DNA from: Serratia marcescens subsp. marcescens ATCC 13880
GTDB lineage: Bacteria > Pseudomonadota > Gammaproteobacteria > Enterobacterales > Enterobacteriaceae
Direction of reading: 5' to 3'
Length of the DNA stretch: 64,000 nt
Assembly: GCF_017299535.1 (NCBI RefSeq)
Contig: NZ_CP071238.1
Coordinates: forward strand, 1,364,001 to 1,428,000
The notes below the pieces were generated by a model. It was not told where the DNA came from, did no database searches, and was given only the letters and a program-made list of their open reading frames with translations. The translations under genes were made by a program, and so were the position numbers. Shown piece after piece: positions 1 through 64,000 of this stretch (its first letter is position 1; the number at the start of each line of letters is the position of its first letter).

Positions 1-1
1 C

Positions 2-55
2 GGGCTTTGCGGCGTTTGTGAGCGCATTACGTGCTGCGTTGTCGGCATAACTCAT
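2..55 (-). CDS. possible start of a divergent gene, cut by the window edge
   Basis: An open frame reads leftwards from an ATG at 55 to the window edge without a stop (18 codons, beginning MSYADNAARN). It would be divergent from the HD-domain gene at 122. There is no clear Shine-Dalgarno, and an alternative ATG in another frame lies at 48. Too short to identify. Confidence 0.25.
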   Translation of the reverse strand, partial: MSYADNAARNALTNAAKP

Positions 56-121
56 AACCAAATCGACTCAGATGTCAGCATGGCTGCCGTTACACTGAAT
101 CGATATGGATAAGGAGAAAGT

Positions 122-742
122 ATGGATTTAACCTTGAAAGCGCAGCGATTTGCCAATGACGCTCATCATGCCTGCAATCAGCGACGCAAGTTCACCGGGG
201 AGCCGTATATCGTGCATCCTGCAGCGGTGGTGGATTTGCTGCAGCGGGCTAAGCCGACGCCAGAAATGGTCGCCGCTGCCTGGCTGCATGATACGGTAGA
301 AGATACGGCGGTGACCCTGGCGGATATCCGGCGAGAATTCGGTCCGACGGTCGAGCGTTATGTGGAAATGTTGACCGACGTGCAGCCTCGCAGCTACGGC
401 GGTGAGCGTCTGCACCGTAAAAATGCCAATCTGCGGCACAGCGCGCAGGCCTGTGCGGAAGCGCAGACCATCAAACTGTGCGACTTGATTGACAACAGCA
501 AGAACATTACCGATTACGATGTCTCCTTTGCCCGTCACTATCTGGTGGAAATGGCGCGCTTATTGGCTGTTTTATCGGCGGGCGAGGCCGGCCTGTTGGC
601 CTTGGCCCGCCGACAGTGTGCGGAAGCGGTCGAGCGCATCAACGATCGTCATGGAGACGATGGCTGGTTCGACGCGTTGTGGCGGAAGTATGAGGCCCAT
701 CTTAAGCTGGATGAGCTGAAAACTGGGTCAGCAGCAAAATAA
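122..742 (+). CDS. HD-domain phosphohydrolase, small alarmone hydrolase / MESH1-like
   Basis: This 206-residue protein matches the (p)ppGpp-hydrolase (HD) half of RelA/SpoT proteins without synthetase or regulatory domains, as in stand-alone small alarmone hydrolases. Visible metal-site residues are H32 (in YIVHP), H56-D57 in the HDTVEDT motif, the E60-D61 pair, and D121 in KLCDLIDN. The family removes the 3' pyrophosphate from (p)ppGpp or related nucleotides using Mn2+. The substrate here is inferred, not shown. The ATG is preceded by a good ribosome site, AAGGAG, about 6 bases upstream. Its last 41 bases overlap the 3' end of the convergent AEC transporter gene. Confidence 0.85.
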   Translation: MDLTLKAQRFANDAHHACNQRRKFTGEPYIVHPAAVVDLLQRAKPTPEMVAAAWLHDTVEDTAVTLADIRREFGPTVERYVEMLTDVQPRSYGGERLHRKNANLRHSAQACAEAQTIKLCDLIDNSKNITDYDVSFARHYLVEMARLLAVLSAGEAGLLALARRQCAEAVERINDRHGDDGWFDALWRKYEAHLKLDELKTGSAAK

Positions 743-1634
743 CAGGAATGGTGACCGCCGCCAGCAACGTTTGGATCGTGATGATACCGGCCGACAAGCG
801 ATGATCGCCGCCCAGCAGTCTCGCCATGATGTAGGCGGAAGGTGTACAGGGTAAGGCGTTAAACAGGACGATAGTCGCCAGCACCGGGCCGGAGATGCCC
901 AGGGTGATGCCGATTCCCAGCGTCAACAGCGGTACCAGCAGTAACTTGACGAAGGACGATTGCAGTACGGGGCCCTGCGCCGTACGCGCCGCCTGTATAT
1001 CCAGCCCTGCGCCGACCGCCAGCAACCCCAATGGTAGAGAGGCGCCGCCGAGAATGGTGAGAATGTTCTCCAGCGCCGCGCCAAGCGACCAGCCGCTGGC
1101 GTTGAAGGCCAGACCGGCCAAGACCGAAAGGATCACTGGGTTTTTCCCCAGCGCTTTGGCGATCTGTTTGCCGCCGGGGCGGGTACCCTGACCGTAATGC
1201 ATCAGTATGACAATCGAGGCCACGTTCAACAGCGGGATGGCGACGGCGATGCTGATGGAGGTCACCGTCAGGCCGGTGTGGCCGAAAGTCGCCGCCGCTG
1301 CGGCAACCCCGATGTAGGTATTGGGGCGCAGAGCGCCCTGTATGACCGAAGAAAAAACCGGCCCGGGCTGTTTTAGCCAGATTCGCCAGAGGTACAACGA
1401 CAAGGCGCCAATCAGGACAGCGCCCAGTACAGACAGGGCAATCGGCCGCACCGGAAACTGGCTGAGGTCGGCTTTGCCGACCTGGATAAACATCAGCGCC
1501 GGGAAGAGATAAAAGTAATTCAGCTTTTCGCAGGGCAGCCAGAAAGCCCGATCGATCAGGTTCTTGTGCCGTAGTGTGAATCCCATGGCGATTAAAAATA
1601 TCACCGGGATCAGAGAAAAGAGAGTCGTCGTCAT
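702..1634 (-). CDS. AEC (auxin efflux carrier) family transporter
   Basis: A hydrophobic protein of about 310 residues with roughly ten membrane segments, typical of the AEC family, whose members export or exchange organic acids and amphipathic compounds. The ATG at 1634 (MTTTLFSLIPVIF) places a membrane helix at the N terminus as in the family; a longer frame to 1685 only adds hydrophilic residues. The start lies inside the last few bases of the TauE-like gene (stop at 1642), so the two are translationally coupled in one operon with the pyruvate kinase gene. The substrate cannot be told from sequence; the neighbours suggest a small carboxylate or sulfonate. Confidence 0.8.
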   Translation of the reverse strand: MTTTLFSLIPVIFLIAMGFTLRHKNLIDRAFWLPCEKLNYFYLFPALMFIQVGKADLSQFPVRPIALSVLGAVLIGALSLYLWRIWLKQPGPVFSSVIQGALRPNTYIGVAAAAATFGHTGLTVTSISIAVAIPLLNVASIVILMHYGQGTRPGGKQIAKALGKNPVILSVLAGLAFNASGWSLGAALENILTILGGASLPLGLLAVGAGLDIQAARTAQGPVLQSSFVKLLLVPLLTLGIGITLGISGPVLATIVLFNALPCTPSAYIMARLLGGDHRLSAGIITIQTLLAAVTIPVILLLTQFSAHPA

Positions 1635-1641
1635 GGGGAGC

Positions 1642-2376
1642 CTATAAATAGCCTTTAGTGAGAACGACCACGCCATAGAAGGCAATAAAGCCGGTCACCA
1701 TTTTTTCATAAACGGGAGCGCTGGCTCTCTTGAACAGCAGATTGCCGACGACCAGATACACCAGTAGAGCCAGCGGTGCCGCGGTGAAACCGTCGAGGCT
1801 CAGGGCTTGCCATTTAATGCTGGCCAGCGTGGCCAATTGAATTAAACCGAACATCAGGTAGTAACGGGAGACGGTGGTTCTTATCTCCAGTTTCTCGCGA
1901 TGGCTGGCGGCAGCGTAGAGTGCCAGCAAGGCGCCACCCATGTTGGTGACGCCATGTATCAGACCCATGACTGCGACATAAGCGCGCTGATGTTTGCCGA
2001 GATAACGTTTCAATGTTTCTTGCAGTGACAGACGAAAGCGCATCAAGGCGGAAAACAGCAGGATGGCGCCCACCAGCAGATCGACATTCACTTTCACCGT
2101 CGAATGCAAGACCAGGCTCAGCGCCAGAATGACGAAAATGGCGCAAATCAGCATATTGACCTTTTCGCGAGCGGGAAAAGCAATGCGGCGGGCGCCAAGC
2201 GTCTGCGTCAGAGAGATCAGCACCGACGACGGCAGCAGCAGCCCAAGTACGGAGGAGAAATCAACGCCCAGCATTAATAGCGTCGGTGTACCGAACACCA
2301 AGATGCCCATGCCGAAAACCGATTGGATCACGGCAAATAGCGCAATCACCAGATAGAACAACGTATGATTATCCAT
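1642..2376 (-). CDS. TauE/SafE family membrane protein (sulfite/anion exporter-like)
   Basis: A 244-residue membrane protein with about eight hydrophobic segments and the glycine-rich N-terminal FGMGILVFGTP region characteristic of TauE/SafE proteins. These export sulfite, sulfoacetate or other small anions. Its ATG shares one base with the upstream pyruvate kinase stop codon (TGATG), and its 3' end overlaps the AEC gene start, so all three genes are coupled. The family is clear; the anion transported is not. Confidence 0.8.
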   Translation of the reverse strand: MDNHTLFYLVIALFAVIQSVFGMGILVFGTPTLLMLGVDFSSVLGLLLPSSVLISLTQTLGARRIAFPAREKVNMLICAIFVILALSLVLHSTVKVNVDLLVGAILLFSALMRFRLSLQETLKRYLGKHQRAYVAVMGLIHGVTNMGGALLALYAAASHREKLEIRTTVSRYYLMFGLIQLATLASIKWQALSLDGFTAAPLALLVYLVVGNLLFKRASAPVYEKMVTGFIAFYGVVVLTKGYL

Positions 2377-3809
2377 CAGGCCACCTCTTCTTTCCGGTGA
2401 GGTTCCCGCGCCGCGTCAGATTGCAGGTAGGCATCGGCGCTGAGCGTGCGCAAGATATTCCCGCTGATATGCTGATTGTCTTGCTGGGCGCTGACCAGCA
2501 GCAAAACATCGTGCCGATTTATCAATCCATTGTCTGACAGGACATTCAGAGCCAAACGTTCGGTTTCCGGCTGTGTCAGATCGATCCGAGGCAATGTCAG
2601 GCCGGTGATGCCTGGCAGCATATTCCAGCTGCGCACCGTCGCCGCATCGTTGCCGAATGCGACGATCGGGATGCCGATGTTGGCCATGGCGGCGATGCGC
2701 ACGCTGTAACCTGTGCGAGAAAACACCACCACCCGGGAGATCGGCAAGGCGCGGATAAGGGCGCCGACAGCCTGTCGAATATCGTCAACCTGCGCAGGGG
2801 GGGATGAGTGGGGCGCATGCGCTAAATGCTGTTCCGCCTGATGGGCTACGCTGGCGATACGGGCAACGGCCTCCAGAGGATAGCGGCCTACGGCGGTTTC
2901 ACCGGAGAGCATCACCGCCGCGGCGCCATCCAGCACCGCGTTGGTGATGTCGCTGACCTCCGCTTTGGTTGGCAGCGGGTTCTCTATCATGCTGTGCAGC
3001 AATTCCGTCGCTACAATGGTGGGTTTGCCCGCATGGGAGGCGGCTAGGAGGATCTGTTTTTGGTAGAGAGAAACGCGGTCGATCGAGGTTTCTACCGCCA
3101 GATCGCCGCGATCGATCATGATAACGTCGGCGGCGGCGATGACTTCCTCCAGATGCTCTATGCCGCCGCTGTTTTCCACTTTCGCCACGATGCGGGGCGT
3201 ATCGCCTCCGATCAGCGTTCTGATCGCGTTGATGTGTGCCGCGCTTTCGACGAAGCTTATGCCGATGTAGTCCACTTGATGTGCTTTGGCGAAGGCGATC
3301 ATGTCGCGATCTTTCTCCGTTATCAGCGCCTGCCCGAGATCGATGCCAGGCACATTGATGCCTTTGCGGCTTTTCAGTTGGCCGTCCATGTCGGCCTGCA
3401 GGTGGATGTCCCGATCGACGATGTTAACGACCTGGAACGAGAGGGTGCCATCATCGGCGAAAACCTTATCGCCCACCGTCAGCCGTTCATGCAACCGGCC
3501 GTACCCCACCGGGACTTTTTCCTCCCCGTTATGCGAGGTATCGGTCGTGAGGATCAGCGTTTGCCCTTTAGTGAATGAGGGTTCGTGTTTCAGTTGCAAT
3601 GTGCGGATTTTTCTACCGGGAATGTCCAACAGCACCGGCGTATCCGGCAACGTTTTACGCAGCAGGGCGATGGTTTCCGCATGCCAGTCGAGCGTGTTGT
3701 GCGAACCGTTCAATCGGGCGACGGACATGCCGGCTTTTTCCAGCGCTGCCAACGTGTTGATGTGGCGAGAGGCGGGGCCGATGGTAGCGATAATGCGAGT
3801 CTTTGCCAT
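2376..3809 (-). CDS. pyk: pyruvate kinase paralogue
   Basis: A 477-residue protein with full-length pyruvate kinase organisation: PEP + ADP to pyruvate + ATP. R32, N34 and S36 (RLNGS) align with the K+/phosphate-binding residues of E. coli PykF. The catalytic lysine is in IVAKVEN, the metal-binding region in DRGDLAVE, and the small-domain signature in MIENPLPTKAEVSD. Deviations from PykF/PykA include LDIPGRKIRT where LDTKGPEIRT is usual and LLHSM where MLDSM is usual, marking it as a third, divergent paralogue rather than the housekeeping enzyme. It is first in a translationally coupled operon with two exporter genes, unlike pykF or pykA. Confidence 0.85.
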   Translation of the reverse strand: MAKTRIIATIGPASRHINTLAALEKAGMSVARLNGSHNTLDWHAETIALLRKTLPDTPVLLDIPGRKIRTLQLKHEPSFTKGQTLILTTDTSHNGEEKVPVGYGRLHERLTVGDKVFADDGTLSFQVVNIVDRDIHLQADMDGQLKSRKGINVPGIDLGQALITEKDRDMIAFAKAHQVDYIGISFVESAAHINAIRTLIGGDTPRIVAKVENSGGIEHLEEVIAAADVIMIDRGDLAVETSIDRVSLYQKQILLAASHAGKPTIVATELLHSMIENPLPTKAEVSDITNAVLDGAAAVMLSGETAVGRYPLEAVARIASVAHQAEQHLAHAPHSSPPAQVDDIRQAVGALIRALPISRVVVFSRTGYSVRIAAMANIGIPIVAFGNDAATVRSWNMLPGITGLTLPRIDLTQPETERLALNVLSDNGLINRHDVLLLVSAQQDNQHISGNILRTLSADAYLQSDAAREPHRKEEVA

Positions 3810-4113
3810 GATAAATGCTCCGAAAAGTTAAGATGCATTTATCTATGACAGTTTTGTGACAGCGGGGAAAATAGGGGTTTAATCTAACTAATATATAAAA
3901 AGTTATAATGAGTTTTGGCGTCAGAGTGGGTGCGCCTTATACATTTAATGATGAAAATAAAATGGTTATACAATTTACTTCCATCGTATAGATAAAATAT
4001 TGATAAGCATTACTCCTTTTATTTCTCGCCGTGTTGGGCATCACTGCTGCCGCAAACTGTCACTTGCCGGCGCTAGCCTGTTCCCCTGAGTTCAACGTTA
4101 CAGGAGAACGGCT
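3810..4113. promoter_or_regulatory. divergent intergenic region between pyk paralogue and SDR gene
   Basis: About 300 AT-rich bases separate two divergent genes and must carry both promoters. Several TATAAT-like hexamers occur around 3888-3905, but no operator could be assigned by eye. No open reading frame of note. Confidence 0.4.
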
Positions 4114-4866
4114 ATGCAAGATTTCAAACATCGGGTGGCGCTGGTGACCGGCGCGTCCACCGGCATTGGCGAAGCGATCGCCGCCGAGCTGTTTCGGCGC
4201 GGAGCCACGGTGGTGGTGACCGGCCGCCACGCAGCGCCTCTCACCGCCGCCGCTGCGCGGCTCGATCCCGACGGCCGGCGGGTGATGACGTTGCGGATGG
4301 ACGTGCGCGATGCGCAGTCGGTACAGCAGGGTATTGAAGAGACCGTGCGGCGCTGCGGCGCGCTGCATCTGCTGGTCAACAACGCCGGGATCACCGGCCC
4401 GCACGAGGTGGATATCGATCGGTACGCGGTCGACGATTGGCATGAGGTGATCGCCACTTGCCTGAGCGGCACGTTTTTCGGCATGAAGTATGGCCTGCCA
4501 GCAATCGTCGCCGGCGGCGGCGGGGCGGTGGTGAACCTCTCTTCCGCCAACGGCGTGGTGGGTATTGCCGGGATCGCACCTTATACCGCCGCCAAGCATG
4601 GCGTGCTGGGCCTGACGCGCTCGGCGGCGCTGGAATTCGCCACGCGCGGCGTGCGCGTCAATGCCGTCGGGCCGGGCTATGTGGATACGCCGGCGATGGG
4701 GGAACTGCCGGCGTCGGCGCGGGCGCAGATGGCCGCTTCGCACCCGATGGGGAGAATGGCGACGCGGGAAGAGGTGGCGAAAACGGTGGCTTTCCTGCTT
4801 TCGGACGACAGCAGTTTCACCACCGGCGCGTTTTACAGCATCGACGGCGGTTATACCGCGCGCTGA
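4114..4866 (+). CDS. short-chain dehydrogenase/reductase (SDR)
   Basis: A 250-residue classical SDR. It has the NAD(P)-binding motif TGASTGIG near residue 13, NNAGITG near residue 89, the catalytic serine in NLSSANG and the YxxxK motif as YTAAK near residue 155. R34-type basic residues after the second strand (TGRHA) suggest NADP(H) preference. The C-terminal DGGYTAR is typical. The ribosome site is CAGGAG, about 9 bases before the ATG. The 3' end overlaps the convergent LysR gene by 16 bases. The substrate is unknown. Confidence 0.9.
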   Translation: MQDFKHRVALVTGASTGIGEAIAAELFRRGATVVVTGRHAAPLTAAAARLDPDGRRVMTLRMDVRDAQSVQQGIEETVRRCGALHLLVNNAGITGPHEVDIDRYAVDDWHEVIATCLSGTFFGMKYGLPAIVAGGGGAVVNLSSANGVVGIAGIAPYTAAKHGVLGLTRSAALEFATRGVRVNAVGPGYVDTPAMGELPASARAQMAASHPMGRMATREEVAKTVAFLLSDDSSFTTGAFYSIDGGYTAR

Positions 4867-5747
4867 GCCAGCGCCTGCACCCAACGGAGAAACGCCGCTG
4901 CGCCGGGTTTTTCCAGCGTGCGCGGCGGGTAAACCACGTAGTAGGGTTTGCTGAGCGGCAGCGCCGGTTCGGCCAGCGTGACCAGTTGGCCCTCCGCCAG
5001 TTCACGGGCGATCAGCCGCCGCTGGCCGAGCAGCACCCCGCGCCCTTGCACGGCGGCGTCGATGGCCAGTGACGTCAGGTTATAGGTCAGCCCGCGCCGC
5101 GGCGGCGGTGGCCGATCGGCGGCGGTGAACCACTCGTGCCAGCCCGGCAAAAACTGGCTCTCCTTACCCCAGTCGACGTGGATCAGCGGCAGCTGCGTCC
5201 AGTCGCCGCACTCGCGCAGCGCCGGGCTGCACACCGGCTGCACCCAATCCTGAAACAGCCGCGCCTTTTCCAGCAGCGGGTAATCCTGATCGCCGAAGCA
5301 CAGGGCGAAATCCGCCGCCGAATGGGCGAAATCGACCGCCGCATGGGTCGCGTGCAGCCGCAGATCGCCGTCGGGGCACTGCGCCAGCCAGTCGCCCAGC
5401 GCCGGGTTCAGCCATTTGGAGGCCAATGCCGGCAGGGTGAACACCGTCAGCGTCTGTTTGCCGCGCTGGCGTTCCACGTGCTGCTGCGCCACGCGCAGCG
5501 TTTCAAACGCCTCCTGCACGTAGGCCAGGTAGTCCGCGCCCTGCTCGGTCAGCGTGACGCCGCTTTTGGCGCGAATGAACAGCGTGATGCCCAGATGTTG
5601 TTCGAGCTGGCGGATCTGTTGGCTGACGGCGGCGGCGGTCAGCGCCAGCGCATCCGCCGCGCGGGCCAGGCTGCCGGTGCGAGCGGCGGTTTCGAACGCC
5701 AGAATGGCGCTCAGCTTGGGCAAGCGCGCACGGGACGGTGAGTGCAT
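4851..5747 (-). CDS. LysR-family transcriptional regulator, GcvA-like
   Basis: A 298-residue LysR regulator. The N-terminal helix-turn-helix (residues about 10-65, FETAARTGSLARAADALALTAAA region) is followed by a periplasmic-binding-protein-like effector domain. The helix-turn-helix and the LPKLSAILAFE start resemble GcvA-type regulators. It is divergent from the 2OG-Fe(II) oxygenase gene at 5865 across a gap of about 117 bases and is the likely regulator of that gene. Confidence 0.88.
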   Translation of the reverse strand: MHSPSRARLPKLSAILAFETAARTGSLARAADALALTAAAVSQQIRQLEQHLGITLFIRAKSGVTLTEQGADYLAYVQEAFETLRVAQQHVERQRGKQTLTVFTLPALASKWLNPALGDWLAQCPDGDLRLHATHAAVDFAHSAADFALCFGDQDYPLLEKARLFQDWVQPVCSPALRECGDWTQLPLIHVDWGKESQFLPGWHEWFTAADRPPPPRRGLTYNLTSLAIDAAVQGRGVLLGQRRLIARELAEGQLVTLAEPALPLSKPYYVVYPPRTLEKPGAAAFLRWVQALAQRAV

Positions 5748-5864
5748 GAGCAGGACTTATCGCTAAGAATTCGTTAGCTTATCCATAACGTATTTTTGTT
5801 ATGGCGGCAATGCGGCATTCGCTACAGTGAGAGGCATCCGGCTTTCGCACACGAGGGGAACGTC

Positions 5865-6644
5865 ATGCCGCCACTTGCCGATATTATCGATCTGTCCGCC
5901 CATCCCATCGACGACGCCGCGTTCCGCGCCCGTTGCCGGCAAACGCTGGCGCGCGCCGGCGCGCTGGTGCTGCCGGGATTTCTGCGCGAAGCCGCGCTGG
6001 CGACGATAAGGCTGGAGGGCGCCGAACAGCACCATGCGGCGTTTTACGCCATCAGCCAACACAACGTGTATCTACGGCCGCAGGACGACGCGCTGCCGGC
6101 CGATCACGCGCGCAACCGGCTGGTGTCGTCGTCCAAGGGCTGCATTACCGACGAGGATATCCCGCCGCAGTCGCCGCTGCGCGCGCTGTACGACGCCCCG
6201 GCGTTTCGCGAGTTTCTCTGCGCGGTGTTGGATGAGGCGCAGCTGTATCCCTACGCCGATCGGCTGTCGTCGATCAACCTGCATTACGCCCACGCCGGTC
6301 AGGAGCTGGGCTGGCATTTTGACAACTCCTCGTTCGCCATCACGCTGCTGATCCAGAAACCGCAGGCGGGCGGCCGTTTCGAATACGTTGAGAACCTGCG
6401 CGACGCCGATCGCGGCGAGATGAACTATGCCGGGGTCACGCAGGTGCTGGACGGCGAGCGGGCGGTCAAACAGCTGGCGATCGAGGAGGGGGATTTGGTG
6501 CTGTTTCGCGGGCGCAACGCCATGCACCGGGTGACGCCGACCGAAGGCGACACCACGCGCATGCTGGTGGTGCTGGCCTACAATGCGCAGCCGGATGTTA
6601 TGCTGTCGGAAAGCGCCAGAATGACGTTTTACGGCCGGTTATAG
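5865..6644 (+). CDS. 2-oxoglutarate/Fe(II)-dependent oxygenase, ArpA-like
   Basis: A protein of about 259 residues with the iron-binding facial triad H151-x-D153 (WHFDN) and H221 (MHRVTP), plus R232 positioned to bind 2-oxoglutarate. Such enzymes hydroxylate or otherwise oxidise a substrate using O2 and 2-oxoglutarate. The fold resembles the ArpA/HalD-type dioxygenase group. The ATG at 5865 (MPPLADIIDL) follows GAGGGGAACGTC and is preferred to an upstream frame beginning at 5796, which would run through the promoter. Target unknown; divergent LysR neighbour. Confidence 0.82.
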   Translation: MPPLADIIDLSAHPIDDAAFRARCRQTLARAGALVLPGFLREAALATIRLEGAEQHHAAFYAISQHNVYLRPQDDALPADHARNRLVSSSKGCITDEDIPPQSPLRALYDAPAFREFLCAVLDEAQLYPYADRLSSINLHYAHAGQELGWHFDNSSFAITLLIQKPQAGGRFEYVENLRDADRGEMNYAGVTQVLDGERAVKQLAIEEGDLVLFRGRNAMHRVTPTEGDTTRMLVVLAYNAQPDVMLSESARMTFYGRL

Positions 6645-6654
6645 CGGATAAAAA

Positions 6655-6676
6655 AAACCGCCCCGGAGGGCGGTTT
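6655..6676. terminator. bidirectional rho-independent terminator
   Basis: A perfect 9-bp stem (AAACCGCCC / GGGCGGTTT) with a CGGA tetraloop lies between the convergent oxygenase and ansP genes. The run of eight As to its left supplies the U-tract for the minus strand, so it should end ansP transcription, and the T-run gives weaker termination on the plus strand. Confidence 0.9.
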
Positions 6677-6682
6677 GTCGAT

Positions 6683-8149
6683 TCAGCGCGGGTTCTGCTC
6701 TTCGTGAGCCTGCTGCTCCAGCTTCACTTCCTGCGCGCGCTTGCGCAGGCCGAACCAGCCCAGCGTCAGCAGCACCGCCAGCACCGGAATGGTGGCGATG
6801 GTCCAGGTGCCGTTCGGGTAGTCGAACGCCATCATCACCACCACGATCAGCAGGAACGCCAGCGTCAGCCAGGAGGTGAACGGCGCGCCCGGCATTCTGA
6901 ACGATACCGGCTGCGCACGGCCTTCGCGCACGGCTTTGCGCAGGCGCATCTGGCAAACGATGATAAACGCCCAGGAGGCGATGATGCCCAGTGAGGCGAT
7001 GTTCAGCACGATCTCGAATACCCGCGACGGCACCAGGTAGTTGAGCACCACGCCGATCACGTAGATGCCGCAGGTAACCAGGATGCCGGCGTAAGGCACC
7101 TGCTGGCTGCTCATTTTAGCCATCAGCTTCGGCGCGGAGCCGCCCATTGCCAGCGAACGCAGGATGCGGCCGGTGGAATAGAGGCCGGAGTTGAGGCTGG
7201 ACAGCGCGGCGGTCAACACCACGATGTTCATGATGGTGCCGATGTAAGGCACGCCCAGCTTGCTGAAGAAGGTGACAAACGGGCTTTGGCCGGCCTGATA
7301 GGCGTTCCACGGCAGCAGCAGCACCAGCAGCACCACGGAGCCGACGTAGAACAGACCGATGCGCCAGATCACGCTGTTGATCGCTTTGGGCATCATTTTA
7401 GCCGGATCTTTACACTCGCCGGCGGCGGTGCCGATAAGCTCGATGCCGGCGAAGGCGAAGATCACCCCTTGCACCAGCACCAGCGCCGGCAGCAGGCCGT
7501 GCGGGAACATGCCGCCGTTTTCGGTGATCAGGTGCATGCCGGTGGTGTGGCCGGCGACCGGGGTGCCGGTGCCGAGGAAGACGACGCCGACAATCAGGAA
7601 CAGCGCGATGGCGACGACCTTGATCAGCGCGAACCAGAACTCCATTTCGGCGAACCACTTCACGCCGATCATGTTCATGGTGGCGACGATGCCGAGCGCG
7701 CCGAGGGCAAACAGCCACTGCGGCACGTCGGCGAAGGTGCCCCAGTAGTGCATGTACAGCGCCACGGCAGTGATGTCGACGATGCCGGTCATCGCCCAGT
7801 TGAGGAAATACATCCAGCCGGCGACGTAAGAGGCTTTCTCACCGAGGAATTCGCGGGCGTAAGAAACGAAGCTGCCGCTGGAAGGGCGATGCAGCACCAG
7901 TTCGCCCAGCGCGCGCAGGATGAAGAAAGAGAAGATCCCGCACACCAGGTAGACCAGCGCCAGCGCCGGCCCGGCCAACTCGAGACGGCCGCCGGTACCG
8001 AGGAACAAGCCGGTACCGATGGAGCCGCCGATGGCGATCATTTGGATTTGCCGGTTGCCCATGCTTTTGTGATAACCGGATTCATGAGAGTCTAGCCAGC
8101 GTCTTCTGGCGGCGTGTTTGTCATCCGCCGACTTTTTTTGTGAGTGCAT
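6683..8149 (-). CDS. ansP: L-asparagine permease
   Basis: A 488-residue APC-superfamily amino acid permease with 12 predicted membrane helices, near-identical in long stretches to E. coli AnsP as I remember it. Shared stretches include the start (HAARRRWLDSHESGYHKSMG), the GGSIGTGLFLG motif of helix 1, the conserved HYWG, GVKWFAEMEFW and GTAAGECKDP segments, and the PGAPFTSWLTL loop near the end. It imports L-asparagine with protons. It is a single-gene unit, bounded downstream by the terminator at 6655 and preceded by a long AT-rich promoter region with a CRP-like site. Confidence 0.93.
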   Translation of the reverse strand: MHSQKKSADDKHAARRRWLDSHESGYHKSMGNRQIQMIAIGGSIGTGLFLGTGGRLELAGPALALVYLVCGIFSFFILRALGELVLHRPSSGSFVSYAREFLGEKASYVAGWMYFLNWAMTGIVDITAVALYMHYWGTFADVPQWLFALGALGIVATMNMIGVKWFAEMEFWFALIKVVAIALFLIVGVVFLGTGTPVAGHTTGMHLITENGGMFPHGLLPALVLVQGVIFAFAGIELIGTAAGECKDPAKMMPKAINSVIWRIGLFYVGSVVLLVLLLPWNAYQAGQSPFVTFFSKLGVPYIGTIMNIVVLTAALSSLNSGLYSTGRILRSLAMGGSAPKLMAKMSSQQVPYAGILVTCGIYVIGVVLNYLVPSRVFEIVLNIASLGIIASWAFIIVCQMRLRKAVREGRAQPVSFRMPGAPFTSWLTLAFLLIVVVMMAFDYPNGTWTIATIPVLAVLLTLGWFGLRKRAQEVKLEQQAHEEQNPR

Positions 8150-8581
8150 TATCCGTCCTGTTTACCTGTCTATGTTAACCCTGCTCTTAACGAGAGCAAA
8201 CGATTGCTATGACCAATCGTCATGAGAATGAGGTCGTGGCATCATTCCGCTGTTTATTGTGTATACAGCCATCATTAAAATAACGGCGAAGCATGCTACC
8301 TTTTCTCCGTAATGGTGGCAAAAAATACTGCGCATAAAACGTGAACAATTGTGTTTATTTTTTAATCCAAATATAAAAGGATATATTATTCAAAAAGATG
8401 TGATGTTTTATCAAGACGGAAATATCGAAGAATAAAAAGTGATTAAAATCACAAAATAATAATTACCGTGCAAATTACAGGGTGTTGTTCTTATATTTCG
8501 CGGTGAGAATTAAGGGGGAAGGAAATGGCGACCCGCGCAGAAAATGGGATCAGCAGCGGGTCGGTGGGCGCGTAGCGAGTC
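8150..8581. promoter_or_regulatory. AT-rich intergenic region upstream of ansP
   Basis: This 430-base stretch lies between ansP and the PACE transporter, both on the minus strand. It contains the CRP-like site at 8438-8453 and the AT-rich ansP promoter. A 16-codon frame (ATG at 8525) with a strong GGGGGAAGG ribosome site is present on the plus strand but has no supporting evidence. No other gene was seen. Confidence 0.5.
8438..8453. promoter_or_regulatory. CRP-like operator upstream of ansP
   Basis: AGTGATTAAAATCACA matches the CRP consensus TGTGA-N6-TCACA at every position except the first T, so both GTGA and TCAC half-sites are exact and correctly spaced. It is about 290 bases upstream of the ansP start, far for a class I/II site unless the transcript has a long leader. 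Carbon-catabolite control of asparagine use is plausible but inferred. Confidence 0.55.
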
Positions 8582-9019
8582 TTAGGCCGATTCACCGGCC
8601 GGCAGGGCCGATGCGGGCAGGCCGAACAGCTTGTCGAACGCCCAGTTAAACAGGAAGGTGTAGCAAGGAATGATGACGATCAACGCCATATCCAGCAGCA
8701 GCGCCTGCCACAGCGTGATGCCCATCCACCAGGCGATCAGCGGGATCAGATACACCACCAGCGTCAGCTGAAAGCCGACGGCGTGCAAAATGCGGCGTTT
8801 GAGCGTGCGGGTGCGCGACACCTGGCGGCTTTCCCACCACTCGAATAAATAGTTGTAAATAAAGTTCCAGCTGACCGCAATGGTGGTGATCACCACCGCC
8901 AGCGGCCCGGTGCTGCTTGGCGCATGGCCTGACAACAGCGCCAGCCCCAGCGCCGAGATCGCCATGCCGATGATTTCATAAGCGGTGACATACACCAGTT
9001 TGCGTTTGACGCCTTGCAT
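8582..9019 (-). CDS. PACE-family (AceI-like) biocide efflux transporter
   Basis: A 145-residue protein with four membrane helices arranged as two tandem bacterial transmembrane-pair domains, the PACE hallmark. The RKLVYVTAYE start places the essential acidic residue at E15, the position known from Acinetobacter AceI. The second repeat has the conserved NWAFDKLFG segment. PACE pumps export chlorhexidine, acriflavine and short-chain diamines in exchange for protons. It is divergent from a LysR gene at 9132, the same arrangement as aceI/aceR, which suggests substrate-induced control. Confidence 0.88.
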   Translation of the reverse strand: MQGVKRKLVYVTAYEIIGMAISALGLALLSGHAPSSTGPLAVVITTIAVSWNFIYNYLFEWWESRQVSRTRTLKRRILHAVGFQLTLVVYLIPLIAWWMGITLWQALLLDMALIVIIPCYTFLFNWAFDKLFGLPASALPAGESA

Positions 9020-9131
9020 CGTTTTCTCCCGATCGGTTTTTAGTTGCCTCTGTGGCGACGGCGGCTAAGATAACGTCAATCACATTGATAGAAAAAGTCA
9101 GGAGCTGTCAGTTTTATTGACAAGTTAAACA

Positions 9132-10025
9132 ATGAATTTCTCCAGCGACAATATCGAACTGTTTTTGGCGGTGCTCGATCGCGGCTCGTTTTCCGCGGCC
9201 GCCCGCGCGCTGCGGCGCGTGCCGTCCGCCGTCAGCATGGCCATCGCCAACATGGAGGCGGAGCTCGGTTTTGCCTTGTTCGACCGTTCTCACCGCGAAC
9301 CGACGCCGACCGCGCTGGCGCTGGCTCTGGCGCCGCACGCCCGCCTGATCGCCGGGCAGCTCAAGCAACTGCAGGTGCACGCCATCGAGCTATCCCAGGG
9401 GCTGGAGAGTCGACTTTCGATCGGCGTGGCGTCGGATATCAACGGCGCCGGCCTGCTGGCGGCGGTGAAAACGCTGTCGCAGCGTTATCCGCTGCTGAAC
9501 ATCGAAGTGCTCAGCGCGCCGCAGGACGACGTGCTGCATATGCTGCATCAGGAGCGCGTCGGCGTTTGTCTGGCGTTTGGCGGGCTGAACATCAACAGCG
9601 CAGAACAGTTCCACTTCGTCGGCGCGGAATCGCTGGTGGCGATGCTGTCGCCGCAGCACCCGGCGCTGGACGGCGCGGCGGGCGAGCTGTTTCTCGAGGA
9701 TCTGGTCAACGTGCGGCAGATCATGGTGGCCAGCCGCGATCTGCCGATCGGCGATCTGCGCCCGCAGGTGGCGGAGGCGTATTGGCGCACCGACAGCCTG
9801 CCGATGGCGCTGAACATGGTGGAGGCGGGCCTGGGCTGGGGCAACTTCCCGCTGTCGCTGGCCGAGCCGCTGCTGGCGCAGGGGAGGCTGGTGCGGCTGA
9901 AATTCAAAAACACCAAGAACGAGCTGCGCTTGCCGATGCATTTGATCTGGCTGAAGAACCGCCCGCTGGACAAGGCGGCGCGCGAGCTGGTCGAGCTGAT
10001 GCGCGCGGCGCCGCAGGAAAGCTGA
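9132..10025 (+). CDS. LysR-family regulator of the adjacent PACE pump
   Basis: A 297-residue LysR protein with an N-terminal helix-turn-helix (LDRGSFSAAARALRRVPSAV region) and a C-terminal effector domain. It is divergently transcribed from the PACE efflux gene with about 112 bases between the starts. This matches the AceR-AceI organisation, so it is probably the pump's activator. The effector is not predictable from sequence. Confidence 0.87.
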   Translation: MNFSSDNIELFLAVLDRGSFSAAARALRRVPSAVSMAIANMEAELGFALFDRSHREPTPTALALALAPHARLIAGQLKQLQVHAIELSQGLESRLSIGVASDINGAGLLAAVKTLSQRYPLLNIEVLSAPQDDVLHMLHQERVGVCLAFGGLNINSAEQFHFVGAESLVAMLSPQHPALDGAAGELFLEDLVNVRQIMVASRDLPIGDLRPQVAEAYWRTDSLPMALNMVEAGLGWGNFPLSLAEPLLAQGRLVRLKFKNTKNELRLPMHLIWLKNRPLDKAARELVELMRAAPQES

Positions 10026-10041
10026 CGCCCGCTGCGTTTGC

Positions 10042-10605
10042 TTACTCCGGGTGGCGTTTACGCCACCAGAAGCGCACCAGCAGGATGGCGGCGATCGCCA
10101 GCGCGACAAACAGCAGGCCGGAGAGCTTTTTGTCGAAGCCGGTAACGAAGCGTTCGATCGCCTGGCCGCCAAAATAGCCGAGCATGACGAAGATCGTCGC
10201 CCAGAGAATGGCGCCGAGGATATTGAGCGGCACGAAGCGCGACGGCGGCAGGCGGCTGGCGCCGATCAGCACCGGGCCGATGATGCGGAAACCGTACATG
10301 AAACGCACCCCGATAACGAACAGCATCGGGTGGCGGGCGATCAGCCTTCTGGCGCGCGCGATGCGCTTTTCCTGCCCCTTGAGCCGCGAGATGACGCGGC
10401 CTTCGAACCGGCGGCCGGCGAAGTACAGCAGCTGGTCTCCCATCATGCCGCCCAGCGCCACCACCGCGATCACCCACGGCCAGTGCAGTAAGCCTTCATG
10501 GGCGGCGATGCCGCCCAGCAGCGTGATGGTTTCCCCTTCCGCCAGGCAGCCGATAAACAACGCCCAGTAACCGTAGTCCGTAATGTAGTGGGCCAAATCG
10601 GTCAT
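10042..10605 (-). CDS. DedA-family membrane protein
   Basis: A 187-residue DedA protein with the family's hallmark segments: GETITLLGG with the membrane acidic residue near the N terminus, and RFMYGFRIIGPVLIGASR with conserved arginines and glycines. DedA members are thought to flip undecaprenyl phosphate or phospholipids and support envelope and proton-motive-force homeostasis. The ATG at 10605 is chosen because AAGGAG lies 7 bases upstream; a longer frame adds nine residues with no ribosome site. Confidence 0.87.
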   Translation of the reverse strand: MTDLAHYITDYGYWALFIGCLAEGETITLLGGIAAHEGLLHWPWVIAVVALGGMMGDQLLYFAGRRFEGRVISRLKGQEKRIARARRLIARHPMLFVIGVRFMYGFRIIGPVLIGASRLPPSRFVPLNILGAILWATIFVMLGYFGGQAIERFVTGFDKKLSGLLFVALAIAAILLVRFWWRKRHPE

Positions 10606-10655
10606 TCCTTGCTCCTTATGTGGCTGACGCATAAGGGCAAGTATACGCCCGATCG

Positions 10656-11333
10656 CTAGTCTTGGGCGATTTGGGCCACCAACGCTCTGCGCCGCGCCAG
10701 GCTTTCCGCCATTTGTGCCTGTACCCTGGCGTAAATGTGCGGCGGGGCCAGTTCCGGCGTGCCGCCCTCGAACGGCGGCGCCGGGGCGTATTCCAGATAA
10801 AGCTGGATCATTTGGGCGGTGTCTTCACCGTGCAGTTCGGCGATCAGCGCCAGCGCAAAGTCGATGCCGGCGGTGACGCCGCCGCCGCTGATCACATTGC
10901 CGTCGCGTTCTACGCGAGCAGCGCTGGGTATGGCGCCGAACAGCTTCAGGCTGTCGCGCATCGACCAGTGGCAGGCGGCGCGTTTGCCCGCCAGCAGACC
11001 GGCGGCGGCCAGGATCAGCGAACCGGTGCATACCGAGGTCAGGTAGCGGGCATCGGCCCCCAGCCGCCGGATTTGCTGCATGAACGCTTTATCCTGCAGC
11101 GCCTGGGTGCAGCCGCTGCCGCCCGGCACGCACAGCACGTCGCAGCGCGCGATCTCCGGCAGCGGGCGCAACTGGGTGAAGTGCAAGCCTTCCGACTCGA
11201 CATCCGCGCCGTCTACCGAGGCGACGATGATTTCCGCGCCCGGCATGCGGCGCAGGAACTGCAAGGGGCCAGTGAAGTCGAGTTGGGTGACGCCTTGATA
11301 GATGGGAAATACAATCACGAGTGGTTCAGACAT
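10656..11333 (-). CDS. DJ-1/PfpI family protein, isonitrile-hydratase-like
   Basis: A protein of about 225 residues with the DJ-1/PfpI fold. The nucleophile-elbow cysteine is in SVCTGSLILAAAGLL and the acidic partner is in an N-terminal LDFTGPL segment. Sequence features (CHWSMRDSL, GGGVTAGIDFALAL) are those of isonitrile hydratase InhA-like proteins, which hydrate isonitriles to N-formamides. The start at 11333 (MSEPLVIVFP) is the family start; an upstream extension to 11462 overlaps the divergent glxA-type gene and is unlikely. It is paired head to head with a regulator of related fold. Confidence 0.82.
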   Translation of the reverse strand: MSEPLVIVFPIYQGVTQLDFTGPLQFLRRMPGAEIIVASVDGADVESEGLHFTQLRPLPEIARCDVLCVPGGSGCTQALQDKAFMQQIRRLGADARYLTSVCTGSLILAAAGLLAGKRAACHWSMRDSLKLFGAIPSAARVERDGNVISGGGVTAGIDFALALIAELHGEDTAQMIQLYLEYAPAPPFEGGTPELAPPHIYARVQAQMAESLARRRALVAQIAQD

Positions 11334-11424
11334 GACATTCGCCTCATTTTTATCGTTGGACCTGGGCCATAATAGCCGCCCTGTATTTGGCTGATATGAC
11401 AGATAACCCTCAAAAAGCGCCATC

Positions 11425-12369
11425 ATGAAAACGATCGGTTTTGTGGTTTTTCCCGGTTTCAACCTGCTGGACTTTGCCGGCCCGCTGGCGGCGTTCGATA
11501 ACGTCAGTCAGTTTACCGATCCGCCGGCCTACCGCTGCGTGGCGATCTCGCCGCAGGGCGGCATGGTCGCCAGCTCGGCCGGGGTGGAAATCGCCACGCA
11601 ACCGTGCGGCGACGAGCGTTTCGATACGTTGGTGGTGGCCGGCGGCAGCGGCAACGTGATGGCGGCGCAGTCACCGGCGCTGGCGGCGTTCCTGGCCAAC
11701 CAAAGCCGACGAGCGCGGCGTATCGCCAGCGTGTGCACCGGGGCGTTTATTCTGGCGGCCTGCGGGCTGCTGGACGGCAAACGCGCCACCACCCACTGGT
11801 ATCATGCGGCGCGGCTGCAGCAGAGTTATCCGCGCATTCGCGTCGACAGCAACCGCATTTTCATTCGCGATGGCGATATCTGGACGTCGGCCGGCATCAG
11901 CGCCGGCATCGATCTGGCGTTGGCGCTGATCGAGGACGATCTGGGCGCCACCCTGGCGGCGGCCGTGGCGCGGCAGCTGGTGGTCTATCACCGTCGTCCC
12001 GGCGGGCAGTCGCAGTATTCGCTGTTGCTGGCGTTGAACCCGTCGTCGGATCGCATGCGCGCTGCGCTGTCGTACGCGCGCGAACATTTGCACCTGCCGC
12101 TGTCGGTGGCGGATCTGGCCGACGCCGCCTGCCTGAGCGAGCGGCAGTTCGGTCGGCTGTTCCGCGCCGAAACCGGGCAGACGCCGGCCAAGGTGATCGA
12201 ACAGCTGCGGGTGGAGGCGGCCAGGGTACGCATCGAAGAGAGCGCCGAGCCGCTGGAGGCGATCGCCCGTTCGGTGGGATTCAGCGATCCGGAGCGCATG
12301 AGGCGGGCGTTTATCCGCGTCTTTGGCCTGTCGCCGCAGGCGATCCGCCGGCTCGGCCGCGCGGGATAA
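11425..12369 (+). CDS. GlxA-type transcriptional regulator (DJ-1 domain + AraC DNA-binding domain)
   Basis: A 314-residue protein. Residues 1 to about 175 form a DJ-1/PfpI-like sensor (LLDFAGPLAAFD start, SVCTGAFILAACGLL elbow) and residues 205-314 an AraC double helix-turn-helix (LPLSVADLADAACLSERQFGRLF and FSDPERMRRAF regions). The starts of this gene and the divergent isonitrile-hydratase-like gene are 91 bases apart. The pair and the following SAH-hydrolase-like gene probably form one regulated locus. Confidence 0.87.
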   Translation: MKTIGFVVFPGFNLLDFAGPLAAFDNVSQFTDPPAYRCVAISPQGGMVASSAGVEIATQPCGDERFDTLVVAGGSGNVMAAQSPALAAFLANQSRRARRIASVCTGAFILAACGLLDGKRATTHWYHAARLQQSYPRIRVDSNRIFIRDGDIWTSAGISAGIDLALALIEDDLGATLAAAVARQLVVYHRRPGGQSQYSLLLALNPSSDRMRAALSYAREHLHLPLSVADLADAACLSERQFGRLFRAETGQTPAKVIEQLRVEAARVRIEESAEPLEAIARSVGFSDPERMRRAFIRVFGLSPQAIRRLGRAG

Positions 12370-12413
12370 TTTTTTGCCACGCCTGGCGGCGGGGCACACC
12401 AGAGGAGCAACGG

Positions 12414-13517
12414 ATGTATCAGGATTTTGAGAGCGAATTGAGCTGGGCGACGCGTCATATGCCGCGCACCCGAGCCGCGGTGGCGGCGTTGCCGGACCTG
12501 CACGGGGTGCGGCTGGCGTGCAACATGCACCTGGATCTGAAAATGGCGCCGCTGGTGGCCGGCCTGCTGGACAAGGGCGCGGCGATCTTCCTGACCACCT
12601 GCAATCCCACTACGGTGCAGGACGATGTGGTGAGCTGGCTGGAGCGGCGAGGCGCGCAGGCCTATGCCTGGCGTGACATGAGCGCCGGCGAATGGTCGGA
12701 ATCCTTCGACCGCGCGCTGGCCTGGCGGCCGACTCATTTGTGCGAAATGGGAGCGGATTTGACCACCCGTTTGCACCAATCGCCGAACGGCCCGCAGATC
12801 GTCGCCGGGCTGGAGGCCACCGGCTCGGGCATCAACCGGTTGAACGGCGTGGCGCCGCGCTACCCGATCTTCAACTGGGACGATCTGCCGGTGAAAGAGG
12901 GGCTGCACAATCGGCATATGGTTGGGCTGACCGCCTGGCACACTTTCTTCCAGACCACCCACTTGACGCTGCATGAAAAGCGCGTGCTGGTGATCGGTTA
13001 CGGCCTGGTCGGGCAGGGGACGGCGGCCGCGGCCAGAGCCTACGGCGGCCAGGTGATGGTGGCGGAAATCGATCCGGCGCGCGCGTTGCAGGCGCGTTAT
13101 GACGGCTGGCAGGTGGTGGATCTGGCGAGCGGGGTCGCGCAGGCGGACGTGATCGCCACCGCGACCGGCGCGAAAAACGTGCTTTCGGCGCAGCATCTGC
13201 AACAGGCGCAGGACGGCGTGTTTATCCTCAACGTCGGCCACGTGGCGGAAGAGATCGACGTCGGCTTCCTCAAGGGCTTGCCGCACCACGAGCCGATGCC
13301 TTATGTGAATGCTTACCAACTGAATGAAAAGACGGTCTATTTGCTGGCCAACGGGTCGATGTTCAACCTGACCGCCGGCTACGGCGACAGCCTCAACGCC
13401 TTCGACGTCACGCTGGCGGTGATGGCGGCCGGCATCGGCCATATCGTCGGCGCGGGAGCGCGGCAAACGCCGGGGCTGTACCTGCTGCCGCAGTCGGCCT
13501 GGCAGCCGGCGCTGTAA
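12414..13517 (+). CDS. S-adenosylhomocysteine-hydrolase-like NAD-binding protein with altered catalytic residues
   Basis: A 367-residue protein, shorter than true SahH (about 430). It has the NAD-binding motif GYGLVGQG (residues 195-202) and the SahH-like segments NMHLDLKMAPL, GADLT, DLPVKEGLHN, NVGHVAEEID and a C-terminal YLLANGSMFNLT. By hand alignment to SahH, H39, E134, K161 and H276 match catalytic positions. The residue equivalent to human D131 is M112, that for D190 is H165, and the GHPS histidine (H353) is replaced in AGYGDS. It may therefore act on a different nucleoside thioether or be a binding protein. The start at 12414 follows GAGGAGCAACGG; it lies 44 bases after the GlxA-type gene, likely in the same transcript. 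Confidence 0.78.
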   Translation: MYQDFESELSWATRHMPRTRAAVAALPDLHGVRLACNMHLDLKMAPLVAGLLDKGAAIFLTTCNPTTVQDDVVSWLERRGAQAYAWRDMSAGEWSESFDRALAWRPTHLCEMGADLTTRLHQSPNGPQIVAGLEATGSGINRLNGVAPRYPIFNWDDLPVKEGLHNRHMVGLTAWHTFFQTTHLTLHEKRVLVIGYGLVGQGTAAAARAYGGQVMVAEIDPARALQARYDGWQVVDLASGVAQADVIATATGAKNVLSAQHLQQAQDGVFILNVGHVAEEIDVGFLKGLPHHEPMPYVNAYQLNEKTVYLLANGSMFNLTAGYGDSLNAFDVTLAVMAAGIGHIVGAGARQTPGLYLLPQSAWQPAL

Positions 13518-13526
13518 CTTTTTCTA

Positions 13527-13554
13527 CGCGGGCGTTCATCCCAGAGCGCCCGCG
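13527..13554 (+). terminator. stem-loop after the SahH-like gene
   Basis: An 8-bp GC-only stem (CGCGGGCG / CGCCCGCG) with a 12-base loop lies just downstream of the stop at 13517. No T-run follows, so it may be a weak or rho-assisted terminator. Confidence 0.55.
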
Positions 13555-13668
13555 GGCTGCGTCGTTTTTCGGCCGACAGAATTTGTCACAAATCCGCCAT
13601 ACAATCCCAGTGCCAAGCGCTGAACCCTCACATATAATTCGCTGAGTTCAAGCCCCCATTTCAGAGTA

Positions 13669-14598
13669 ATGCCTGTGAAAATACGTGTTTTGGTTCTGAC
13701 CCTGCTCGCTTTGCAGGCGGGCGCAGGCTTTGCGCCGCGCGTGCTGGCCAGCGACAACGCCGCCGCCGTGCACGCCACCCAGCCTGAGCTGGCCTCCGGC
13801 AGCGCGATGGTCGTCGATATGCAAACCCATAAGGTGATGTATGCGCGCAACCCGGATGAAGTGGTGCCGATCGCCTCGATCACCAAGCTGATGACCGCCA
13901 TGGTCACGTTGGACGCGCACCTGCCGCTCGATGAGATGCTGGCGGTGGACATCCGCCAGACGCCGGAGATGAAAGGGGTGTATTCACGGGTGCGGCTGAA
14001 CAGCGAAATCAGCCGCAAGGATATGCTGCTGCTGGCGCTGATGTCGTCGGAAAACCGCGCGGCCGCCAGCCTGGCGCACCACTATCCGGGGGGCTACAAC
14101 GCCTTCATCAAAGCGATGAACGCCAAGGCCAGGGCGCTTGGCATGACCAACACCCATTACGTGGAACCGACCGGGCTCTCTATTCATAACGTATCGACGG
14201 CGCGCGATCTGACCAAGCTGCTGATCGCCACCAAGCAATACCCGTTGATCGGCCAGCTCAGCACCACCACCGAACGCATGGCCAGCTTCAAGGATCCGAA
14301 CTACACGCTGCCGTTCCGCAACACCAACCACCTGGTGTACAACCCGAAATGGAACATTCAGCTGACCAAGACCGGCTTCACCAACCAGGCGGGCCACTGC
14401 CTGGCGATGCGTACCGTGATCGGCAACCGCTCGGTGTCGCTGGTGGTGCTGGACGCCTTCGGCAAATATACCCACTTCGCCGACGCCAACCGGCTGCGCA
14501 GCTGGATTGAAACCGGCAAGGTGACGCCGATCCCGGCCGCCGCCCGTGACTATCGCCGCCAAAAAGACGCCCGTCTGGCGAAAAACGACAGCGAATAA
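13669..14598 (+). CDS. pbpG: D-alanyl-D-alanine endopeptidase (penicillin-binding protein 7)
   Basis: A 309-residue periplasmic serine peptidase with a cleavable signal peptide ending near ALASDN (residues 1 to about 28). The three penicillin-binding motifs are present: S70-x-x-K73 in ASITK, S127-E-N129 in SSEN, and KTG near residue 235 (LTKTGFT). PbpG cleaves D-Ala-meso-Dap cross-links in peptidoglycan during growth. The length is typical of enterobacterial PBP7. It is monocistronic by appearance, with an intergenic gap of 150 bases upstream. Confidence 0.93.
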
Positions 14599-14632
14599 CC
14601 CGCCTGGCGGCCTGCCCGTTTGCTGCAGGCCG

Positions 14633-15088
14633 CTATCGGCCCTCGGGCCGCCTGATGACAAATCCCCGCTCGCGATCGCCGTCGAAACCCGCTTTGAGAT
14701 AAAGCTGGTGCGCGCCGGTGCGTTGCTGTCCCGACAGCAGCATCACCTTGTAACAGCCTTTACGCCAGGCCAGCTGCAGCGTGTATTCAATCATGGCGAG
14801 CGCTACGCCGTGGCCGCGGTAGGGCTCCGCCGTCACCACGTGTTCGATGACGCCGAACGGTTGCGCCTGATGCGCCAGCCCCGGGATCAGCGCCAGCATG
14901 CAGGTGGCGATCGGCTGTTCCTCGTCCGCCGCCACCACCAGGCGGATCGCCGGATCGTCCAGCAGGCGTTGCAGGGTGCGGCGCGCGTCGTCGGCGCGCA
15001 GCGGCGCGTCCTGCGGGCGCAGCTCGCGATACAAGGCTAACAGGCCGTTGAGATCGTCCGGCTGCGCCAGGCGATGAATGATGCTCAT
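14633..15088 (-). CDS. GNAT-family N-acetyltransferase
   Basis: A protein of about 151 residues with the GNAT fold. Motif A, the acetyl-CoA pyrophosphate loop, is in VVTAEPYRGHGVALAMIEYT, and the C-terminal strand/helix is in GAHQLYLKAGFD. The ATG at 15088 follows AAGGAGCAACC; a frame extending to 15142 lacks a ribosome site. The substrate is unknown. It is divergent from the VOC protein at 15165. Confidence 0.85.
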   Translation of the reverse strand: MSIIHRLAQPDDLNGLLALYRELRPQDAPLRADDARRTLQRLLDDPAIRLVVAADEEQPIATCMLALIPGLAHQAQPFGVIEHVVTAEPYRGHGVALAMIEYTLQLAWRKGCYKVMLLSGQQRTGAHQLYLKAGFDGDRERGFVIRRPEGR

Positions 15089-15164
15089 GGTTGCTCCTTT
15101 CCGCCGCTTCAACGGTAATCCGCTATCCTCCATTAATACCACAACGTTTGCCGGAGGGGATGTT

Positions 15165-15569
15165 ATGAGTCAGGTTTCGACCTTTGTCATGTTCCAGGGA
15201 GAGGCGCAGCAGGCGATCGATCTCTACAGCCAGGTGTTCGAGCGTTTTCGGCTCATGCAGGTGCAGCATTACGACCCGACGCCGGACGGCCGGCGGTTGA
15301 TCAAGCATGCGTCCATCGATTTTGATCGGCAGAACCTGGTGTTTACCGATAGCCCGATCAGCCATGACTTCAGCTTTACCCCGGCGGTGTCACTGTTCAT
15401 CAACCTGCCTAACGAAGAAGCGTTGGAGCGGGCGTTCCACCGGCTGGCGGAGGGCGGCAAGGTGCTGATGCCGCTCGATGATTACGGCTTCAGCGCCCGT
15501 TTCGGTTGGCTCAACGATTGTTTCGGCCTTTCCTGGCAGCTCAATGTGCCGGCGGGCGATCTGCCCTGA
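15165..15569 (+). CDS. VOC-family protein (PhnB / 3-demethylubiquinone methyltransferase-like fold)
   Basis: A 134-residue protein with the paired beta-alpha-beta modules of the VOC superfamily. It has the PhnB-like hallmarks FVMFQGEAQQAIDLY at the N terminus and WLNDCFGLSWQL at the C terminus. Family members bind metals or small ligands; the function here is unknown. The start at 15165 follows a GGAGGGG ribosome site and gives the usual family length. Confidence 0.82.
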   Translation: MSQVSTFVMFQGEAQQAIDLYSQVFERFRLMQVQHYDPTPDGRRLIKHASIDFDRQNLVFTDSPISHDFSFTPAVSLFINLPNEEALERAFHRLAEGGKVLMPLDDYGFSARFGWLNDCFGLSWQLNVPAGDLP

Positions 15570-15620
15570 TACTAAGGGCTCAGCGTGTAAAAGGCATGGT
15601 AGTTCCTGCTGTTATTTCAT

Positions 15621-16619
15621 ATGCTTATCATCATGAGGGCGGGGAATTTTGCCGTAGGAAATACCGACAACGTCAGGGAAAGGTGCGCTTTGATTGATTT
15701 TGACCGCTATGTTGAGCAAGCGAAGTCTTACGGTGAGTGGTCGGCCGGGCATGTGGACATGTCGTCCGGTCGTATCGATGGGTTGAGCTATCGTCTGTAT
15801 CGGCACACTGCCGAGAGTGAAGACGTGATCGTGGTTTATCACGGCGGCGGGGTTAACAGCGCCGCCGGGTATGACGTTCTTGCGCGCCAGTTGGCCGTCG
15901 TGCCAACGCTCGCGGTGTGCCTGGTGGATATCCGCGGACATGGCGATTCCGCGGGAGAGAAGGGGACGGTTGAGCGGCCTGAGCGTATTTGGCGCGATGT
16001 CGATGTCATCTTGGCGGAAATGCGCCGCCGTTTTCCGTTGGCGCGCAGGCACCTGCTGGGGCATTCCAGCGGCGCCGGGATGTTGCTCAACTATTTGACC
16101 CGCTATCCTGGCGAGCAGCAGGCGGACAGCCTGATCCTGCTGGCGCCCGAGCTGGGGCCATTTTCCGGGATGGCCCGCGATCTGGCGGCGACGGCCCGTT
16201 TTGCCCAGGTGCGCCAATGGCCGTTTGTCGCCAATGCGCTCAGCGGCGGGCGGTGGTTTGGGCACGCTCGGGCGGTCAGCCTGAATTTTCCCCCGGCGGT
16301 GCTGGCCGCCGCCCCCGATTTTGTCTGCCAATACAGCGTCAATATGGCTAATGCGTTGACGCCGCGCGCCCCGGCCAAGCAACTGGCGGCGTTGCGATTG
16401 CCGACCTTGCTGCTGGCGGCAGCGCAGGACGAGTTGTTCAGTGCGCAATCCTTGCAGCGCTTCGTCGAACGGCACGGCAACGTGCATGTTGCCTTTGGCT
16501 TGCTTGAGGGCAGTACGCATTTATCGTGCGTCTTTGATGCCCATCGTTTTGTCCTTCAACATATCACGCGTGCGTTCGCTATCGGATCCGATGAGGGGCT
16601 GGCGGGCGAGGGGGCTTAA
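15621..16619 (+). CDS. alpha/beta-hydrolase
   Basis: A 332-residue alpha/beta-fold hydrolase. The oxyanion-hole region is YHGGGVNSAAG, the nucleophile elbow GHSSGAG (serine), the acid in AAAQDELFSAQ, and the histidine in GSTHLS near the C terminus. The lysophospholipase/esterase-like arrangement is clear but the substrate is not. The true start may be the TTG at 15690, preceded by GGGAAAGG, since residues before it look non-conserved. It stands alone and ends at a stem-loop at 16627. Confidence 0.8.
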   Translation: MLIIMRAGNFAVGNTDNVRERCALIDFDRYVEQAKSYGEWSAGHVDMSSGRIDGLSYRLYRHTAESEDVIVVYHGGGVNSAAGYDVLARQLAVVPTLAVCLVDIRGHGDSAGEKGTVERPERIWRDVDVILAEMRRRFPLARRHLLGHSSGAGMLLNYLTRYPGEQQADSLILLAPELGPFSGMARDLAATARFAQVRQWPFVANALSGGRWFGHARAVSLNFPPAVLAAAPDFVCQYSVNMANALTPRAPAKQLAALRLPTLLLAAAQDELFSAQSLQRFVERHGNVHVAFGLLEGSTHLSCVFDAHRFVLQHITRAFAIGSDEGLAGEGA

Positions 16620-16626
16620 CGCCGGC

Positions 16627-16656
16627 GCCGGGCGGCAATCGCGCGCCCGGCATTTT
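16627..16656 (+). terminator. rho-independent terminator
   Basis: An 8-bp stem GCCGGGCG / CGCCCGGC with a 9-base loop, followed by ATTTT, sits directly after the hydrolase stop codon. Confidence 0.75.
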
Positions 16657-16741
16657 CCGAGATCCTCCCATATCCTTTCATGATGCTTTACCGCTATGCT
16701 AAACATAGAATGGCCCGTGAATATGAAAAGGATGAATCATT

Positions 16742-17662
16742 TTGGCAGGAAGTAGCTTACTTACCCTCATCGACGACATCGCCTCGTTGCTGGACGACGT
16801 CTCTTTAATGAGCAAGATGGCGGCGAAAAAAACCGCCGGGGTGCTGGGGGACGATCTGGCGCTTAACGCGCAGCAGGTCACCGGCGTTAAAGCCGATCGC
16901 GAACTGCCGGTGGTGTGGAGCGTCGCCAAAGGCTCGTTGATCAACAAGGCGATCCTGGTGCCGCTGGCGCTGCTGATCAGCGCCTTCGCGCCCTGGGCGA
17001 TTACGCCGCTGCTGATGGTGGGCGGCGCCTACCTGTGTTACGAAGGGTTCGAAAAGGTGTTTCACAGCCTGAGCCACGGCAAGGCGGCGCAGGAGGAAAA
17101 ATCGGACGGGCCCGGCGCCAATGAGGACGCCGCGGCCTATGAGAAGCGCAAGGTGAAAGGGGCGATACGCACCGATTTCGTGCTCTCCGCCGAGATTATC
17201 GCCATCACGCTGGGCACGGTCGCCGGCGCCACCTTCAGCCAGCAGGTGATCGTCTTGTGCGGCATCGCCGTCGTGATGACGCTCGGCGTGTACGGCATTG
17301 TCGCCGGCATCGTCAGGCTGGACGATCTGGGGCTGTATCTGAGCCGCAAAGGCAGCGCGTTGGCGCGCGCCATCGGCAGCGGCATCGTGCGCGCCGCGCC
17401 TTATCTGATGAAAACGCTGTCGATCGTCGGCACTGTCGCCATGTTTATGGTCGGCGGCGGCATCCTGACCCACGGTTTGCCGCCGGTGCATCACCTGTTC
17501 GAAGACTGGGCCTCGTACACCACTGTGGTGCCGACGTTTGGCCATCTTTTGCAGGGTGTGGTTCCGGCTCTGCTGAACGTGGCGTTCGGGCTGGTGGCCG
17601 GCGGCGTGGTGCTGGCGGCGGTGTCGGCGCTGGGCGCGGTACGCGCGCGTTTCAAGGCATGA
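16742..17662 (+). CDS. yedI: DUF808 inner-membrane protein YedI
   Basis: A 306-residue membrane protein beginning [19 protein letters not shown], the start of E. coli YedI, with at least five hydrophobic segments after residue 60. The start codon is TTG at 16742, preceded by AAAAGGA about 8 bases upstream; no ATG fits the conserved N terminus. The function is unknown. An imperfect GC stem follows at 17671-17686. Confidence 0.88.
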
Positions 17663-17704
17663 TGAAAAGTCTCGCCCCGGAAGGGGCGGGACGTATGAGA
17701 TGGA

Positions 17705-17788
17705 TTAAAAGATCAGTTTGAGAACGCCGGTAATCGTCAACAAACCCACGATAAAGATGATGGCGACTATCCACAGAATAATTTTCAT
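17705..17788 (-). CDS. yohP: 27-residue membrane peptide YohP
   Basis: The minus strand encodes a 27-residue peptide, MKIILWIVAIIFIVGLLTIT followed by GVLKLIF. It matches E. coli YohP in length and in nearly every position by memory: MKIILW start, single hydrophobic helix, TGV-K-IF end. YohP is a stress-associated small inner-membrane protein whose targeting has been studied. A GGGAG ribosome site lies about 9 bases before the ATG. It is too short for standard ORF cut-offs and easily missed. Confidence 0.88.
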   Translation of the reverse strand: MKIILWIVAIIFIVGLLTITGVLKLIF

Positions 17789-17891
17789 TTGATTCTCCCT
17801 TACCGGTTACAGGTGGCGCGCGGTTGGCGCTAACTCAATGAAATCACTCTTCACTATAGACGCTAACTCCCTATCGTGCGTCGCCATGCCT

Positions 17892-18431
17892 TCAAGGATG
17901 CCGATTGTCGCCCGCGCCCAGCGCGCGCTGCATAATCTGCGTGTCGCGCCATTCCCCCAGCTTGAACCCTACCGCTTTTAACGTCCCTGCGCTGGTGAAG
18001 CCGAGTGACTGGTGCAGCGCCAGCGAGCCGTGGTTGGCGGCGGAATCGCCGACGATCGCCAGCATCTGGCGCCAGGGACCTTGCTCGCAGCGGGCGATCA
18101 GCGCGCTCAGCAGTGCCTTGCCGACGCCTTTGCCCTGTTGCCCTTCGGCGATATATACCGAGTCTTCCACGGTAAAGCGATAGGCCGGCCGGGGGCGATA
18201 CGGCGTGGCATAGCAGTAGCCGACAATACGGCCTTCGCTTTTCGCCACCAGCCAGGGCAGCCCGGCTTCCCGCACTTTGCTCAGGCGCAGCTGCATTTCC
18301 GTCAGCGTCGGCGGCTGTTCTTCAAACGAGGCCGCGCCGTACAGCACGTGGTGGGTGTAAATGCGCAGCACGGCGGCCATATCGTCCGGTGTGGCGTCAA
18401 GGAGGCTAAGTACGAGAGCGGAGAGCGTCAT
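17892..18431 (-). CDS. GNAT acetyltransferase of the phosphinothricin/methionine-sulfone type
   Basis: A 179-residue GNAT protein with the PAT/Bar/MddA signature: TPDDMAAVLRIYTHHV at the N terminus, ASFEE, the acetyl-CoA loop EGQQGKGVGKALL, and NHGSLALHQSLGF near the C terminus. Enzymes of this group acetylate phosphinothricin, methionine sulfone or sulfoximine. The precise substrate is inferred only from family. It is a single gene. Confidence 0.84.
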   Translation of the reverse strand: MTLSALVLSLLDATPDDMAAVLRIYTHHVLYGAASFEEQPPTLTEMQLRLSKVREAGLPWLVAKSEGRIVGYCYATPYRPRPAYRFTVEDSVYIAEGQQGKGVGKALLSALIARCEQGPWRQMLAIVGDSAANHGSLALHQSLGFTSAGTLKAVGFKLGEWRDTQIMQRALGAGDNRHP

Positions 18432-18500
18432 GGTAATGCCTGTTTACCTTGGAAATCAGCGGATAAACGCCATTATGCGCGCCGCTCGCCGCCGGGGTAA

Positions 18501-18536
18501 ATCGGGTTTTCTTATGGTGAGATAAGAAAACCCGAT
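18501..18536. terminator. long perfect inverted repeat, probable terminator
   Basis: A 15-bp perfect stem (ATCGGGTTTTCTTAT / ATAAGAAAACCCGAT) with a 6-base loop lies downstream of nlpA and upstream of the PAT-like gene. It probably ends nlpA transcription. The T-rich arm can serve as the U-tract. Confidence 0.75.
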
Positions 18537-18566
18537 GATGAGCGGGAAGGGGCTCTTTGCCTGTGA

Positions 18567-19379
18567 TTACCAGCCTTTCACCGCGCCGCCGTTGAAGATT
18601 TTCTCGGCGGCCTTGGCCACTTCGTCCGACTCATAGGCCTTGATGAAGTTCTGCACGTTTGGCGCGTCCTTGTTGTCTTCGCGGGTGACGATGATGTTGG
18701 TGTACGGCGAGTCTTTATCCTCGATGAAGATGCCGTCTTTGGTCGGCGACAGGCCGGTCTGGTTGATGTAGGTGGTGCTGATGACGGCGACGGTGACTTT
18801 CGGATCGTCCAGCACGTGCGGCAGCTGCGCGCCTTCCAGCTCCATGATCTGATAACGATGCGGGTTGGCGCTGATGTCCAGGGCGGTAGGCAGCAACCCT
18901 TTGCCAGGCTTCAGGCTAATCAGCCCGGTTTTTTCCAGCAGCAGCAGGGCGCGCCCCAGGTTGGTCGGATCGAGCGGGATGGCGATCACCGCGCCGTCCG
19001 GCAACTCTTTCAGCGATTTTATCTTTTTAGAGTAGCCGGCCATCGGGAAGACGAAGGTATTGCCGACTGCCACCAGCTTATAGCCGTGATCTTTGTTTTG
19101 CTGTTCGAGGAACGGGCGGTGCTGAAACACGTTGGCGTCCAGTTCGCCTTTGTCGGTGGCGTCGTTCGGCAGCAGCGAACCGCTGAAGCCGACCAGCTCG
19201 ACGTCCAGCCCGTATTTCTCTTTCGCCACCTGCCTGGCGACTTCCGCCACGTCCTGTTCCGCGCCGTTGATGACGCCGACTTTGATATGGTTTTGGTCGG
19301 TTTTTTGATCGCAGCCCTGCAGCGCCAATACGGCGGCGAAGGCCGCCGCCAGAGGGGTGATACGCCAGCGTAAGGTCAT
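18567..19379 (-). CDS. nlpA: MetQ/NlpA-family lipoprotein (methionine-type ABC substrate-binding protein)
   Basis: A 270-residue lipoprotein with a signal peptide and lipobox ending at C23 (LQGC), followed by the NlpA family fold (HIKVGVINGAEQDVAEVA, FQHRPFLEQ, IPLDPTNLGRALLLLE). It binds methionine or a related ligand at the outer face of the inner membrane. No metN/metI genes are adjacent, so it is an orphan component like E. coli nlpA rather than metQ. An 8-bp inverted repeat at 19395-19426 lies just upstream. Confidence 0.88.
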   Translation of the reverse strand: MTLRWRITPLAAAFAAVLALQGCDQKTDQNHIKVGVINGAEQDVAEVARQVAKEKYGLDVELVGFSGSLLPNDATDKGELDANVFQHRPFLEQQNKDHGYKLVAVGNTFVFPMAGYSKKIKSLKELPDGAVIAIPLDPTNLGRALLLLEKTGLISLKPGKGLLPTALDISANPHRYQIMELEGAQLPHVLDDPKVTVAVISTTYINQTGLSPTKDGIFIEDKDSPYTNIIVTREDNKDAPNVQNFIKAYESDEVAKAAEKIFNGGAVKGW

Positions 19380-19394
19380 CGAAGTCTCCCTGAA

Positions 19395-19426
19395 AAGAAC
19401 AATAAAATCAGTTGGTTTTTGTTCTT
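19395..19426. promoter_or_regulatory. inverted repeat upstream of nlpA
   Basis: AAGAACAA and TTGTTCTT form a perfect 8-bp inverted repeat separated by 16 bases, 16 bases upstream of the nlpA start. It could be a two-turn operator or a leader hairpin. It is not a MetJ box (AGACGTCT). Confidence 0.4.
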
Positions 19427-19469
19427 ACAGCTAAGCCTGAACCGCCGATGAAGTCAAACGCTCGTTCAG

Positions 19470-19500
19470 CATAAACGGCTATAGCTTATAGCCGTTATGC
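19470..19500 (-). terminator. stem-loop after the DUF1460 gene
   Basis: CATAAACGGCTATA pairs with TATAGCCGTTATG (one bulged A) around a 3-base loop, 10 bases downstream of the DUF1460 stop codon on the minus strand. Confidence 0.6.
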
Positions 19501-19509
19501 GGCGGGGGA

Positions 19510-20361
19510 TTATCGGCTGAGCGAGCGCAGCACCACGATGCCCGGCGTAGCCATCACGTAATCCATAAAGGGCGAATCGACCACCCGCATGTTGGCTTTG
19601 CGCGATGAGGCGTTGCGCAGCACCGGGCCGTTGTCGGTCATTACGAAGATGCCGGTATGGGTCACGTCCAGCCCGGCGAGGTTGGTGTAAATGCCGATGT
19701 AGTCGCCGGTACGCAGCTGGGCCAGCACCGTGTCGTCGACGTTGTCGCTGGGGATATAGGTCACGCTGCGTTGTACGTTGGGCAAACCGGGCAGGTAGCT
19801 GCCGCCGTCCGCCTTTTGATTGAGGGTTTTCACGAGGGTGACGGCGTGCGGGCTGAGCTGCGCGGTGATGTCTTCGGCCACCTTGTGCGGCCGCTGCGCC
19901 CAGTCGGTGAAGAAGTGTTTGCGCTGCGGGAAGGCTATCTTGCCGTCGACGTAGCGAATGTCCACCAGACGCTGAACGAACTCGGCCTCGCTGCGGGCGG
20001 TGCTGAGCGCTTCCACATAATCGATGTAGGTGAAGCAATCCAGCCCGCGGAAGTCGATCACCAGCCGCTCGGGCGTGCTCTGCGCACCGATCAGGCGGTT
20101 GGCGAGGTAGGGCGTGCCGAGGAATTCACGCGAAATCAAATCGACGCTGCGGCCATGCGGCTGCGCGGCGGGCCAACCGGCGCGCAGCGCGAGGATCTCA
20201 CGCAGCTTGCTGCGGGTGCTGGCGTCCATCTCCGGCTGCGCGCCCGGCGGCGAAACGGTGACGCCGGTCGGCGGCGTTGCGGGGGCGACGGCGGCGGGGC
20301 GATCGGCGCATCCGCTCATGGCGATAGCTAACATCAGTAAAACAGCCTTGTTCTGGTTCAT
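19510..20361 (-). CDS. DUF1460 lipoprotein, NlpC/P60-like peptidoglycan amidase candidate
   Basis: A protein of about 283 residues with a short signal peptide and a lipobox at C18 (AMSGC), followed by a DUF1460 domain. The likely catalytic cysteine is in GLDCFTYIDYVEA and the histidine in THTGIFV, the arrangement of papain-like cell-wall amidases. The start at 20361 is supported by GGAGGG 5-10 bases upstream; an extended frame to 20451 is not. Probably acts on peptidoglycan in the periplasm; specificity unknown. Confidence 0.8.
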   Translation of the reverse strand: MNQNKAVLLMLAIAMSGCADRPAAVAPATPPTGVTVSPPGAQPEMDASTRSKLREILALRAGWPAAQPHGRSVDLISREFLGTPYLANRLIGAQSTPERLVIDFRGLDCFTYIDYVEALSTARSEAEFVQRLVDIRYVDGKIAFPQRKHFFTDWAQRPHKVAEDITAQLSPHAVTLVKTLNQKADGGSYLPGLPNVQRSVTYIPSDNVDDTVLAQLRTGDYIGIYTNLAGLDVTHTGIFVMTDNGPVLRNASSRKANMRVVDSPFMDYVMATPGIVVLRSLSR

Positions 20362-20465
20362 ACGGCCCTCCCTGGGTGTCGCTGGCTTATCAGAGTAAGT
20401 GATAACAGTTCTCATCCGATGGTAGGGGTTAAAAAGTAAACATAGCCTCAATGACGTTCGATAAA

Positions 20466-21008
20466 TCAGTAACCGATTTCGCTATTGAACGGCAAATACC
20501 AGAACAGCGCGATTTCGTGATCGGCGATCTCCGGCTCGGCGCGGTACAGCAAACGATCGATGCCGCCGAGAATAAACCCGTAATGCTGGTAGCAGCGGCA
20601 GGCCGCCAGATTGTTGTTCTGCGTTTCGAGCATCATACCTGAGGTTTCCTGCTGCCGCGCCCACTGTTTGGCGCAGTCCAGCAGCGCCCCGGCGATGCCC
20701 TGACGGCGCGCATGAGCGCTGACGGCGATCTCGTCGATCAGGGTGTAACCGTTCCAGTTTTTGCTCAGCGTAATATGGCCAACGGCGTCATTCTGGCGAT
20801 ACGCCAGGAAGGTCACGCTGTCTTCGTTGGCGAACGGCGCCAGCGGATACCGCTTGCGAAACGGCGCCACCGGGCGGGTTGGCCAGCTGTCGACCGGGCT
20901 GTCGAACTGCGGCAGAGCGTAACAGGCGATGGTGAAGCTGAAATCGCCGCGCGTCAAATAATCATCGGGCAGCGCCTCAATGGCCGCGATGCGGATGGCC
21001 GGGGTCAT
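20466..21008 (-). CDS. streptothricin-acetyltransferase-like GNAT protein
   Basis: A 180-residue GNAT protein whose C-terminal half closely follows streptothricin acetyltransferases. It has the IDEIAVSAHARRQGIAGALL acetyl-CoA loop, then GMMLETQNNNLAACRCYQ and the terminal ALFWYLPF. Such enzymes acetylate the beta-lysine amine of streptothricin antibiotics. Its ATG shares one base (TAATG) with the stop of the upstream acyltransferase gene, so the two are coupled. Activity toward streptothricin is inferred, not demonstrated. Confidence 0.8.
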   Translation of the reverse strand: MTPAIRIAAIEALPDDYLTRGDFSFTIACYALPQFDSPVDSWPTRPVAPFRKRYPLAPFANEDSVTFLAYRQNDAVGHITLSKNWNGYTLIDEIAVSAHARRQGIAGALLDCAKQWARQQETSGMMLETQNNNLAACRCYQHYGFILGGIDRLLYRAEPEIADHEIALFWYLPFNSEIGY

Positions 21009-21475
21009 TACGGCAGCTCCCGCAGCAGGCGCGCCGGGTTGCCGGCATAAATCCCCTTGCGGGTGATGTCACGGGTCACCACCGCCCCGGCGCCGATCAC
21101 CGCGTCGCTGCAGATCTCCACCGCCAGGATCGTGGCGCCGGAGCCGATGGATACCCGATCGCCGATGCAGGTGCGCCCCCAACTGGCCGGATCGGCGTTG
21201 GGCGCGCCCTCTTTGAACAGATCGTTGGCGAAGGTGACGCCGTGGCCGATAAAGCACGCTTCGCCGAGGGTGACGTATTCGCAGATAAAGCTGTGCGACT
21301 GAATTTTACTGCGCGCGCCGATGCTGACGTGGCGCTGGATCTCCACGAACGGGCCGACGAAGACATCGTCGCCGAGCCGGCAGCCGTACAGATTGCAGGG
21401 CTCGATTACGGTGACGTTGCGCCCGGCGTCGACGTCGACGATCCCCGCCTGGCGGGTGGTGATTACGGATGACAT
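21008..21475 (-). CDS. hexapeptide-repeat (left-handed beta-helix) acyltransferase
   Basis: A protein of about 155 residues built of LbH hexapeptide repeats (the GCRLGDDVFVGPFVEIQR, IGARSKIQSHSFI and IGSGATILAVEI segments) and ending GNPARLLRELP, typical of WbbJ/sugar N-acetyltransferases. It probably acetylates an amino sugar or nucleotide sugar. The start at 21475 gives the usual family N terminus; the upstream frame to 21682 runs into the yohC promoter. It forms a two-gene operon with the streptothricin-acetyltransferase-like gene. Confidence 0.82.
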   Translation of the reverse strand: MSSVITTRQAGIVDVDAGRNVTVIEPCNLYGCRLGDDVFVGPFVEIQRHVSIGARSKIQSHSFICEYVTLGEACFIGHGVTFANDLFKEGAPNADPASWGRTCIGDRVSIGSGATILAVEICSDAVIGAGAVVTRDITRKGIYAGNPARLLRELP

Positions 21476-21680
21476 GACCTTCCTCGCAGCCTGGTTTTTA
21501 TGGTGGGAGTATAAGACAAAGCGCTGCGGCGTTGCGCTTTCCGCACGTTTTTTCGCCGAAAGACTATAATTAGTACAGGGGAGAGAGCCCCGTGGCCGCA
21601 ATCCTCGCACGGGTAGCAGTCCGTCGGAGGTGTGAAATTCGTTCGCCGATCGCGGCCTACGGCGAGATAGGAGGTGTCTC

Positions 21681-22271
21681 ATGGTCAGTCATGTTTGGGG
21701 ACTTCTGGCGCATCCCAGCGCCGAGTTCGAACAGATCAAAAGCGAGAATGAAAGCGTCTCGCACCTATACACCCATCACGTGTTGCTCTTGGCAGCCATC
21801 CCGGTGGTCTGCGCCTTTATCGGCACCACCCAGTTGGGCTGGCTCTCCGGCGAGGGACATGCCATCAGGCTCGACATGTTTACCGCGTTTTATACCGCCG
21901 TGGCGTTCTACCTGCTGATGCTGGCGGGCGTAGCGGCCATGGGGAAAGTCATTCACTGGATGGCGCGGCGTTATGAATCGCGCCCCAGCCTGCACCGCTG
22001 CATGGTGTTCGCCGGCTATGTGGCGACCCCGATGTTCCTCAGCGGGATTGTGGCGCTCTATCCGGTCGTCTGGCTGTGTCTGTTTGTCGGCATTATCGGC
22101 CTGTGCTATTCGGGCTATCTGCTGAATCTGGGGATCCCGCACTTCCTGAATATCGACAGTAAGGAAGGGTTCATCTTCTCCAGCTCGACCTTCGCCATCG
22201 GCATTCTGTTGCTCGAGCTGCTGCTTGGGGTGACGGTGCTGCTGTGGGGGTACGGTTCCTGGTTGTTCTGA
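21681..22271 (+). CDS. yohC: Yip1-domain inner-membrane protein YohC
   Basis: A 196-residue protein with five hydrophobic segments and strong resemblance to E. coli YohC: SHVWGLLAHPSAEF start, ENESVSHLYTHHVLL, MVFAGYVATPMFLSG, and a WGYGSWLF end. The function is unknown; in E. coli it also lies near yohP. The ribosome site AGGAGG is 7 bases before the ATG. It ends at a strong terminator at 22291. Confidence 0.9.
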   Translation: MVSHVWGLLAHPSAEFEQIKSENESVSHLYTHHVLLLAAIPVVCAFIGTTQLGWLSGEGHAIRLDMFTAFYTAVAFYLLMLAGVAAMGKVIHWMARRYESRPSLHRCMVFAGYVATPMFLSGIVALYPVVWLCLFVGIIGLCYSGYLLNLGIPHFLNIDSKEGFIFSSSTFAIGILLLELLLGVTVLLWGYGSWLF

Positions 22272-22290
22272 GTTAACGGTTGTTGTTGTC

Positions 22291-22330
22291 GCCCCCGCGC
22301 CGGTGGAACGGCGCGGGGGCTTTTGCTTTT
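22291..22330 (+). terminator. rho-independent terminator
   Basis: A perfect 12-bp GC-rich stem (GCCCCCGCGCCG / CGGCGCGGGGGC) with a 6-base loop is followed by TTTTGCTTTT. It terminates yohC and may also serve the convergent exporter gene. Confidence 0.93.
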
Positions 22331-23180
22331 ATGCGCGGCGGAAAACCAGCATCACGCCGAGCACGATGCCCGCCATCCCCAACAGGCTCAGCGCGGTCAG
22401 CGCGTGGCCGAGCAGCAGGTAATCCAGCAGGGCGGTGACCGCCGGGATCAGGTAGAACAGGCTGGTGACCTGCACCAGATTGCCGCGCTGGATCAGGCGA
22501 TACAGCAAGAAGGTCGCCAGCACTGAGATCACCACCGCCATCCACAGCAGCGGCAGCACGAACTCAGGCCGCCAGTCGACCCGCAGCGGCTCAAACGGCA
22601 GCGCCAACGCACACATCAACAGCCCGATGGCATACTGCAGCGGCAAGACCGCCAGCGGCGGCTGCGTCATGCCCTTTTGCAGCAGGGTGCCGGCGGTCAT
22701 GCTCCCCAATGCGATAAAGGCGAACAGCATGCCGCTCGGCGAGAAATGAGCCACCATCAGGCTTTGGTACACCACCAGCGTCAACCCGGCCATCGCCAGC
22801 GCCAGCCCGAATGCGCGCAGCCCGGCGCAGCGCCGTTCGGTGATGAACTGGGTGAGGATCGGCTGTACGCCGAGCAACGTGGCCAGCACGCCGGGCGTAA
22901 TGCCCTGTTCCAACGCCAGCAGATAGCAGATCTGATAGCTGCCGATCATCAGCACGCCGATCAACGCGACGCGCCGGCGGGTGCCGGGGGTGGGCAGGCA
23001 CTGGCGCCGCCACAGGCCGATGGCCAACAGTACCGCCAGCGCGATGGCGCAGCGGAAGAACAGAAAAGCGAAAGCGGAGGCGTGCTCCAATCCCCAACGG
23101 GAGAAGATCGCGCCGCTGCTCCAGAGCAGGACGAACAGCGTAGCCAGGCCGGCATTGGCCCAGAGAGAAGGGAATCGCAT
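22329..23180 (-). CDS. EamA/DMT-family exporter
   Basis: A 283-residue protein with about ten membrane helices in two EamA repeats, typical of drug/metabolite exporters. The first repeat starts ATLFVLLWSSGAIFSRWG, the second near GSMTAGTLLQKG. The start at 23180 has an AGGTGA ribosome site. A possible leader peptide and alternative hairpins lie directly upstream (23191-23427), suggesting regulated expression. The substrate is unknown. Confidence 0.85.
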   Translation of the reverse strand: MRFPSLWANAGLATLFVLLWSSGAIFSRWGLEHASAFAFLFFRCAIALAVLLAIGLWRRQCLPTPGTRRRVALIGVLMIGSYQICYLLALEQGITPGVLATLLGVQPILTQFITERRCAGLRAFGLALAMAGLTLVVYQSLMVAHFSPSGMLFAFIALGSMTAGTLLQKGMTQPPLAVLPLQYAIGLLMCALALPFEPLRVDWRPEFVLPLLWMAVVISVLATFLLYRLIQRGNLVQVTSLFYLIPAVTALLDYLLLGHALTALSLLGMAGIVLGVMLVFRRA

Positions 23181-23210
23181 ATCAATTTCACCTGTCGTGA
23201 AAATTACAGG

Positions 23211-23283
23211 CTCCGGCGCGCGCGGCGGTCTACGCCTGAACGCAACAGATCAATAAGCCGGAGGTAAAAGTCGGTGTGGCTTA
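23211..23283 (-). promoter_or_regulatory. candidate attenuator hairpins
   Basis: Reading leftwards from the leader stop, TAAGCC (23283-23278) can pair with GGCTTA (23259-23254), while CTCCGGC (23263-23257) can pair with GCCGGAG (23217-23211). The two stems share GGC at 23257-23259 and so exclude each other, as in amino-acid attenuators. A further small stem (CCTGT/ACAGG, 23191-23210) precedes the EamA ribosome site. No uninterrupted U-run follows, so attenuation could be at translation. Confidence 0.35.
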
Positions 23284-23427
23284 GCGCACAACCACAATGC
23301 GTGGCGGGTAAGCGGCAACCGCTGAAACGACAGAGGAAACGGCGGGTGGGGCGGAGGAAGCACACAGCAAAACGACGGCCGGAACGGTCGCGTTTGTCGG
23401 ATCTGTGCTGTGCGCCAACGGAGTCAT
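23281..23427 (-). CDS. possible 48-residue leader peptide ahead of the EamA exporter
   Basis: An ATG at 23427 with AGGA about 7 bases upstream opens a 48-codon frame rich in Val, Ala, Ser and Pro and ending PPRIVVVR just before the stop. The run of valines adjacent to the stop resembles the end of the ivbL-type leader peptides. It lies 100 bases before the EamA gene, and its stop codon is inside a potential hairpin. This is a pattern-based call with no homology support. Confidence 0.35.
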   Translation of the reverse strand: MTPLAHSTDPTNATVPAVVLLCASSAPPAVSSVVSAVAAYPPRIVVVR

Positions 23428-23715
23428 AGGGGTTCCTGCAAACCGGAAATAAAACTAATCGCTTCAAACATAACCAAGTTCAGCGGGGCGTGCAATCGGA
23501 AATCACAATGATTTGAATGATAATGAAAATCATTATCATTAATTAAAAGGTGTGCTATGTTGCTTTTGCCGCGCAGTGTTGACGCAGGGGTGCGGCTTGC
23601 TCCCAGTCTCGCGGCACGCAGCGCGTGCGGCAAAAGAGATTGCGATTCGCTTTTGCAGAAGGCGCGGAATCGTGGTAAAAACATTGATATGTTATAATAT
23701 AACAATTGACGCATA
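23428..23715. promoter_or_regulatory. intergenic region between EamA leader and iron ABC operon
   Basis: About 290 bases hold the Fur box at 23519 and the AT-rich ABC-operon promoter. A TATAAT-containing stretch sits around 23690-23705, immediately before the ABC ATPase gene. No gene was seen on either strand beyond shadow frames. Confidence 0.5.
23519..23537. promoter_or_regulatory. Fur box
   Basis: GATAATGAAAATCATTATC matches the 19-bp Fur consensus GATAATGATAATCATTATC at 18 of 19 positions. It lies about 180 bases upstream of the iron-type ABC operon, which should therefore be repressed by Fe2+-Fur. The divergent exporter leader might also be affected. Confidence 0.9.
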
Positions 23716-24495
23716 ATGAATTCAGTTCACGACATCCTCCGCGTTGATGGAGTTAGCCTGACCGGCCACGGCGGGGCATTGATACTCGACACCATCCATT
23801 TCGCGCTCCGCGCCGGTGAGAAGCTGGCGGTGATCGGCCCCAACGGCAGCGGCAAGTCCAGCCTGTTGCGCACCCTGATCGGCGAAACGCGGCCGGACAG
23901 CGGCGGCATTTACTGGCGGGGGCGCGCCTTGTCCGCGTGGCCGGCGGCGGAGCGCGCCAGAAGCATCGCCTTTCTGGCGCAAAACGATCTGCCGGATTTG
24001 CGGCTGTCGGTCGAGGATTACGTGGCGTTGGGCCGTTTACCGCATGGCGAACGCTCTGCGACGGGAAAGCGCATCGTTGACGAGGCCATCGGGGAAACCG
24101 GGCTGGCGCCGCTCAGGCACCGCCCGTTGGGGCGGCTCTCGGGCGGTCAGCGTCAGCGCGCCGCGCTGGCTCGGGCGTTGGCGCAGTCTCCCGACCTGTT
24201 GTTGCTGGATGAACCGACCAATCACCTCGATCCGCCCGGGCGCTCGGCGCTGCTGTCGCTAGTGAAGAATAAAGACATCGCCGTGATTGCGGTGCTGCAC
24301 GATCTGCCCGTGGCGGAGGCGTTTGCCGATCGGATCCTGGTGCTCAACGATAGCCGCCAGGTGGCCTGTGGCACGCCCGAGGCGGTGTTGCAGACCCCGG
24401 TGATTTTGCCGGTGTTCGGCATGAACAGCTTCAAGGTGGCGCACCCCGTCAGCGGGAAAACGCTGCGTATTTTTGACGTTCCCCATTGCGCTTGA
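23716..24495 (+). CDS. iron-siderophore/heme-type ABC transporter ATPase
   Basis: A 259-residue ABC ATPase of the FecE/FepC type. Walker A is GPNGSGKSS (residues about 40-48), the signature LSGGQRQRAALARAL, Walker B LLLLDEPTNHLD and the switch histidine in VLHDL. It energises import through the FecCD permease at 25465. It is first of three genes; 16 bases separate it from the binding-protein gene. Expression is expected to be iron-regulated through the Fur box. Confidence 0.92.
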   Translation: MNSVHDILRVDGVSLTGHGGALILDTIHFALRAGEKLAVIGPNGSGKSSLLRTLIGETRPDSGGIYWRGRALSAWPAAERARSIAFLAQNDLPDLRLSVEDYVALGRLPHGERSATGKRIVDEAIGETGLAPLRHRPLGRLSGGQRQRAALARALAQSPDLLLLDEPTNHLDPPGRSALLSLVKNKDIAVIAVLHDLPVAEAFADRILVLNDSRQVACGTPEAVLQTPVILPVFGMNSFKVAHPVSGKTLRIFDVPHCA

Positions 24496-24511
24496 TAAAC
24501 CAGAGAGAAAC

Positions 24512-25468
24512 ATGAACACACGCGTATTCCCCCTGCTCCTGCTGCTGGCCGGCGGGGCGGCGGCGGCCGAAAAATTTCCCGTCACCGTAGAAAGCTGCGG
24601 TACGCCGGTCACCTTCAACCAGGCGCCGCAACGCGCCGTCATCAACGACATCAACATGGCCGAGATGGCCTTTGCGCTCCATCTGCAGGATCGCATTGTC
24701 GGGCTGACCGGCATCACCGGCTGGTACAAACTGACGCCCGATTTCAAGGCCGCGATGGGCGCCATTCCCGAACTGGCGCCGAAATATCCCGCTCTGGAAA
24801 CGCTGCTGGCGGCACAGCCGGACTTCTTCTTCGCCGGCTGGAATTACGGCATGAAGATCGGCGGCGACGTCACGCCGGAGAAGCTCGCCCCGTTCGGCAT
24901 CAAAACGCTGGTGCTGAGCGAGAGCTGCGTACAGGCCGGCGGGCGGCCGCAGAAGGCCGATATGAACCTGCTGTATGACGATGAGCTGAAGCTCGGCAAG
25001 ATTTTCGGCAAGCCGCAAGAGGCCGCCGCGTTGGTTGAAGGCTGGCGGTGCCGGTTGGCTGCGCTTCCCGCCAGACCGGCGGGCCAGCCGCCGCTCAAGG
25101 TGTTCGTCTATGACTCGGGGGAGGAGAAGCCTTTCACCAGCGGCAAATACGCCATGCCGACGGCGATCATCGAAGCGGCGGGCGGCCGCAACGTGATGGA
25201 CGATTTGCCGGCGAGCTGGACGACGGCGTCCTGGGAGGCGGTGGCGGCGGCCGAGCCCGACTTCATTATTCTGCTGGATTACCAGACCGGGTCAGGCGCC
25301 GATGCGCTGCGGCGCTTCCTCGAGTCTCACCCGTTGATGAAGTTGACGCCCGCGGTACGGCACCATCGTTATCTGAAACTGCAGTATGCGGAGCTGACGC
25401 CGGGGCCGGCCAACATCGGCGCGGTGGAAAAGCTGGCGCGGGCGCTGTACGCGCCGGCGGCTGAATGA
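24512..25468 (+). CDS. periplasmic iron-complex binding protein (TroA/FepB fold)
   Basis: A 318-residue protein with a signal peptide (MNTRVFPLLLLLAGGAAAAE) and the class III periplasmic binding fold used for siderophores, heme or cobalamin. The N lobe contains PQRAVINDINMAEMAFAL and the C lobe APKYPALETLLAAQPDFFFAG. It delivers ligand to the FecCD permease. Its stop overlaps the permease start (ATGA). No TonB-dependent receptor is in the window, so the ligand cannot be named. Confidence 0.87.
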   Translation: MNTRVFPLLLLLAGGAAAAEKFPVTVESCGTPVTFNQAPQRAVINDINMAEMAFALHLQDRIVGLTGITGWYKLTPDFKAAMGAIPELAPKYPALETLLAAQPDFFFAGWNYGMKIGGDVTPEKLAPFGIKTLVLSESCVQAGGRPQKADMNLLYDDELKLGKIFGKPQEAAALVEGWRCRLAALPARPAGQPPLKVFVYDSGEEKPFTSGKYAMPTAIIEAAGGRNVMDDLPASWTTASWEAVAAAEPDFIILLDYQTGSGADALRRFLESHPLMKLTPAVRHHRYLKLQYAELTPGPANIGAVEKLARALYAPAAE

Positions 25469-26472
25469 ACTCGCCGATCCGGCGGTTTATGCTGCTCGCG
25501 CCGTTGGCGCTGTCAGTGTTGTGCGGGCTAATGATCTGGAGCCTGCAGCTGGGCAGCGTCGCGCTGTCATGGCGGCAGACGATGGCGGCATTGGGGCTTT
25601 CATCGGCGCCCCTATCCGGCATGCTGGATACCATCGTCGTGCAACTGCGGGTGCCCAGAGCCTTATTGGCGGCCTTGACCGGCGCCGGGCTGGCGATGAC
25701 CGGCGCGCTGCTGCAGACCACCACCCGCAATGAGCTGGCCGATCCTTTTTTGTTTGGGCTCTCCTCCGGCGCCTCCGCCGGCGCGGTGCTGGTCATCACG
25801 CGCTTCGGCGATGCGCTGGGCGCGCTGACGCTGCCGCTGTCCGCTTTCGCCGGCGGCATTTTGTCCGCGATGGCGGTGATGATCCTGTTTCGCGTCAGCC
25901 GGGTCAGGCGCGCCGAGCAGCTGATCGTCTGCGGCCTGGCGGTCTCGTTTTTGTTCAGCGCGCTCACCAGCTACCTGGTGTTTTCCGGCGATCAGCGGGC
26001 GGCCGGTTCGGTGTTGTTCTGGTCGCTGGGCGGGTTGGGGTTGGCGCGTTGGGATAATCTGTTCATTCCGTTGGTGAGTTTCGCGCTGCTGGCCGGGTTT
26101 ACGGCGCTGCGTTGGCGGGCGCTGGACGCGCTGCTGGCGGGCGAGCACACCGCCCATTCGATGGGGGTCAATGTGGCGCGCCTGCGCACCGAGACCTTTC
26201 TGTGCTGCGCATTGTCTACGGCGTTTCTCGTGTCGCTGACGGGCGTCATAGGGTTTGTCGGGCTGATGGTGCCCTATCTGGCCCGGCGCCTGGTGGGCGT
26301 GCGCCACCGTTTGGCCGTGCCGATGTGCGGCCTGCTGGGGGCGATGCTGCTGACCGGCGGCGACATGCTCAGCCGCAGCCTGATCCCCAATCAGGAGCTG
26401 CCCATCGGTATCATTACGGCCGGGCTGGGGGGCGCGTTCATCGTCTCCTTGCTGCTGCGCGCGGAACGATGA
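25465..26472 (+). CDS. FecCD-family iron-complex permease
   Basis: A 335-residue membrane permease with about ten helices. It has the FecCD hallmarks RVPRALLAALTGAGLAMTGAL, LADPFLFGLSSGASAGAVL and, near the C terminus, IGFVGLMVPYLARRLVGVRHR, the ATPase-coupling region. It is the third gene of the operon, overlapping the binding-protein gene by 4 bases. A single permease gene suggests a homodimer, as in BtuC. It ends 3 bases from the convergent diflavin-reductase gene. Confidence 0.92.
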   Translation: MNSPIRRFMLLAPLALSVLCGLMIWSLQLGSVALSWRQTMAALGLSSAPLSGMLDTIVVQLRVPRALLAALTGAGLAMTGALLQTTTRNELADPFLFGLSSGASAGAVLVITRFGDALGALTLPLSAFAGGILSAMAVMILFRVSRVRRAEQLIVCGLAVSFLFSALTSYLVFSGDQRAAGSVLFWSLGGLGLARWDNLFIPLVSFALLAGFTALRWRALDALLAGEHTAHSMGVNVARLRTETFLCCALSTAFLVSLTGVIGFVGLMVPYLARRLVGVRHRLAVPMCGLLGAMLLTGGDMLSRSLIPNQELPIGIITAGLGGAFIVSLLLRAER

Positions 26473-26475
26473 ACG

Positions 26476-27999
26476 TCAATAGAGTTCCAGGTGCAGGCGC
26501 TGCTGCTCAATCAGCGTCTGCCACAGGTTTTCCGCCCCGCAGGCTTGCTCCAGCGCCGTCGCCACGGCATGTTCCAGATACTGACGATTGCCGCACAGGT
26601 AGACATGCGCGCCCCGCCGCAGCAGGCCGCTGACGACATCGGCGCGATCGTCGATGGCGTGTTGCACGTAATACTTGTCGGCGGCGTCGCGCGAGAATGC
26701 CGTGATGAGCCGTGTGAGTACGCCCGTCGCGTTCAGCGTGACCAACTCCTCGCCATAAAGGAAGTCTTCACCGCGCCTTTTCTCACCGAAGATCAGGACG
26801 GTTTCACGCCGTTCGCCCTGGGCGGCCATTTCGCGCAGTAAGCCAATCAACGGTGCGATGCCAGTACCGGTACCGATAAGCAGCACCGGCAAGGCGGTGT
26901 CGCGCGGCAGGTAAAAGCCGGGGTTGGCGCGGCAGAAAAGGCGGAAAGGACCGGGATGCTTGAGCAGCCAGCCGGTTGCCGTGCCGCGCCGTGTGCGGCC
27001 GTCGCGTTCATATCGTACGTCGCGCACGCACAGATCGAGGCTCTCTGCCCGCGTTGCCGAAGCGATGGAGTAGGCGCGCGGCAGGCAAACGGGCAGCAGC
27101 GCCAACAGGTTCTCCAGCGTGATCGTGTGCGGCGGGCAAAAATCGTGCAGCACGTCCAGCAGATCGGCGCCGTACAGATAGCTCTCCAGGGCTTTGCGCT
27201 GACGGATCTTCAGCAGGCCTTTGAGCTCTTCGCTGTCGGCCAACTGCGCCAGTTCGCGCAGCGTCGTTTTGCTGAGCTGGCGCAGCTCCCGGCGCCGCAG
27301 CGCGTCGACGGCCTCCGGCCTGCCGAGCCAGTCTGCCAGCCGGATCAATAATCCTTCGTCGTTCTCCGGCAACAGATAGACGGTATCTCCCGCCCGGTAA
27401 ACGATGCCGCTGCCGGCGATATTCAGCCGCAGGTGCCAGGCCTGCGGCGTGCGTGCGCTGAGCGGCCGCCGTTCGAGGAGGGCGGCGCTGAACGCATGGT
27501 CTTCGCCGTAGGCGGTCACGCGCAGATGCAAATCGCGGCCGGCCTGGGCATCGCCGGCCAGCACCTTCTCCAGCGTCGTCAGCCAGGTGGTGAAGAACGG
27601 TTCGAAGTTAACGTCGGCGTCGACGCGATTGATGATGGCGCGGGCGCCGTATTGCGTCAGGCGCGCATCCAGCGCCTGCGTGAAGCCGCAGAAATGCGGG
27701 TACGCGGTGTCGCCGAGACCGAAGATGGCGTAGCGCAACCGGTGGCGATCCGGCCATTGCGCCAGCGCGTCGGAAAAACGCTCGGCGTTGGCGGGCGGCT
27801 CGCCGTCGCCAAATGAACTGGAGACGATCAGCAGGGCGTCACGTTCGCCCACATCGGCGGGCTGGATGGCGTTGAGTTCTTTCACGACGGGGCGGTAGGG
27901 TTGCAGGCTGCTTTGCTCGCCCAGGCGCATCGCCAGCGCCCGGGCGTTGCCCGACTCCGAACCGTAACCAATCAGGATGCGTTCGATGATGTCGGCCAT
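26476..27999 (-). CDS. diflavin reductase (flavodoxin + FAD/NADPH domains)
   Basis: A 507-residue NADPH-cytochrome-P450-reductase/CysJ-type protein. An N-terminal flavodoxin domain for FMN covers residues about 7-145 (IGYGSESGNARALA, SSSFGDGEPP, GLGDTAYPHFCG). It is followed by the FAD-binding domain with PRAYSIAS and the NADPH-binding domain with GTGTGIAPLIGLLRE and the C-terminal YLCGNRQYLEHAV. It passes electrons one at a time from NADPH to a partner. It is not CysJ by context: it follows a PAS-domain gene by 5 bases and converges on an iron importer, suggesting reduction of an iron chelate or heme protein. Confidence 0.87.
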   Translation of the reverse strand: MADIIERILIGYGSESGNARALAMRLGEQSSLQPYRPVVKELNAIQPADVGERDALLIVSSSFGDGEPPANAERFSDALAQWPDRHRLRYAIFGLGDTAYPHFCGFTQALDARLTQYGARAIINRVDADVNFEPFFTTWLTTLEKVLAGDAQAGRDLHLRVTAYGEDHAFSAALLERRPLSARTPQAWHLRLNIAGSGIVYRAGDTVYLLPENDEGLLIRLADWLGRPEAVDALRRRELRQLSKTTLRELAQLADSEELKGLLKIRQRKALESYLYGADLLDVLHDFCPPHTITLENLLALLPVCLPRAYSIASATRAESLDLCVRDVRYERDGRTRRGTATGWLLKHPGPFRLFCRANPGFYLPRDTALPVLLIGTGTGIAPLIGLLREMAAQGERRETVLIFGEKRRGEDFLYGEELVTLNATGVLTRLITAFSRDAADKYYVQHAIDDRADVVSGLLRRGAHVYLCGNRQYLEHAVATALEQACGAENLWQTLIEQQRLHLELY

Positions 28000-28004
28000 A
28001 GCGG

Positions 28005-28430
28005 TTACTTGTCGTAGTGGTTGTCGAACTGTTCTTTGGCGAATTCCACCGATTCGAAGTCGGTCATCAGATCGTTGATCACGCGGCGGATGCTGATATA
28101 GGCCTCGATATTGCCCTGGGCGTCATACAGCGGCTGCACCGTGGTGTCGACCACGTACAGCACGCCGCCCTTGCCGACGTTCGGAATGATGCCGGTCCAG
28201 ATGCCGCCCGCCTTGATGGTGTCCCACATCGCTTTGTAAACGGCTTTCGGCACGGAAGGGTGGCGCACGATGCTGTGGGGCTGGCCCACCAGCTCTTCCC
28301 GGGAAAAGCCGGTCAGCTGACAAAAAAGATCGTTGACGTAGGTGATGGTGCCCTGCAGATCGGTGGTGGAGATCACCATTACTTTATCGAGCGCGGCCAG
28401 CAGCTGGGCGGAATCGAGGGTTTGACTCAT
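28005..28430 (-). CDS. single PAS-domain protein, Aer-like flavin sensor fold
   Basis: A 141-residue stand-alone PAS domain with the Aer/NifL-type core: ITYVNDLFCQLTGFSREELVG, then HSIVRHPSVPKAVYKAMWDT and a GIWTGIIPNVGKGG segment matching the FAD-binding region of aerotaxis receptor Aer. No transmitter, HAMP or DNA-binding domain follows, so it likely binds FAD and signals or delivers electrons by protein contact. It is the first gene of an operon with the diflavin reductase 5 bases downstream. Confidence 0.83.
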   Translation of the reverse strand: MSQTLDSAQLLAALDKVMVISTTDLQGTITYVNDLFCQLTGFSREELVGQPHSIVRHPSVPKAVYKAMWDTIKAGGIWTGIIPNVGKGGVLYVVDTTVQPLYDAQGNIEAYISIRRVINDLMTDFESVEFAKEQFDNHYDK

Positions 28431-28499
28431 GGTAGGTTCCTTCTCATTAACTTCGCGGTGAATGCCACGGCGGATGTCATGTATCCGTCATGACAGCTT

Positions 28500-28514
28500 T
28501 GTAATTGATTCTCA
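28500..28514. promoter_or_regulatory. weak Fur-like site upstream of the PAS/diflavin operon
   Basis: TGTAATTGATTCTCA fits the 7-1-7 Fur core TGATAAT-N-ATTATCA at 10 of 14 positions, with a nearly complete right half. It is 70 bases upstream of the PAS gene start. This would co-regulate the operon with the facing iron importer. Confidence 0.4.
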
Positions 28515-28657
28515 TTTGCGATGATAGAGTGAATGGTAATCGGGAACTTTATAAGTTGCAATAAGAATGCATCTTTAAAGGCGCAGAAAGATCGCGATGA
28601 GGCCGGTAGGGCAGAGGAGGCCCGCGCCGGGTGCGGCGGCGGGCTAATTGAGCGGTC

Positions 28658-30364
28658 TTAGCGGGGGTCTTCGGCCCAGCCTTTGCGTTTGCTGGTTTTG
28701 CCGATGCCGGGGTTGAAGCTGTTGGTCGGATCGGCGGTGCGGTAGAACGCCTGCAGATCCGCCTTGGCGTGGTAGAGGTGGCCGACGTTATGCTCCGCCG
28801 GGTACTCGGCGCCGCGCCGGTTGAGGATCTCGAGCATCTTTTCTTTCAGCGCATGGCTGTCCACGCCTTTTTTCACCACGTAGTCCTGGTGGAAGACGTG
28901 GCACATAAAGTGGCCGTAATACAGTTTATGCACCAACTGACTGTCGATTTCCGGCGGCAGCGTTTCGAACCAGTCGGTGTCGTTGCGGCGCAGGGCGATG
29001 TCCAGCGCCAGAATATCCTCCACCTTGTCGGCGTGCACCGCGTGGTAGCGCACGGCGGCGCCGGCGGCGGCGAAGCGGTGCAGAAAAGCCTTTTTGCCCT
29101 CGTCAGGCGTGCAGGCGAAGAAGGCGCCTTCGGCCTGGGCGAAATAGTCGGTCAGGTAGCGCTGGGCCTCTTCCACGCCGGGGCCGGCCATCTTCAGCAG
29201 CAGATGGTGTTCGAAACGTTCGCGGTATTCCTTCATGCGCTTCGGCAGGTGGCTCGGCGCCAGATGGCTCAGGCCCTGCATCAGCCGATCGGTCAGGTTG
29301 TGCGGCAGCAGCGGCAGCTTGTTGAGGTTGGCGTCCATGCGGCCTTTCAGGGTGAAGAAGCGCGGCATCTGATCGGTGCCGAGCTTGTCGATCATCATGA
29401 AGGTATCTTTGCCGTACACCTCGGCGATGTCGAAGATATCGCGGTGCATGTATTCACCGGCCACCGGCAGGTTTTCGAATTTGCTCAGCATGTGGCGGCG
29501 CAGTTCGGTCAGCACCGCGGTGTCGTTGGTGCCGATATAGAACACCTGCTCTTTGCCCTCTTTCTCGAAGGTGTCGAGTCGCACCGCGAACACCGCCAGT
29601 TTGCCGGCGCAGCCGGAGGCTTCGTACAGGCGGCGTTTGTCGGCGTTGAAGCGGGAAGGGGTGTCGGCATCGACGTCGCGCACCCGGCTGGCGTATTCGT
29701 TATCCGAGGCGCGCAGCTCACCGTATTCGACGTCCTCTGGGCGATAGTCGCCTTTTTCCAGCCGGGTGAGGATCTCTTCCGGCGTGTCGCCGAGGCGGAT
29801 GCCCAGATGGTTCACCAGGCGCAGCTGGCCGTCTTCCCCTAACTGGGCGTACAGCGCCATTTCGGTATAGGCCGGGCCGCGTTTCACCAGCGAGCCGCCG
29901 GAGTTGTTGCATACGCCGCCGATCACCGAGGCGCCGATGCAGGAGGAGCCGATCACCGAATGCGGTTCGCGGCCGTAGGGTTTGAGCAATTTCTCGAGGT
30001 GGTGCAGGGTGCTGCCGGGGAAGCCGACCACCTGCTTGCCGTTGTCCAGCACCTGAATATGATCGAGGCGCAGGGTGCTGACGATGACGATATCGCGATC
30101 ATAGTCGTTGCCGCTGGGGGTTGAGCCCTCGGTCAGGCCGGTGTTGGCGGCTTGCATGATGACGATTTTGTCGGCGGCCACGCAGGCCTGCAGAATGCGC
30201 CACAGCTGCAGCAGGCTGGTAGGGAATACCACCGCCAGCGCCTGGCCTTCGCCGGAGCGGAACCCCTTGCGATAACGCTCGGTGTTGCGATCGCCGGTCA
30301 ACAGCTGCGGGCCGCCGACGATGTCCTTGAGCTGATTGATAAACGTCTGATTGCCTGACTGCAT
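28658..30364 (-). CDS. dld: quinone-dependent D-lactate dehydrogenase
   Basis: A 568-residue membrane-associated flavoprotein, close in length to E. coli Dld (571). The FAD-binding PCMH domain covers residues about 40-210 (MQAANTGLTEGSTPSGNDYD, SSCIGASVIGGVCNNSGGS), followed by the membrane-binding and cap domains and the C-terminal HNVGHLYHAKADLQ and DPTNSFNPGIGKT segments. It oxidises D-lactate to pyruvate and feeds electrons to the quinone pool. Monocistronic by appearance. Confidence 0.95.
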   Translation of the reverse strand: MQSGNQTFINQLKDIVGGPQLLTGDRNTERYRKGFRSGEGQALAVVFPTSLLQLWRILQACVAADKIVIMQAANTGLTEGSTPSGNDYDRDIVIVSTLRLDHIQVLDNGKQVVGFPGSTLHHLEKLLKPYGREPHSVIGSSCIGASVIGGVCNNSGGSLVKRGPAYTEMALYAQLGEDGQLRLVNHLGIRLGDTPEEILTRLEKGDYRPEDVEYGELRASDNEYASRVRDVDADTPSRFNADKRRLYEASGCAGKLAVFAVRLDTFEKEGKEQVFYIGTNDTAVLTELRRHMLSKFENLPVAGEYMHRDIFDIAEVYGKDTFMMIDKLGTDQMPRFFTLKGRMDANLNKLPLLPHNLTDRLMQGLSHLAPSHLPKRMKEYRERFEHHLLLKMAGPGVEEAQRYLTDYFAQAEGAFFACTPDEGKKAFLHRFAAAGAAVRYHAVHADKVEDILALDIALRRNDTDWFETLPPEIDSQLVHKLYYGHFMCHVFHQDYVVKKGVDSHALKEKMLEILNRRGAEYPAEHNVGHLYHAKADLQAFYRTADPTNSFNPGIGKTSKRKGWAEDPR

Positions 30365-30433
30365 GCTGCCTGTCTCCCTGTCATCTCCGTCGCTTTAACC
30401 GCGGCGCCGGGGTGCCGCGCAACAAGCTAAGAG

Positions 30434-30460
30434 GTTATTAATTAAATAACTTATTAAGCT
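30434..30460. repeat. AT-rich repeat shared with the parA locus
   Basis: Between dld and map, GTTATT-AATTA-AATAAC forms an inverted repeat (30434-30450). It overlaps TAACTTATTAAGCT (30447-30460), a 14-mer found again on the opposite strand at 44057-44070 next to the parA operon. The 12-mer core TAACTTATTAAG also occurs at 43854-43865. Confidence 0.6.
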
Positions 30461-30490
30461 ATCAGCTTGGTAGGCTAATGGCTTGCGGGT

Positions 30491-31285
30491 TTAGTAGCGC
30501 TCGACGTAACCGGCTCGGCGCTCTTCGTCGCGCAGCGTCAGGATCTCCACGCCGTCGGCGGTGACCGCCACGGTGTGTTCCCACTGCGCCGACAGTTTTT
30601 TGTCGCGCGTCACCACCGTCCAGCCGTCCTTCTTCTGTTTGATGCGGCGGTCGCCCTGGTTGATCATCGGCTCGATGGTGAACACCATGCCTTCCTGCAA
30701 CGCCATGCCGCTGCCGGCTTGACCGTAGTGCAGCACCGCCGGCTCTTCGTGCATGTCGCGGCCGATGCCGTGGCCGCAATATTCCCGCACGATGCTGTAG
30801 CCGGCCTGTTCGGCGTGCCGCTGGATGGCGTGGCCGATATCCCCCAGAGTGGCGCCCGGTTTGACCGCGCGAATGCCCTGCCACATCGATTCGTAGACGT
30901 TGTTCACCAACCGTTTGGCCAGCGGCGTCACCTGGCCGATGCAGTACATCTTGCTGGAGTCGGCGATATAGCCGCCGTTTTCCAGCGTAATATCCACGTT
31001 GACGATCATGCCGGAACGCAGGATTTTGCTGGCCGACGGCACCCCGTGGCACACCACATCGTCCACGGAGGTATTGAGCACATAGGGGAAATCATACTGC
31101 CCCTTGCTGGCCGGGCGCGACTTCAGTTCTTCGACGATAAACGCCTCGGCGCGGTCGTTGATCTCCATGGTGGAGATGCCTTCGACGATGACCTCATCGA
31201 GCATAGCAAACACTTTGGCCAGCAGAGCGCCGGAATGGCGCATTTTGGCAATCTCTTCCGGCGTTTTAATCACAATCTGTTTCAC
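30491..31285 (-). CDS. map: type I methionine aminopeptidase, accessory copy
   Basis: A 264-residue methionine aminopeptidase with all five metal ligands: D98, D109, H172, E205 and E236, plus substrate-site H80. All are offset by one from E. coli Map. It removes the initiator methionine from proteins. The housekeeping map usually lies beside rpsB, whereas this copy follows a small ParD-like gene with a 4-base overlap (ATGA). It is probably a second, differently regulated enzyme. Confidence 0.92.
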   Translation of the reverse strand: MKQIVIKTPEEIAKMRHSGALLAKVFAMLDEVIVEGISTMEINDRAEAFIVEELKSRPASKGQYDFPYVLNTSVDDVVCHGVPSASKILRSGMIVNVDITLENGGYIADSSKMYCIGQVTPLAKRLVNNVYESMWQGIRAVKPGATLGDIGHAIQRHAEQAGYSIVREYCGHGIGRDMHEEPAVLHYGQAGSGMALQEGMVFTIEPMINQGDRRIKQKKDGWTVVTRDKKLSAQWEHTVAVTADGVEILTLRDEERRAGYVERY

Positions 31286-31485
31286 CCGACAATCTCCTTC
31301 AGCGTCAGCGCGTTATCTTTCATCATTTTTTTTACCAGCTGCGGATAGGTCAGTTCCGGATGGAACTCCGCCAGCATGCCTATCCTGATCCAGTACTCGG
31401 CCTGCGCATTGATCGAACGCGTCATGGTCAGGCTGGCGAGGCGCAGATCGTCATGCAGCGCGTCCGAAATTTTTACGATGCCCAT
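31282..31485 (-). CDS. ParD-like ribbon-helix-helix protein
   Basis: A 67-residue protein beginning MGIVKISDALHDDLRLAS, with a MetJ/Arc-type strand followed by helices (SINAQAEYWIRIG), the form of ParD-like antitoxins. The ATG at 31485 lies 24 bases from a palindrome at 31509-31523 that could be its own operator. It is translationally coupled to the methionine aminopeptidase gene instead of a ParE toxin. Autoregulation is inferred from family. Confidence 0.8.
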   Translation of the reverse strand: MGIVKISDALHDDLRLASLTMTRSINAQAEYWIRIGMLAEFHPELTYPQLVKKMMKDNALTLKEIVG

Positions 31486-31508
31486 TGGCGTCTCCAATAA
31501 ATGAACAA

Positions 31509-31523
31509 TATACGAAGTGTATA
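31509..31523. promoter_or_regulatory. palindromic operator candidate for the ParD-like/map operon
   Basis: TATAC-GAAGT-GTATA is a perfect 5+5 inverted repeat 24 bases upstream of the ParD-like gene start, a usual place for an autoregulatory ribbon-helix-helix site overlapping the promoter. Confidence 0.5.
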
Positions 31524-31654
31524 CGTTTTGGATGGTCGCGATGTGGCATTCTGTGGCGTAAGAAGATTCTGGCAACAACGATTGCCGCCGCCAGGCAATG
31601 CGTTTATTGTGATGAACGACTTTTTTGCCATGATTTTTCAGAAGGATTTAAGGC

Positions 31655-32758
31655 GTGACTAAACTACGTGTTGGGGTGATTTTTGGCGGTAAATCGGCGG
31701 AGCATGAGGTGTCGCTGCAGTCGGCCAAAAACATTGTGGATGCAATCGACAAAGAGAAGTTTGACGTCACGCTGCTGGGGATCGACAAACAGGGGCAGTG
31801 GCACATCAACGACGCCTCCAATTACCTGCTCAACGCCGAGAATCCGGCGTTGATCGCGCTGAACCGCTCGAACAAGAACGTGGCGCTGATCCCGGGCCAG
31901 GAAAAACAGCAGCTGATCGAAGCGGGCAGCGCCGGCGCGCTGGGCCAGCTCGACGTCATTTTCCCGATCGTGCACGGCACGCTGGGGGAGGACGGCTCGC
32001 TGCAGGGGCTGCTGCGCATGGCCAATATGCCGTTCGTCGGCGCCGGCGTGCTCGGCTCGGCGGTCAGCATGGATAAAGACGTGACCAAGCGCCTGCTGCG
32101 CGACGCCGGGCTGGCGGTGGCGCCGTTCGTCACCCTGACGCGCGCCAACCGCGCCGGCTTCACGTTTGAGCAACTGAGCGAGCGCCTCGGCCTGCCGCTG
32201 TTCGTCAAGCCGGCCAACCAGGGCTCGTCGGTCGGGGTCAGCAAGGTGGAAAACCGCGCCGAGTTTGACGCGGCGGTGGCACTGGCCTTCAGTTTCGATC
32301 ACAAGGTGCTGGTGGAGTCGGCGATCGTCGGCCGCGAGATCGAGTGCGCGGTGCTGGGGAACGACGATCCGCAGGCCAGCGTGTGCGGCGAGATCGTGCT
32401 GAGCGACGCCTTCTACTCCTACGACACCAAATACATCAATGAGCAGGGCGCTCAGGTGGTGGTGCCGGCGGCGATCGCGCCGGAAGTGAGCGACCACATC
32501 CGCGAGGTGGCGCTGAAGGCGTTCCGCGCGCTGGAGTGCTTCGGGCTGGCGCGGGTGGATGTGTTCCTGACGCCGGACAACCAGGTGGTGATCAACGAGA
32601 TCAACACGCTGCCGGGCTTCACCAACATCAGCATGTATCCCAAGCTGTGGGCCGCCAGCGGCGTCAGCTACCAGGCGCTGATCACGCGCCTGATCGAATT
32701 GGCGCTGGAGCGCCACCAGCAGGATCGCGCGCTGAACAGTTCGGTGTTCGATCGCTAA
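31655..32758 (+). CDS. ddlA: D-alanine--D-alanine ligase A
   Basis: A 367-residue ATP-grasp ligase that makes D-Ala-D-Ala for peptidoglycan. Family motifs are [16 protein letters not shown] at the N terminus, [27 protein letters not shown], and the metal-binding [18 protein letters not shown] near the C terminus. The length matches E. coli DdlA (364) rather than DdlB (306). The start is GTG at 31655 after AGGATTTAAGGC. It ends at a terminator shared with the convergent binding-protein gene. Confidence 0.95.
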
Positions 32759-32766
32759 ACGCGGCA

Positions 32767-32787
32767 GGGGGCGGCGGTGCCGCCCCC
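32767..32787. terminator. bidirectional stem-loop terminator
   Basis: A perfect 9-bp GC stem (GGGGGCGGC / GCCGCCCCC) with a GGT loop lies between the convergent ddlA and binding-protein genes. There is no T-run on either side, so rho-independent strength is uncertain. Confidence 0.65.
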
Positions 32788-32792
32788 GTCCA

Positions 32793-33572
32793 TCACTTCA
32801 CCGTCACGTCGATATCGCCGAAATACTTCTTCGACAGCGCCGCCACCGTGCCTTGCTGCTTCACTTTGGCGATGGCGGCATCCAGTTTCTTCTTCAGCGC
32901 CTCATCCCCTTTACGCAGGCCGAAGGCGATGCCTTCACCGAGGATTTTGTCGTCGCGCACCGCCTCGCCGACGAAGGCGAAGCCTTTGCCGTCCGGCTGT
33001 GACAGGAAGCCGCTTTGCCCCGAGGGCGCCATCACCAGCGTGGCGTCGAGCCGACCGGCCGCCAGATCGAGATACACCTGATTCTGATCCTGGTAAGACA
33101 CCACATCCACGCCCGCCGGCGCCCAATGGGTTTTGGCGTAAATCTCCTGAATCGAGCCTTGCAGCACGCCCACGTGTTTGCCCGCCAGCGCGTTGGCGTC
33201 CGGCAGCAGGCCGCTGCCGGCTTTGGCGATCAGGCGGTTCGGCACCTGATAGATGGCGTCGGTAAAGGCGATCGCCTGGCGCCGCTGTTCGGTCACGTTC
33301 ATCGCCGAGTTGATGGCGTCGAACTTGCGCGCCTGCAGCGCTGGGATCAGGCTGTCGAACGAGGTTTCCACCCAGCTGCATTGCAACTGCGCGGCGGCGC
33401 ACACCGCGTCGCCCAACTCGATGTCGAACCCTTCCAGTTTGCCGCTGGCGGATTTGGATTCGAACGGCGGATACAGCGCTTCCAGACCGAAGCGCAGGCT
33501 GTTTTCCGCCGCCAGAGAAGAGCCGGCGGCCAGCAGGCATCCGGCGGCGAACAGCGTTTTCAAAGCTTTCAT
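32793..33572 (-). CDS. polar amino acid ABC substrate-binding protein (LAO/ArtJ type)
   Basis: A 259-residue periplasmic protein with a signal peptide (cleavage near SLAAEN) and the class II fold for basic/polar amino acids: LYPPFESK, GFDIELGDAVC, FDAINSAMNVTEQR and a C-terminal YFGDIDV. No permease or ATPase is beside it. It lies 34 bases downstream of the aminotransferase gene on the same strand, so co-transcription is likely and the ligand may be that enzyme's substrate. An alternative start at 33602 would spoil the signal peptide. Confidence 0.87.
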   Translation of the reverse strand: MKALKTLFAAGCLLAAGSSLAAENSLRFGLEALYPPFESKSASGKLEGFDIELGDAVCAAAQLQCSWVETSFDSLIPALQARKFDAINSAMNVTEQRRQAIAFTDAIYQVPNRLIAKAGSGLLPDANALAGKHVGVLQGSIQEIYAKTHWAPAGVDVVSYQDQNQVYLDLAAGRLDATLVMAPSGQSGFLSQPDGKGFAFVGEAVRDDKILGEGIAFGLRKGDEALKKKLDAAIAKVKQQGTVAALSKKYFGDIDVTVK

Positions 33573-33606
33573 AGGCAGTGCCCCTTTCCCATGGTCGGAC
33601 AAAAAA

Positions 33607-34761
33607 TTACACCTGGCTCAGGCGGCGCGCGCCTTCCAGCAGGGTCTCGTTATCTTTGGAAAAACTCAGCCGAATAAGGCCGGTATCGGTGCCGTCGCTG
33701 TAGAACGCCGACAGCGGGATCGTCGCCACCTTCGCTTCGCGGATCAAGCGCACGGCGAAATCATTGTCGCTTTCGTGACTGAAGCCGCTAAAGCGGGCCA
33801 GCATGAAGAAGCTGCCGCGGCTGGGCAGCAGCTCAAAGCGCGAATCCTGCAGGGCGCTGGCCAGCAGATCGCGCTTTTGTTGGTAAAACGCCGCCAGCCC
33901 CAGGTAGCTCTGCGGGTTGGCGAGCGCGGCGGCGAAGGCGTGCTGCATCGGCGTATCGGCGGAGAACACCATGAACTGGTGCACCTTGCGGATTTCGTCC
34001 ATCAACGCCGCCGGCGCCAGGCAATAGCCGACGCGCCAGCCGGTGACGTGGTAGGTTTTGCCGAACGACGACACGATCACGCTGCGTTCCGCCAACTGCG
34101 GATAGCGCGCCATGCTGTGGTGAATATCGCCGTCGAACACCACGTGCTCGTAGACCTCGTCGGACAGGATCACGATGTCGGTGTCGCGGGTCAGGGCGGT
34201 CAGGCGGTCGATATCCTGCGCGTCGAACACCGCGCCGGTCGGGTTGTGCGGCGTGTTGACGATGATCATGCGCGTTTTGCCGTTGATGGCGGCGGCCACT
34301 TCGTCCCAGTCGACGCGAAAATCCTGCAGCGACAGTTTGATCGCCACCGGCGTGGCGCCCTGCAGGCGCACGATCGGCGCATAGCTGTCGAACGCCGGTT
34401 CGAAATAGATCACCTCGTCGCCGGGATGCACCAGCGCGCTGATCGCCGAGTACAGCCCTTCGCTGGCGCTGGCGATCACCGTGATTTCTTCGTCGGCGTC
34501 ATAGCGCGCGCCATACAATCGTTCAGCTTTTTCCGCCAGAGCAGCACGTAACGCCACCACGCCGCTCATCGGCGCGTATTGGTTATGACCTGCGCGCATG
34601 GCTTGCGCCGTTGCCTCGATCAACTGCGGATCGCCGGCGAAATTGGGCGCGCCCTGCGACAGATTGAGGGCCTGATGTTCGGCGCTGAGTTGGCCAATGA
34701 CGGTGAAGATAGTGGTGCCGACGTCCGGCAGCTTCGAGCGGGATGAGCAGGCGCTCTGCAT
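33607..34761 (-). CDS. PLP-dependent aminotransferase, methionine aminotransferase (YbdL) type
   Basis: A 384-residue fold-type I aminotransferase similar to E. coli YbdL: SKLPDVGTTIF start, NLSQGAPNF, QYAPMSGVVALR, NTPHNPTGAVF, and the PLP lysine in SSFGKTYHVTGWRVGY. YbdL transaminates methionine, histidine and phenylalanine with 2-oxo acids. The conserved arginine binding the substrate carboxylate is in LIRLSFSK. Divergent from a LysR gene at 34880, the likely regulator. Confidence 0.88.
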   Translation of the reverse strand: MQSACSSRSKLPDVGTTIFTVIGQLSAEHQALNLSQGAPNFAGDPQLIEATAQAMRAGHNQYAPMSGVVALRAALAEKAERLYGARYDADEEITVIASASEGLYSAISALVHPGDEVIYFEPAFDSYAPIVRLQGATPVAIKLSLQDFRVDWDEVAAAINGKTRMIIVNTPHNPTGAVFDAQDIDRLTALTRDTDIVILSDEVYEHVVFDGDIHHSMARYPQLAERSVIVSSFGKTYHVTGWRVGYCLAPAALMDEIRKVHQFMVFSADTPMQHAFAAALANPQSYLGLAAFYQQKRDLLASALQDSRFELLPSRGSFFMLARFSGFSHESDNDFAVRLIREAKVATIPLSAFYSDGTDTGLIRLSFSKDNETLLEGARRLSQV

Positions 34762-34879
34762 GATGGGCTCCAGGCAAACAGGGAAGTGTTGAGCGATTAA
34801 GCATCAGCCGGCGTAGGCGGACAAGGGAAAGTTTGTCATACTTGCCATGCACTACGATCATACCTAATCGAGGCTCGCT

Positions 34880-35800
34880 ATGCCGATACCCCTGCCGTCG
34901 CTCGACGTGTTGAAAACCTTTGTGGTGGTGGCGCAACGCCTTAACTTTACCCATGCCGCCCGGCAGCTGCACCTGACGCAGGGGGCGGTCAGCCGGCAAA
35001 TCCTTGGGCTGGAACAGCGCCTGGGGTATCCGCTGTTCAGCCGCCAGGCGCGCGGTTTGGCGCTGACGCCGCAGGGCGCGCAGCTGCTGGCGCCGGTACA
35101 GCAGGCGCTGGGGCAGTTGGATGAAGCCCTGACGCGGGCCGCCGCCCCGCCGGGGGCGCTGCGCATCAAATGCCCGACCTGTGCCATGCGCTGGGTGCTG
35201 CCGCGCATCATTCGCCTGCAAAATGAACGGCCGGACATGCATATCGAGCTGACCGCCTCGGTGTCGCACGGCCTGGATTTCAGCGCCGAGCAGTTTGACG
35301 CCGCGGTGCTATTCGGCCGGCCGCCGGGCAAAAAGCTGGCCGCGCACCTGCTGTTCGACGAAATCCTCACGCCGGTCTGCACGCCGACGTTTCTGCCGCC
35401 GGCGCCTCGGCTGACGGACTTGACGGACAAAACTCTGCTGCACCCGACGCGCGATCGGCGCGACTGGCTGCGCTGGCTGAAGGCGGCGGGCGCCGATGCG
35501 TTGCCGTCCGGCAAGGCCCAGCATTTCGATACCCTCGATCTGGCGATGAGCGCGGCGCTGCAAGGGTTTGGCATCGCCATCGGCGATTTGTGCCTGTTGG
35601 AGGAGGATATTCAGGCGCGGCGCGTCGTGACGCCGTTCCCGCTCTGCGTCAGCAGCGGCGCGGCCTATTATTTGGTCTATCCTGAACGCACGGTGGCGCC
35701 GCCGACGTTAACCGCGCTGGTCGATTTTCTGTCGGCGGAGGCCGCCGACAGCCGCGCCCGGCTGCAGAATTACCTGCCGATAACCTGTAATGCTTTGTAA
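34880..35800 (+). CDS. LysR-family regulator, GcvA/AmpR group
   Basis: A 306-residue LysR regulator with the N-terminal helix-turn-helix (RLNFTHAARQLHLTQGAVSRQI region) and an effector domain that carries the WLRWLKAAG and FGIAIGD segments typical of the GcvA-like group. It faces the aminotransferase gene across 118 bases and probably controls it and the following binding-protein gene. Confidence 0.88.
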   Translation: MPIPLPSLDVLKTFVVVAQRLNFTHAARQLHLTQGAVSRQILGLEQRLGYPLFSRQARGLALTPQGAQLLAPVQQALGQLDEALTRAAAPPGALRIKCPTCAMRWVLPRIIRLQNERPDMHIELTASVSHGLDFSAEQFDAAVLFGRPPGKKLAAHLLFDEILTPVCTPTFLPPAPRLTDLTDKTLLHPTRDRRDWLRWLKAAGADALPSGKAQHFDTLDLAMSAALQGFGIAIGDLCLLEEDIQARRVVTPFPLCVSSGAAYYLVYPERTVAPPTLTALVDFLSAEAADSRARLQNYLPITCNAL

Positions 35801-35912
35801 ACATTAGCGATGCGAATTCCCTTGGCGATGAAACAGAGTGTGGCAAACTGTTTCTTCACTCCGATTAAACCCCGCGGCTTTGGCGGCGGAAACACGCCTG
35901 AGATAAAACAAG

Positions 35913-38210
35913 ATGAAATGGCTTTGTGTGGTGAGTATGTTGTCCGGTCTGGCCCTCAGTCCGGCTTTTGCGCAGGAAACGCCGATAACGCAGGGCATTC
36001 ACGCCCAGCAGCGCGACGCCTTCGTGTCCAATTTGATGAAGCAGATGACGCTGGAAGAGAAGATCGGCCAGCTGCGGCTGATCAGCGTCGGGCCGGATAA
36101 CCCGAAAGAAGCGATCCGCGAGGGGATCCGCAAAGGGCAGATCGGCGCCATCTTCAATACCGTTACCCGGCCGGATATCCGGGTTATGCAGGATCAGGCG
36201 ATGCAGCTCAGCCGCCTCAAAATCCCGTTGTTCTTCGCCTATGACGTGGTGCATGGCCAGCGCACCGTGTTCCCGATCAGCCTGGGGCTGGCGGCCAGCT
36301 TCGATCTGGAAGCCATTGCGCTCAGCGCCCGCGTGGCGGCGCAGGAGGCCAGCGACGATGGCCTGAACATGACCTTCGCGCCGATGGTCGATATCACCCG
36401 CGATCCTCGCTGGGGCCGGGTGTCCGAAGGCTTCGGCGAAGACACCTGGCTGGTATCGAAAATCGCCAAGGTGATGGTCGACGGTTTCCAGAACGGCGAT
36501 CCGGCCAAACCCGGTTCGGTGATGGCCAGCGTCAAGCACTTTGCATTGTACGGCGCCGTCGAAGGCGGCCGCGATTACAACACTGTCGACATGAGCCCGC
36601 TGCGCATGCATCAGGACTATCTGCCGCCTTACAAAGCGGCGGTGGACGCCGGCAGCGGCGGGGTGATGGTGTCGCTCAACGCGATCAACGGCGTGCCGGC
36701 CACCGCCAACCCGTGGCTGCTGAAAGATCTGCTGCGCGAGCAGTGGGGCTTTAAAGGCATCACCATCAGCGACCACGGCGCGATCAAAGAGCTGATTAAA
36801 CACGGCGTGGCCGCCGACGCGCGCGACGCGGTGCGGCTGGCGATCACCTCCGGCGTCGACATGAGCATGAGCGACGAGTTCTACGACAAGTACCTGCCGG
36901 GTCTGGTGAAGGACGGGCTGGTGCCTGAAAGCGATATCGACCGCGCCTGCCGCGACGTGCTGAACACCAAATACGACATGGGGCTATTCACCAATCCTTA
37001 CGTGCATCTGGGCCCGGCGGGTTCCGATCCGCAGGACACCAACGCCGAAAGCCGTCTGCACCGCGCCGAAGCGCGGGTGGTGGCGCGCAAGACAATGGTG
37101 CTGCTGAAGAACGATAAGCAGACGCTGCCGCTGAGCAAACAGGCGACCATTGCGCTGGTCGGGCCGATGGCCGACAGCCAGCGCGACGTGATGGGCAGTT
37201 GGTCCGCCGCCGGGGTGGTCAAACAGTCGGTCACCCTGCGCGAAGGGCTGGAGCGGGCGGTGGGCGACAAGGCGCGCATTTTGTACGCCAAGGGCGCCAA
37301 CGTCACGCAGGATAAAGGCATCATCGACTATCTGAACGAGTATGAGCCGGCGGTGGCGTTCGATACCCGCTCGCCGCAGCAGATGATCGACGAAGCGGTA
37401 CAGGCGGCGAACAAGGCCGACGTGGTGGTGGCGGTGGTGGGGGAATCGCAGGGCATGGCGCATGAGGCCTCCAGCCGCGCCGACATCACGATCCCGCAGA
37501 GCCAACGCGATTTGATCGCCGCGCTGAAAGCCACCGGCAAGCCGCTGGTGCTGGTGCTGATGAACGGCCGGCCGCTGGCGCTGAGCTGGGAGAGCGAGCA
37601 GGCGGACGCGATGCTGGAAACCTGGTACAGCGGCACCGAGGGCGGCAACGCGGTGGCGGACGTGCTGTTCGGCGACTATAACCCGTCGGGCAAGCTGCCG
37701 ATGACCTTCCCGCGCTCGGTCGGCCAGATCCCGATGTACTACAACCACCTGAACACCGGCCGTCCGTTCGGCAAGGAGAATCCGGGCAAGTACACCTCAC
37801 GCTACTTCGATTCGCCGAACGGCCCGCTGTATCCGTTCGGTTACGGCCTGAGCTACACCACCTTCAGCCTGTCGGATCTGAAATTATCCAGCCCGACGAT
37901 GGCGCGCAACGGCAAGCTAACCGCCAGCGTCACGCTGAAGAATACCGGCAAGTACGACGGCGCCACGGTGGTGCAGCTGTATCTGCAGGACGTGACCGCC
38001 TCGGTCAGCCGGCCGGTGAAGGAGCTGCGCAACTTCAAGAAAGTGATGCTGAAGGCCGGTCAGTCGCAGCAGGTCGAACTGCCGATTAGCGAAGACGATC
38101 TGAAGTTCTACAACGCCAGCCTGAAATGGGGGGCGGAGCCGGGTAAATTCAACGTGTTCGTCGGCCTGGATTCCGACAACGTGCAGGCGCAAAGCTTTAC
38201 GCTGAAGTAA
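35913..38210 (+). CDS. bglX: periplasmic beta-glucosidase, GH3
   Basis: A 765-residue glycoside hydrolase, the length of E. coli BglX. A signal peptide (MKWLCVVSMLSGLALSPAFA) precedes the GH3 N-terminal TIM barrel, whose nucleophile aspartate is in GITISDHGAI. The GH3 C-terminal domain follows (KTMVLLKND, FSRTG-like region) and then a fibronectin III-like tail (ASVTLKNTGKYDGATVVQLYL region). It hydrolyses beta-glucosides in the periplasm. The next gene lies 73 bases downstream past an inverted repeat. Confidence 0.95.
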   Translation: MKWLCVVSMLSGLALSPAFAQETPITQGIHAQQRDAFVSNLMKQMTLEEKIGQLRLISVGPDNPKEAIREGIRKGQIGAIFNTVTRPDIRVMQDQAMQLSRLKIPLFFAYDVVHGQRTVFPISLGLAASFDLEAIALSARVAAQEASDDGLNMTFAPMVDITRDPRWGRVSEGFGEDTWLVSKIAKVMVDGFQNGDPAKPGSVMASVKHFALYGAVEGGRDYNTVDMSPLRMHQDYLPPYKAAVDAGSGGVMVSLNAINGVPATANPWLLKDLLREQWGFKGITISDHGAIKELIKHGVAADARDAVRLAITSGVDMSMSDEFYDKYLPGLVKDGLVPESDIDRACRDVLNTKYDMGLFTNPYVHLGPAGSDPQDTNAESRLHRAEARVVARKTMVLLKNDKQTLPLSKQATIALVGPMADSQRDVMGSWSAAGVVKQSVTLREGLERAVGDKARILYAKGANVTQDKGIIDYLNEYEPAVAFDTRSPQQMIDEAVQAANKADVVVAVVGESQGMAHEASSRADITIPQSQRDLIAALKATGKPLVLVLMNGRPLALSWESEQADAMLETWYSGTEGGNAVADVLFGDYNPSGKLPMTFPRSVGQIPMYYNHLNTGRPFGKENPGKYTSRYFDSPNGPLYPFGYGLSYTTFSLSDLKLSSPTMARNGKLTASVTLKNTGKYDGATVVQLYLQDVTASVSRPVKELRNFKKVMLKAGQSQQVELPISEDDLKFYNASLKWGAEPGKFNVFVGLDSDNVQAQSFTLK

Positions 38211-38215
38211 CCTTT

Positions 38216-38247
38216 TCCCCCTCTTTCACTGCGGTGGGAGAGGGGGA
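38216..38247. repeat. inverted repeat between bglX and the next gene
   Basis: TCCCCCTCT and AGAGGGGGA form a 9-bp stem with a 14-base loop immediately after bglX. There is no T-run downstream, so it is more likely a REP-like or mRNA-stabilising hairpin than a full terminator. Confidence 0.5.
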
Positions 38248-38283
38248 TCCATCCTATCCGCTAATGTCACCGGAGCTTGCCTC

Positions 38284-39207
38284 ATGAAACGCTATCTGGA
38301 CTGCAGCGCCAGCGATCTGGCCGATATCGGCAAAGCCGATTTGCTCTACGCCATCCGCGCCAGCGAAGGGCGCATCTTGGTCAGCGAAACCATCGCGGTC
38401 ACTCAGCCGCTGCTCAATAACGTCACCAATGCCGAACTGGCGGCCAGTCAGGGCGCCGATCTGTTGCTGTTGAACCTGTTCGACGTCGATCGTCCGCATA
38501 TCGCGGGCCTGCCCGCCGACGTGCCGCCGCAGGAGGCGCTGCGCACGCTGCAGCGCCTGACCGGGCGGGTGGTCGGGGTGAACCTGGAGGCGGTCGATCC
38601 GGCTTTCGCTACCGAACATAACGACTTCTGGCAGATGACGGCGGGCCGCGCCGCCACCGCCGAAAATGCCCGTAAACTGTATCAACTCGGCGCGCGCATG
38701 CTGGTGCTGACCGGCAACCCGAACAACGGCGTCAGCAATCAGGCGATCGCCGCCGCGCTGAAAGCGATCCGCGATGAAGTGGGCGACGAGATGGTGCTGG
38801 TGACCGGCAAAATGCACGGCGCGGGCATTGTGCGCGAAAGCGGCAGCCAGCTGATCGGCGAGCGGGACATCGCGCTGTTCGTGGAAAACGGCGCGGACAT
38901 CGTGCTGTTGCCGGCGCCGGGCACGATTCCCGGCATGTCGCAGGAGAAAGTGGCGGCGTTGATCGCCTTTGCCCAGCGGCAGGGCGCGCTGGCGATGACG
39001 GCGATCGGCACCTCGCAAGAGGGGGCCGACGTGCAGACCGTGCGGCAGATTGCGCTGATGAGCAAAATGGCCGGCGCCGATCTGCATCATATCGGTGATA
39101 CCGGCTATTTGGGGTTGGCGCTGCCGGAAAACATCTTCGCCTACAGCGTGGCGATTCGCGGCGTGCGCCACACCTACAGCCGCATGGCGCGATCGGTGAA
39201 CCGTTAA
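38284..39207 (+). CDS. conserved TIM-barrel-like protein of unknown function
   Basis: A 307-residue cytoplasmic protein. Alternating strands and helices (GADLLLLNLFDV, RVVGVNLEAVDP, ARMLVLTGNPN, DEMVLVTGKMHGAG, GADIVLLPAPGTIPG) suggest a TIM barrel. Related proteins are sometimes annotated as haloacid-dehalogenase-like or phosphonomutase-like, but I see no HAD DxD motif, so I would not use the first name. It lies 73 bases after bglX on the same strand, suggesting a role in beta-glucoside metabolism. Its stop codon overlaps that of the convergent methyltransferase. Confidence 0.7.
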   Translation: MKRYLDCSASDLADIGKADLLYAIRASEGRILVSETIAVTQPLLNNVTNAELAASQGADLLLLNLFDVDRPHIAGLPADVPPQEALRTLQRLTGRVVGVNLEAVDPAFATEHNDFWQMTAGRAATAENARKLYQLGARMLVLTGNPNNGVSNQAIAAALKAIRDEVGDEMVLVTGKMHGAGIVRESGSQLIGERDIALFVENGADIVLLPAPGTIPGMSQEKVAALIAFAQRQGALAMTAIGTSQEGADVQTVRQIALMSKMAGADLHHIGDTGYLGLALPENIFAYSVAIRGVRHTYSRMARSVNR

Positions 39208-40232
39208 GTCAGGGGTTTTTGCGCCGTGACGATGCTGAAATAGCCGAGCGACGGCAGCACCTGAGCGGGCCCGAAGCCGATGTCGCGCAGCAGGCCGCCG
39301 ATTTCCTTGCCGGAGTATTGGCGGCCCTGCGTCCATCCCATCATCATCAGGCTGTATCCCGCGGCGGCAGGCGGGCCGTCGCCGTCATCGTTGTACAGCA
39401 CTTCGTGGATCACGATCCTGCCTCCGGGCGGGAGGGCCGCATAGCTCTTTTGCGCCAGGAAGCGGTTCTTGTCCATCGGCCAGTCGTGGAAAATATTGGA
39501 GTACAGGTGCAGATCCGCCGCCGGGTAGGGATCGCGCCACATATCGCCGCTGTGGGTGCCGATGCGGTGGCTGAGGCCGTAATGGCGCGCGTAGTCGGCG
39601 GCGAGCGGGCACACCTCCGGCAGATCGAACACGGTGCACGTGAGCGCCGGCCAGTGGGCCGCCAGGCTGATGGCATGGGCGCCGGAGGCGCCGCCGATAT
39701 CCAGCGCCGCGCGGCAGGCGCCGAGGGGCAGCAACGTAGGCCAAACGCTGGCCGATCCCATGCTCAGGCTGTGCATGGCGTGGGTAAAACGCCGCATTCT
39801 GTCGGCGTCGAGCGTATGCGTTTCAAACAGCTCCTGCTCGCCATACACCTGCGAAGTATTCTTTCTGATGGCGCTTTCCAGGTTTTGCAGCGTGAAAATC
39901 TCGCTGTTTTCAATCATCAAATCCCAAAAATAGCCGAAGTAATGCGGGTTGTTTTTTAACAAAAAGATTTCCGCTTCCGGCGTCAGAGAGAATGTTTCGC
40001 CGTCTCTGGCGATCAATTTCAATGCCACTAGCGCCATGACCAGCGTCTCCGCCGGGCGTTTTTCCACATTGGCCTGAGCGCATATATCGGTCAGATTGCG
40101 GGGGTGCAGAGCAATAAACTCAAAGATGCCCAGGCGGTGCGCAATAAGCGCCGCCGGATAGAGATATAAATTCATCGTGATATCGAGAATGGTTTTGTCG
40201 TCGCATTGCGGCGGCCGGACGGAATGGTTCAT
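39204..40232 (-). CDS. SAM-dependent O-methyltransferase
   Basis: A 342-residue protein with the class I O-methyltransferase layout. An N-terminal winged-helix dimerisation domain covers residues about 15-100 (ALIAHRLGIFEFI region). The SAM-binding domain has LDIGGASGAHAISLA and VFDLPEV motifs, and the catalytic-histidine region is SNIFHDWPMD. It is related to acetylserotonin/hydroxyindole and polyketide O-methyltransferases. No biosynthetic partner gene is adjacent; the substrate is unknown. Confidence 0.83.
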   Translation of the reverse strand: MNHSVRPPQCDDKTILDITMNLYLYPAALIAHRLGIFEFIALHPRNLTDICAQANVEKRPAETLVMALVALKLIARDGETFSLTPEAEIFLLKNNPHYFGYFWDLMIENSEIFTLQNLESAIRKNTSQVYGEQELFETHTLDADRMRRFTHAMHSLSMGSASVWPTLLPLGACRAALDIGGASGAHAISLAAHWPALTCTVFDLPEVCPLAADYARHYGLSHRIGTHSGDMWRDPYPAADLHLYSNIFHDWPMDKNRFLAQKSYAALPPGGRIVIHEVLYNDDGDGPPAAAGYSLMMMGWTQGRQYSGKEIGGLLRDIGFGPAQVLPSLGYFSIVTAQKPLT

Positions 40233-40584
40233 GCGGCTCTCCTTCCCCTAAGGCGTGGCGCGTCTTAACAGGCTATGCCACGCCTGTGGTTTTAGCAAAG
40301 GGCGGGGGCGTGATTGACCGCAGACCAACGCTTCCGTTGTAAATCATTCCCTGTGAGACTATTTTAAATTGAATTGGGTGCGGTTAATGTCGCGCGTAAA
40401 AAACTGACGTCGAGCGGAATAATAACTCCATCATGCATTTTTATTTTATGAGAGGTTAACTTAATCACAGTTATTAACGCGTCAGGGTTGTGTTAATCTG
40501 GGCCGCCGTTATACCGTACCGACATTCACATTATTTTTGTGAATAATTCAAAGCTAAATAATTCATTATTAAAACGAGATAACA
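40233..40584. promoter_or_regulatory. divergent AT-rich promoter region
   Basis: This 350-base region separates the divergent methyltransferase gene and the small exported-protein gene. A perfect inverted repeat TTCACA-N7-TGTGAA lies at 40525-40543, 42 bases upstream of the latter, a possible operator. It is not in CRP orientation. No open frame of note. Confidence 0.5.
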
Positions 40585-40977
40585 ATGAAAAAGATCATTC
40601 TGACCGGCATGATTGCCGCGACTCTGGGCTTGTTCAACACCGCCAACGCCGAAGGGATGGATCCTGCCGCGTTGAAAAACGTCTATGACATCACGCGTAA
40701 TACCGCCGGGCTGATGTCCTACTGTGTCGATAAAGGTTTCCTGAAAGCGGACAGCATCGACAACGCCAAGAAAATGGTGGCCTACGTGGCGGCGATCCCC
40801 GGCGGCGTCGACACCCGCGACGGCGACAAGCGCGAAGCGATGGGCCGTGAAGGCAATGTGCTGAACGACGACGGCAACGTGGTTGCGTTGGAGAAGGAAG
40901 CGCCGCAGGGTCTGCAGGCGTGGTGTCAGCAGGCTGACGAAGGGATCCGCCAGGGGCTGACGTCTATCGGCCAATAA
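40585..40977 (+). CDS. small exported protein of unknown function
   Basis: A 130-residue protein with a clear signal peptide (MKKIILTGMIAATLGLFNTANA). The mature part has about 108 residues, two cysteines (in LMSYCVDKGF and QAWCQQADEG) that could form a disulfide, and no membrane segment. I do not recognise the family. It is AT-rich upstream, with an operator-like palindrome, and ends at a GC stem-loop at 41025, so it is a single-gene unit. Confidence 0.8.
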   Translation: MKKIILTGMIAATLGLFNTANAEGMDPAALKNVYDITRNTAGLMSYCVDKGFLKADSIDNAKKMVAYVAAIPGGVDTRDGDKREAMGREGNVLNDDGNVVALEKEAPQGLQAWCQQADEGIRQGLTSIGQ

Positions 40978-41024
40978 GCGCCGGATTTAGCCTCCCCCTC
41001 CTTAAGGCTTCGTCTGAAGGGAAT

Positions 41025-41045
41025 CTCCGGGCCAGCGGCCCGGAG
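41025..41045. terminator. stem-loop terminator
   Basis: A perfect 9-bp stem (CTCCGGGCC / GGCCCGGAG) with an AGC loop, followed by CATCTTATC, lies between the small exported-protein gene and the convergent hydrolase gene. Confidence 0.75.
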
Positions 41046-41052
41046 CATCTTA

Positions 41053-41859
41053 TCAGAACAGTGGCGTAGTGTTTTCAGCCAGAAACGCCAGCAGCGTTTC
41101 GTTGACCGCCGTCGGGTTTTCCTTGTTGCTGATATGCCCGGCGTCAGGGATCAGTACATGCCGACAACCGAGAAGATCCGCCATGCGCTGGCCTTCTGCC
41201 GGCGGGCGCGGCTTATCTTGCGCGCCGGTGATGACGATGCTGGCGGCGGTGATGTTTTCCAGCAGCGCCAGCTTGTCGGGGCGGCCAAAGATCATCCGGC
41301 CCAGCGGTACGATGCTCTCGCGCAGGCGATCGGCGGGCAGGCTCTGGAGCTGGCACAGCAGCGATTGCAATAAGGCGTCGGGGACATCATCGGAATAAAA
41401 CAGCGACGCGACATGTTCCAGCAGCGGCGATGCGATGGCGCCGGCCTGTTCCACGGCGGCCAGCATGCCCATATAGCGCTGCCGCGCCTCTGGGGTTTCG
41501 TCGCCCAGGTAGCTGTCCAGCAGCGCCAGCACTTTCACCCGCTCCGGCGCCAGCGCCGCCAGTTCGGCGCCCCACATGCCGCCTACGGACAGGCCGACGA
41601 TGCCGAACTCTTCAATATCCAAACGATCCATCAGCGCCAAATGATCGGCGGCGATATCCGACAGGCTGTTTCGCCCGGGCGGCAGCGCCGGTGAATCGCC
41701 GTGGCCCCAGAGATCCGGCACGATCAGGCGGTAGCGTTTCGCCAGCGCTTCGAACTGCGGCGCCCACATATTCAGATCGAACAGATAGCTGTGGCCCAGC
41801 AGCAACGGAAAGCCCGAACCCACGTCGAGGTAATGCAGGGATTTGCCCATCGTTGGCAT
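41053..41859 (-). CDS. alpha/beta-hydrolase
   Basis: A 268-residue hydrolase of the BioH/dienelactone-lactonase-like group. The oxyanion-hole region is LLLGHSYLFD, the nucleophile elbow GLSVGGMWG (serine), the acid in VITGAQDKPRP, and the histidine in IPDAGHISNKENP. No neighbouring pathway gene identifies the substrate. Confidence 0.85.
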   Translation of the reverse strand: MPTMGKSLHYLDVGSGFPLLLGHSYLFDLNMWAPQFEALAKRYRLIVPDLWGHGDSPALPPGRNSLSDIAADHLALMDRLDIEEFGIVGLSVGGMWGAELAALAPERVKVLALLDSYLGDETPEARQRYMGMLAAVEQAGAIASPLLEHVASLFYSDDVPDALLQSLLCQLQSLPADRLRESIVPLGRMIFGRPDKLALLENITAASIVITGAQDKPRPPAEGQRMADLLGCRHVLIPDAGHISNKENPTAVNETLLAFLAENTTPLF

Positions 41860-42087
41860 CTTATCGGTTCCTTATATAAAGAGAGTCCGGCTGCTTATAT
41901 CATACTCATATTCAACCTGCGGTATTAATTTACCTTAAATTACTCAGGTGGCGACGTATTTGTCATTATCCTTTGCTAACAAGAGGTCAATGAAAGGTGG
42001 CATTAAGGATAATATTCTGGTCGAGGCCGGAGCCTTGATTTATGCTGGCGCTCCTTTCAAGATGGAATAACTAAACAGGGCGTCGCG

Positions 42088-42849
42088 ATGAAAAGACTTT
42101 TCAGACTATTAATTATTTTGCTTGTTATTTTGCTGCTGGCGGCGGTGCTGTGGTGGTTCTTCGGGCGCGGCAATCCGAATGCGTTATGGCAAATCGTTAG
42201 CCAGCAGTGCGTGCCCAATCAGCAACAGAACCACGATCCGGCGCCCTGTGTAAAGGTTGGCTTAACCGAGGGTTATGTACTGTTTAAAGACAGCAAAGGT
42301 CCCTATCACGATCTGGTGATGCCAACCGAAAAGGTCAGCGGCATCGAGAGCCCGATATTGCAAGCGGAGCGAACGCCGCATTATTTCGCCCTGGCCTGGA
42401 ACAACCGCGAACATATATCCGGCGAGCTGGGTAAACCGTTAAAAGACGCGTGGCTTTCTCTGGCGGTCAATTCGAAATATGGCCGTTCTCAGAATCAGCT
42501 GCATATTCACGTTGCCTGCTTGCGCCAGGATGTCTATAACGCGCTGGGGGAACAGGCGGAGCAATTAGATCAACAGTGGCGACCGCTGGCGGTGAAATTG
42601 GTCGGCCACCACTACCTGGCCAGAAAATTGGCGGGCACCGATTTAACCCAGGAAGATCCTTTCCGCTTGTTGCAAAACTATGTGGCCGAGCAGGGCGACA
42701 GCATCGGCAATTACGGTCTGGCGCTGGCGGTCAGCCCGCAGGGCGAGATGCTGCTGTTGGCGAACCGTTTGACGTTGACCGATCTGAACCTGGGCTCGGC
42801 CGGCGAAATTCAGGACTACCGGTGCGAGGTGGCGGGGAACTCAAGATGA
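42088..42849 (+). CDS. cdh: CDP-diacylglycerol pyrophosphatase
   Basis: A 253-residue membrane-anchored protein. One N-terminal helix (RLLIILLVILLLAAVLWWFF) precedes a HIT-like catalytic domain with QNQLHIHVAC, the histidine triad region. Cdh hydrolyses CDP-diacylglycerol to CMP and phosphatidate. Length and N-terminal anchor match E. coli Cdh. It converges on the ribbon-helix-helix gene, with a terminator hairpin between them. Confidence 0.9.
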   Translation: MKRLFRLLIILLVILLLAAVLWWFFGRGNPNALWQIVSQQCVPNQQQNHDPAPCVKVGLTEGYVLFKDSKGPYHDLVMPTEKVSGIESPILQAERTPHYFALAWNNREHISGELGKPLKDAWLSLAVNSKYGRSQNQLHIHVACLRQDVYNALGEQAEQLDQQWRPLAVKLVGHHYLARKLAGTDLTQEDPFRLLQNYVAEQGDSIGNYGLALAVSPQGEMLLLANRLTLTDLNLGSAGEIQDYRCEVAGNSR

Positions 42850-42857
42850 TAACGGCC

Positions 42858-42878
42858 CGCCGGCTGGGTCAGCCGGCG
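42858..42878. terminator. bidirectional stem-loop
   Basis: CGCCGGCT and AGCCGGCG form a perfect 8-bp stem with a GGGTC loop in the 41-base gap between cdh and the convergent ribbon-helix-helix gene. Confidence 0.7.
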
Positions 42879-42890
42879 GCTGCCGTGCGG

Positions 42891-43193
42891 TCAGAGCTTC
42901 TTCAGCAGTTCCAGCAGCTGCGCTTCGCTTTTCTCCGCCAGCCCGTCGATGGCGAGCTTGATGATGTCGGAGCGGGTGATGCGCACGATGCCGTTGCGCG
43001 CCGCCTGCACGATCACCTCATCGATGGCTTCGATGTGGTTGTCCGTCAGGCTGACGGAAATCGCCTTATAGGTGCGCTTGCGGCCGGCCGGCTTGGTTTC
43101 CGGCGCGGGCGCCGCGACCGGCAACGTGTGCGAGGTGGCACTGTTGATGAATTCGTCTTCCGACATGCGGTGGGTGGGGGTGCGCTTCTTCAC
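42891..43193 (-). CDS. ribbon-helix-helix partner of ParA
   Basis: A 100-residue basic protein with a disordered N terminus (residues 1-45) and a C-terminal ribbon-helix-helix domain (YKAISVSLTDNHIEAIDEVI followed by ITRSDIIKLAIDGL). This is the form of ParG/Omega-type DNA-binding partners of ParA ATPases, in which the flexible N terminus stimulates ATP hydrolysis. The start is taken as GTG at 43193 because it overlaps the ParA stop (GTGA) and GAGGTG lies upstream; a longer frame starts within parA. Confidence 0.75.
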   Translation of the reverse strand: MKKRTPTHRMSEDEFINSATSHTLPVAAPAPETKPAGRKRTYKAISVSLTDNHIEAIDEVIVQAARNGIVRITRSDIIKLAIDGLAEKSEAQLLELLKKL

Positions 43194-43825
43194 AGGATCA
43201 CCTCTTTCACCAGGCATTCGATCTCGGCCTGCGCCTTTTCATTGTTCGCCTCATGCACGGTGATGGCTTCGCCCCAGGCGTCGCGGTAAATTTTGCGGTC
43301 GCACAGGCGGTTGCTCACCAGGGTGAACTCCGGGTATTCGCTCAGCACCTGCGCCGCTTCGTTGGCTTCATTAATGAAGATGTTGGTCGGGCACATGTTC
43401 AGCACGATGTAGCCTTTGACCTTCTCGTTATATTCCTGCGCGGTGGAGAACATCTCCGACAGATAGCCGATGGTGTCGAGGTCCATCTGCGAAGGGCGCA
43501 GCGGCGAGAGGAACAGATCGGCGGCCAGCAGGCCGGAGCGCAGTTCGGCGCTGTCGCGGCCGGCGGTGTCGACGATCACGTAGTCGTAATGGCGATCCAG
43601 CTCCAGCAGCGTTTCCTTGATTTTGCCCGACGCGGCCACCACCGGAATGTGCGGCAGCCCTTCGACGTTCTGACGGTCGTTGTACCAGGTCATGATTGAT
43701 TTCTGGTCGTCGGCATCGACGATGATCGCCGTCTTGCCTTGCTTAAGAATCAGATACCCGGCGATATTCACCGCTTTCGTCGACTTGCCGACGCCGCCTT
43801 TTTGCGAGCCAATCAGAACAATCAT
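43190..43825 (-). CDS. ParA-family partition ATPase
   Basis: A 211-residue protein with the deviant Walker A motif KGGVGKST (residues 9-16), Walker A' as IIVDADDQKS and Walker B in YDYVIVDTAGRDS. Its size and the ribbon-helix-helix partner resemble plasmid type Ib ParA/ParF systems. Both flanking genes (cdh, yajD) are ordinary chromosomal genes, so this is an orphan chromosomal cassette. The ATG at 43825 is chosen over a TTG 15 bases earlier. A palindrome and further repeats lie upstream at 43841-43868 and 44054-44088. Confidence 0.85.
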   Translation of the reverse strand: MIVLIGSQKGGVGKSTKAVNIAGYLILKQGKTAIIVDADDQKSIMTWYNDRQNVEGLPHIPVVAASGKIKETLLELDRHYDYVIVDTAGRDSAELRSGLLAADLFLSPLRPSQMDLDTIGYLSEMFSTAQEYNEKVKGYIVLNMCPTNIFINEANEAAQVLSEYPEFTLVSNRLCDRKIYRDAWGEAITVHEANNEKAQAEIECLVKEVIL

Positions 43826-43840
43826 GCTGCCATCTCTCAA

Positions 43841-43885
43841 GTTATTAAGCGGGTAACTTATTAAGTTAATGCGCTTATTAGGTTG
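43841..43885. repeat. repeat cluster upstream of parA (operator/centromere candidate)
   Basis: Contains GTTATTAAGC (43841-43850), the 15-bp palindrome TAACTTATTAAGTTA (43854-43868) and GCTTATTAGGTT just after. The palindrome is 29 bases upstream of the parA ATG, where a ribbon-helix-helix repressor would bind. Confidence 0.6.
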
Positions 43886-44053
43886 ATAATCAAACAGGTT
43901 AACAAGAACAACTCGCGAACAATATGCACCAACTGCGGCGGCTTGCCAAGCCAGTATGTCGTTAACTGCGCAGCTTATTTTGCGCTGGATGGCCCGGATG
44001 GGTAAGTAGGAATTCTCTGGGAAGTGACGATGCGGAGGTGGGTTTATTAATTT

Positions 44054-44088
44054 AACAGCTTAATAAGTTAGTTGGCTATTAAGCTGTT
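44054..44088. repeat. 12-bp inverted repeat flanking the parA region
   Basis: AACAGCTTAATA (44054-44065) and TATTAAGCTGTT (44077-44088) are exact inverted repeats with an 11-base spacer. The left part includes CTTAATAAGTTA (44059-44070), the reverse complement of the 12-mer upstream of parA. It sits directly after yajD and could double as that gene's terminator, though no proper U-run follows. Confidence 0.65.
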
Positions 44089-44095
44089 TTCGGCA

Positions 44096-44437
44096 TTATT
44101 TCTTCATCATCGCTTTCAGGTTGGCGAACGGATTGTGGGTGGCGACGCCGACATCTTTCTGCGCGTCTTCACCGGCCACTACCGTCGAACCGTATTGATC
44201 GGCCTCGGTGTATTTCGAGTGCTCGTGGTCGTGGCAATACAGACACAACATTTCCCAGTTGCTGCCGTCTTCCGGGTTGTTGCTGTGATCGTGATCGATG
44301 TGGTGCACCGTCAGTTCGCGCAGGTTGGAATAGACGAACTCGCGTGAGCAGCGCCCACACACCCAGGGGAACAGTTTCAGCGCTTTTTCGCGGTAGCCGG
44401 TTTCCAGCTTCGCATAGTTTTTGGGGATATAGGCCAT
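44096..44437 (-). CDS. yajD: HNH nuclease family protein YajD
   Basis: A 113-residue protein almost identical to E. coli YajD as I recall it: AYIPKNYAKLETGYREKALK start, two zinc-binding CxxC pairs (VCGRC and LCLYC), and the HNH core ELTVHHIDHDHSNNPEDG. The fold implies a metal-dependent nuclease; the biological role is unknown. The start at 44437 gives the conserved N terminus; the longer frame to 44482 does not. Confidence 0.92.
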   Translation of the reverse strand: MAYIPKNYAKLETGYREKALKLFPWVCGRCSREFVYSNLRELTVHHIDHDHSNNPEDGSNWEMLCLYCHDHEHSKYTEADQYGSTVVAGEDAQKDVGVATHNPFANLKAMMKK

Positions 44438-44516
44438 GGTGGTTGTCCGTGGTGAATCACTATGCGGTAAATAATACCACACTGCGCGCGGCTACAGCGT
44501 GCGGCTCATCTCGCTG

Positions 44517-45410
44517 CTAGCGAAACGTCTCCACCGCCCAGTCGATGAACGCCCGCAGCTTGCCGCTGAGATGGCGATTGGACGGGTAGACCACGTACAT
44601 CTGCTCCGGCGGCGGCTGCCAGTCGTGCAGCAGGCTGACCAGTTCGCCGCGCTCGAGGTGCGGCTGCGCCATAAACCGATAAATCTGGATGATGCCTAAT
44701 CCGGCCAGGCTCGCCGCCAGCAGCGCGTTGCCTTCATTGATGCTGACCGGGTAGCGCTGCTGGATGGCGATCTCTTTGCCGCGTTCGACATAGCGTTGCG
44801 GATGGATGCGGTCGTTGACCGGATGGCGGTAGTGCACCATCGGAAAACCCTGTTCCAGATCGCACGGGTGGCGCGGGGCGCCGTGGCGCGCCAGATAAGC
44901 CGGGGTGGCGCAGCTGACCCAGTCCAGATCGAACAGACGCCGGGCGATCAGGCTGGAGTCGGCCAATGGGCCGCTGCGGATCACGCAGTCGGCGCTGTCG
45001 CTGATCAGATCGATAACGCGATCGCCGATGCTGAGATCGATTTGGATTTGCGGGTAGCGTTCCAAAAAGCCGGGCAGCGCCGGCAACAGCAGTTGGCGAG
45101 CGGTGCCGCTGCCGGTGTCGATGCGCAGCACGCCCTGCGGAGAACTTTGCGACTCGGTCAGGCAGCCCTCCATCTGCTCCAAATCCGCCAGCCATTTCAC
45201 CGTATTTTGGTAATAGCATTCGCCTTCGCGGGTGACCGACACGCTGCGAGTGGTGCGCTGAAACAGCTTGGTCTGCAGGTGATCCTCCAGATTTTGGATC
45301 AGCTTGGTGACCGTCGCTTTCGGCATGCCCAGCGAATCGGCGGCGCGGGTAAAGCCGCCGGTTTCCACCACGCGGTTAAATACCCGGATAGCGAGCAAAT
45401 GATGGTCCAT
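44517..45410 (-). CDS. LysR-family transcriptional regulator
   Basis: A 297-residue LysR protein of the large AaeR/DmlR-like group (HHLLAIRVFNRVVETGGFTR at the N terminus, MPKATVTKLIQNLE recognition helix). It is downstream of and on the same strand as the MFS exporter gene, 59 bases away, so it may regulate that gene. Confidence 0.87.
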   Translation of the reverse strand: MDHHLLAIRVFNRVVETGGFTRAADSLGMPKATVTKLIQNLEDHLQTKLFQRTTRSVSVTREGECYYQNTVKWLADLEQMEGCLTESQSSPQGVLRIDTGSGTARQLLLPALPGFLERYPQIQIDLSIGDRVIDLISDSADCVIRSGPLADSSLIARRLFDLDWVSCATPAYLARHGAPRHPCDLEQGFPMVHYRHPVNDRIHPQRYVERGKEIAIQQRYPVSINEGNALLAASLAGLGIIQIYRFMAQPHLERGELVSLLHDWQPPPEQMYVVYPSNRHLSGKLRAFIDWAVETFR

Positions 45411-45469
45411 AGGTTCTCAACGCCATGCCCCGGCGGTGGCCGGGGCATGTTTCTGCAGATAGATAATGA

Positions 45470-46654
45470 TTAACACTGTTTAGCGCCAATCGCGCCGGAG
45501 CGCAAGCTGAGGCCGAATACCAGCGTGGCGGAGAGGATCAGCGCGCCGCCGAACAGCATGGCGCTGCTGACGCCCTGCCAGTCCACCACTTCACCGCCCA
45601 GCAGTGCGCCGGAGGCCAGCGCGATCTGGATGACGCACACCAACAGCGCCTGACCGGCCTCCGGCGCCTGCGGCACGGCGGCGAACATCCAGTTGGTGGC
45701 GCAGACCGGCACGGCGCCAAAGGCCAGCCCCCATACCAGCACCATCAGCGTGGCGCCGGCGAGGCCGCTGAGCAGCGGCGAAACGATCAAAATGCCCGCC
45801 AGCATGGCGGCGATCAGTATGAAGGTGGCGCGTAGGCTGTGTTCCGCCAGACGCTCGCCGAGAAAGGTGCCCAGCAGACCGATGGCGCCATAGGCCAACA
45901 GCTGCAGCGAGATCGCCGACGGGCTGAGCACGAACACCTGCTGCAGCAGGGGCCGCAGGTAGGTGTAGGCGGCGAAGTGGCCGATGAACAACAGCACGAT
46001 GGCGATCAGGCCGATGCGCGCCATCGGCAGGCGCAGCGGCAGCACCAGATCGCGCGGCGTGACCGGCCGGGAAGGCGGCACCGAGGTCAGCAAACGCAGC
46101 TGCGCCGCCAGTACGCCGACCGCCAATGCCGCACCGCCGAAGAAGGCGGCGCGCCAGCCGAACAGATCGCCGATCAGCGCCCCGGCCGGCACGCCGCACA
46201 CCGCGCCGACCGAGATGCCGCTGAGGATCAGCGCGGTGGCGCGGCCCTGGCTGGCTTCCGGCACCAGATGGCGGCCGTAGTTGGCGGCGAACGACCAGAA
46301 ACCGCCGACGCAGATGCCCAGCAGCACGCGGCCCAGCAGCATCATCGGGAAGTTGACGGCCAGCGCCGCCACCAGGTTGGACACCATCAGCAACAGCGAC
46401 AGCCCCAGCATCAGTAAACGCCGATCCAGACGGCCGGAAATCAGGCTCAATGCGGGGGCGGCCACCGCCGCCACGATGCCGGGCATGGTGACCATCAGCC
46501 CGGCGGTGCCGGTGCTGACGCCGAGCGAGGGGGCGATGTTGGTCAGCAGGCCGATCGGCAGAAACTCGGTGGTGACCATGACAAAACAGGCGACCGTCAG
46601 CGAGAAGATCGCCGGCCACGGGGATGATGCAGGGTTATCTTTATTATTCAGCAT
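45470..46654 (-). CDS. MFS exporter (DHA1 family)
   Basis: A 394-residue transporter with 12 predicted helices. The MFS signature is in LISGRLDRRLLMLGLSLLLM, and the antiporter motif C region in SGISVGAVCGVPAGALIG marks it as an exporter of the NepI/AraJ-like sugar- or drug-efflux group. The start at 46654 (MLNNKDNPASSP) is preferred; the frame extending to 46846 adds a non-conserved stretch. Substrate unknown. Confidence 0.85.
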   Translation of the reverse strand: MLNNKDNPASSPWPAIFSLTVACFVMVTTEFLPIGLLTNIAPSLGVSTGTAGLMVTMPGIVAAVAAPALSLISGRLDRRLLMLGLSLLLMVSNLVAALAVNFPMMLLGRVLLGICVGGFWSFAANYGRHLVPEASQGRATALILSGISVGAVCGVPAGALIGDLFGWRAAFFGGAALAVGVLAAQLRLLTSVPPSRPVTPRDLVLPLRLPMARIGLIAIVLLFIGHFAAYTYLRPLLQQVFVLSPSAISLQLLAYGAIGLLGTFLGERLAEHSLRATFILIAAMLAGILIVSPLLSGLAGATLMVLVWGLAFGAVPVCATNWMFAAVPQAPEAGQALLVCVIQIALASGALLGGEVVDWQGVSSAMLFGGALILSATLVFGLSLRSGAIGAKQC

Positions 46655-46874
46655 AATGCCGCTCGTCTCAGGTGAATGCGCAGGCCGTGCGCGGGGCACG
46701 GTGTGACCGAAGTCACAATCTACGGCAGGCCGAAGGCGCAGATAAATCCATCTGCGGTGGTTACACTGTTTCTGAGAGGAAACAATCGCGGCGGCGAGTG
46801 AAAACGCGGCTTGCGCCGCGCCTAAGAGAAAGGAATAAAACGGCATAAGGTTATGACCGAATGCCGCGTGGCGC

Positions 46875-48440
46875 TTATAGCCCCGGCGCTTTCCACAGCG
46901 AGGTGGTCAGGCCGTTGTCCACCAGCGTCAACTGATCGGCGTAGACCCGCCGCCAGGTTTCTTTCTGTTCCTGATACAGCGCGTGGTGGGTCATGTCCGG
47001 CTGATGCTCGCGCTCCCAGCGCACCAGGCGCTCGCCGGTTTCGGCCAGTGATTCGTACAGCCCGGCGCCGACGCCGGCGGCGATCGCGCAGCCCAGCGCG
47101 GTGGCCTCTTTCACCACCGGCACCCGCACCGTCAGCCCGGTGACGTCGCTGAGGATCTGGCTCCACAGCTTGCCCTTGGCGCCGCCGCCGGCGAACACCA
47201 GCGAACGGGCCTGCACGCCGGAGAAGGCGGCGATCTGTTCCAGATTGCAGGCGGAGACGATGGCGGCATTCTCCTCCAGCGCGCGGAACAGCGTCTGTTT
47301 GTTGCAGCGCTCCGGGTCGATCGACATGTTGATGAACGACGGCGCCGCGTGATACCAGGTTTTGAAATGCATGGCGTCGGAGAAAATCGGCATCACGCCG
47401 TAGGCGCCCGGCGGCACTCTGGCCGCCATCTCTTCCAGCAGGCTGTAGGCGTCGATCCCCAGCCGCTCCGCCAGCAATTTTTCTTCCGCGCAGAAGGCGT
47501 CGCGGAACCAGCGCATGGTCAGGCCGGTAAAGAAGCTGATGGATTCCGCCTGCGCCATGCCGGGAATGACGTGGGGGTTGATGCGGATGTTCATCTCCGG
47601 ATCGATGGCCGGCTCCGGCAGGTTGACGATTTGCTGCCAAAAGGTGCCGCCGAGCACCGCCGTCTGCCCGGCGCGCACGATGCCGAGCCCCAGGCTGCCG
47701 AGCTGCACGTCGCCGCCGCCCATCACCACCGGGGTGCCGCGCAGCAGCCCGCTCTCCTGCGCCGCCTGCTCGGTGACGCGCCCCAGCACGCTGCCGGTCT
47801 CTTTCACCGGCGACAGAATATCGGCGCGCAGCCCGGCCAAGTCGAGCAACGCCGGCCGCCAGTCGCGGCTGGTCAGATCCAGCATGCCGGTGGTGCCGGC
47901 GTTGGAAGGATCGACCGCCAGTTCACCGCTCAGCATGTTGGCCAGCCAGTCGCTGATCATGGTCAGCGTCGCCGCCTGGCGGTAGATGTCCGGCCGATGG
48001 TGCGCCAGCCAAAGCAGGCGCGGCATGGCGCTCAGTGCCAGCGTCTGGCCGGAGTGCTGGTACACCTCGCGTTCGAAGCCGTGGTTGTGCAGCTCTTTCA
48101 GCTCGCTGACTTCGTGGCTGGCGCGAGCGTCGACGTTGGCGCAGGCCCAGATCGGCACGCCGTTGCGGTCGTACAGCACGATGCCTTCACGCATCGAGCA
48201 GCAGGCCACCGCGCGGATCGCCTGAGCGCTCAAGCCTGCGCGTTGCATCGCCTGGCGGATGCACTGGCAGGCCAGCTGCCAGTTGCGGCTGAGGTCAAAC
48301 TCCATCGAGCCGGGCACGCCCGGCACCGCCAGGTGTTGCCACTCCGCCTGGCCGTGCGCGATCTGGTTACCCGCCAGATCGAAGATCACCGCGCGAATGC
48401 TGCCCGTTCCTGCGTCCAGCGCCATCAAGTAGTTATCCAT
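46875..48440 (-). CDS. lsrK: autoinducer-2 kinase
   Basis: A 521-residue FGGY-family kinase highly similar to E. coli LsrK. It has the [19 protein letters not shown] nucleotide-binding start, [29 protein letters not shown], the [13 protein letters not shown] and [11 protein letters not shown] loops, and the [11 protein letters not shown] end. It phosphorylates the quorum signal AI-2 (DPD), trapping it in the cell. The lsr transporter genes, lsrR and lsrF are not next to it. Only lsrG is present, divergent, 193 bases away. Confidence 0.94.
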
Positions 48441-48633
48441 AGCCTATGCTCTCAGGGGGAGGAGTGTTAACTATAGATGCCGCCGCCTTACCCCGCCGGG
48501 GGAGGAGTGGGCGTCGCCGACGCGATTTGTGAGCCAGGCGGCAAAATTGCCGTTGCGGCAGGGCAATCGACGGGAATAAACCTATGGTTGGAAAGCGCCA
48601 TGTTACGGCGCGCCGTTTAAACAAGGAGTTGTC
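48441..48633. promoter_or_regulatory. divergent lsrK/lsrG promoter region
   Basis: The 193 bases between the divergent lsrK and lsrG genes should carry both promoters. AAGGAG lies 8 bases before lsrG. A TTAAC/GTTAAC-type AT stretch is present near 48465. No LsrR operator was recognised. Confidence 0.4.
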
Positions 48634-48927
48634 ATGCACGTCACATTGGTTGAGATCAACGTTAAACAAGACAAAATCGACGAATTTATCGATGTTTTCC
48701 GCGCCAATCACCTGGGCGCGATCGAAGAGCCGGGCAACCTGCGCTTCGATGTGCTGCAGGATGAACAGATCCCGACGCGGTTTTACATCTACGAAGCCTA
48801 TCGCGACGAGCAGGCGGTGGCGGCGCACAAGCAGACCCCGCACTACCTGCAGTGCGTGGCGAAGCTGGAAGCGCTGATGACCGGCCCGCGCAAGAAGACC
48901 ACCTTTATCGGCCTGATGCCGGAATAA
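48634..48927 (+). CDS. lsrG: phospho-AI-2 isomerase/degradation protein
   Basis: A 97-residue protein matching E. coli LsrG (96): [50 protein letters not shown] and the MTGPRKK end. It has the dimeric ABM ferredoxin-like fold. LsrG isomerises phospho-AI-2 (P-HPD) toward the substrate of the thiolase LsrF. LsrF is not adjacent, so turnover may be incomplete or use genes elsewhere. Transcribed alone from a region shared with lsrK. Confidence 0.93.
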
Positions 48928-49014
48928 GCGCCGGCGTTTGCCGGTGTCCATGTCCCCGGTTTGGTTGTAATCTGCAAGGCAAAGCGAATTTTCAATGGGA
49001 TAAGCGGGGCGAGG

Positions 49015-49920
49015 ATGACATTGCGCGATCGGCTGTTGGCGCTGTTGGTGGTGGTGATCTGGGGCGTGAATTTCGTCGTGATCAAGTTCGGTTTACAGGG
49101 CATGCCGCCGTTTCTGCTGGCCGGGATGCGTTTTTTGCTGGTGGCGTTGCCGGCGATCTTCTTTATCCCGCGCCCGACGATCCCGTGGAAATGGCTGCTG
49201 CTGTACGGCATGACCATGAGCTTCGCGCAGTTCGCGTTTTTGTTCGTCGCCATCAAGGTGGGCATGCCGGCGGGGCTGGCCTCGCTGGTGCTGCAGGCGC
49301 AGGTGTTCTTCACCCTGCTGTTGGGCGTCGTGCTGATGGGCGAAAAGCTGCGGGTCAACCATTTCGTCGGCATCGCTATCGCCAGCGGCGGCATGCTGGT
49401 GCTGGCGCAGGCCAGCCTGCATAAGCCGGGCAGCGGCGCGGTCCCCCTGGCGGGCCTGTTGCTGACGCTGGCGGCGGCGTTTTCCTGGGCGCTGGGTAAC
49501 CTGACCAACAAGAAGATCCTGGCCGGTTTCCCGCAGCGTAATATTTTATCGCTGGTGGTGTGGAGCGCGCCGATCCCGGTCGTGCCGTTCCTGGCCTGCA
49601 GCTGGCTGTTCGACGGCCCTGAGGTGGTGCTGAGCAGCCTGAGCCATGTGCAGGTTGGCACGTGGCTGGCGGTGGCCTATCTGGCGTTCGCCGCCACGCT
49701 GTTCGGTTATTCGGTGTGGGGCAGCTTGCTGGGGCGCTATGAAACCTGGCGCGTTGCGCCGCTGACGCTGCTGGTGCCGCTGGTCGGGCTGTTCGCCGCC
49801 TGGCTGCTGCTGGACGAAGCGTTGTCGCCGGCGCAGTTCGGCGGCGCATTGCTGGTGCTGGCCGGCATGGCGGTCAACACCTTCGGGCTGCCGCGCCGCC
49901 GGGCCGTCGCCGTGCGCTAA
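49015..49920 (+). CDS. eamA: EamA exporter (O-acetylserine/cysteine type)
   Basis: A 301-residue DMT transporter with ten helices in two EamA repeats: LLVVVIWGVNFVVIKFGL in the first and AAAFSWALGNLTNKKIL in the second. The sequence and length follow E. coli EamA (YdeD), which exports O-acetylserine and cysteine metabolites. The start at 49015 has a GCGAGG site upstream. Single gene. Confidence 0.85.
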   Translation: MTLRDRLLALLVVVIWGVNFVVIKFGLQGMPPFLLAGMRFLLVALPAIFFIPRPTIPWKWLLLYGMTMSFAQFAFLFVAIKVGMPAGLASLVLQAQVFFTLLLGVVLMGEKLRVNHFVGIAIASGGMLVLAQASLHKPGSGAVPLAGLLLTLAAAFSWALGNLTNKKILAGFPQRNILSLVVWSAPIPVVPFLACSWLFDGPEVVLSSLSHVQVGTWLAVAYLAFAATLFGYSVWGSLLGRYETWRVAPLTLLVPLVGLFAAWLLLDEALSPAQFGGALLVLAGMAVNTFGLPRRRAVAVR

Positions 49921-50003
49921 ACCGAACAGGGTAATTCTGTTCAATACGGTGTCGGCGGCGGTCGGCATTCTGGCGCCTGTGAATATTTTCTCAGGTGTCC
50001 ATC

Positions 50004-50594
50004 ATGAATATCTACCTTTCCATGGCCGCGTTTGCGCTGGCGGCTTCCATCACCCCTGGCCCGGTCAACATCGTCGCATTGAGCGCCGGGGCGCAATTCG
50101 GTTTTGGCGCGACCCAACGCCATGTGTTCGGCGCCACGCTGGGGTTTACCCTGTTGCTGGTGCTGCTGGGTTTGGGCATGCACCAGCTGCTGATCCTGTG
50201 GCCGGGGCTGACCCGCTTGATCCAGTGGGCCGGCGTGGCTTTTCTGCTGTTTATGGCCTATCGGCTGGCGTTTGACGACGGCAGACTGGGCAACGGCGCG
50301 GCGCAGGCGCCTTCCTGCTGGTACGGCGCGCTGATGCAATGGCTGAATCCCAAGGCATGGCTGGCGTCGGTGGCCAGCCTCGGCGCCTTTGTCGGCGATG
50401 GCGACATGCTGTTGCTATGGCAGTTCGCCGGGCTCTACTTCGTGATTTGCTATGCCTCGGTAGCCTGCTGGGCCTATGTCGGCGCGATGCTGCGCGGCCT
50501 GCTCAGGCAGGCGCGCAACGTACAACGCTTTAATCGCGCGATGGCGGCGTTGCTGGCGGCCAGCGCTTGTTATCTGTTGGCGGAGGGTTTTTGA
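50004..50594 (+). CDS. LysE-family amino acid exporter
   Basis: A 196-residue membrane protein with five to six helices and the LysE/RhtB signatures SITPGPVNIVALSAGAQFG near residue 14 and WLNPKAWLASVAS near residue 113. Family members export amino acids or their derivatives. Its 3' end overlaps the convergent AraC regulator gene by 25 bases, a common LysE-AraC arrangement that suggests mutual regulation. A GTG 9 bases earlier is an alternative start. Confidence 0.86.
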   Translation: MNIYLSMAAFALAASITPGPVNIVALSAGAQFGFGATQRHVFGATLGFTLLLVLLGLGMHQLLILWPGLTRLIQWAGVAFLLFMAYRLAFDDGRLGNGAAQAPSCWYGALMQWLNPKAWLASVASLGAFVGDGDMLLLWQFAGLYFVICYASVACWAYVGAMLRGLLRQARNVQRFNRAMAALLAASACYLLAEGF

Positions 50595-51397
50595 TACTGG
50601 CCGGGCGTGGCGGCCAACAGCTGTTTGAAGGTGCGCTGAAAGTGCGCCTGATCGGCAAAGCCGCTTTCGCTGGCGGCCGCGGCGATCGGCAGGCCGCTTT
50701 TCAATAACCGATGGCCGTGCTGCACGCGGCGGTTGATCAGATAGGCGTGCGGCGTCATGCCGTAACGCTGGCGGAAGGCGCGGATCAGGTAAGAAGGGGA
50801 GAGCGCGGCGGCGCGGCAAATGTCGTCCAGCGTCAGCGGCTGGGTGCAGTGCGCGTCGATAAACGCCGCCGCCGCTTCCAGTCGGCTATGCGGCGGCGTC
50901 TCCGGCTGGCGGACATCGCCCAGCCCGAGCTGCAGGGCGCTGAAATACTCCACCATGGCGATCTGTTTTTCCAGCGCGCTGCACAGCGGATCCGTCAGCA
51001 GCGCATAAAGGCGATTCAGGCCGTGGAACAGCGCCGGATCGCGACTGAGCGGCTGGCTGAACGGAACAAAACGCTCGCCTTCGCCGCCGAGCAGCTCCTG
51101 CTGCAGCGCGCCGATCCAGGCGAGATCGAGATAGAACATGATGTACGACCAATTGCGGTCGGCGATCGGATTACAGGCGTGCGCCTGCTGCGGGTTGATG
51201 ATCACCAGATCGCCGGCGCTGACCTGCATGCGCCGCTCGCCGTTGACATAGGTGCTGACGCCGCCGGTGATGGCACCGATGGAAAAGAATTCGTGGCTGT
51301 GCAGGCTGTAACACGCCTGGCGGCCATCCGCGATGGCGCGGGCTTCGACGAACGGCAACTGCGGATCGCGCCAGAACTGCGGCGTTTTTTCACTCAT
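50570..51397 (-). CDS. AraC-family regulator with cupin sensor domain
   Basis: A 275-residue regulator. The N-terminal AraC-type cupin covers residues about 15-150 (LHSHEFFSIGAITGGVSTYV, GDLVIINPQQAHACNP) and the C-terminal double helix-turn-helix about 175-272 (LTLDDICRAAALSPSYLIRAF and AASESGFADQAHFQRTFKQL). It is convergent with and probably regulates the LysE exporter. Confidence 0.88.
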   Translation of the reverse strand: MSEKTPQFWRDPQLPFVEARAIADGRQACYSLHSHEFFSIGAITGGVSTYVNGERRMQVSAGDLVIINPQQAHACNPIADRNWSYIMFYLDLAWIGALQQELLGGEGERFVPFSQPLSRDPALFHGLNRLYALLTDPLCSALEKQIAMVEYFSALQLGLGDVRQPETPPHSRLEAAAAFIDAHCTQPLTLDDICRAAALSPSYLIRAFRQRYGMTPHAYLINRRVQHGHRLLKSGLPIAAAASESGFADQAHFQRTFKQLLAATPGQYQKPSANR

Positions 51398-51466
51398 ACG
51401 CTTTCCTTTTCACTGAGGCGGCATCACAGTGTTATAGCCTGAAAGCGACGAGAGGGGGAATGGCGG

Positions 51467-51685
51467 ATGATGATTTTTAACGTGTTCGGCCGTCTGCTGG
51501 GCGTGAAGCGCATCGGGGACGAATGGCGGCTGTTCCGCGTGACGCTGCCGGAGCGCAAATATGCCCCCAGCCACGATATCGTGTTGCCGGCCGATCTGCG
51601 CGAAGAGGAGATCGCCGGCTATCTGGGGGATATCTATCACGAGGCGGCGACGCCGCAGCGGCCGGAGGTGTTTCGCGTCGAATAG
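51467..51685 (+). CDS. small conserved protein of unknown function
   Basis: A 72-residue soluble protein starting MMIFNVFGRLLGVKRIG and rich in charged residues, with predicted alternation of strands (EWRLFRVTLPE) and one helix (REEEIAGYLGDIYHEAA). A GAGAGGGGGA site precedes the two adjacent ATGs. Resembles small DUF proteins found beside regulators in enterobacteria, but I cannot name it with confidence. It converges on the RIO kinase gene with 9 bases between the stops. Confidence 0.7.
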   Translation: MMIFNVFGRLLGVKRIGDEWRLFRVTLPERKYAPSHDIVLPADLREEEIAGYLGDIYHEAATPQRPEVFRVE

Positions 51686-51694
51686 CGCGGCGCG

Positions 51695-52543
51695 TTACTC
51701 TTCCGCGTTGCGCGCCATGAGGCGGCGCTGGTGTTCCTCGCTGGCGGCCTGGATCTCTTCCAGCACCGAGCCGACATCGGCGCGCTTCTGGATTTCGCTG
51801 AACCGGCCGCTGAGGGCGCTGTCCGGCGTCAGATTGCCTTCCTGATACAGCGCCCAAATCTCTTTGGCGTATTGGCTGTCGCGCAGTTCCGGCGCGAATT
51901 GGCCATAATATTCCGCCAAATTGTTGATATCGCGCTCGAACATGCTTTTGGCGTGATTGTTGGCGGCGGCGTCCACCACCTGCGGCAGATCGATGATCAC
52001 CGGCCCGTCTTTATCCATCAGCACGTTGAATTCCGACAGGTCGCCGTGCACCAGCCCGGCGCACAGCATGCGCACCGCGTAATTCATCATCAGGGCGTGA
52101 TCGGCGCGCGCCTGTTCCGGCGTCAGGATGACATCGCTCAGGCGCGGCGCCACCAGACCTTCTTCGTCGGTAATCAGCTCCATCAGCAGCACGCCGTCCA
52201 GGCAGATATCCGGCTGCGGCACCCGCACCCCGGCCTTGGCCAGCAGATACAGCGCGTCCACTTCGGTGTTTTGCCAGGCTTCTTCCTGCTGCTGGCGGCC
52301 GAATTTGGAGCCTTTGCTCATGGCGCGCGCGTCGCGGCTGTTGCGCACCTTGCGCCCTTCCTGATAGTGAACCGCCTGCTTGAAGTTGCGCTTCTCGGCC
52401 TCTTTGTACACTTTGGCGCAGCGGATCTCATCGCCGCAGCGCACGATAAACACGTCGGCTTCTTTGCCGCTTTTCAACCGGCGGATGACGTCGTCGATTA
52501 ACCCGTCATCCACCAGCGGCTGGAGTCGTTTTGGAATTTTCAT
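51695..52543 (-). CDS. bacterial RIO-type serine protein kinase
   Basis: A 282-residue atypical protein kinase. The nucleotide loop is in LKSGKEADVF (residues 24-32), the ATP lysine is K44 (CAKVYKE), the catalytic loop is HGDLSEFN (D168, N173) and the metal-binding aspartate is D185 in IIDLPQ. These are RIO1-family features; such kinases are typical of archaea and eukaryotes, where they act in ribosome maturation, but a bacterial branch exists. The target here is unknown. Confidence 0.87.
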   Translation of the reverse strand: MKIPKRLQPLVDDGLIDDVIRRLKSGKEADVFIVRCGDEIRCAKVYKEAEKRNFKQAVHYQEGRKVRNSRDARAMSKGSKFGRQQQEEAWQNTEVDALYLLAKAGVRVPQPDICLDGVLLMELITDEEGLVAPRLSDVILTPEQARADHALMMNYAVRMLCAGLVHGDLSEFNVLMDKDGPVIIDLPQVVDAAANNHAKSMFERDINNLAEYYGQFAPELRDSQYAKEIWALYQEGNLTPDSALSGRFSEIQKRADVGSVLEEIQAASEEHQRRLMARNAEE

Positions 52544-52663
52544 GCAGCCTTGTACCCTATTTAGGCTCCGGTGTGAATGGCTTGCGCAGTTGATAGCGTA
52601 AGTTAGACCCGAAAGGCAAACATTAGTTTTGCCGCCGCGGCATCATTGCGCGGCGGCGGGCGT

Positions 52664-54154
52664 TCACAGGCTGCCTGTCGGCACCCAGACGCTGACGCTG
52701 CCGGCGTTAACCGGGAAATGGGCGCTGCCCTGGTCGTCGGTGGTGATTTCCTCCTGGCGATTACCGAGGAAATCGCGCCAGGCGGTGTGCGCCAAATCGG
52801 CGCCCAGCGCGACCGTCTTGCCGCTCTCGCCGCCGTTGGTCAGCACCACCACGCAGCCGGGGGCCTCGGCGGTGCCGGCGCGGCTGAAGGCCACGCAGTG
52901 GCTGTCGTCGAAGTAGTCGGTTTGCGGGCCGTTGGCGAAGCGCTGGCGGGCGGCGATCAGCTTCTCCAGCTCCGGGATCGCCGGCATGTCGATCTGGTAT
53001 TCGCCGCCGTCGCGCCCCTTGTCGCGGTAGCTGGCGCCATACAGGTCGGGGTAAAACACGCAGGGCACGCCCTGTTCGCGCAGCAGGATCAGCGCATAGG
53101 CCAGCGGTTTGAACCAGGGTTCCACCGGCGCTTCCAGCGATTGCAGCGGCTGGGTATCGTGGTTGGCGACCAGCGTCACCGCGTGGGCCGGATCGGCGGC
53201 GGTCAGGGTATCGGTGAAGATCTGCGCCATGTCGAAGCCGTCGCCCTGTTTCGACGCCTGATGAAACTTCAGGTGCAGCGCCACGTCGAACAGCATCACC
53301 TTGCCGTCCACCAACTCGATATATTGTTGCAGCGCGCCGAGATCGTGCGACCAGTATTCGGCAACGATAAACAGGTCGCGCTGCGCGCTGCCGCGCACGT
53401 GATCCGCCCACTCTTTGAAGAACCAGGCGGGAATGTGTTTGGCGGCGTCAAGGCGAAAGCCGTCGCACGGCAGCGTGTCCAGCAGCCAGCGCGCCCAGTA
53501 TTTGAGTTCCTCCGTCACCGCGGCGTTGCGGAACTCCACGTCGGCGCCCATCAGGTAGTCGTAGTTGCCTTTCTCGTCGTCGACCTGATCGTTCCAGCCG
53601 TCGTCGCCGTAGTCGTTGGCGATTTTAAACACCCCTTTGTCGTCCGGCTGCTCAACATAGTCGACGCCGCTGAAGCATTTGTAATCCCAGATAAACTCGG
53701 AATGCACGCCCTGGCGACCGGGAAAGGTGAAGCGGGTGTAGGCCAGCGCGTCGAAGCCCTGGTCGTCGATATCGTTGCGGTTGTTGGCGTCCACCTTGAA
53801 TACGTGTACCCGTTCTTTTTCGTCCGCGCCGAGCTTGTGGTTGAACACCACGTCGTAGATCACCCCCACGCCGTGTTCGCGCAGCGTAGTGGCGGCATGT
53901 TCCAGCGCCGCCTTGTCGCCGTATTTGGTGGCCACGCTGCCTTTCTGGTCAAATTCGCCCAAATCGAACAGATCGTAGGTGTCGTAGCCGACGGAGTAGC
54001 CGCCGGAAGCGCCCTTGCAGGCGGGGGGCAGCCACAGATCGGTGATGCCCAGTTCGGCCAGGTGCGGGGCGCGCTCGGCGGCCTCCTGCCACAGTTTGCC
54101 GCCGTCGGGGTAGTACCAGTGGAAGAATTGCAGCAGGGTGGTTTTTTTCGTCAT
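52664..54154 (-). CDS. amyA: cytoplasmic alpha-amylase
   Basis: A 496-residue GH13 enzyme with no signal peptide, matching E. coli AmyA (495). GH13 regions visible are DVVFNHK (region I), [11 protein letters not shown] (region II, nucleophile D), FIVAEYW (region III, general acid E) and LVANHDTQ (region IV). It hydrolyses alpha-1,4-glucans inside the cell. Monocistronic. Confidence 0.94.
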
Positions 54155-54630
54155 GAGCCAGCGTCCCGGTTAGCCAGAAGGAGAGGTGCAGTTAAAGCAT
54201 GGGCTACTTTTGGCAAAAGGGACAATGGCGCAGGGAGGCGCGCGAAGGCAGGCGTAAATATGTAACCGATATTGACGGGATAGCGATTAAGTTGCTGCTA
54301 TCAAGTTTTCACGTTTTAGTTTTTATTAACTATTTTTCAAATAGATATTTGCTTTATTTTTTGTTCTGTCAAATTTTGATGTTTTTACTCCCATTTTCAT
54401 TGGTTTTTTATTTTAATTTTAAATATTAATTTGGATTTTAGTTTCTAAAATAATAAATTAAATGGCTTTAAATTCTGGTTAATGAAATGTTTTGACATAT
54501 TCAGATGCCCCGTTGGTTATTCATTCGCAATTGTTTATGCGTTATCGTTATGTTCTAAATTAGGTAACACTATCAACCAATAATCCATCCAACGCAGCGT
54601 GAAGGTGGAAGTACAGGGGAGCATAACGCC
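54155..54630. promoter_or_regulatory. AT-rich intergenic region between amyA and the MarR-GNAT gene
   Basis: About 475 bases, strikingly AT-rich from 54290 to 54550, between divergent genes. A 76-codon frame (54199-54429) exists but its composition is just translated AT-rich DNA after an arginine-rich start, and it has no ribosome site. The region probably holds both promoters and may bind H-NS. Confidence 0.5.
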
Positions 54631-55560
54631 GTGAACATCAGGGATTTCAGAGCATTGGCGCGCAGTTTGGTCAGAGAATTCGGCATGTTGAACAAGCAGA
54701 GCAACGGCTCGCGCTTTTCGCCGCTGCAGATCCATCTGATGATCGAAGTCAGCGAGCAGCCGCTGGGCGTCACCGAGCTGGCGGCCCGGCTTTGCATCGA
54801 CAAGGCCAGCGCCAGCCGGGCGCTGCGCAGCCTGGTGGCCGCCGGCGTGATAGAAACGGTGGATCATCCGGATGACAAGCGGCACAACCTGCATCGGCTG
54901 AGTAAAAAGGGCGGTAAGGCGCTGGCCGGCATCGAGAGCGACGCCGACGGTTTTATGCAGGCGGCGCTGGCGCAGTTGGACGACGATGAGCTGGCGAGTA
55001 CCACTGCGGCGATGAAAAAGATGACCGCGGCGCTGCGCAGCGCGCGCAAACAGCGCGACGCCAACCTGCGGGTGCGGCCGATTGCCGCGCGCGACGATGC
55101 GGCGATGGCGGCGATCATTCGCGACGTGTTTCGCGAGTATGGCATGGACAAGATGGAAGGGGTCAGCCTGCACGATCCGGATCTCGATCGGCTGACCGGC
55201 CTGTATCGGGACAACGGTGGCCGCTACTGGGTGCTGGAGCGGGACGGGCAGGTGGTGGGGGGCGTCGGCATGGCGCCGCTGGCGGGCGAAGAGCCCGGCT
55301 ATTGCGAACTGCAAAAACTGTTCTTCAAACCCGGTGTGCGTGGGTTGGGCATGGCGCGCTATATGGTGGTGCAGGCGCTGAAGGCGGCGCGGGCGGCAGG
55401 GTATCGCTACTGCTATCTGGAAACCACCGAACAGTTGAAAGAGGCGATTGGGCTGTATTACGCGCTGGGTTTCACGCTGCTGACGGAACGGCGCGGCAAT
55501 ACCGGCCACCACGGCTGTAATGTGTGCATGCTGAAAAATCTGCAGAACGACGATATGTGA
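54631..55560 (+). CDS. MarR regulator fused to a GNAT acetyltransferase
   Basis: A 309-residue two-domain protein. Residues 1 to about 140 are a MarR winged helix (LMIEVSEQPLGVTELAARLC, then the DHPDDKRHNLHRLSKKG wing). Residues about 150-309 are a GNAT domain (LQKLFFKPGVRGLGMARYMV acetyl-CoA loop, EAIGLYYALGF). The start is GTG at 54631. Such fusions exist in many bacteria; whether acetylation and DNA binding are coupled is unknown. Ends 85 bases before an SLC13 permease gene on the same strand. Confidence 0.88.
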   Translation: MNIRDFRALARSLVREFGMLNKQSNGSRFSPLQIHLMIEVSEQPLGVTELAARLCIDKASASRALRSLVAAGVIETVDHPDDKRHNLHRLSKKGGKALAGIESDADGFMQAALAQLDDDELASTTAAMKKMTAALRSARKQRDANLRVRPIAARDDAAMAAIIRDVFREYGMDKMEGVSLHDPDLDRLTGLYRDNGGRYWVLERDGQVVGGVGMAPLAGEEPGYCELQKLFFKPGVRGLGMARYMVVQALKAARAAGYRYCYLETTEQLKEAIGLYYALGFTLLTERRGNTGHHGCNVCMLKNLQNDDM

Positions 55561-55645
55561 GCGGTTTCAAGGTTAGCGCCCGCGCCTTGTGTCACCCTGT
55601 TAACCGTTTGATAACAATCACAACGTTTTATCAGGGAGGAAAACT

Positions 55646-56944
55646 ATGTTGGCGGATCCGATGGCGCTGTCTGCGCTGGTCACGCTGGTGGTCATCGCGC
55701 TATGGGTCAGTGCCCGCTTACCGGAGTATTTGGTCGCGCTGCTGTTCTTTGCGGCGGTGATGGTGTTGCAGCTGGCGCCCGCCGCGGTGACCTTTTCCGG
55801 TTTCGCGTCTTCCGCATTCTGGCTGGTGCTCAGCGGCTTCGTGCTGGGCACCGCCATCCGCAGCACCGGCTTGGCGGATCGCCTGGCCAACCGGCTCTTG
55901 CCGCACCTGGCCGGTTCCTGGCCCCGTCTGGTGGGCGGCGTGGTGGCGATAAGCTACGCGCTGGCGTTTGTCATGCCCTCCAACATGGGGCGCATTACGC
56001 TGCTGATGCCGATCGTCATGGCATTGGCCGATCGCGCCGGTCTGGCGGAAGGCACGCGCGGCCGCATCGGTTTGGCGCTGGCGGTGGGGTTCGGCACCTT
56101 CCAGCTCTCCGCCAGCATTTTGCCGGCCAACGTGCCCAACCTGGTGATGAGCGGCGCGGCGGAAAGCGCCTACGGCAGCCACTTCGCTTATCTCTCTTAT
56201 CTGCTGTTGCATGCCCCGGTGCTCGGGTTGGCCAAAGGCGCATTGTTGACGCTATGCATCTGCGGCCTGTTCCGTGCGCGGCCGCAACCGGTGGTGGCCG
56301 AGGCGGGGCAAACGCCGCTCAGCGCCGCCGAGTGGCGGCTGATCGCGCTGTTGGGCATTACGGTGTTGCTGTGGATGTCCGACAGCTGGCACGGCATTGC
56401 CCCCGCCTGGATCGGGTTGGCGGCGGCCTGCGTCTGCCTGCTGCCGCGCATCGGTTTTCTCAACGGTGAGCAGTTCGCCGCCGGGGTTAACGTGCGCACC
56501 TGCATTTACGTGGCGGGGATTCTGGGGCTGACCGCGCTGGTCAGCCACTCCGGCCTTGGCGATCGGCTGGGCGGTGCGCTGCTGGCGATGATGCCGGATC
56601 TGCACGGCAAGCCGTTCACCGCATTCGGTTCGCTGGTGGGGATCACCGCGTTGCTGAATTTCGTGGTGACCGCCAACGGCGTGCCGGCGCTGTTTACCCC
56701 GCTGGCACAGGCGTTGTCCGCAGGCAGCGGCCTGCCGCTGCTGACGGTGTTGATGACCCAGGTGATCGGTTATGCCACGCCGCTGCTGCCGTATCAGGCC
56801 TCGCCGATCGTGGTGGCAATGGGGATGGGCAAAGTACCGGCGCGAGAAGGGCTGAAGCTGTGCCTGCTGTTGGCCGCGCTCAGCTTCGCACTGCTGGTGC
56901 CGTTGGATTATCTGTGGTTCAGGCTGCTGGGGTGGATCCCGTAA
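55646..56944 (+). CDS. SLC13/DASS-family anion permease
   Basis: A 432-residue membrane protein with about 11 helices, of the CitT/SdcS-like divalent-anion group. Conserved re-entrant loop regions are visible as ALAFVMPSNMGRITLLMP (substrate/sodium motif variant SNM-R) and, in the second repeat, NFVVTANGVPALFTPLAQ. It should move dicarboxylates or a similar anion. It converges on the truncated diaminopimelate-epimerase-like stub, with 26 bases of overlap. Confidence 0.82.
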   Translation: MLADPMALSALVTLVVIALWVSARLPEYLVALLFFAAVMVLQLAPAAVTFSGFASSAFWLVLSGFVLGTAIRSTGLADRLANRLLPHLAGSWPRLVGGVVAISYALAFVMPSNMGRITLLMPIVMALADRAGLAEGTRGRIGLALAVGFGTFQLSASILPANVPNLVMSGAAESAYGSHFAYLSYLLLHAPVLGLAKGALLTLCICGLFRARPQPVVAEAGQTPLSAAEWRLIALLGITVLLWMSDSWHGIAPAWIGLAAACVCLLPRIGFLNGEQFAAGVNVRTCIYVAGILGLTALVSHSGLGDRLGGALLAMMPDLHGKPFTAFGSLVGITALLNFVVTANGVPALFTPLAQALSAGSGLPLLTVLMTQVIGYATPLLPYQASPIVVAMGMGKVPAREGLKLCLLLAALSFALLVPLDYLWFRLLGWIP

Positions 56945-57115
56945 ACAGCCCCGCGCCGCCGGCAAAACAATCTTCGTCCAGCGTCAGGGTGGCGATTTTA
57001 TGCACCGGTCCGCGCATGCTGACCTGAAAATCGCCGCTGAAGGCGATCTGCAGTTCGCCGCCCGGCATCCGTACGCTAACCCGATCGCCGACTCGTCCCA
57101 ACTTGCGCCGCACCC
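56919..57115 (-). pseudogene. 3' stub of a diaminopimelate-epimerase-like gene
   Basis: About 60 codons survive of a DapF-fold protein: DRVSVRMPGGELQIAFSG and then VSMRGPVHKIATLT correspond to the C-terminal strands of diaminopimelate epimerase and related epimerases (PGG.L.I and M.GPA motifs). The stop at 56919 lies inside the end of the SLC13 gene. The 5' part is missing and is replaced upstream by IS903-like sequence, so the gene was cut by the insertion/deletion event at the island border. Exact junction not resolvable by eye. Confidence 0.65.
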
Positions 57116-57375
57116 GGCGTCTGTCAGCCCCCATGCTGTCTGACTTTCCATTCGCCCTCGCCAAAGACCTTCAGGCTGTGCATGCTCAGTCCATGCCGCA
57201 ATGGCTGACTCATCAAGCCAGACCGCCAGCGAACCGCGGTGCCTTAGCACTTTTGTTGTTGGTGGGCCAGTTGGTGATTTTCAATTTTTGCTTTGCCATG
57301 GTGACTTGATATTGAAACGAATGTAGCGATCAGAGCCGTCAGTCACCTAAAAGTTCGATTTATTCAACAAAGACC
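57116..57375 (-). mobile_element. decayed IS903-type (IS5 family) insertion sequence
   Basis: The end at 57357-57375 reads, on the minus strand, GGTCTTTGTTGAATAAATC, the IS903 terminal repeat GGCTTTGTTGAATAAATC with one substitution/insertion. The transposase start at 57299 (MAKQKLKITNWPT) is followed by a frameshift. RGSLAVWLDESAIAAWTEHA then continues in another frame, and an internal deletion joins it to LKVFGEGEWKVRQHG, which normally lies mid-protein. The rest of the element is gone: about 260 of roughly 1,050 bases remain. Non-functional relic marking the island edge. Confidence 0.82.
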
Positions 57376-57376
57376 C

Positions 57377-58047
57377 ATTATGCGACAGAACCGGCATAAG
57401 GAGGGATCCGTCAGGGAGGTAGCCGGTACATGGTCTATTTCTTCATAAGAACGATTCGATAGTGTTTGCCGCGCTTTTTTTAAAACATTTAGTTTGGAAA
57501 TGAGAGGTAATAAAAATGTAATCAGGATATTTGATATTAAATATAATTAGCTAATTAGTTATTTTTATTGAATTCATATTGTATTCGTTTTTTATGGTTT
57601 TTTAGGTTTAATGTGGTCGTCGGTATGTTTTTTGGGTTGTTGTTTTTTTGTGATCGCCAAGTAATTTAAGTTATAAAAACGTGATCATGATGTTGACCAA
57701 GGTGTTTTTTTTATGTATCTTTTTTCGCCATGAGACTGAGGTTGAAGTTTGCTCATAAAATTTAGATTTACTGACATTAATTTACTGCTCATTCTATATG
57801 GAAAAATTAAATTTTAGCTTTGGGAAATCTCAGGGGTAAATAATTACAGGGATGGTGTGGTCATGATCTACCCCCCCCCCGATCCTCCATCATACTTTAG
57901 TTTGAAACACTTTTATCATCATGCTTTCGTTGTAATGTAATAATTTCGTTAGTTAATGGCATCAGAATTTTTAATTAAAAGTCTAATCTGTAAATGGGGT
58001 GTCCTGACTGTCACTCTTCTCACTTGTGTGCAATCCTTGGGGATATT
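57377..58047. promoter_or_regulatory. very AT-rich leader of the biosynthetic operon
   Basis: About 670 bases with strongly AT-rich, T-run-rich sequence unlike the GC-rich core genome, with no convincing open frame. It contains a run of ten C at 57871-57880. It probably carries the operon promoter close to 57990-58040 and is a likely H-NS silencing target. Exact promoter hexamers could not be chosen with confidence. Confidence 0.5.
57871..57880. repeat. poly-C tract (10 C)
   Basis: A homopolymer of ten cytosines in otherwise AT-rich DNA, about 170 bases upstream of the carrier-protein gene. Such tracts can change length by slipped-strand mispairing. Sequencing error in the count is also possible. 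Confidence 0.8.
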
Positions 58048-58314
58048 ATGTCTAATAATGTGGAACTGATCGTAACTATCAAAAATATTCTGGCGAAAGA
58101 GCTAAATATCGAATCCCTCGACGAGTTAAATGAATCGACATCCTTGCGTGACGATTTAGGTCTTGACTCAATGGCTACACTGACCTTTCTAATGTCTCTT
58201 GAAGATAATGTCGACAATTTCACTATTGATGCTAATACCCTTGAAGGGCATCACGTAGAAACAATTGGATCCATCTGTGACTATGTGAATGCGCGGTTAG
58301 AGGAAACAGCATGA
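58048..58314 (+). CDS. acyl/peptidyl carrier protein
   Basis: An 88-residue carrier protein with the phosphopantetheine attachment serine S41 in DLGLDSMATL, four-helix ACP layout and acidic composition. It would carry the acyl or aminoacyl chain for the ligase and dehydrogenases encoded downstream. The ATG at 58048 follows TTGGGGATATT; a frame from 57994 adds a cysteine-rich stretch not seen in ACPs. It is the first gene of a compact operon (one base to the next gene) and is AT-rich compared with the core genome. Confidence 0.9.
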   Translation: MSNNVELIVTIKNILAKELNIESLDELNESTSLRDDLGLDSMATLTFLMSLEDNVDNFTIDANTLEGHHVETIGSICDYVNARLEETA

Positions 58315-58315
58315 T

Positions 58316-59212
58316 ATGTACTATATAAATCAGGTTTTTTATAAGGTCATGGACAGGCGTGAATTAAGACGAATGCCCAGAGACCGATTTACCATTTACC
58401 AGAAAGATTTGCACCGAATAGCGCAGGATGTCCTCACCGAATCAACGTTGCTTGAGGGGGACCAGTATTCCTATACGGAGTTGGGCGACGCGGTGTTGCA
58501 GGATGTGGAAAAGGGTCAAGCCCTTGATGGCGTTGATATGGCGATGTTCTGCTACTGGACGCCTGAGTTCGATCCCGACTACTCTGCCTTCGGTCCGTAT
58601 TTTATGGATCGTTATAAAATAAACGGTCATTCTTTTGATATCTGTGATAACGGCAGTCTGGCCTCAGCCACAGCATTAAACGTTGCTGGCAGTTATCTGA
58701 AAAATGGCAGTGTGCAGAAAATACTACTGCTGGGCATGGAGCAAAATACGATACCCAGAAATATAGAGCAAGGCTTTCCCGTTCCATCAAGATCCTGCTC
58801 TGTTGCCGCATTATTAACGGCGGAGAAACGGCCTGAAAGCCAATGGAAGCTCATTAATTCTGGCCACATTACGGAATGGGATTCGGGGAGATTAGAAGAT
58901 AGCTATGGTTTGCTGATCGACATTCTTACTCGGTCAAATACCAATACAGATGATGTCGTATTGTTAACGCAGCGCAGTGGGTATTTCTATAAGAAACTCC
59001 GTTTTCATCTGGAAACCACCTCGCAGGAGTTACCAATAGACTATGCATTTCTTCGCCCTGACGTCACAGGGATGAATGCATTACTGACACTCGCAGGTGA
59101 AACGCTTGCACCACTCAACAAGCGAACCGTATTACTTATCGAGCATGATATGGAAAGTTTGAGGATGGCATGGTCTGTTTTACAGAAAGTTCAGGAGGTG
59201 GATCATGTTTGA
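58316..59212 (+). CDS. KAS III-fold protein lacking the usual catalytic triad
   Basis: A 298-residue protein that aligns by eye with FabH-like ketosynthases. The segment HSFDICDNGSLASATALNVA stands where FabH has FDxxAACxGFxxAL, SYLKNGSVQKILLLGMEQ matches the next strand-helix, and SRSCSVAALLTAEKR matches the GDGAGAAVL loop. The position of the active-site cysteine is glycine (G113). The C-terminal half keeps the fold (TGMNALLTLAGE, VLLIEHDMES), but the HQAN histidine and GNTS asparagine are not recognisable. It overlaps the next gene by 8 bases. Role may be structural, as a chain-length-factor-like partner, or a different acyl transfer. Confidence 0.7.
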   Translation: MYYINQVFYKVMDRRELRRMPRDRFTIYQKDLHRIAQDVLTESTLLEGDQYSYTELGDAVLQDVEKGQALDGVDMAMFCYWTPEFDPDYSAFGPYFMDRYKINGHSFDICDNGSLASATALNVAGSYLKNGSVQKILLLGMEQNTIPRNIEQGFPVPSRSCSVAALLTAEKRPESQWKLINSGHITEWDSGRLEDSYGLLIDILTRSNTNTDDVVLLTQRSGYFYKKLRFHLETTSQELPIDYAFLRPDVTGMNALLTLAGETLAPLNKRTVLLIEHDMESLRMAWSVLQKVQEVDHV

Positions 59213-59870
59213 TATTAATTACCCTTTTGGGTCTAAGCATTATCAGCCGTTTTCCTGGGACGCTGAGGAAATATCACTGAAAGCCTATTCAAACCGACAA
59301 AAAGTCGCTGCGCGCGGCGGATTTGCTGTGGTTTCAGAACATCAATTAGCCCATCAACAGTTAAGTTTTATTACAGAAAGTGGTGCTGACTGGCAGGACA
59401 CGGCCGCGCTGAAGATATACCCGAGCAGCGCTGCCATAACGCGCCATCATCTGGTGGTGTGCCAGCTTCCACCACAGGCTGCTGGCTCTGCCTCGTTTTA
59501 CGAACGGACGCCTCTGTTTGCCTGGCAGCGCGAAATCGTGTGCAGCCAGCTGGAGTGGATTGGACGCTGGACACAAGTCCTGATGGAGCATGCTGCACAG
59601 CGCAAAGTGGGATCATCCACACTGTTGTCTGTCCCTTCCATACGCCTGCGCCTCGGCCAGATCATGCAACACCACGACTTACTGGAGCAATGTCTGGTTC
59701 TGGACAACTGGTCGGCGCAGCAGGCGCTGACTGATATCGAAGGCATGGTGGACGCCTTGATCAAGACTGCGGGCGGTCGGGCAATGCTGCAACACGGACT
59801 GGTAGAAATGAATAGCTTATTCGCCGTGTTAAACCACATTTATCTCGGAACCTCCCATGATGAATTTTGA
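59205..59870 (+). CDS. truncated acyl-CoA-dehydrogenase-like subunit
   Basis: A 221-residue protein whose second half (about residues 105-215) resembles the C-terminal four-helix domain of acyl-CoA dehydrogenases: LEWIGRWTQVLMEHAAQRK, VPSIRLRLGQIMQHHDLLEQ and IKTAGGRAMLQHGL. The N-terminal helical domain and part of the beta domain are missing. It is encoded immediately before a full-length homologue (14-base overlap), so the two may form a hetero-oligomer, as in some mycobacterial FadE pairs. Overlap with the ketosynthase-like gene shows tight coupling. Confidence 0.65.
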   Translation: MFDINYPFGSKHYQPFSWDAEEISLKAYSNRQKVAARGGFAVVSEHQLAHQQLSFITESGADWQDTAALKIYPSSAAITRHHLVVCQLPPQAAGSASFYERTPLFAWQREIVCSQLEWIGRWTQVLMEHAAQRKVGSSTLLSVPSIRLRLGQIMQHHDLLEQCLVLDNWSAQQALTDIEGMVDALIKTAGGRAMLQHGLVEMNSLFAVLNHIYLGTSHDEF

Positions 59871-60948
59871 CCGTTCAGTCGCTCTGACTCACTACGATGA
59901 AAAATGGCTGGATCTGGCGCAGCTGTTTCGTTCTCTCTCTCTGGACGTGCTCAACGATCGCGATGTCGTGCTGGCACATCTGGACAGGCCGTATTTTGAT
60001 GAAGTTTATGCTGATCGTACCAGCACCTGCTTCGAGCGTGCTCGCATGTATGAAAGCCTGTCTTATGGCGATCCGAGCGTATTGCTCTCCTGTCCCGGAC
60101 CTTCGCTTTCAGGCATCGTGCTGCGGGAATTAGGCTCACCGGAACAACAGGACCAGTTCTTTGACCACGTCTCGGGCCAGCGTGCGCGTACTTGCATGGC
60201 TGTAACGGAACCGGAAAAAGGCTCGGATGCCGGTAATCCGACCTCAAGCCTGAACGCTGACCATCTCCTTCAGGCGGAAAAATGGCTGGTGGGCAATGGC
60301 CGTGAGGCCACGATGGGCACCATCGTGGTGAGAACCGGTCCGGGCCCCTACAGCATCGTGGTGGTGATGCTTACCCCTGAAACGCTGTCGCATAACGGCA
60401 CGTTCCGCCAGCTCTTGCCTCTGGCGGGCTTGCAGGGCGCTGGTTTGAGCCACCTGCATTTTGACAATGTGCCCGTCAAACCAGAACAGGTGCTGGGAAT
60501 GCACCGCCGCCCTCTGGAGCGCGGTATGCATGCCGTGATCAAAACCTTCTATCGTATGCGCCCCTGCGTTTGTGCCATGGCGCTGGGTAATGCACAGGCT
60601 CTGCTGGATCATGCGCTGCCGTATTTGCAAACGACCTCGGCGCGGGAACTGCATCGCGCGCTGCAAAGCCAGGCAGACGGCGCTCGTGCACTGAACCTCC
60701 GTGCCGCACAACGTATTGACGATCAGATTTTTGATGGCGCCGCCGTGTCTCTGGCCAAAGCGTGCGCGACGGAACTGGCTGAGAAAGTGGCACGCAGTAT
60801 GCCGTTGCTGACCGGCGTCGCTCATTACCTGACGGATGCCTGGCTGCAGAAAGCCACGACGGATGTCCATGGTTATGAATGGATGGAAGGCAGCCTCGAT
60901 ATGCAGCGTCTGAATATCGTAGCGGGTTACCACTCCCCGGCGAAATAG
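59857..60948 (+). CDS. acyl-CoA dehydrogenase-family flavoenzyme
   Basis: A 363-residue flavoprotein with the acyl-CoA dehydrogenase layout: N-terminal helices to residue about 100, the FAD-binding beta domain beginning CMAVTEPEKGSDAG, and the C-terminal helical domain ending with YEWMEGSLDMQRL. A glutamate there sits near the usual catalytic-base position. In a carrier-protein operon it probably desaturates an acyl or aminoacyl thioester on the ACP, as pyrrole-forming PigA/RedW/PltE enzymes do. GC content here is nearer the core genome than the first two genes. Confidence 0.85.
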   Translation: MMNFDRSVALTHYDEKWLDLAQLFRSLSLDVLNDRDVVLAHLDRPYFDEVYADRTSTCFERARMYESLSYGDPSVLLSCPGPSLSGIVLRELGSPEQQDQFFDHVSGQRARTCMAVTEPEKGSDAGNPTSSLNADHLLQAEKWLVGNGREATMGTIVVRTGPGPYSIVVVMLTPETLSHNGTFRQLLPLAGLQGAGLSHLHFDNVPVKPEQVLGMHRRPLERGMHAVIKTFYRMRPCVCAMALGNAQALLDHALPYLQTTSARELHRALQSQADGARALNLRAAQRIDDQIFDGAAVSLAKACATELAEKVARSMPLLTGVAHYLTDAWLQKATTDVHGYEWMEGSLDMQRLNIVAGYHSPAK

Positions 60949-60969
60949 CCCAACAAACGGATAAACGCG

Positions 60970-62340
60970 ATGGCAATGCATCCTGTGCTCAACCAACGAC
61001 CGGCTCGCCGTTATCAGGGGTTGAAGTTGTTGAACACGCTCTGGGACACCACCTTCACGCTCTGGGTCACGATGCTGGTATCGTCCATGGCGGTATTAAT
61101 CAACATTGGCGTCATCAGCCAGAATGCTCCCCAGACGCTGTACGCGTTAGGGTTATTTCTGCCGCTGAACTACGTAATGATGGCCATCCACGAAGGGTTG
61201 CGAATTCCGGCACTGCGTTACAGTTCACAGAATCACAGCGACGCACGTGAGGTGCTGGGCACGCGTCTGATATTGCTGTTCAGCGCGATGGTTGTGTTGA
61301 TGACATTACTTGTCGGCTGTGTCTGGCTGTTCCAGTCGGGCATTGCCGGGCTGTTCCATATTGCCGCGGAACGTCAGAACGATGTCATGGCGTTTATCCT
61401 GCCGATGTTACTGGCAGGTATTCCGATTGGTTTTGCAACGCTGATTCTCTCGACCTTATTTGGCCGTGGACTCAATCGTTTTGCCAGCCTGCTGGGTATT
61501 AGCGGCACCGCGCTTAACCTGGTGGCGACATGGCTGGCCGCCACGCACTGGCATCAGGGGCTCCAGAGCCTTATCTGGGGGGCATTGATTGGCAGTAGCT
61601 ACCTGACGCTCAGCGGTGGTGCACTGCTGTACAGTCGCGGGGTCCGGCTCTCACTCACTGGCGTCCGCCGTGAAGCCGTACAGGTATTGAATGATATTGC
61701 TTTTATTGGTGCGCCGGTGGCAGGAAGTTTTCTGCTGTTGTTCGGCTTCCTTTTTTCTTTCAACTACCTGGTGTCGTTTTATGGCGCCAGTGAAATCGCC
61801 GGTTTTGGCATCGCATTCCGCATCCAGTCATTCGTCATCCTGCCCGCAATTGCTCTCGGAACGGCCATGGCGATACATGCCAATAACGCGATTGCGGATC
61901 AAAACTTTCCCCGTATCCGCCAGATCCTCTTTGCCGGGGTAGGGCTCGCCGCCGCACTTTATCTGGTCATCAGCGTGCTGGTGTTTCTGTTACAGGAACG
62001 TCTGGTGATGCTGTTCACCCGGGATGAAACCGTCATTGTTCCGGCGTTGCGCTACCTCAACTGTGTTGCGCCGTCCTATCTCAGTCTGGGGGTGGTTCTG
62101 GTACTGATGACCGCGTTGGAACAAACCGGGCAGGGGCTGCGGATATTGCTGATCAATATCGTTTTTTACGCGCTGGAAATTGGCATTGCCTCTTTGCTGG
62201 GGCTCAACCACGTCGATGCAACGCGGCTCTACCTCGTGATTGCGATTATGAACTGGTTATCCGCGCTTTACGTGGTTTACGAACTGAATAAACGACTTGC
62301 CCCCCAGGTCACGTTGCCTCCGCGGGAAATGCAACCTTAA
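60970..62340 (+). CDS. MATE-family exporter
   Basis: A 456-residue multidrug-and-toxin-extrusion family protein with 12 predicted membrane helices in two similar halves (VLINIGVISQNAPQTLYALG and LFSFNYLVSFYGASEIAGFG regions). MATE pumps export organic compounds using Na+ or H+. Its position between the dehydrogenase and ligase genes makes it the likely exporter of the cluster's product and self-protection factor. 21 bases separate it from the dehydrogenase gene. Confidence 0.88.
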   Translation: MAMHPVLNQRPARRYQGLKLLNTLWDTTFTLWVTMLVSSMAVLINIGVISQNAPQTLYALGLFLPLNYVMMAIHEGLRIPALRYSSQNHSDAREVLGTRLILLFSAMVVLMTLLVGCVWLFQSGIAGLFHIAAERQNDVMAFILPMLLAGIPIGFATLILSTLFGRGLNRFASLLGISGTALNLVATWLAATHWHQGLQSLIWGALIGSSYLTLSGGALLYSRGVRLSLTGVRREAVQVLNDIAFIGAPVAGSFLLLFGFLFSFNYLVSFYGASEIAGFGIAFRIQSFVILPAIALGTAMAIHANNAIADQNFPRIRQILFAGVGLAAALYLVISVLVFLLQERLVMLFTRDETVIVPALRYLNCVAPSYLSLGVVLVLMTALEQTGQGLRILLINIVFYALEIGIASLLGLNHVDATRLYLVIAIMNWLSALYVVYELNKRLAPQVTLPPREMQP

Positions 62341-62387
62341 CCGTGATGGAACAGGTTCTTATCTTACTGAATGCTCAGGAGTTATGC

Positions 62388-63962
62388 ATGAAGCACAGCT
62401 TGGCAGAATTGATTCGCGATGCAGATATAAATTACCCGAACAGAACCGCCCTGATCTTCAAAGATCATCACTATAGTTACCATGATATCTGGATGCGGGT
62501 ATGTGCTATCGCTGCCGGGATGCGGCACCGCGGACTGCAGCCGGGTGACAGGGTTGTGATTTGTCTGGGCAATCATCCGGACAGCCTTGCCGCATTCTGG
62601 GCAGCGCAAAAGCTCGGTGCCTGTCCTTCTCTGGTCGCTATCGATACGGCCGTGAATAAACTGGCTTATATTCTTAATAACAGCGGAGCCAGACAGCTGT
62701 TAACCTCTCCGGCCATCTCCGGCGCGCTGATGGCGTTTGGCCTGCAGCAGATCCCTGAGCTCAACACAGTTATTGTCGCGGGAGACCTGAGCAGGACGGA
62801 AAAGGGTATATCGCTGGAAGAGTTCATTGCCGATCCGCTAGCAGAAGCACAAATCCCGTTACAGGCCATTAGCGTTGATCTCGCATCGATCATTTACACC
62901 TCAGGTTCAACCGGCGAACCCAAGGGCGTGATGCTGAGCCATCAGAATATGCTGGCTGCCACGGACTCTTTAGCGACATACCTGGGCTATCGGCAGGACG
63001 ATGTCATAATTGCGGTTCTCCCGGTCGCGTTTGATTATGGTCTCTACCAACTTATCCTGAGTTGCTACATCGGTGCCACTGTGGTGCTGGAGCCCGATGG
63101 TGTTTTACCTACATTGGTGTTGCGCCATATCCAGCAGTATGGCTGCACGGTGATGCCGGGGCTCTCTTCTCTCTACAGTTTGCTGGACACCTATGCCAGC
63201 AGGGGCAAGTTTGACCTGAGCCGCGTGCGTCTGGTTTCCAACACCGGTATGGCATTACGTAAGCAGCATATCCATATGGTAAAGCGCCTGTTCCCGCAGG
63301 CGGACATTTTCTCAATGTACGGTCTGACGGAGTGCAAGCGCTGTACATGGCTCCCGCCAGCCGATCTGGAACGTAAACCTGACAGCGTTGGTATCGCGAT
63401 CCCCAACACGCAGATTCTGGTGGTGAATGATCAGAACCAGCCTTGCTCGCCTGGCGAAGTGGGGCAACTGGTCATACGCGGCGCTACTGTGATGCAGGGT
63501 TACTGGCGCAATCCTGAAGCGACAGCGAAAAAAATTGGCATACATCCGCTGTATGGTGACCGTTGCCTGTACTCGGGTGACTACGGCTGGCTGGATGATG
63601 AAGGCTATTTTTACTTTGCCGGACGCATGGATGAAGTTGCCAAAATCCGTGGCCGCAAGGTTATTTTCAGTGAGGTTGAGAAAGCCTTATTCCGCCATGA
63701 GGCGGTTATCGAAGCAGCGGTCATCGTTCACAATGATGAACAGGATCCTGAGGATCGTATCGTGGCATTCGTCGCCACATCATCGCCTGCCGCACTCACT
63801 GAAGCCGAGCTGCGTCAGTTCTGCCTGACGCAGCTGGAGCAGTATCAGGTTCCTCACGTATTCGTTCTGCTGCCGCGACTGCCGAAAAATGCCAACGGAA
63901 AATTTGATAAGCATAAGTTGCGCTCAGACTTTAAAGATGCCGCACGGAGGCTGCCGGCATGA
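62388..63962 (+). CDS. AMP-forming acyl/aminoacyl ligase (adenylation enzyme)
   Basis: A 524-residue ANL-superfamily ligase. Core motifs are A3 IIYTSGSTGEPKG (about residues 168-180), A5 SMYGLTECKR (309-318), A7 YSGDYGWLDDEG, A8 GRMDEVAKIRGRKV and A10 NANGKFDK with the catalytic lysine. It activates a carboxylic or amino acid with ATP and probably loads it on the carrier protein at 58048, as PigI/PltF do for proline. The specificity cannot be read by eye. The ATG at 62388 has AGGAG 7 bases upstream. It overlaps the next gene by 4 bases (ATGA). Confidence 0.9.
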   Translation: MKHSLAELIRDADINYPNRTALIFKDHHYSYHDIWMRVCAIAAGMRHRGLQPGDRVVICLGNHPDSLAAFWAAQKLGACPSLVAIDTAVNKLAYILNNSGARQLLTSPAISGALMAFGLQQIPELNTVIVAGDLSRTEKGISLEEFIADPLAEAQIPLQAISVDLASIIYTSGSTGEPKGVMLSHQNMLAATDSLATYLGYRQDDVIIAVLPVAFDYGLYQLILSCYIGATVVLEPDGVLPTLVLRHIQQYGCTVMPGLSSLYSLLDTYASRGKFDLSRVRLVSNTGMALRKQHIHMVKRLFPQADIFSMYGLTECKRCTWLPPADLERKPDSVGIAIPNTQILVVNDQNQPCSPGEVGQLVIRGATVMQGYWRNPEATAKKIGIHPLYGDRCLYSGDYGWLDDEGYFYFAGRMDEVAKIRGRKVIFSEVEKALFRHEAVIEAAVIVHNDEQDPEDRIVAFVATSSPAALTEAELRQFCLTQLEQYQVPHVFVLLPRLPKNANGKFDKHKLRSDFKDAARRLPA

Positions 63963-64000
63963 GGAACAAGCAGGCACTGGTATTGTTGTGCGCGGTCCTT
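63959..64000 (+). CDS. start of an exported or membrane protein, cut by the window end
   Basis: The ATG at 63959 overlaps the ligase stop codon. The 14 visible codons (MRNKQALVLLCAVL) are a basic start followed by hydrophobic residues, the beginning of a signal peptide or membrane helix. The gene continues beyond the window and is part of the same operon. Confidence 0.7.
   Translation, partial: MRNKQALVLLCAVL

Follow-up and report, generated by a model that had tools for sequence, protein, structure and literature searches.

The vfm locus of Dickeya is a quorum-sensing locus (PMC9306890, PMC8860905), and the Vfm signal of these plant-rotting bacteria is still chemically unidentified. Vfm includes the two-component system VfmHI, the AraC protein VfmE, the ABC protein VfmG and the PPTase VfmJ; its signal is secreted, depends on cell density and is sensed through VfmHI.

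The 64,000-nucleotide stretch of Serratia marcescens subsp. marcescens ATCC 13880 that was analysed (contig NZ_CP071238.1, here C1; the whole stretch is called the window) ends in an operon that probably opens a nonribosomal assembly cluster of type II, built of stand-alone enzymes, and that is probably related, at some divergence, to the biosynthetic half of vfm. The features at this end of the window are as follows.

57109..57376, no strand assigned, probable IS relic, left island end (20-mer 57357-57376)
57377..58047, no strand assigned, AT-rich leader upstream of the operon (GC content)
58048..58314, plus strand, acyl carrier protein (ACP) with LGLDSM serine motif (PF00550, E 5.6e-9)
58316..59212, plus strand, KS1, of KASIII fold but lacking the active-site Cys (model, Foldseek and alignment)
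59205..59870, plus strand, probable half acyl-CoA dehydrogenase (half-ACAD; C-terminal half), 221 aa (position and fold)
59857..60948, plus strand, acyl-CoA/acyl-ACP dehydrogenase (ACAD; PF02770, PF00441)
60970..62340, plus strand, MATE exporter, VfmC counterpart (PF01554, E 5.9e-22)
62388..63962, plus strand, LigA1, AMP ligase of VfmM type (PF00501, pocket DYYPSTMRCK)
63959..64000, plus strand, start of an RND periplasmic adaptor (continues to C1:1428771)

A preliminary description, made from the sequence alone, had read a tight plus-strand operon here, and this was confirmed, as the window holds all seven genes on the plus strand with successive intergenic gaps of 1, -8, -14, 21, 47 and -4 bases. 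Its protein calls largely hold: the ACP, ACAD, MATE and ligase calls, including that of a ligase adjoining a carrier protein, are supported by Pfam, while KS1 and the half-ACAD have no match in Pfam or NCBIfam. The gene described as coding for an exported protein is present and can now be specified as the RND adaptor continuing beyond the window. Gene order is conserved in six named loci with protein identities of 53-95%, more than chance would give. The half-ACAD is the exception, being 79% identical in Xenorhabdus but 39-42% in Photorhabdus and Vibrio ruber.

The preliminary description knew of no matching pathway; the resemblance to the biosynthetic half of vfm answers this in part. What the sequences show is that the enzyme set is common to both and that the ligase pockets are almost the same. 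Both loci have three stand-alone A proteins, ACP, KASIII proteins (VfmA and others in vfm) accompanied by degenerate KASIII proteins, an ACAD, a probable half-ACAD, a PLP decarboxylase and a MATE protein. To these the island adds an RND pump as well as a transglutaminase-like protein; it has one ACP where vfm has two, and its hydrolases were not matched to VfmD. BLAST of vfm proteins found matches in 11 of the 17 non-IS island proteins, leaving six without, and nowhere else among 333 ORFs of at least 50 aa from three stretches, one overlapping the others, that cover C1:1418001-1458000. Identities are low, at approximately 40% for LigA1, 35-38% for the decarboxylase and about 30% for KASIII.

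No match to vfmE, vfmG, vfmH, vfmI or vfmJ was found by BLAST at E 1e-3 among the 333 ORFs of C1:1418001-1458000, and on sequence comparison the cluster is related to the biosynthetic genes of the Vfm quorum-sensing system without being such a system itself. Since the signalling genes tested are absent from the island, the product would be an antimetabolite or antibiotic, or else a signal read by genes elsewhere. The chances are about even that it is a secreted antibiotic or antimetabolite rather than a signal, the likeness to vfm then reflecting common building-block chemistry; this is compatible with the preferred explanation and agrees with the unmatched vfm genes, the presence of MATE and RND genes and the patchy distribution of the cluster.

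The island measures 20.6 kb and stands in place of 523 bp of a dapF-like gene, as deduced by BLAST against empty-site genomes; the alignments of three such genomes all end at 57108, placing the left junction at 57108/57109. The 20-mer at 57357-57376 presumably corresponds to an IS5-family end, which it resembles. The AT-rich DNA reported ahead of the operon was verified (GC 0.389 over 57109-58047 vs 0.614 over window positions 1-57100), and horizontal acquisition is likewise upheld by the insertion at the dapF-like gene and by the occurrence of KS1 and the island in one of 30 genomes of the genus, a count that also excludes an operon core to Serratia. A narrow literature search turned up no near-identical operon of known product. 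A second genome of the genus has kept just the 3' end of the island, and the cluster has relatives in Xenorhabdus, Photorhabdus and Vibrio ruber. Profile A1 recovered only this genome at E 1e-10 in a 394-genome sample of the order that may lack Photorhabdus and vfm-type genomes. Searches of plasmids and phages with KS1 gave no match, the ACAD matched nothing in plasmids at E 1e-40, and no tRNA was found in 50000-64000. The cluster extends 13.3 kb past position 64000, to C1:1441337. Its part beyond the window codes for three KASIII proteins, two each of amino-acid ligases and hydrolases, the transglutaminase-like protein and a BtrK-like decarboxylase, and it also contains a broken RND exporter and an IS3-like insertion.

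The pocket of LigA1, whose start was chosen to fit a 524-aa Xenorhabdus orthologue, is identical to that of VfmM (DYYPTTMRCK) at 9 of 10 positions, and at E 1e-60 or better its sole match in each of five genomes was the ligase of a vfm-type cluster. The pocket columns return the signatures published for VfmO2, VfmP2 and VfmP3 when applied to two g97 genomes; the code is uncalibrated for substrates bound through the side chain. Gene order together with the signatures suggests that the g97 genomes are Dickeya; the VfmO2 signature is also present in g15 (Musicola, at a guess) and g117, and so is insufficient by itself to show Dickeya. LigA2 (DFHALCIVAK) and LigA3 (DFHSVGIVAK) matched no variant among the VfmO and VfmP signatures (Table 1, PMC9306890).

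The VfmM-type pocket bears on two other assignments. The analogy drawn initially with the ligase, carrier protein and dehydrogenase trios of prodigiosin (PigI/PigG/PigA) and pyoluteorin (PltF/PltL/PltE), in which proline or a fatty acid would be loaded and oxidised to a pyrrole or enoyl unit, was not supported as a guide to the product: the PigA and prolyl-carrier dehydrogenase (RedW) models reach 20 and 35 bits vs cut-offs of 500 and 650, and such a trio has no need of a BtrK-like decarboxylase or of two further ligases, so that this reading is very improbable. It is also very improbable that the genes are a stray exosortase A-associated module, as the names of two NCBIfam models would have it. 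The decarboxylase does score 603 bits against TIGR03099 (cut-off 478), and TIGR03098 is the best model for LigA1, the superfamilies are common to both systems and Met-Arg occurs in both ligase pockets; but LigA1 attains 385 bits where the TIGR03098 cut-off is 592, the exosortase family PF09721 has no match in this genome at E 0.001, and the LigA1 pocket differs from all of ten aligned TIGR03098-type ligases (L049-L058), eight of which have DY[NS]AT[SA]MRSK and two DASTATMRSK. The best PDB match of the decarboxylase is BtrK, with 247 bits vs 155 bits for the best DAP decarboxylase; among proteins of known structure, BtrK is thus nearer to it in sequence than any DAP decarboxylase. In one vfm-type cluster of another class, decarboxylase and ACAD are fused in a single protein.

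The ACP, the only one found in the cluster, is 69-95% identical in the six loci and matches vfmZ at E 3e-11. KS1, described earlier as a catalytically altered KAS III fold, merits that description: its predicted structure (pLDDT 91) matches KASIII in Foldseek at E 2.8e-11, and Gly113 occupies the place of the Cys in all 24 aligned rows, a position called by eye in an ungapped motif alignment against FabH. The KS1 profile matches vfm-locus proteins (hhalign, E 2.6e-17; E 1.1e-7 in a second comparison), disclosing a degenerate KASIII family common to the island and vfm-type loci. Profile comparison with a catalytic KASIII set returned nothing, the link to this set being made by fold models. KS1 is probably a non-catalytic partner. 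Alignment A8, in which unrelated small proteins were mixed together, was left out.

The ACAD is 33-36% identical to two vfm-locus ACADs (28-36% vs vfm ACADs overall), and E344 and G345 are invariant in all 14 rows; we take the Glu of the MEG to be catalytic. For the 221-aa protein, the half dehydrogenase of the preliminary description received moderate support, as the fold search favours the C-terminal half of an ACAD whereas profile comparison with the cluster ACADs does not. Position and fold models suggest that it is probably the VfmB counterpart, while neither profile comparison nor BLAST matched it to VfmB. VfmB proteins themselves match the ACAD C-terminal domain, above the cut-off in two of three; the VfmB-like protein of genome G890 has no Pfam match.

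Exporter genes, also foreseen, are present as MATE and RND genes, and the MATE protein is 24-28% identical to three vfm-type MATE proteins. A lead from the MATE SolL model of solanimycin was dropped (35 bits vs 780), the solanimycin cluster being PKS/NRPS. The adaptor frame diverges from its relatives after residue 258 and is followed by the IS3-like element, with loss of the adaptor end and of the RND N-terminal part. As the RND pump is broken, the pathway may be in decay in this genome. That the cluster here is a decaying relic without output, compatible with the preferred explanation, is rather unlikely: the insertion and the genome retaining just the island 3' end point that way, but the other cluster frames are open and align with relatives over nearly their whole length, and the MATE gene is intact.

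In the preferred pathway, LigA1 would adenylate an amino-dicarboxylic acid, at best guess glutamate, and load it on the ACP, where the BtrK-like decarboxylase would strip the alpha-carboxylate to leave an omega-amino acyl-ACP. Acting as a pair, the ACAD and half-ACAD would then introduce a C=C bond, giving 4-aminocrotonyl-ACP from glutamate. LigA2 and LigA3 would each activate an amino acid (two in all). Transfer or joining of the units would fall to those KASIII enzymes that contain the Cys, partnered by the non-catalytic KS1, and one amide may be formed by the transglutaminase-like protein. A hydrolase would free the product, which MATE would export, aided by the RND pump wherever that is intact.

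No condensation domain was found in the 16 of 17 cluster proteins that were Pfam-scanned, and this lack prompts one to ask how peptide bonds are formed. Tentatively, vfm and the island type could belong to a single family of assembly lines, widespread and devoid of condensation domains, whose pairs of catalytic and dead KASIII-fold proteins act as amide-forming acyltransferases. The acceptor of the amino acids would be a decarboxylated amino-dicarboxylate, unsaturated at the alpha,beta position and carried on a stand-alone ACP. If so, the Vfm signal and the products of Serratia, Photorhabdus, Xenorhabdus and Vibrio would have a common reactive unit (e.g. 4-aminocrotonyl), the differences lying in which amino acids are attached. 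As the Serratia cluster has the same kinds of enzymes as those for the Vfm signal, it opens another route to the chemistry of that signal, and the almost unchanged ligase pocket in Serratia, Xenorhabdus, Photorhabdus and Vibrio ruber provides a second source and a concrete in vitro test of the invariant unit.

Single steps have counterparts elsewhere. PqsBC is a KASIII-fold heterodimer in which one subunit has no active site, and by analogy it may serve as a model for KS1 and a catalytic KS; other KASIII structures are as near to the KS1 model as PqsBC (6et3, 5dwz). Two ACAD-like chains form one enzyme in ChsE4-ChsE5, Tcur3481-Tcur3483 and Fic32-33. The putative island pair, known from genes and fold models, would be analogous in its two ACAD-like chains but differs in that one is of half length. 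In the butirosin trio BtrI/BtrJ/BtrK, BtrK acts on an ACP-bound amino acid. The island likewise has a ligase, an ACP and a decarboxylase, of putative activity, that is nearest to BtrK (structures 2j66, 7ru7), and to these it adds the ACADs and KASIII proteins.

Seven close-packed genes had been placed on the plus strand in the preliminary description, for a carrier protein (ACP), a KASIII-fold protein (KS1), a half and a full acyl-CoA dehydrogenase (half-ACAD, ACAD), a MATE transporter, an AMP ligase (LigA1) and an exported protein, here recognized as the start of an RND adaptor, and all seven are present there. A very AT-rich leader of about 670 bases (57377-58047 of the window) precedes the ACP gene. 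The window corresponds to C1:1364001-1428000 of its genome (G000). DNA fetched past position 64000 disclosed that the cluster continues on the same strand as follows (contig coordinates, C1; start codons partly chosen by us).

C1:1427959-1428771, + strand, RND adaptor
C1:1428803-1429968, + strand, orfA/orfB, which we take to be IS3-like
C1:1430074-1430850, + strand, C-terminal fragment of the RND pump
C1:1430847-1431794, + strand, KASIII-fold protein KS2
C1:1431791-1433389, + strand, stand-alone ligase LigA2
C1:1433392-1434312, + strand, KASIII-fold protein KS3
C1:1434287-1435867, + strand, stand-alone ligase LigA3
C1:1435839-1436768, + strand, hydrolase ABH1
C1:1436758-1437687, + strand, transglutaminase-like protein TGL
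C1:1437675-1438616, + strand, KASIII-fold protein KS4
C1:1439001-1440263, + strand, PLP decarboxylase
C1:1440276-1441337, + strand, ABH2

ABH2 may be a hydrolase, given its likeness to ABH1 and a model match far under the cut-off. A full-length adaptor (357 aa) and pump (1013 aa) are encoded in Xenorhabdus mauleonii and P. noenieputensis (G265). In the window genome the adaptor is conserved up to residue 258 and is followed by the IS and then by 258 aa of the pump, which is broken; the end of the adaptor and most of the pump are lost at the IS3-like insertion (L003:10733-12073).

KS1 was present in one of 30 genomes of the genus, taken one per species. BLAST of DNA fetched from three genomes (G001, G024, G021) showed that the left flank stops at window position 57108 and the right flank restarts at C1:1441705, with 523 bases between the flanks at this empty site versus 20,596 in the window genome. 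Equal flank spacing was deduced from coordinates in G010, G011, G012, G022 and G029, and other genomes differ at the site. The gene interrupted by the island looks like dapF from a motif judged by eye. In G014 the left flank is fused straight to the interior of the decarboxylase gene and ABH2 is kept, so this genome carries an island remnant; only the 3' end, part of the decarboxylase gene and ABH2, is left at the same site (L066:11984-13501). The GC content of the two cluster halves is 0.526 and 0.558, that of window positions 1-57100 is 0.614 and that of the right side 0.606.

The protein search with KS1 listed 32 proteins, itself included, with named entries from Providencia, S. liquefaciens, X. 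mauleonii, Photorhabdus, Vibrio ruber and Burkholderia ubonensis, and that with the half-ACAD gave 10, Pectobacterium polaris and S. plymuthica A30 among them; in these two listings, relatives come from named strains of S. liquefaciens and S. plymuthica. A genome scan found six loci, four of them in Photorhabdus, and gene order was kept among the five whose downstream genes were compared. Complete copies of both KS3 and LigA3 are present in Serratia and in V. ruber, whereas X. mauleonii retains a KS3 fragment and just ~350-370 bases separate LigA2 from ABH1 in the three Photorhabdus stretches. The MATE match of P. akhurstii (L008:6316-8229; ~590 bases between the pieces) and the ACAD match of P. 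luminescens (L011:1868-2937) are each in two pieces, possibly reflecting breaks. Next after the cluster in V. ruber comes a protein that shares 36% identity with the DUF2807 protein encoded at the Dickeya-type vfm locus (L017, 9023-9676 counted from the far end, reverse strand).

KS2, searched against 392 family genomes (threshold E 1e-25), matched 14 genomes from seven genera, namely the window genome, G265 with the same cluster, and 12 others from five genera, seven of which had DNA fetched. In G374, of a Dickeya-like genus (g97) assigned from gene order and signatures, the order begins with genes for a MarR protein, a member of the indigoidine synthase A family and a 1488-aa A-domain/carrier/thioesterase protein, and goes on with KASIII-ACP-VfmB-MATE-hydrolase, AraC, ABC genes, a sigma54 response regulator, a kinase and a PPTase, next an opposite operon beginning at the decarboxylase, and after it LuxI. 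Judged by gene order, this is the arrangement published for the quorum-sensing locus vfm: pecS and indABC upstream with AHL genes adjacent (PMC8860905), VfmA, a 3-oxoacyl-ACP synthase, first in the operon A-Z-B-C-D (PMC4686594), VfmC a multidrug transporter and VfmM, VfmO and VfmP three stand-alone A proteins (PMC9306890), and VfmG for export, VfmHI as two-component system and VfmJ as PPTase (PMC9765074). A LuxI-family gene lies 11-12 kb from the cluster in four of four g97 genomes tested; among seven other genomes searched it was not found in six, and in one lies far from the cluster.

The vfm locus has been called unique to Dickeya (PMC8860905). PMC9306890 leaves Serratia, Xenorhabdus and Photorhabdus unmentioned, and an earlier report of these clusters is possible, the literature search having been limited. 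Vfm-type clusters occur in three genera besides g97 (g117, g57, g35; L031, L033, L034, L035, L041, L043, L044) and also in g15 (L032, L042). Inspection by eye placed kinase, response-regulator and ABC genes next to the clusters of G382, G090 and G048, and kinase and response-regulator genes next to that of G352. VfmB, annotated as hypothetical, resembles the C-terminal half of acyl-CoA dehydrogenases (PF00441, over the cut-off in two of three copies: L038:15550-16182, L041:7398-8087, L044:4613-5299).

The columns of the ten-residue adenylation pocket code were set on LigA2 by motif. In two g97 genomes they read DVYVICTVAK (both genomes), DMMFFGACVK and DLMFAGCCMK, exactly the signatures that Table 1 of PMC9306890 lists for VfmO2, VfmP2 and VfmP3. 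The LigA1 pocket is DYYPSTMRCK in all four rows (Serratia, Xenorhabdus, Photorhabdus, V. ruber), VfmM-type pockets are DYYPTTMRCK (four rows) and DYHPTTMRCK (two rows), and a ligase from another class has DYHPSTMRCK. LigA1 searches gave a single match at E 1e-60 or better per genome, the vfm-type cluster ligase in 5/5. Ten ligases of the exosortase A-associated TIGR03098 type (L049-L058, five above the model cut-off) have a distinct signature, DY[NS]AT[SA]MRSK in eight and DASTATMRSK in two, sharing the Met-Arg pair with the VfmM type, which hints at a related acidic substrate; pockets of the weaker rows L061 and L062 diverge more. LigA2 (DFHALCIVAK) and LigA3 (DFHSVGIVAK) vary among relatives, e.g. 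DVHTLCIVAK and DFHSIGIIAK; the closest PDB match of LigA2 is 4oxi, presumably the glycine enzyme AlmE.

In an alignment of 14 catalytic-type KASIII rows, of which ten belong to vfm-type loci and the others are KS2, KS3, KS4 and a Photorhabdus KS2, the residues Cys116, His267 and Asp272, placed by eye, are invariant, and His occupies the place of the FabH Asn; the catalytic roles of these positions are assumed from FabH. The KS1 model has a KASIII fold (pLDDT 91, Foldseek E 2.8e-11), with Gly113 at the expected Cys place in 24/24 rows (23 taken from the 32 search hits, plus the protein of the window itself). Its profile matches the ~300-aa proteins that vfm-type loci encode next to their decarboxylase (E 2.6e-17) and, more weakly, a second set of ~285 aa (E 1.1e-7); both sets carry WTPD and SD-x-G motifs, the KS1 counterparts being WTPE and CD-x-G. 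Profile comparison of KS1 with the catalytic KASIII set found no link.

The decarboxylase exceeds the cut-off of TIGR03099, the exosortase A-associated decarboxylase model, and BtrK is its nearest solved structure. In G890, from another class, the vfm-type cluster (L063:2094-20000 and L064:1351-3296) encodes decarboxylase and ACAD domains fused in one 828-aa protein, which suggests that decarboxylation and oxidation are consecutive steps on one substrate; vfmH and vfmI had no match in the 30 kb read. Beside the gene content, shared pocket, kept and lost residues and broken pump, which the sequence establishes, a route may be proposed in which an amino-dicarboxylate would be decarboxylated and desaturated while on the ACP, the KASIII enzymes would serve as acyl or amide transferases with KS1 as a dead partner, and MATE would export the product.

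Finally, 333 ORFs of at least 50 aa from C1:1418001-1458000 (three stretches, L003, L004 and L005, of which L005 overlaps both others) were compared at E 1e-3 with 23 vfm-locus proteins of G374, a set from which the vfmF protein is absent. Half-ACAD, adaptor, pump, ABH1, TGL and ABH2 had no match among the 23. The island differs from the vfm locus of G374 in that vfmE, vfmG, vfmH, vfmI and vfmJ are without match among the 333 ORFs, and resembles it in 11 of its 17 proteins, to which all matches were confined: ACP, KS1, ACAD, MATE, LigA1, KS2, LigA2, KS3, LigA3, KS4 and the decarboxylase.
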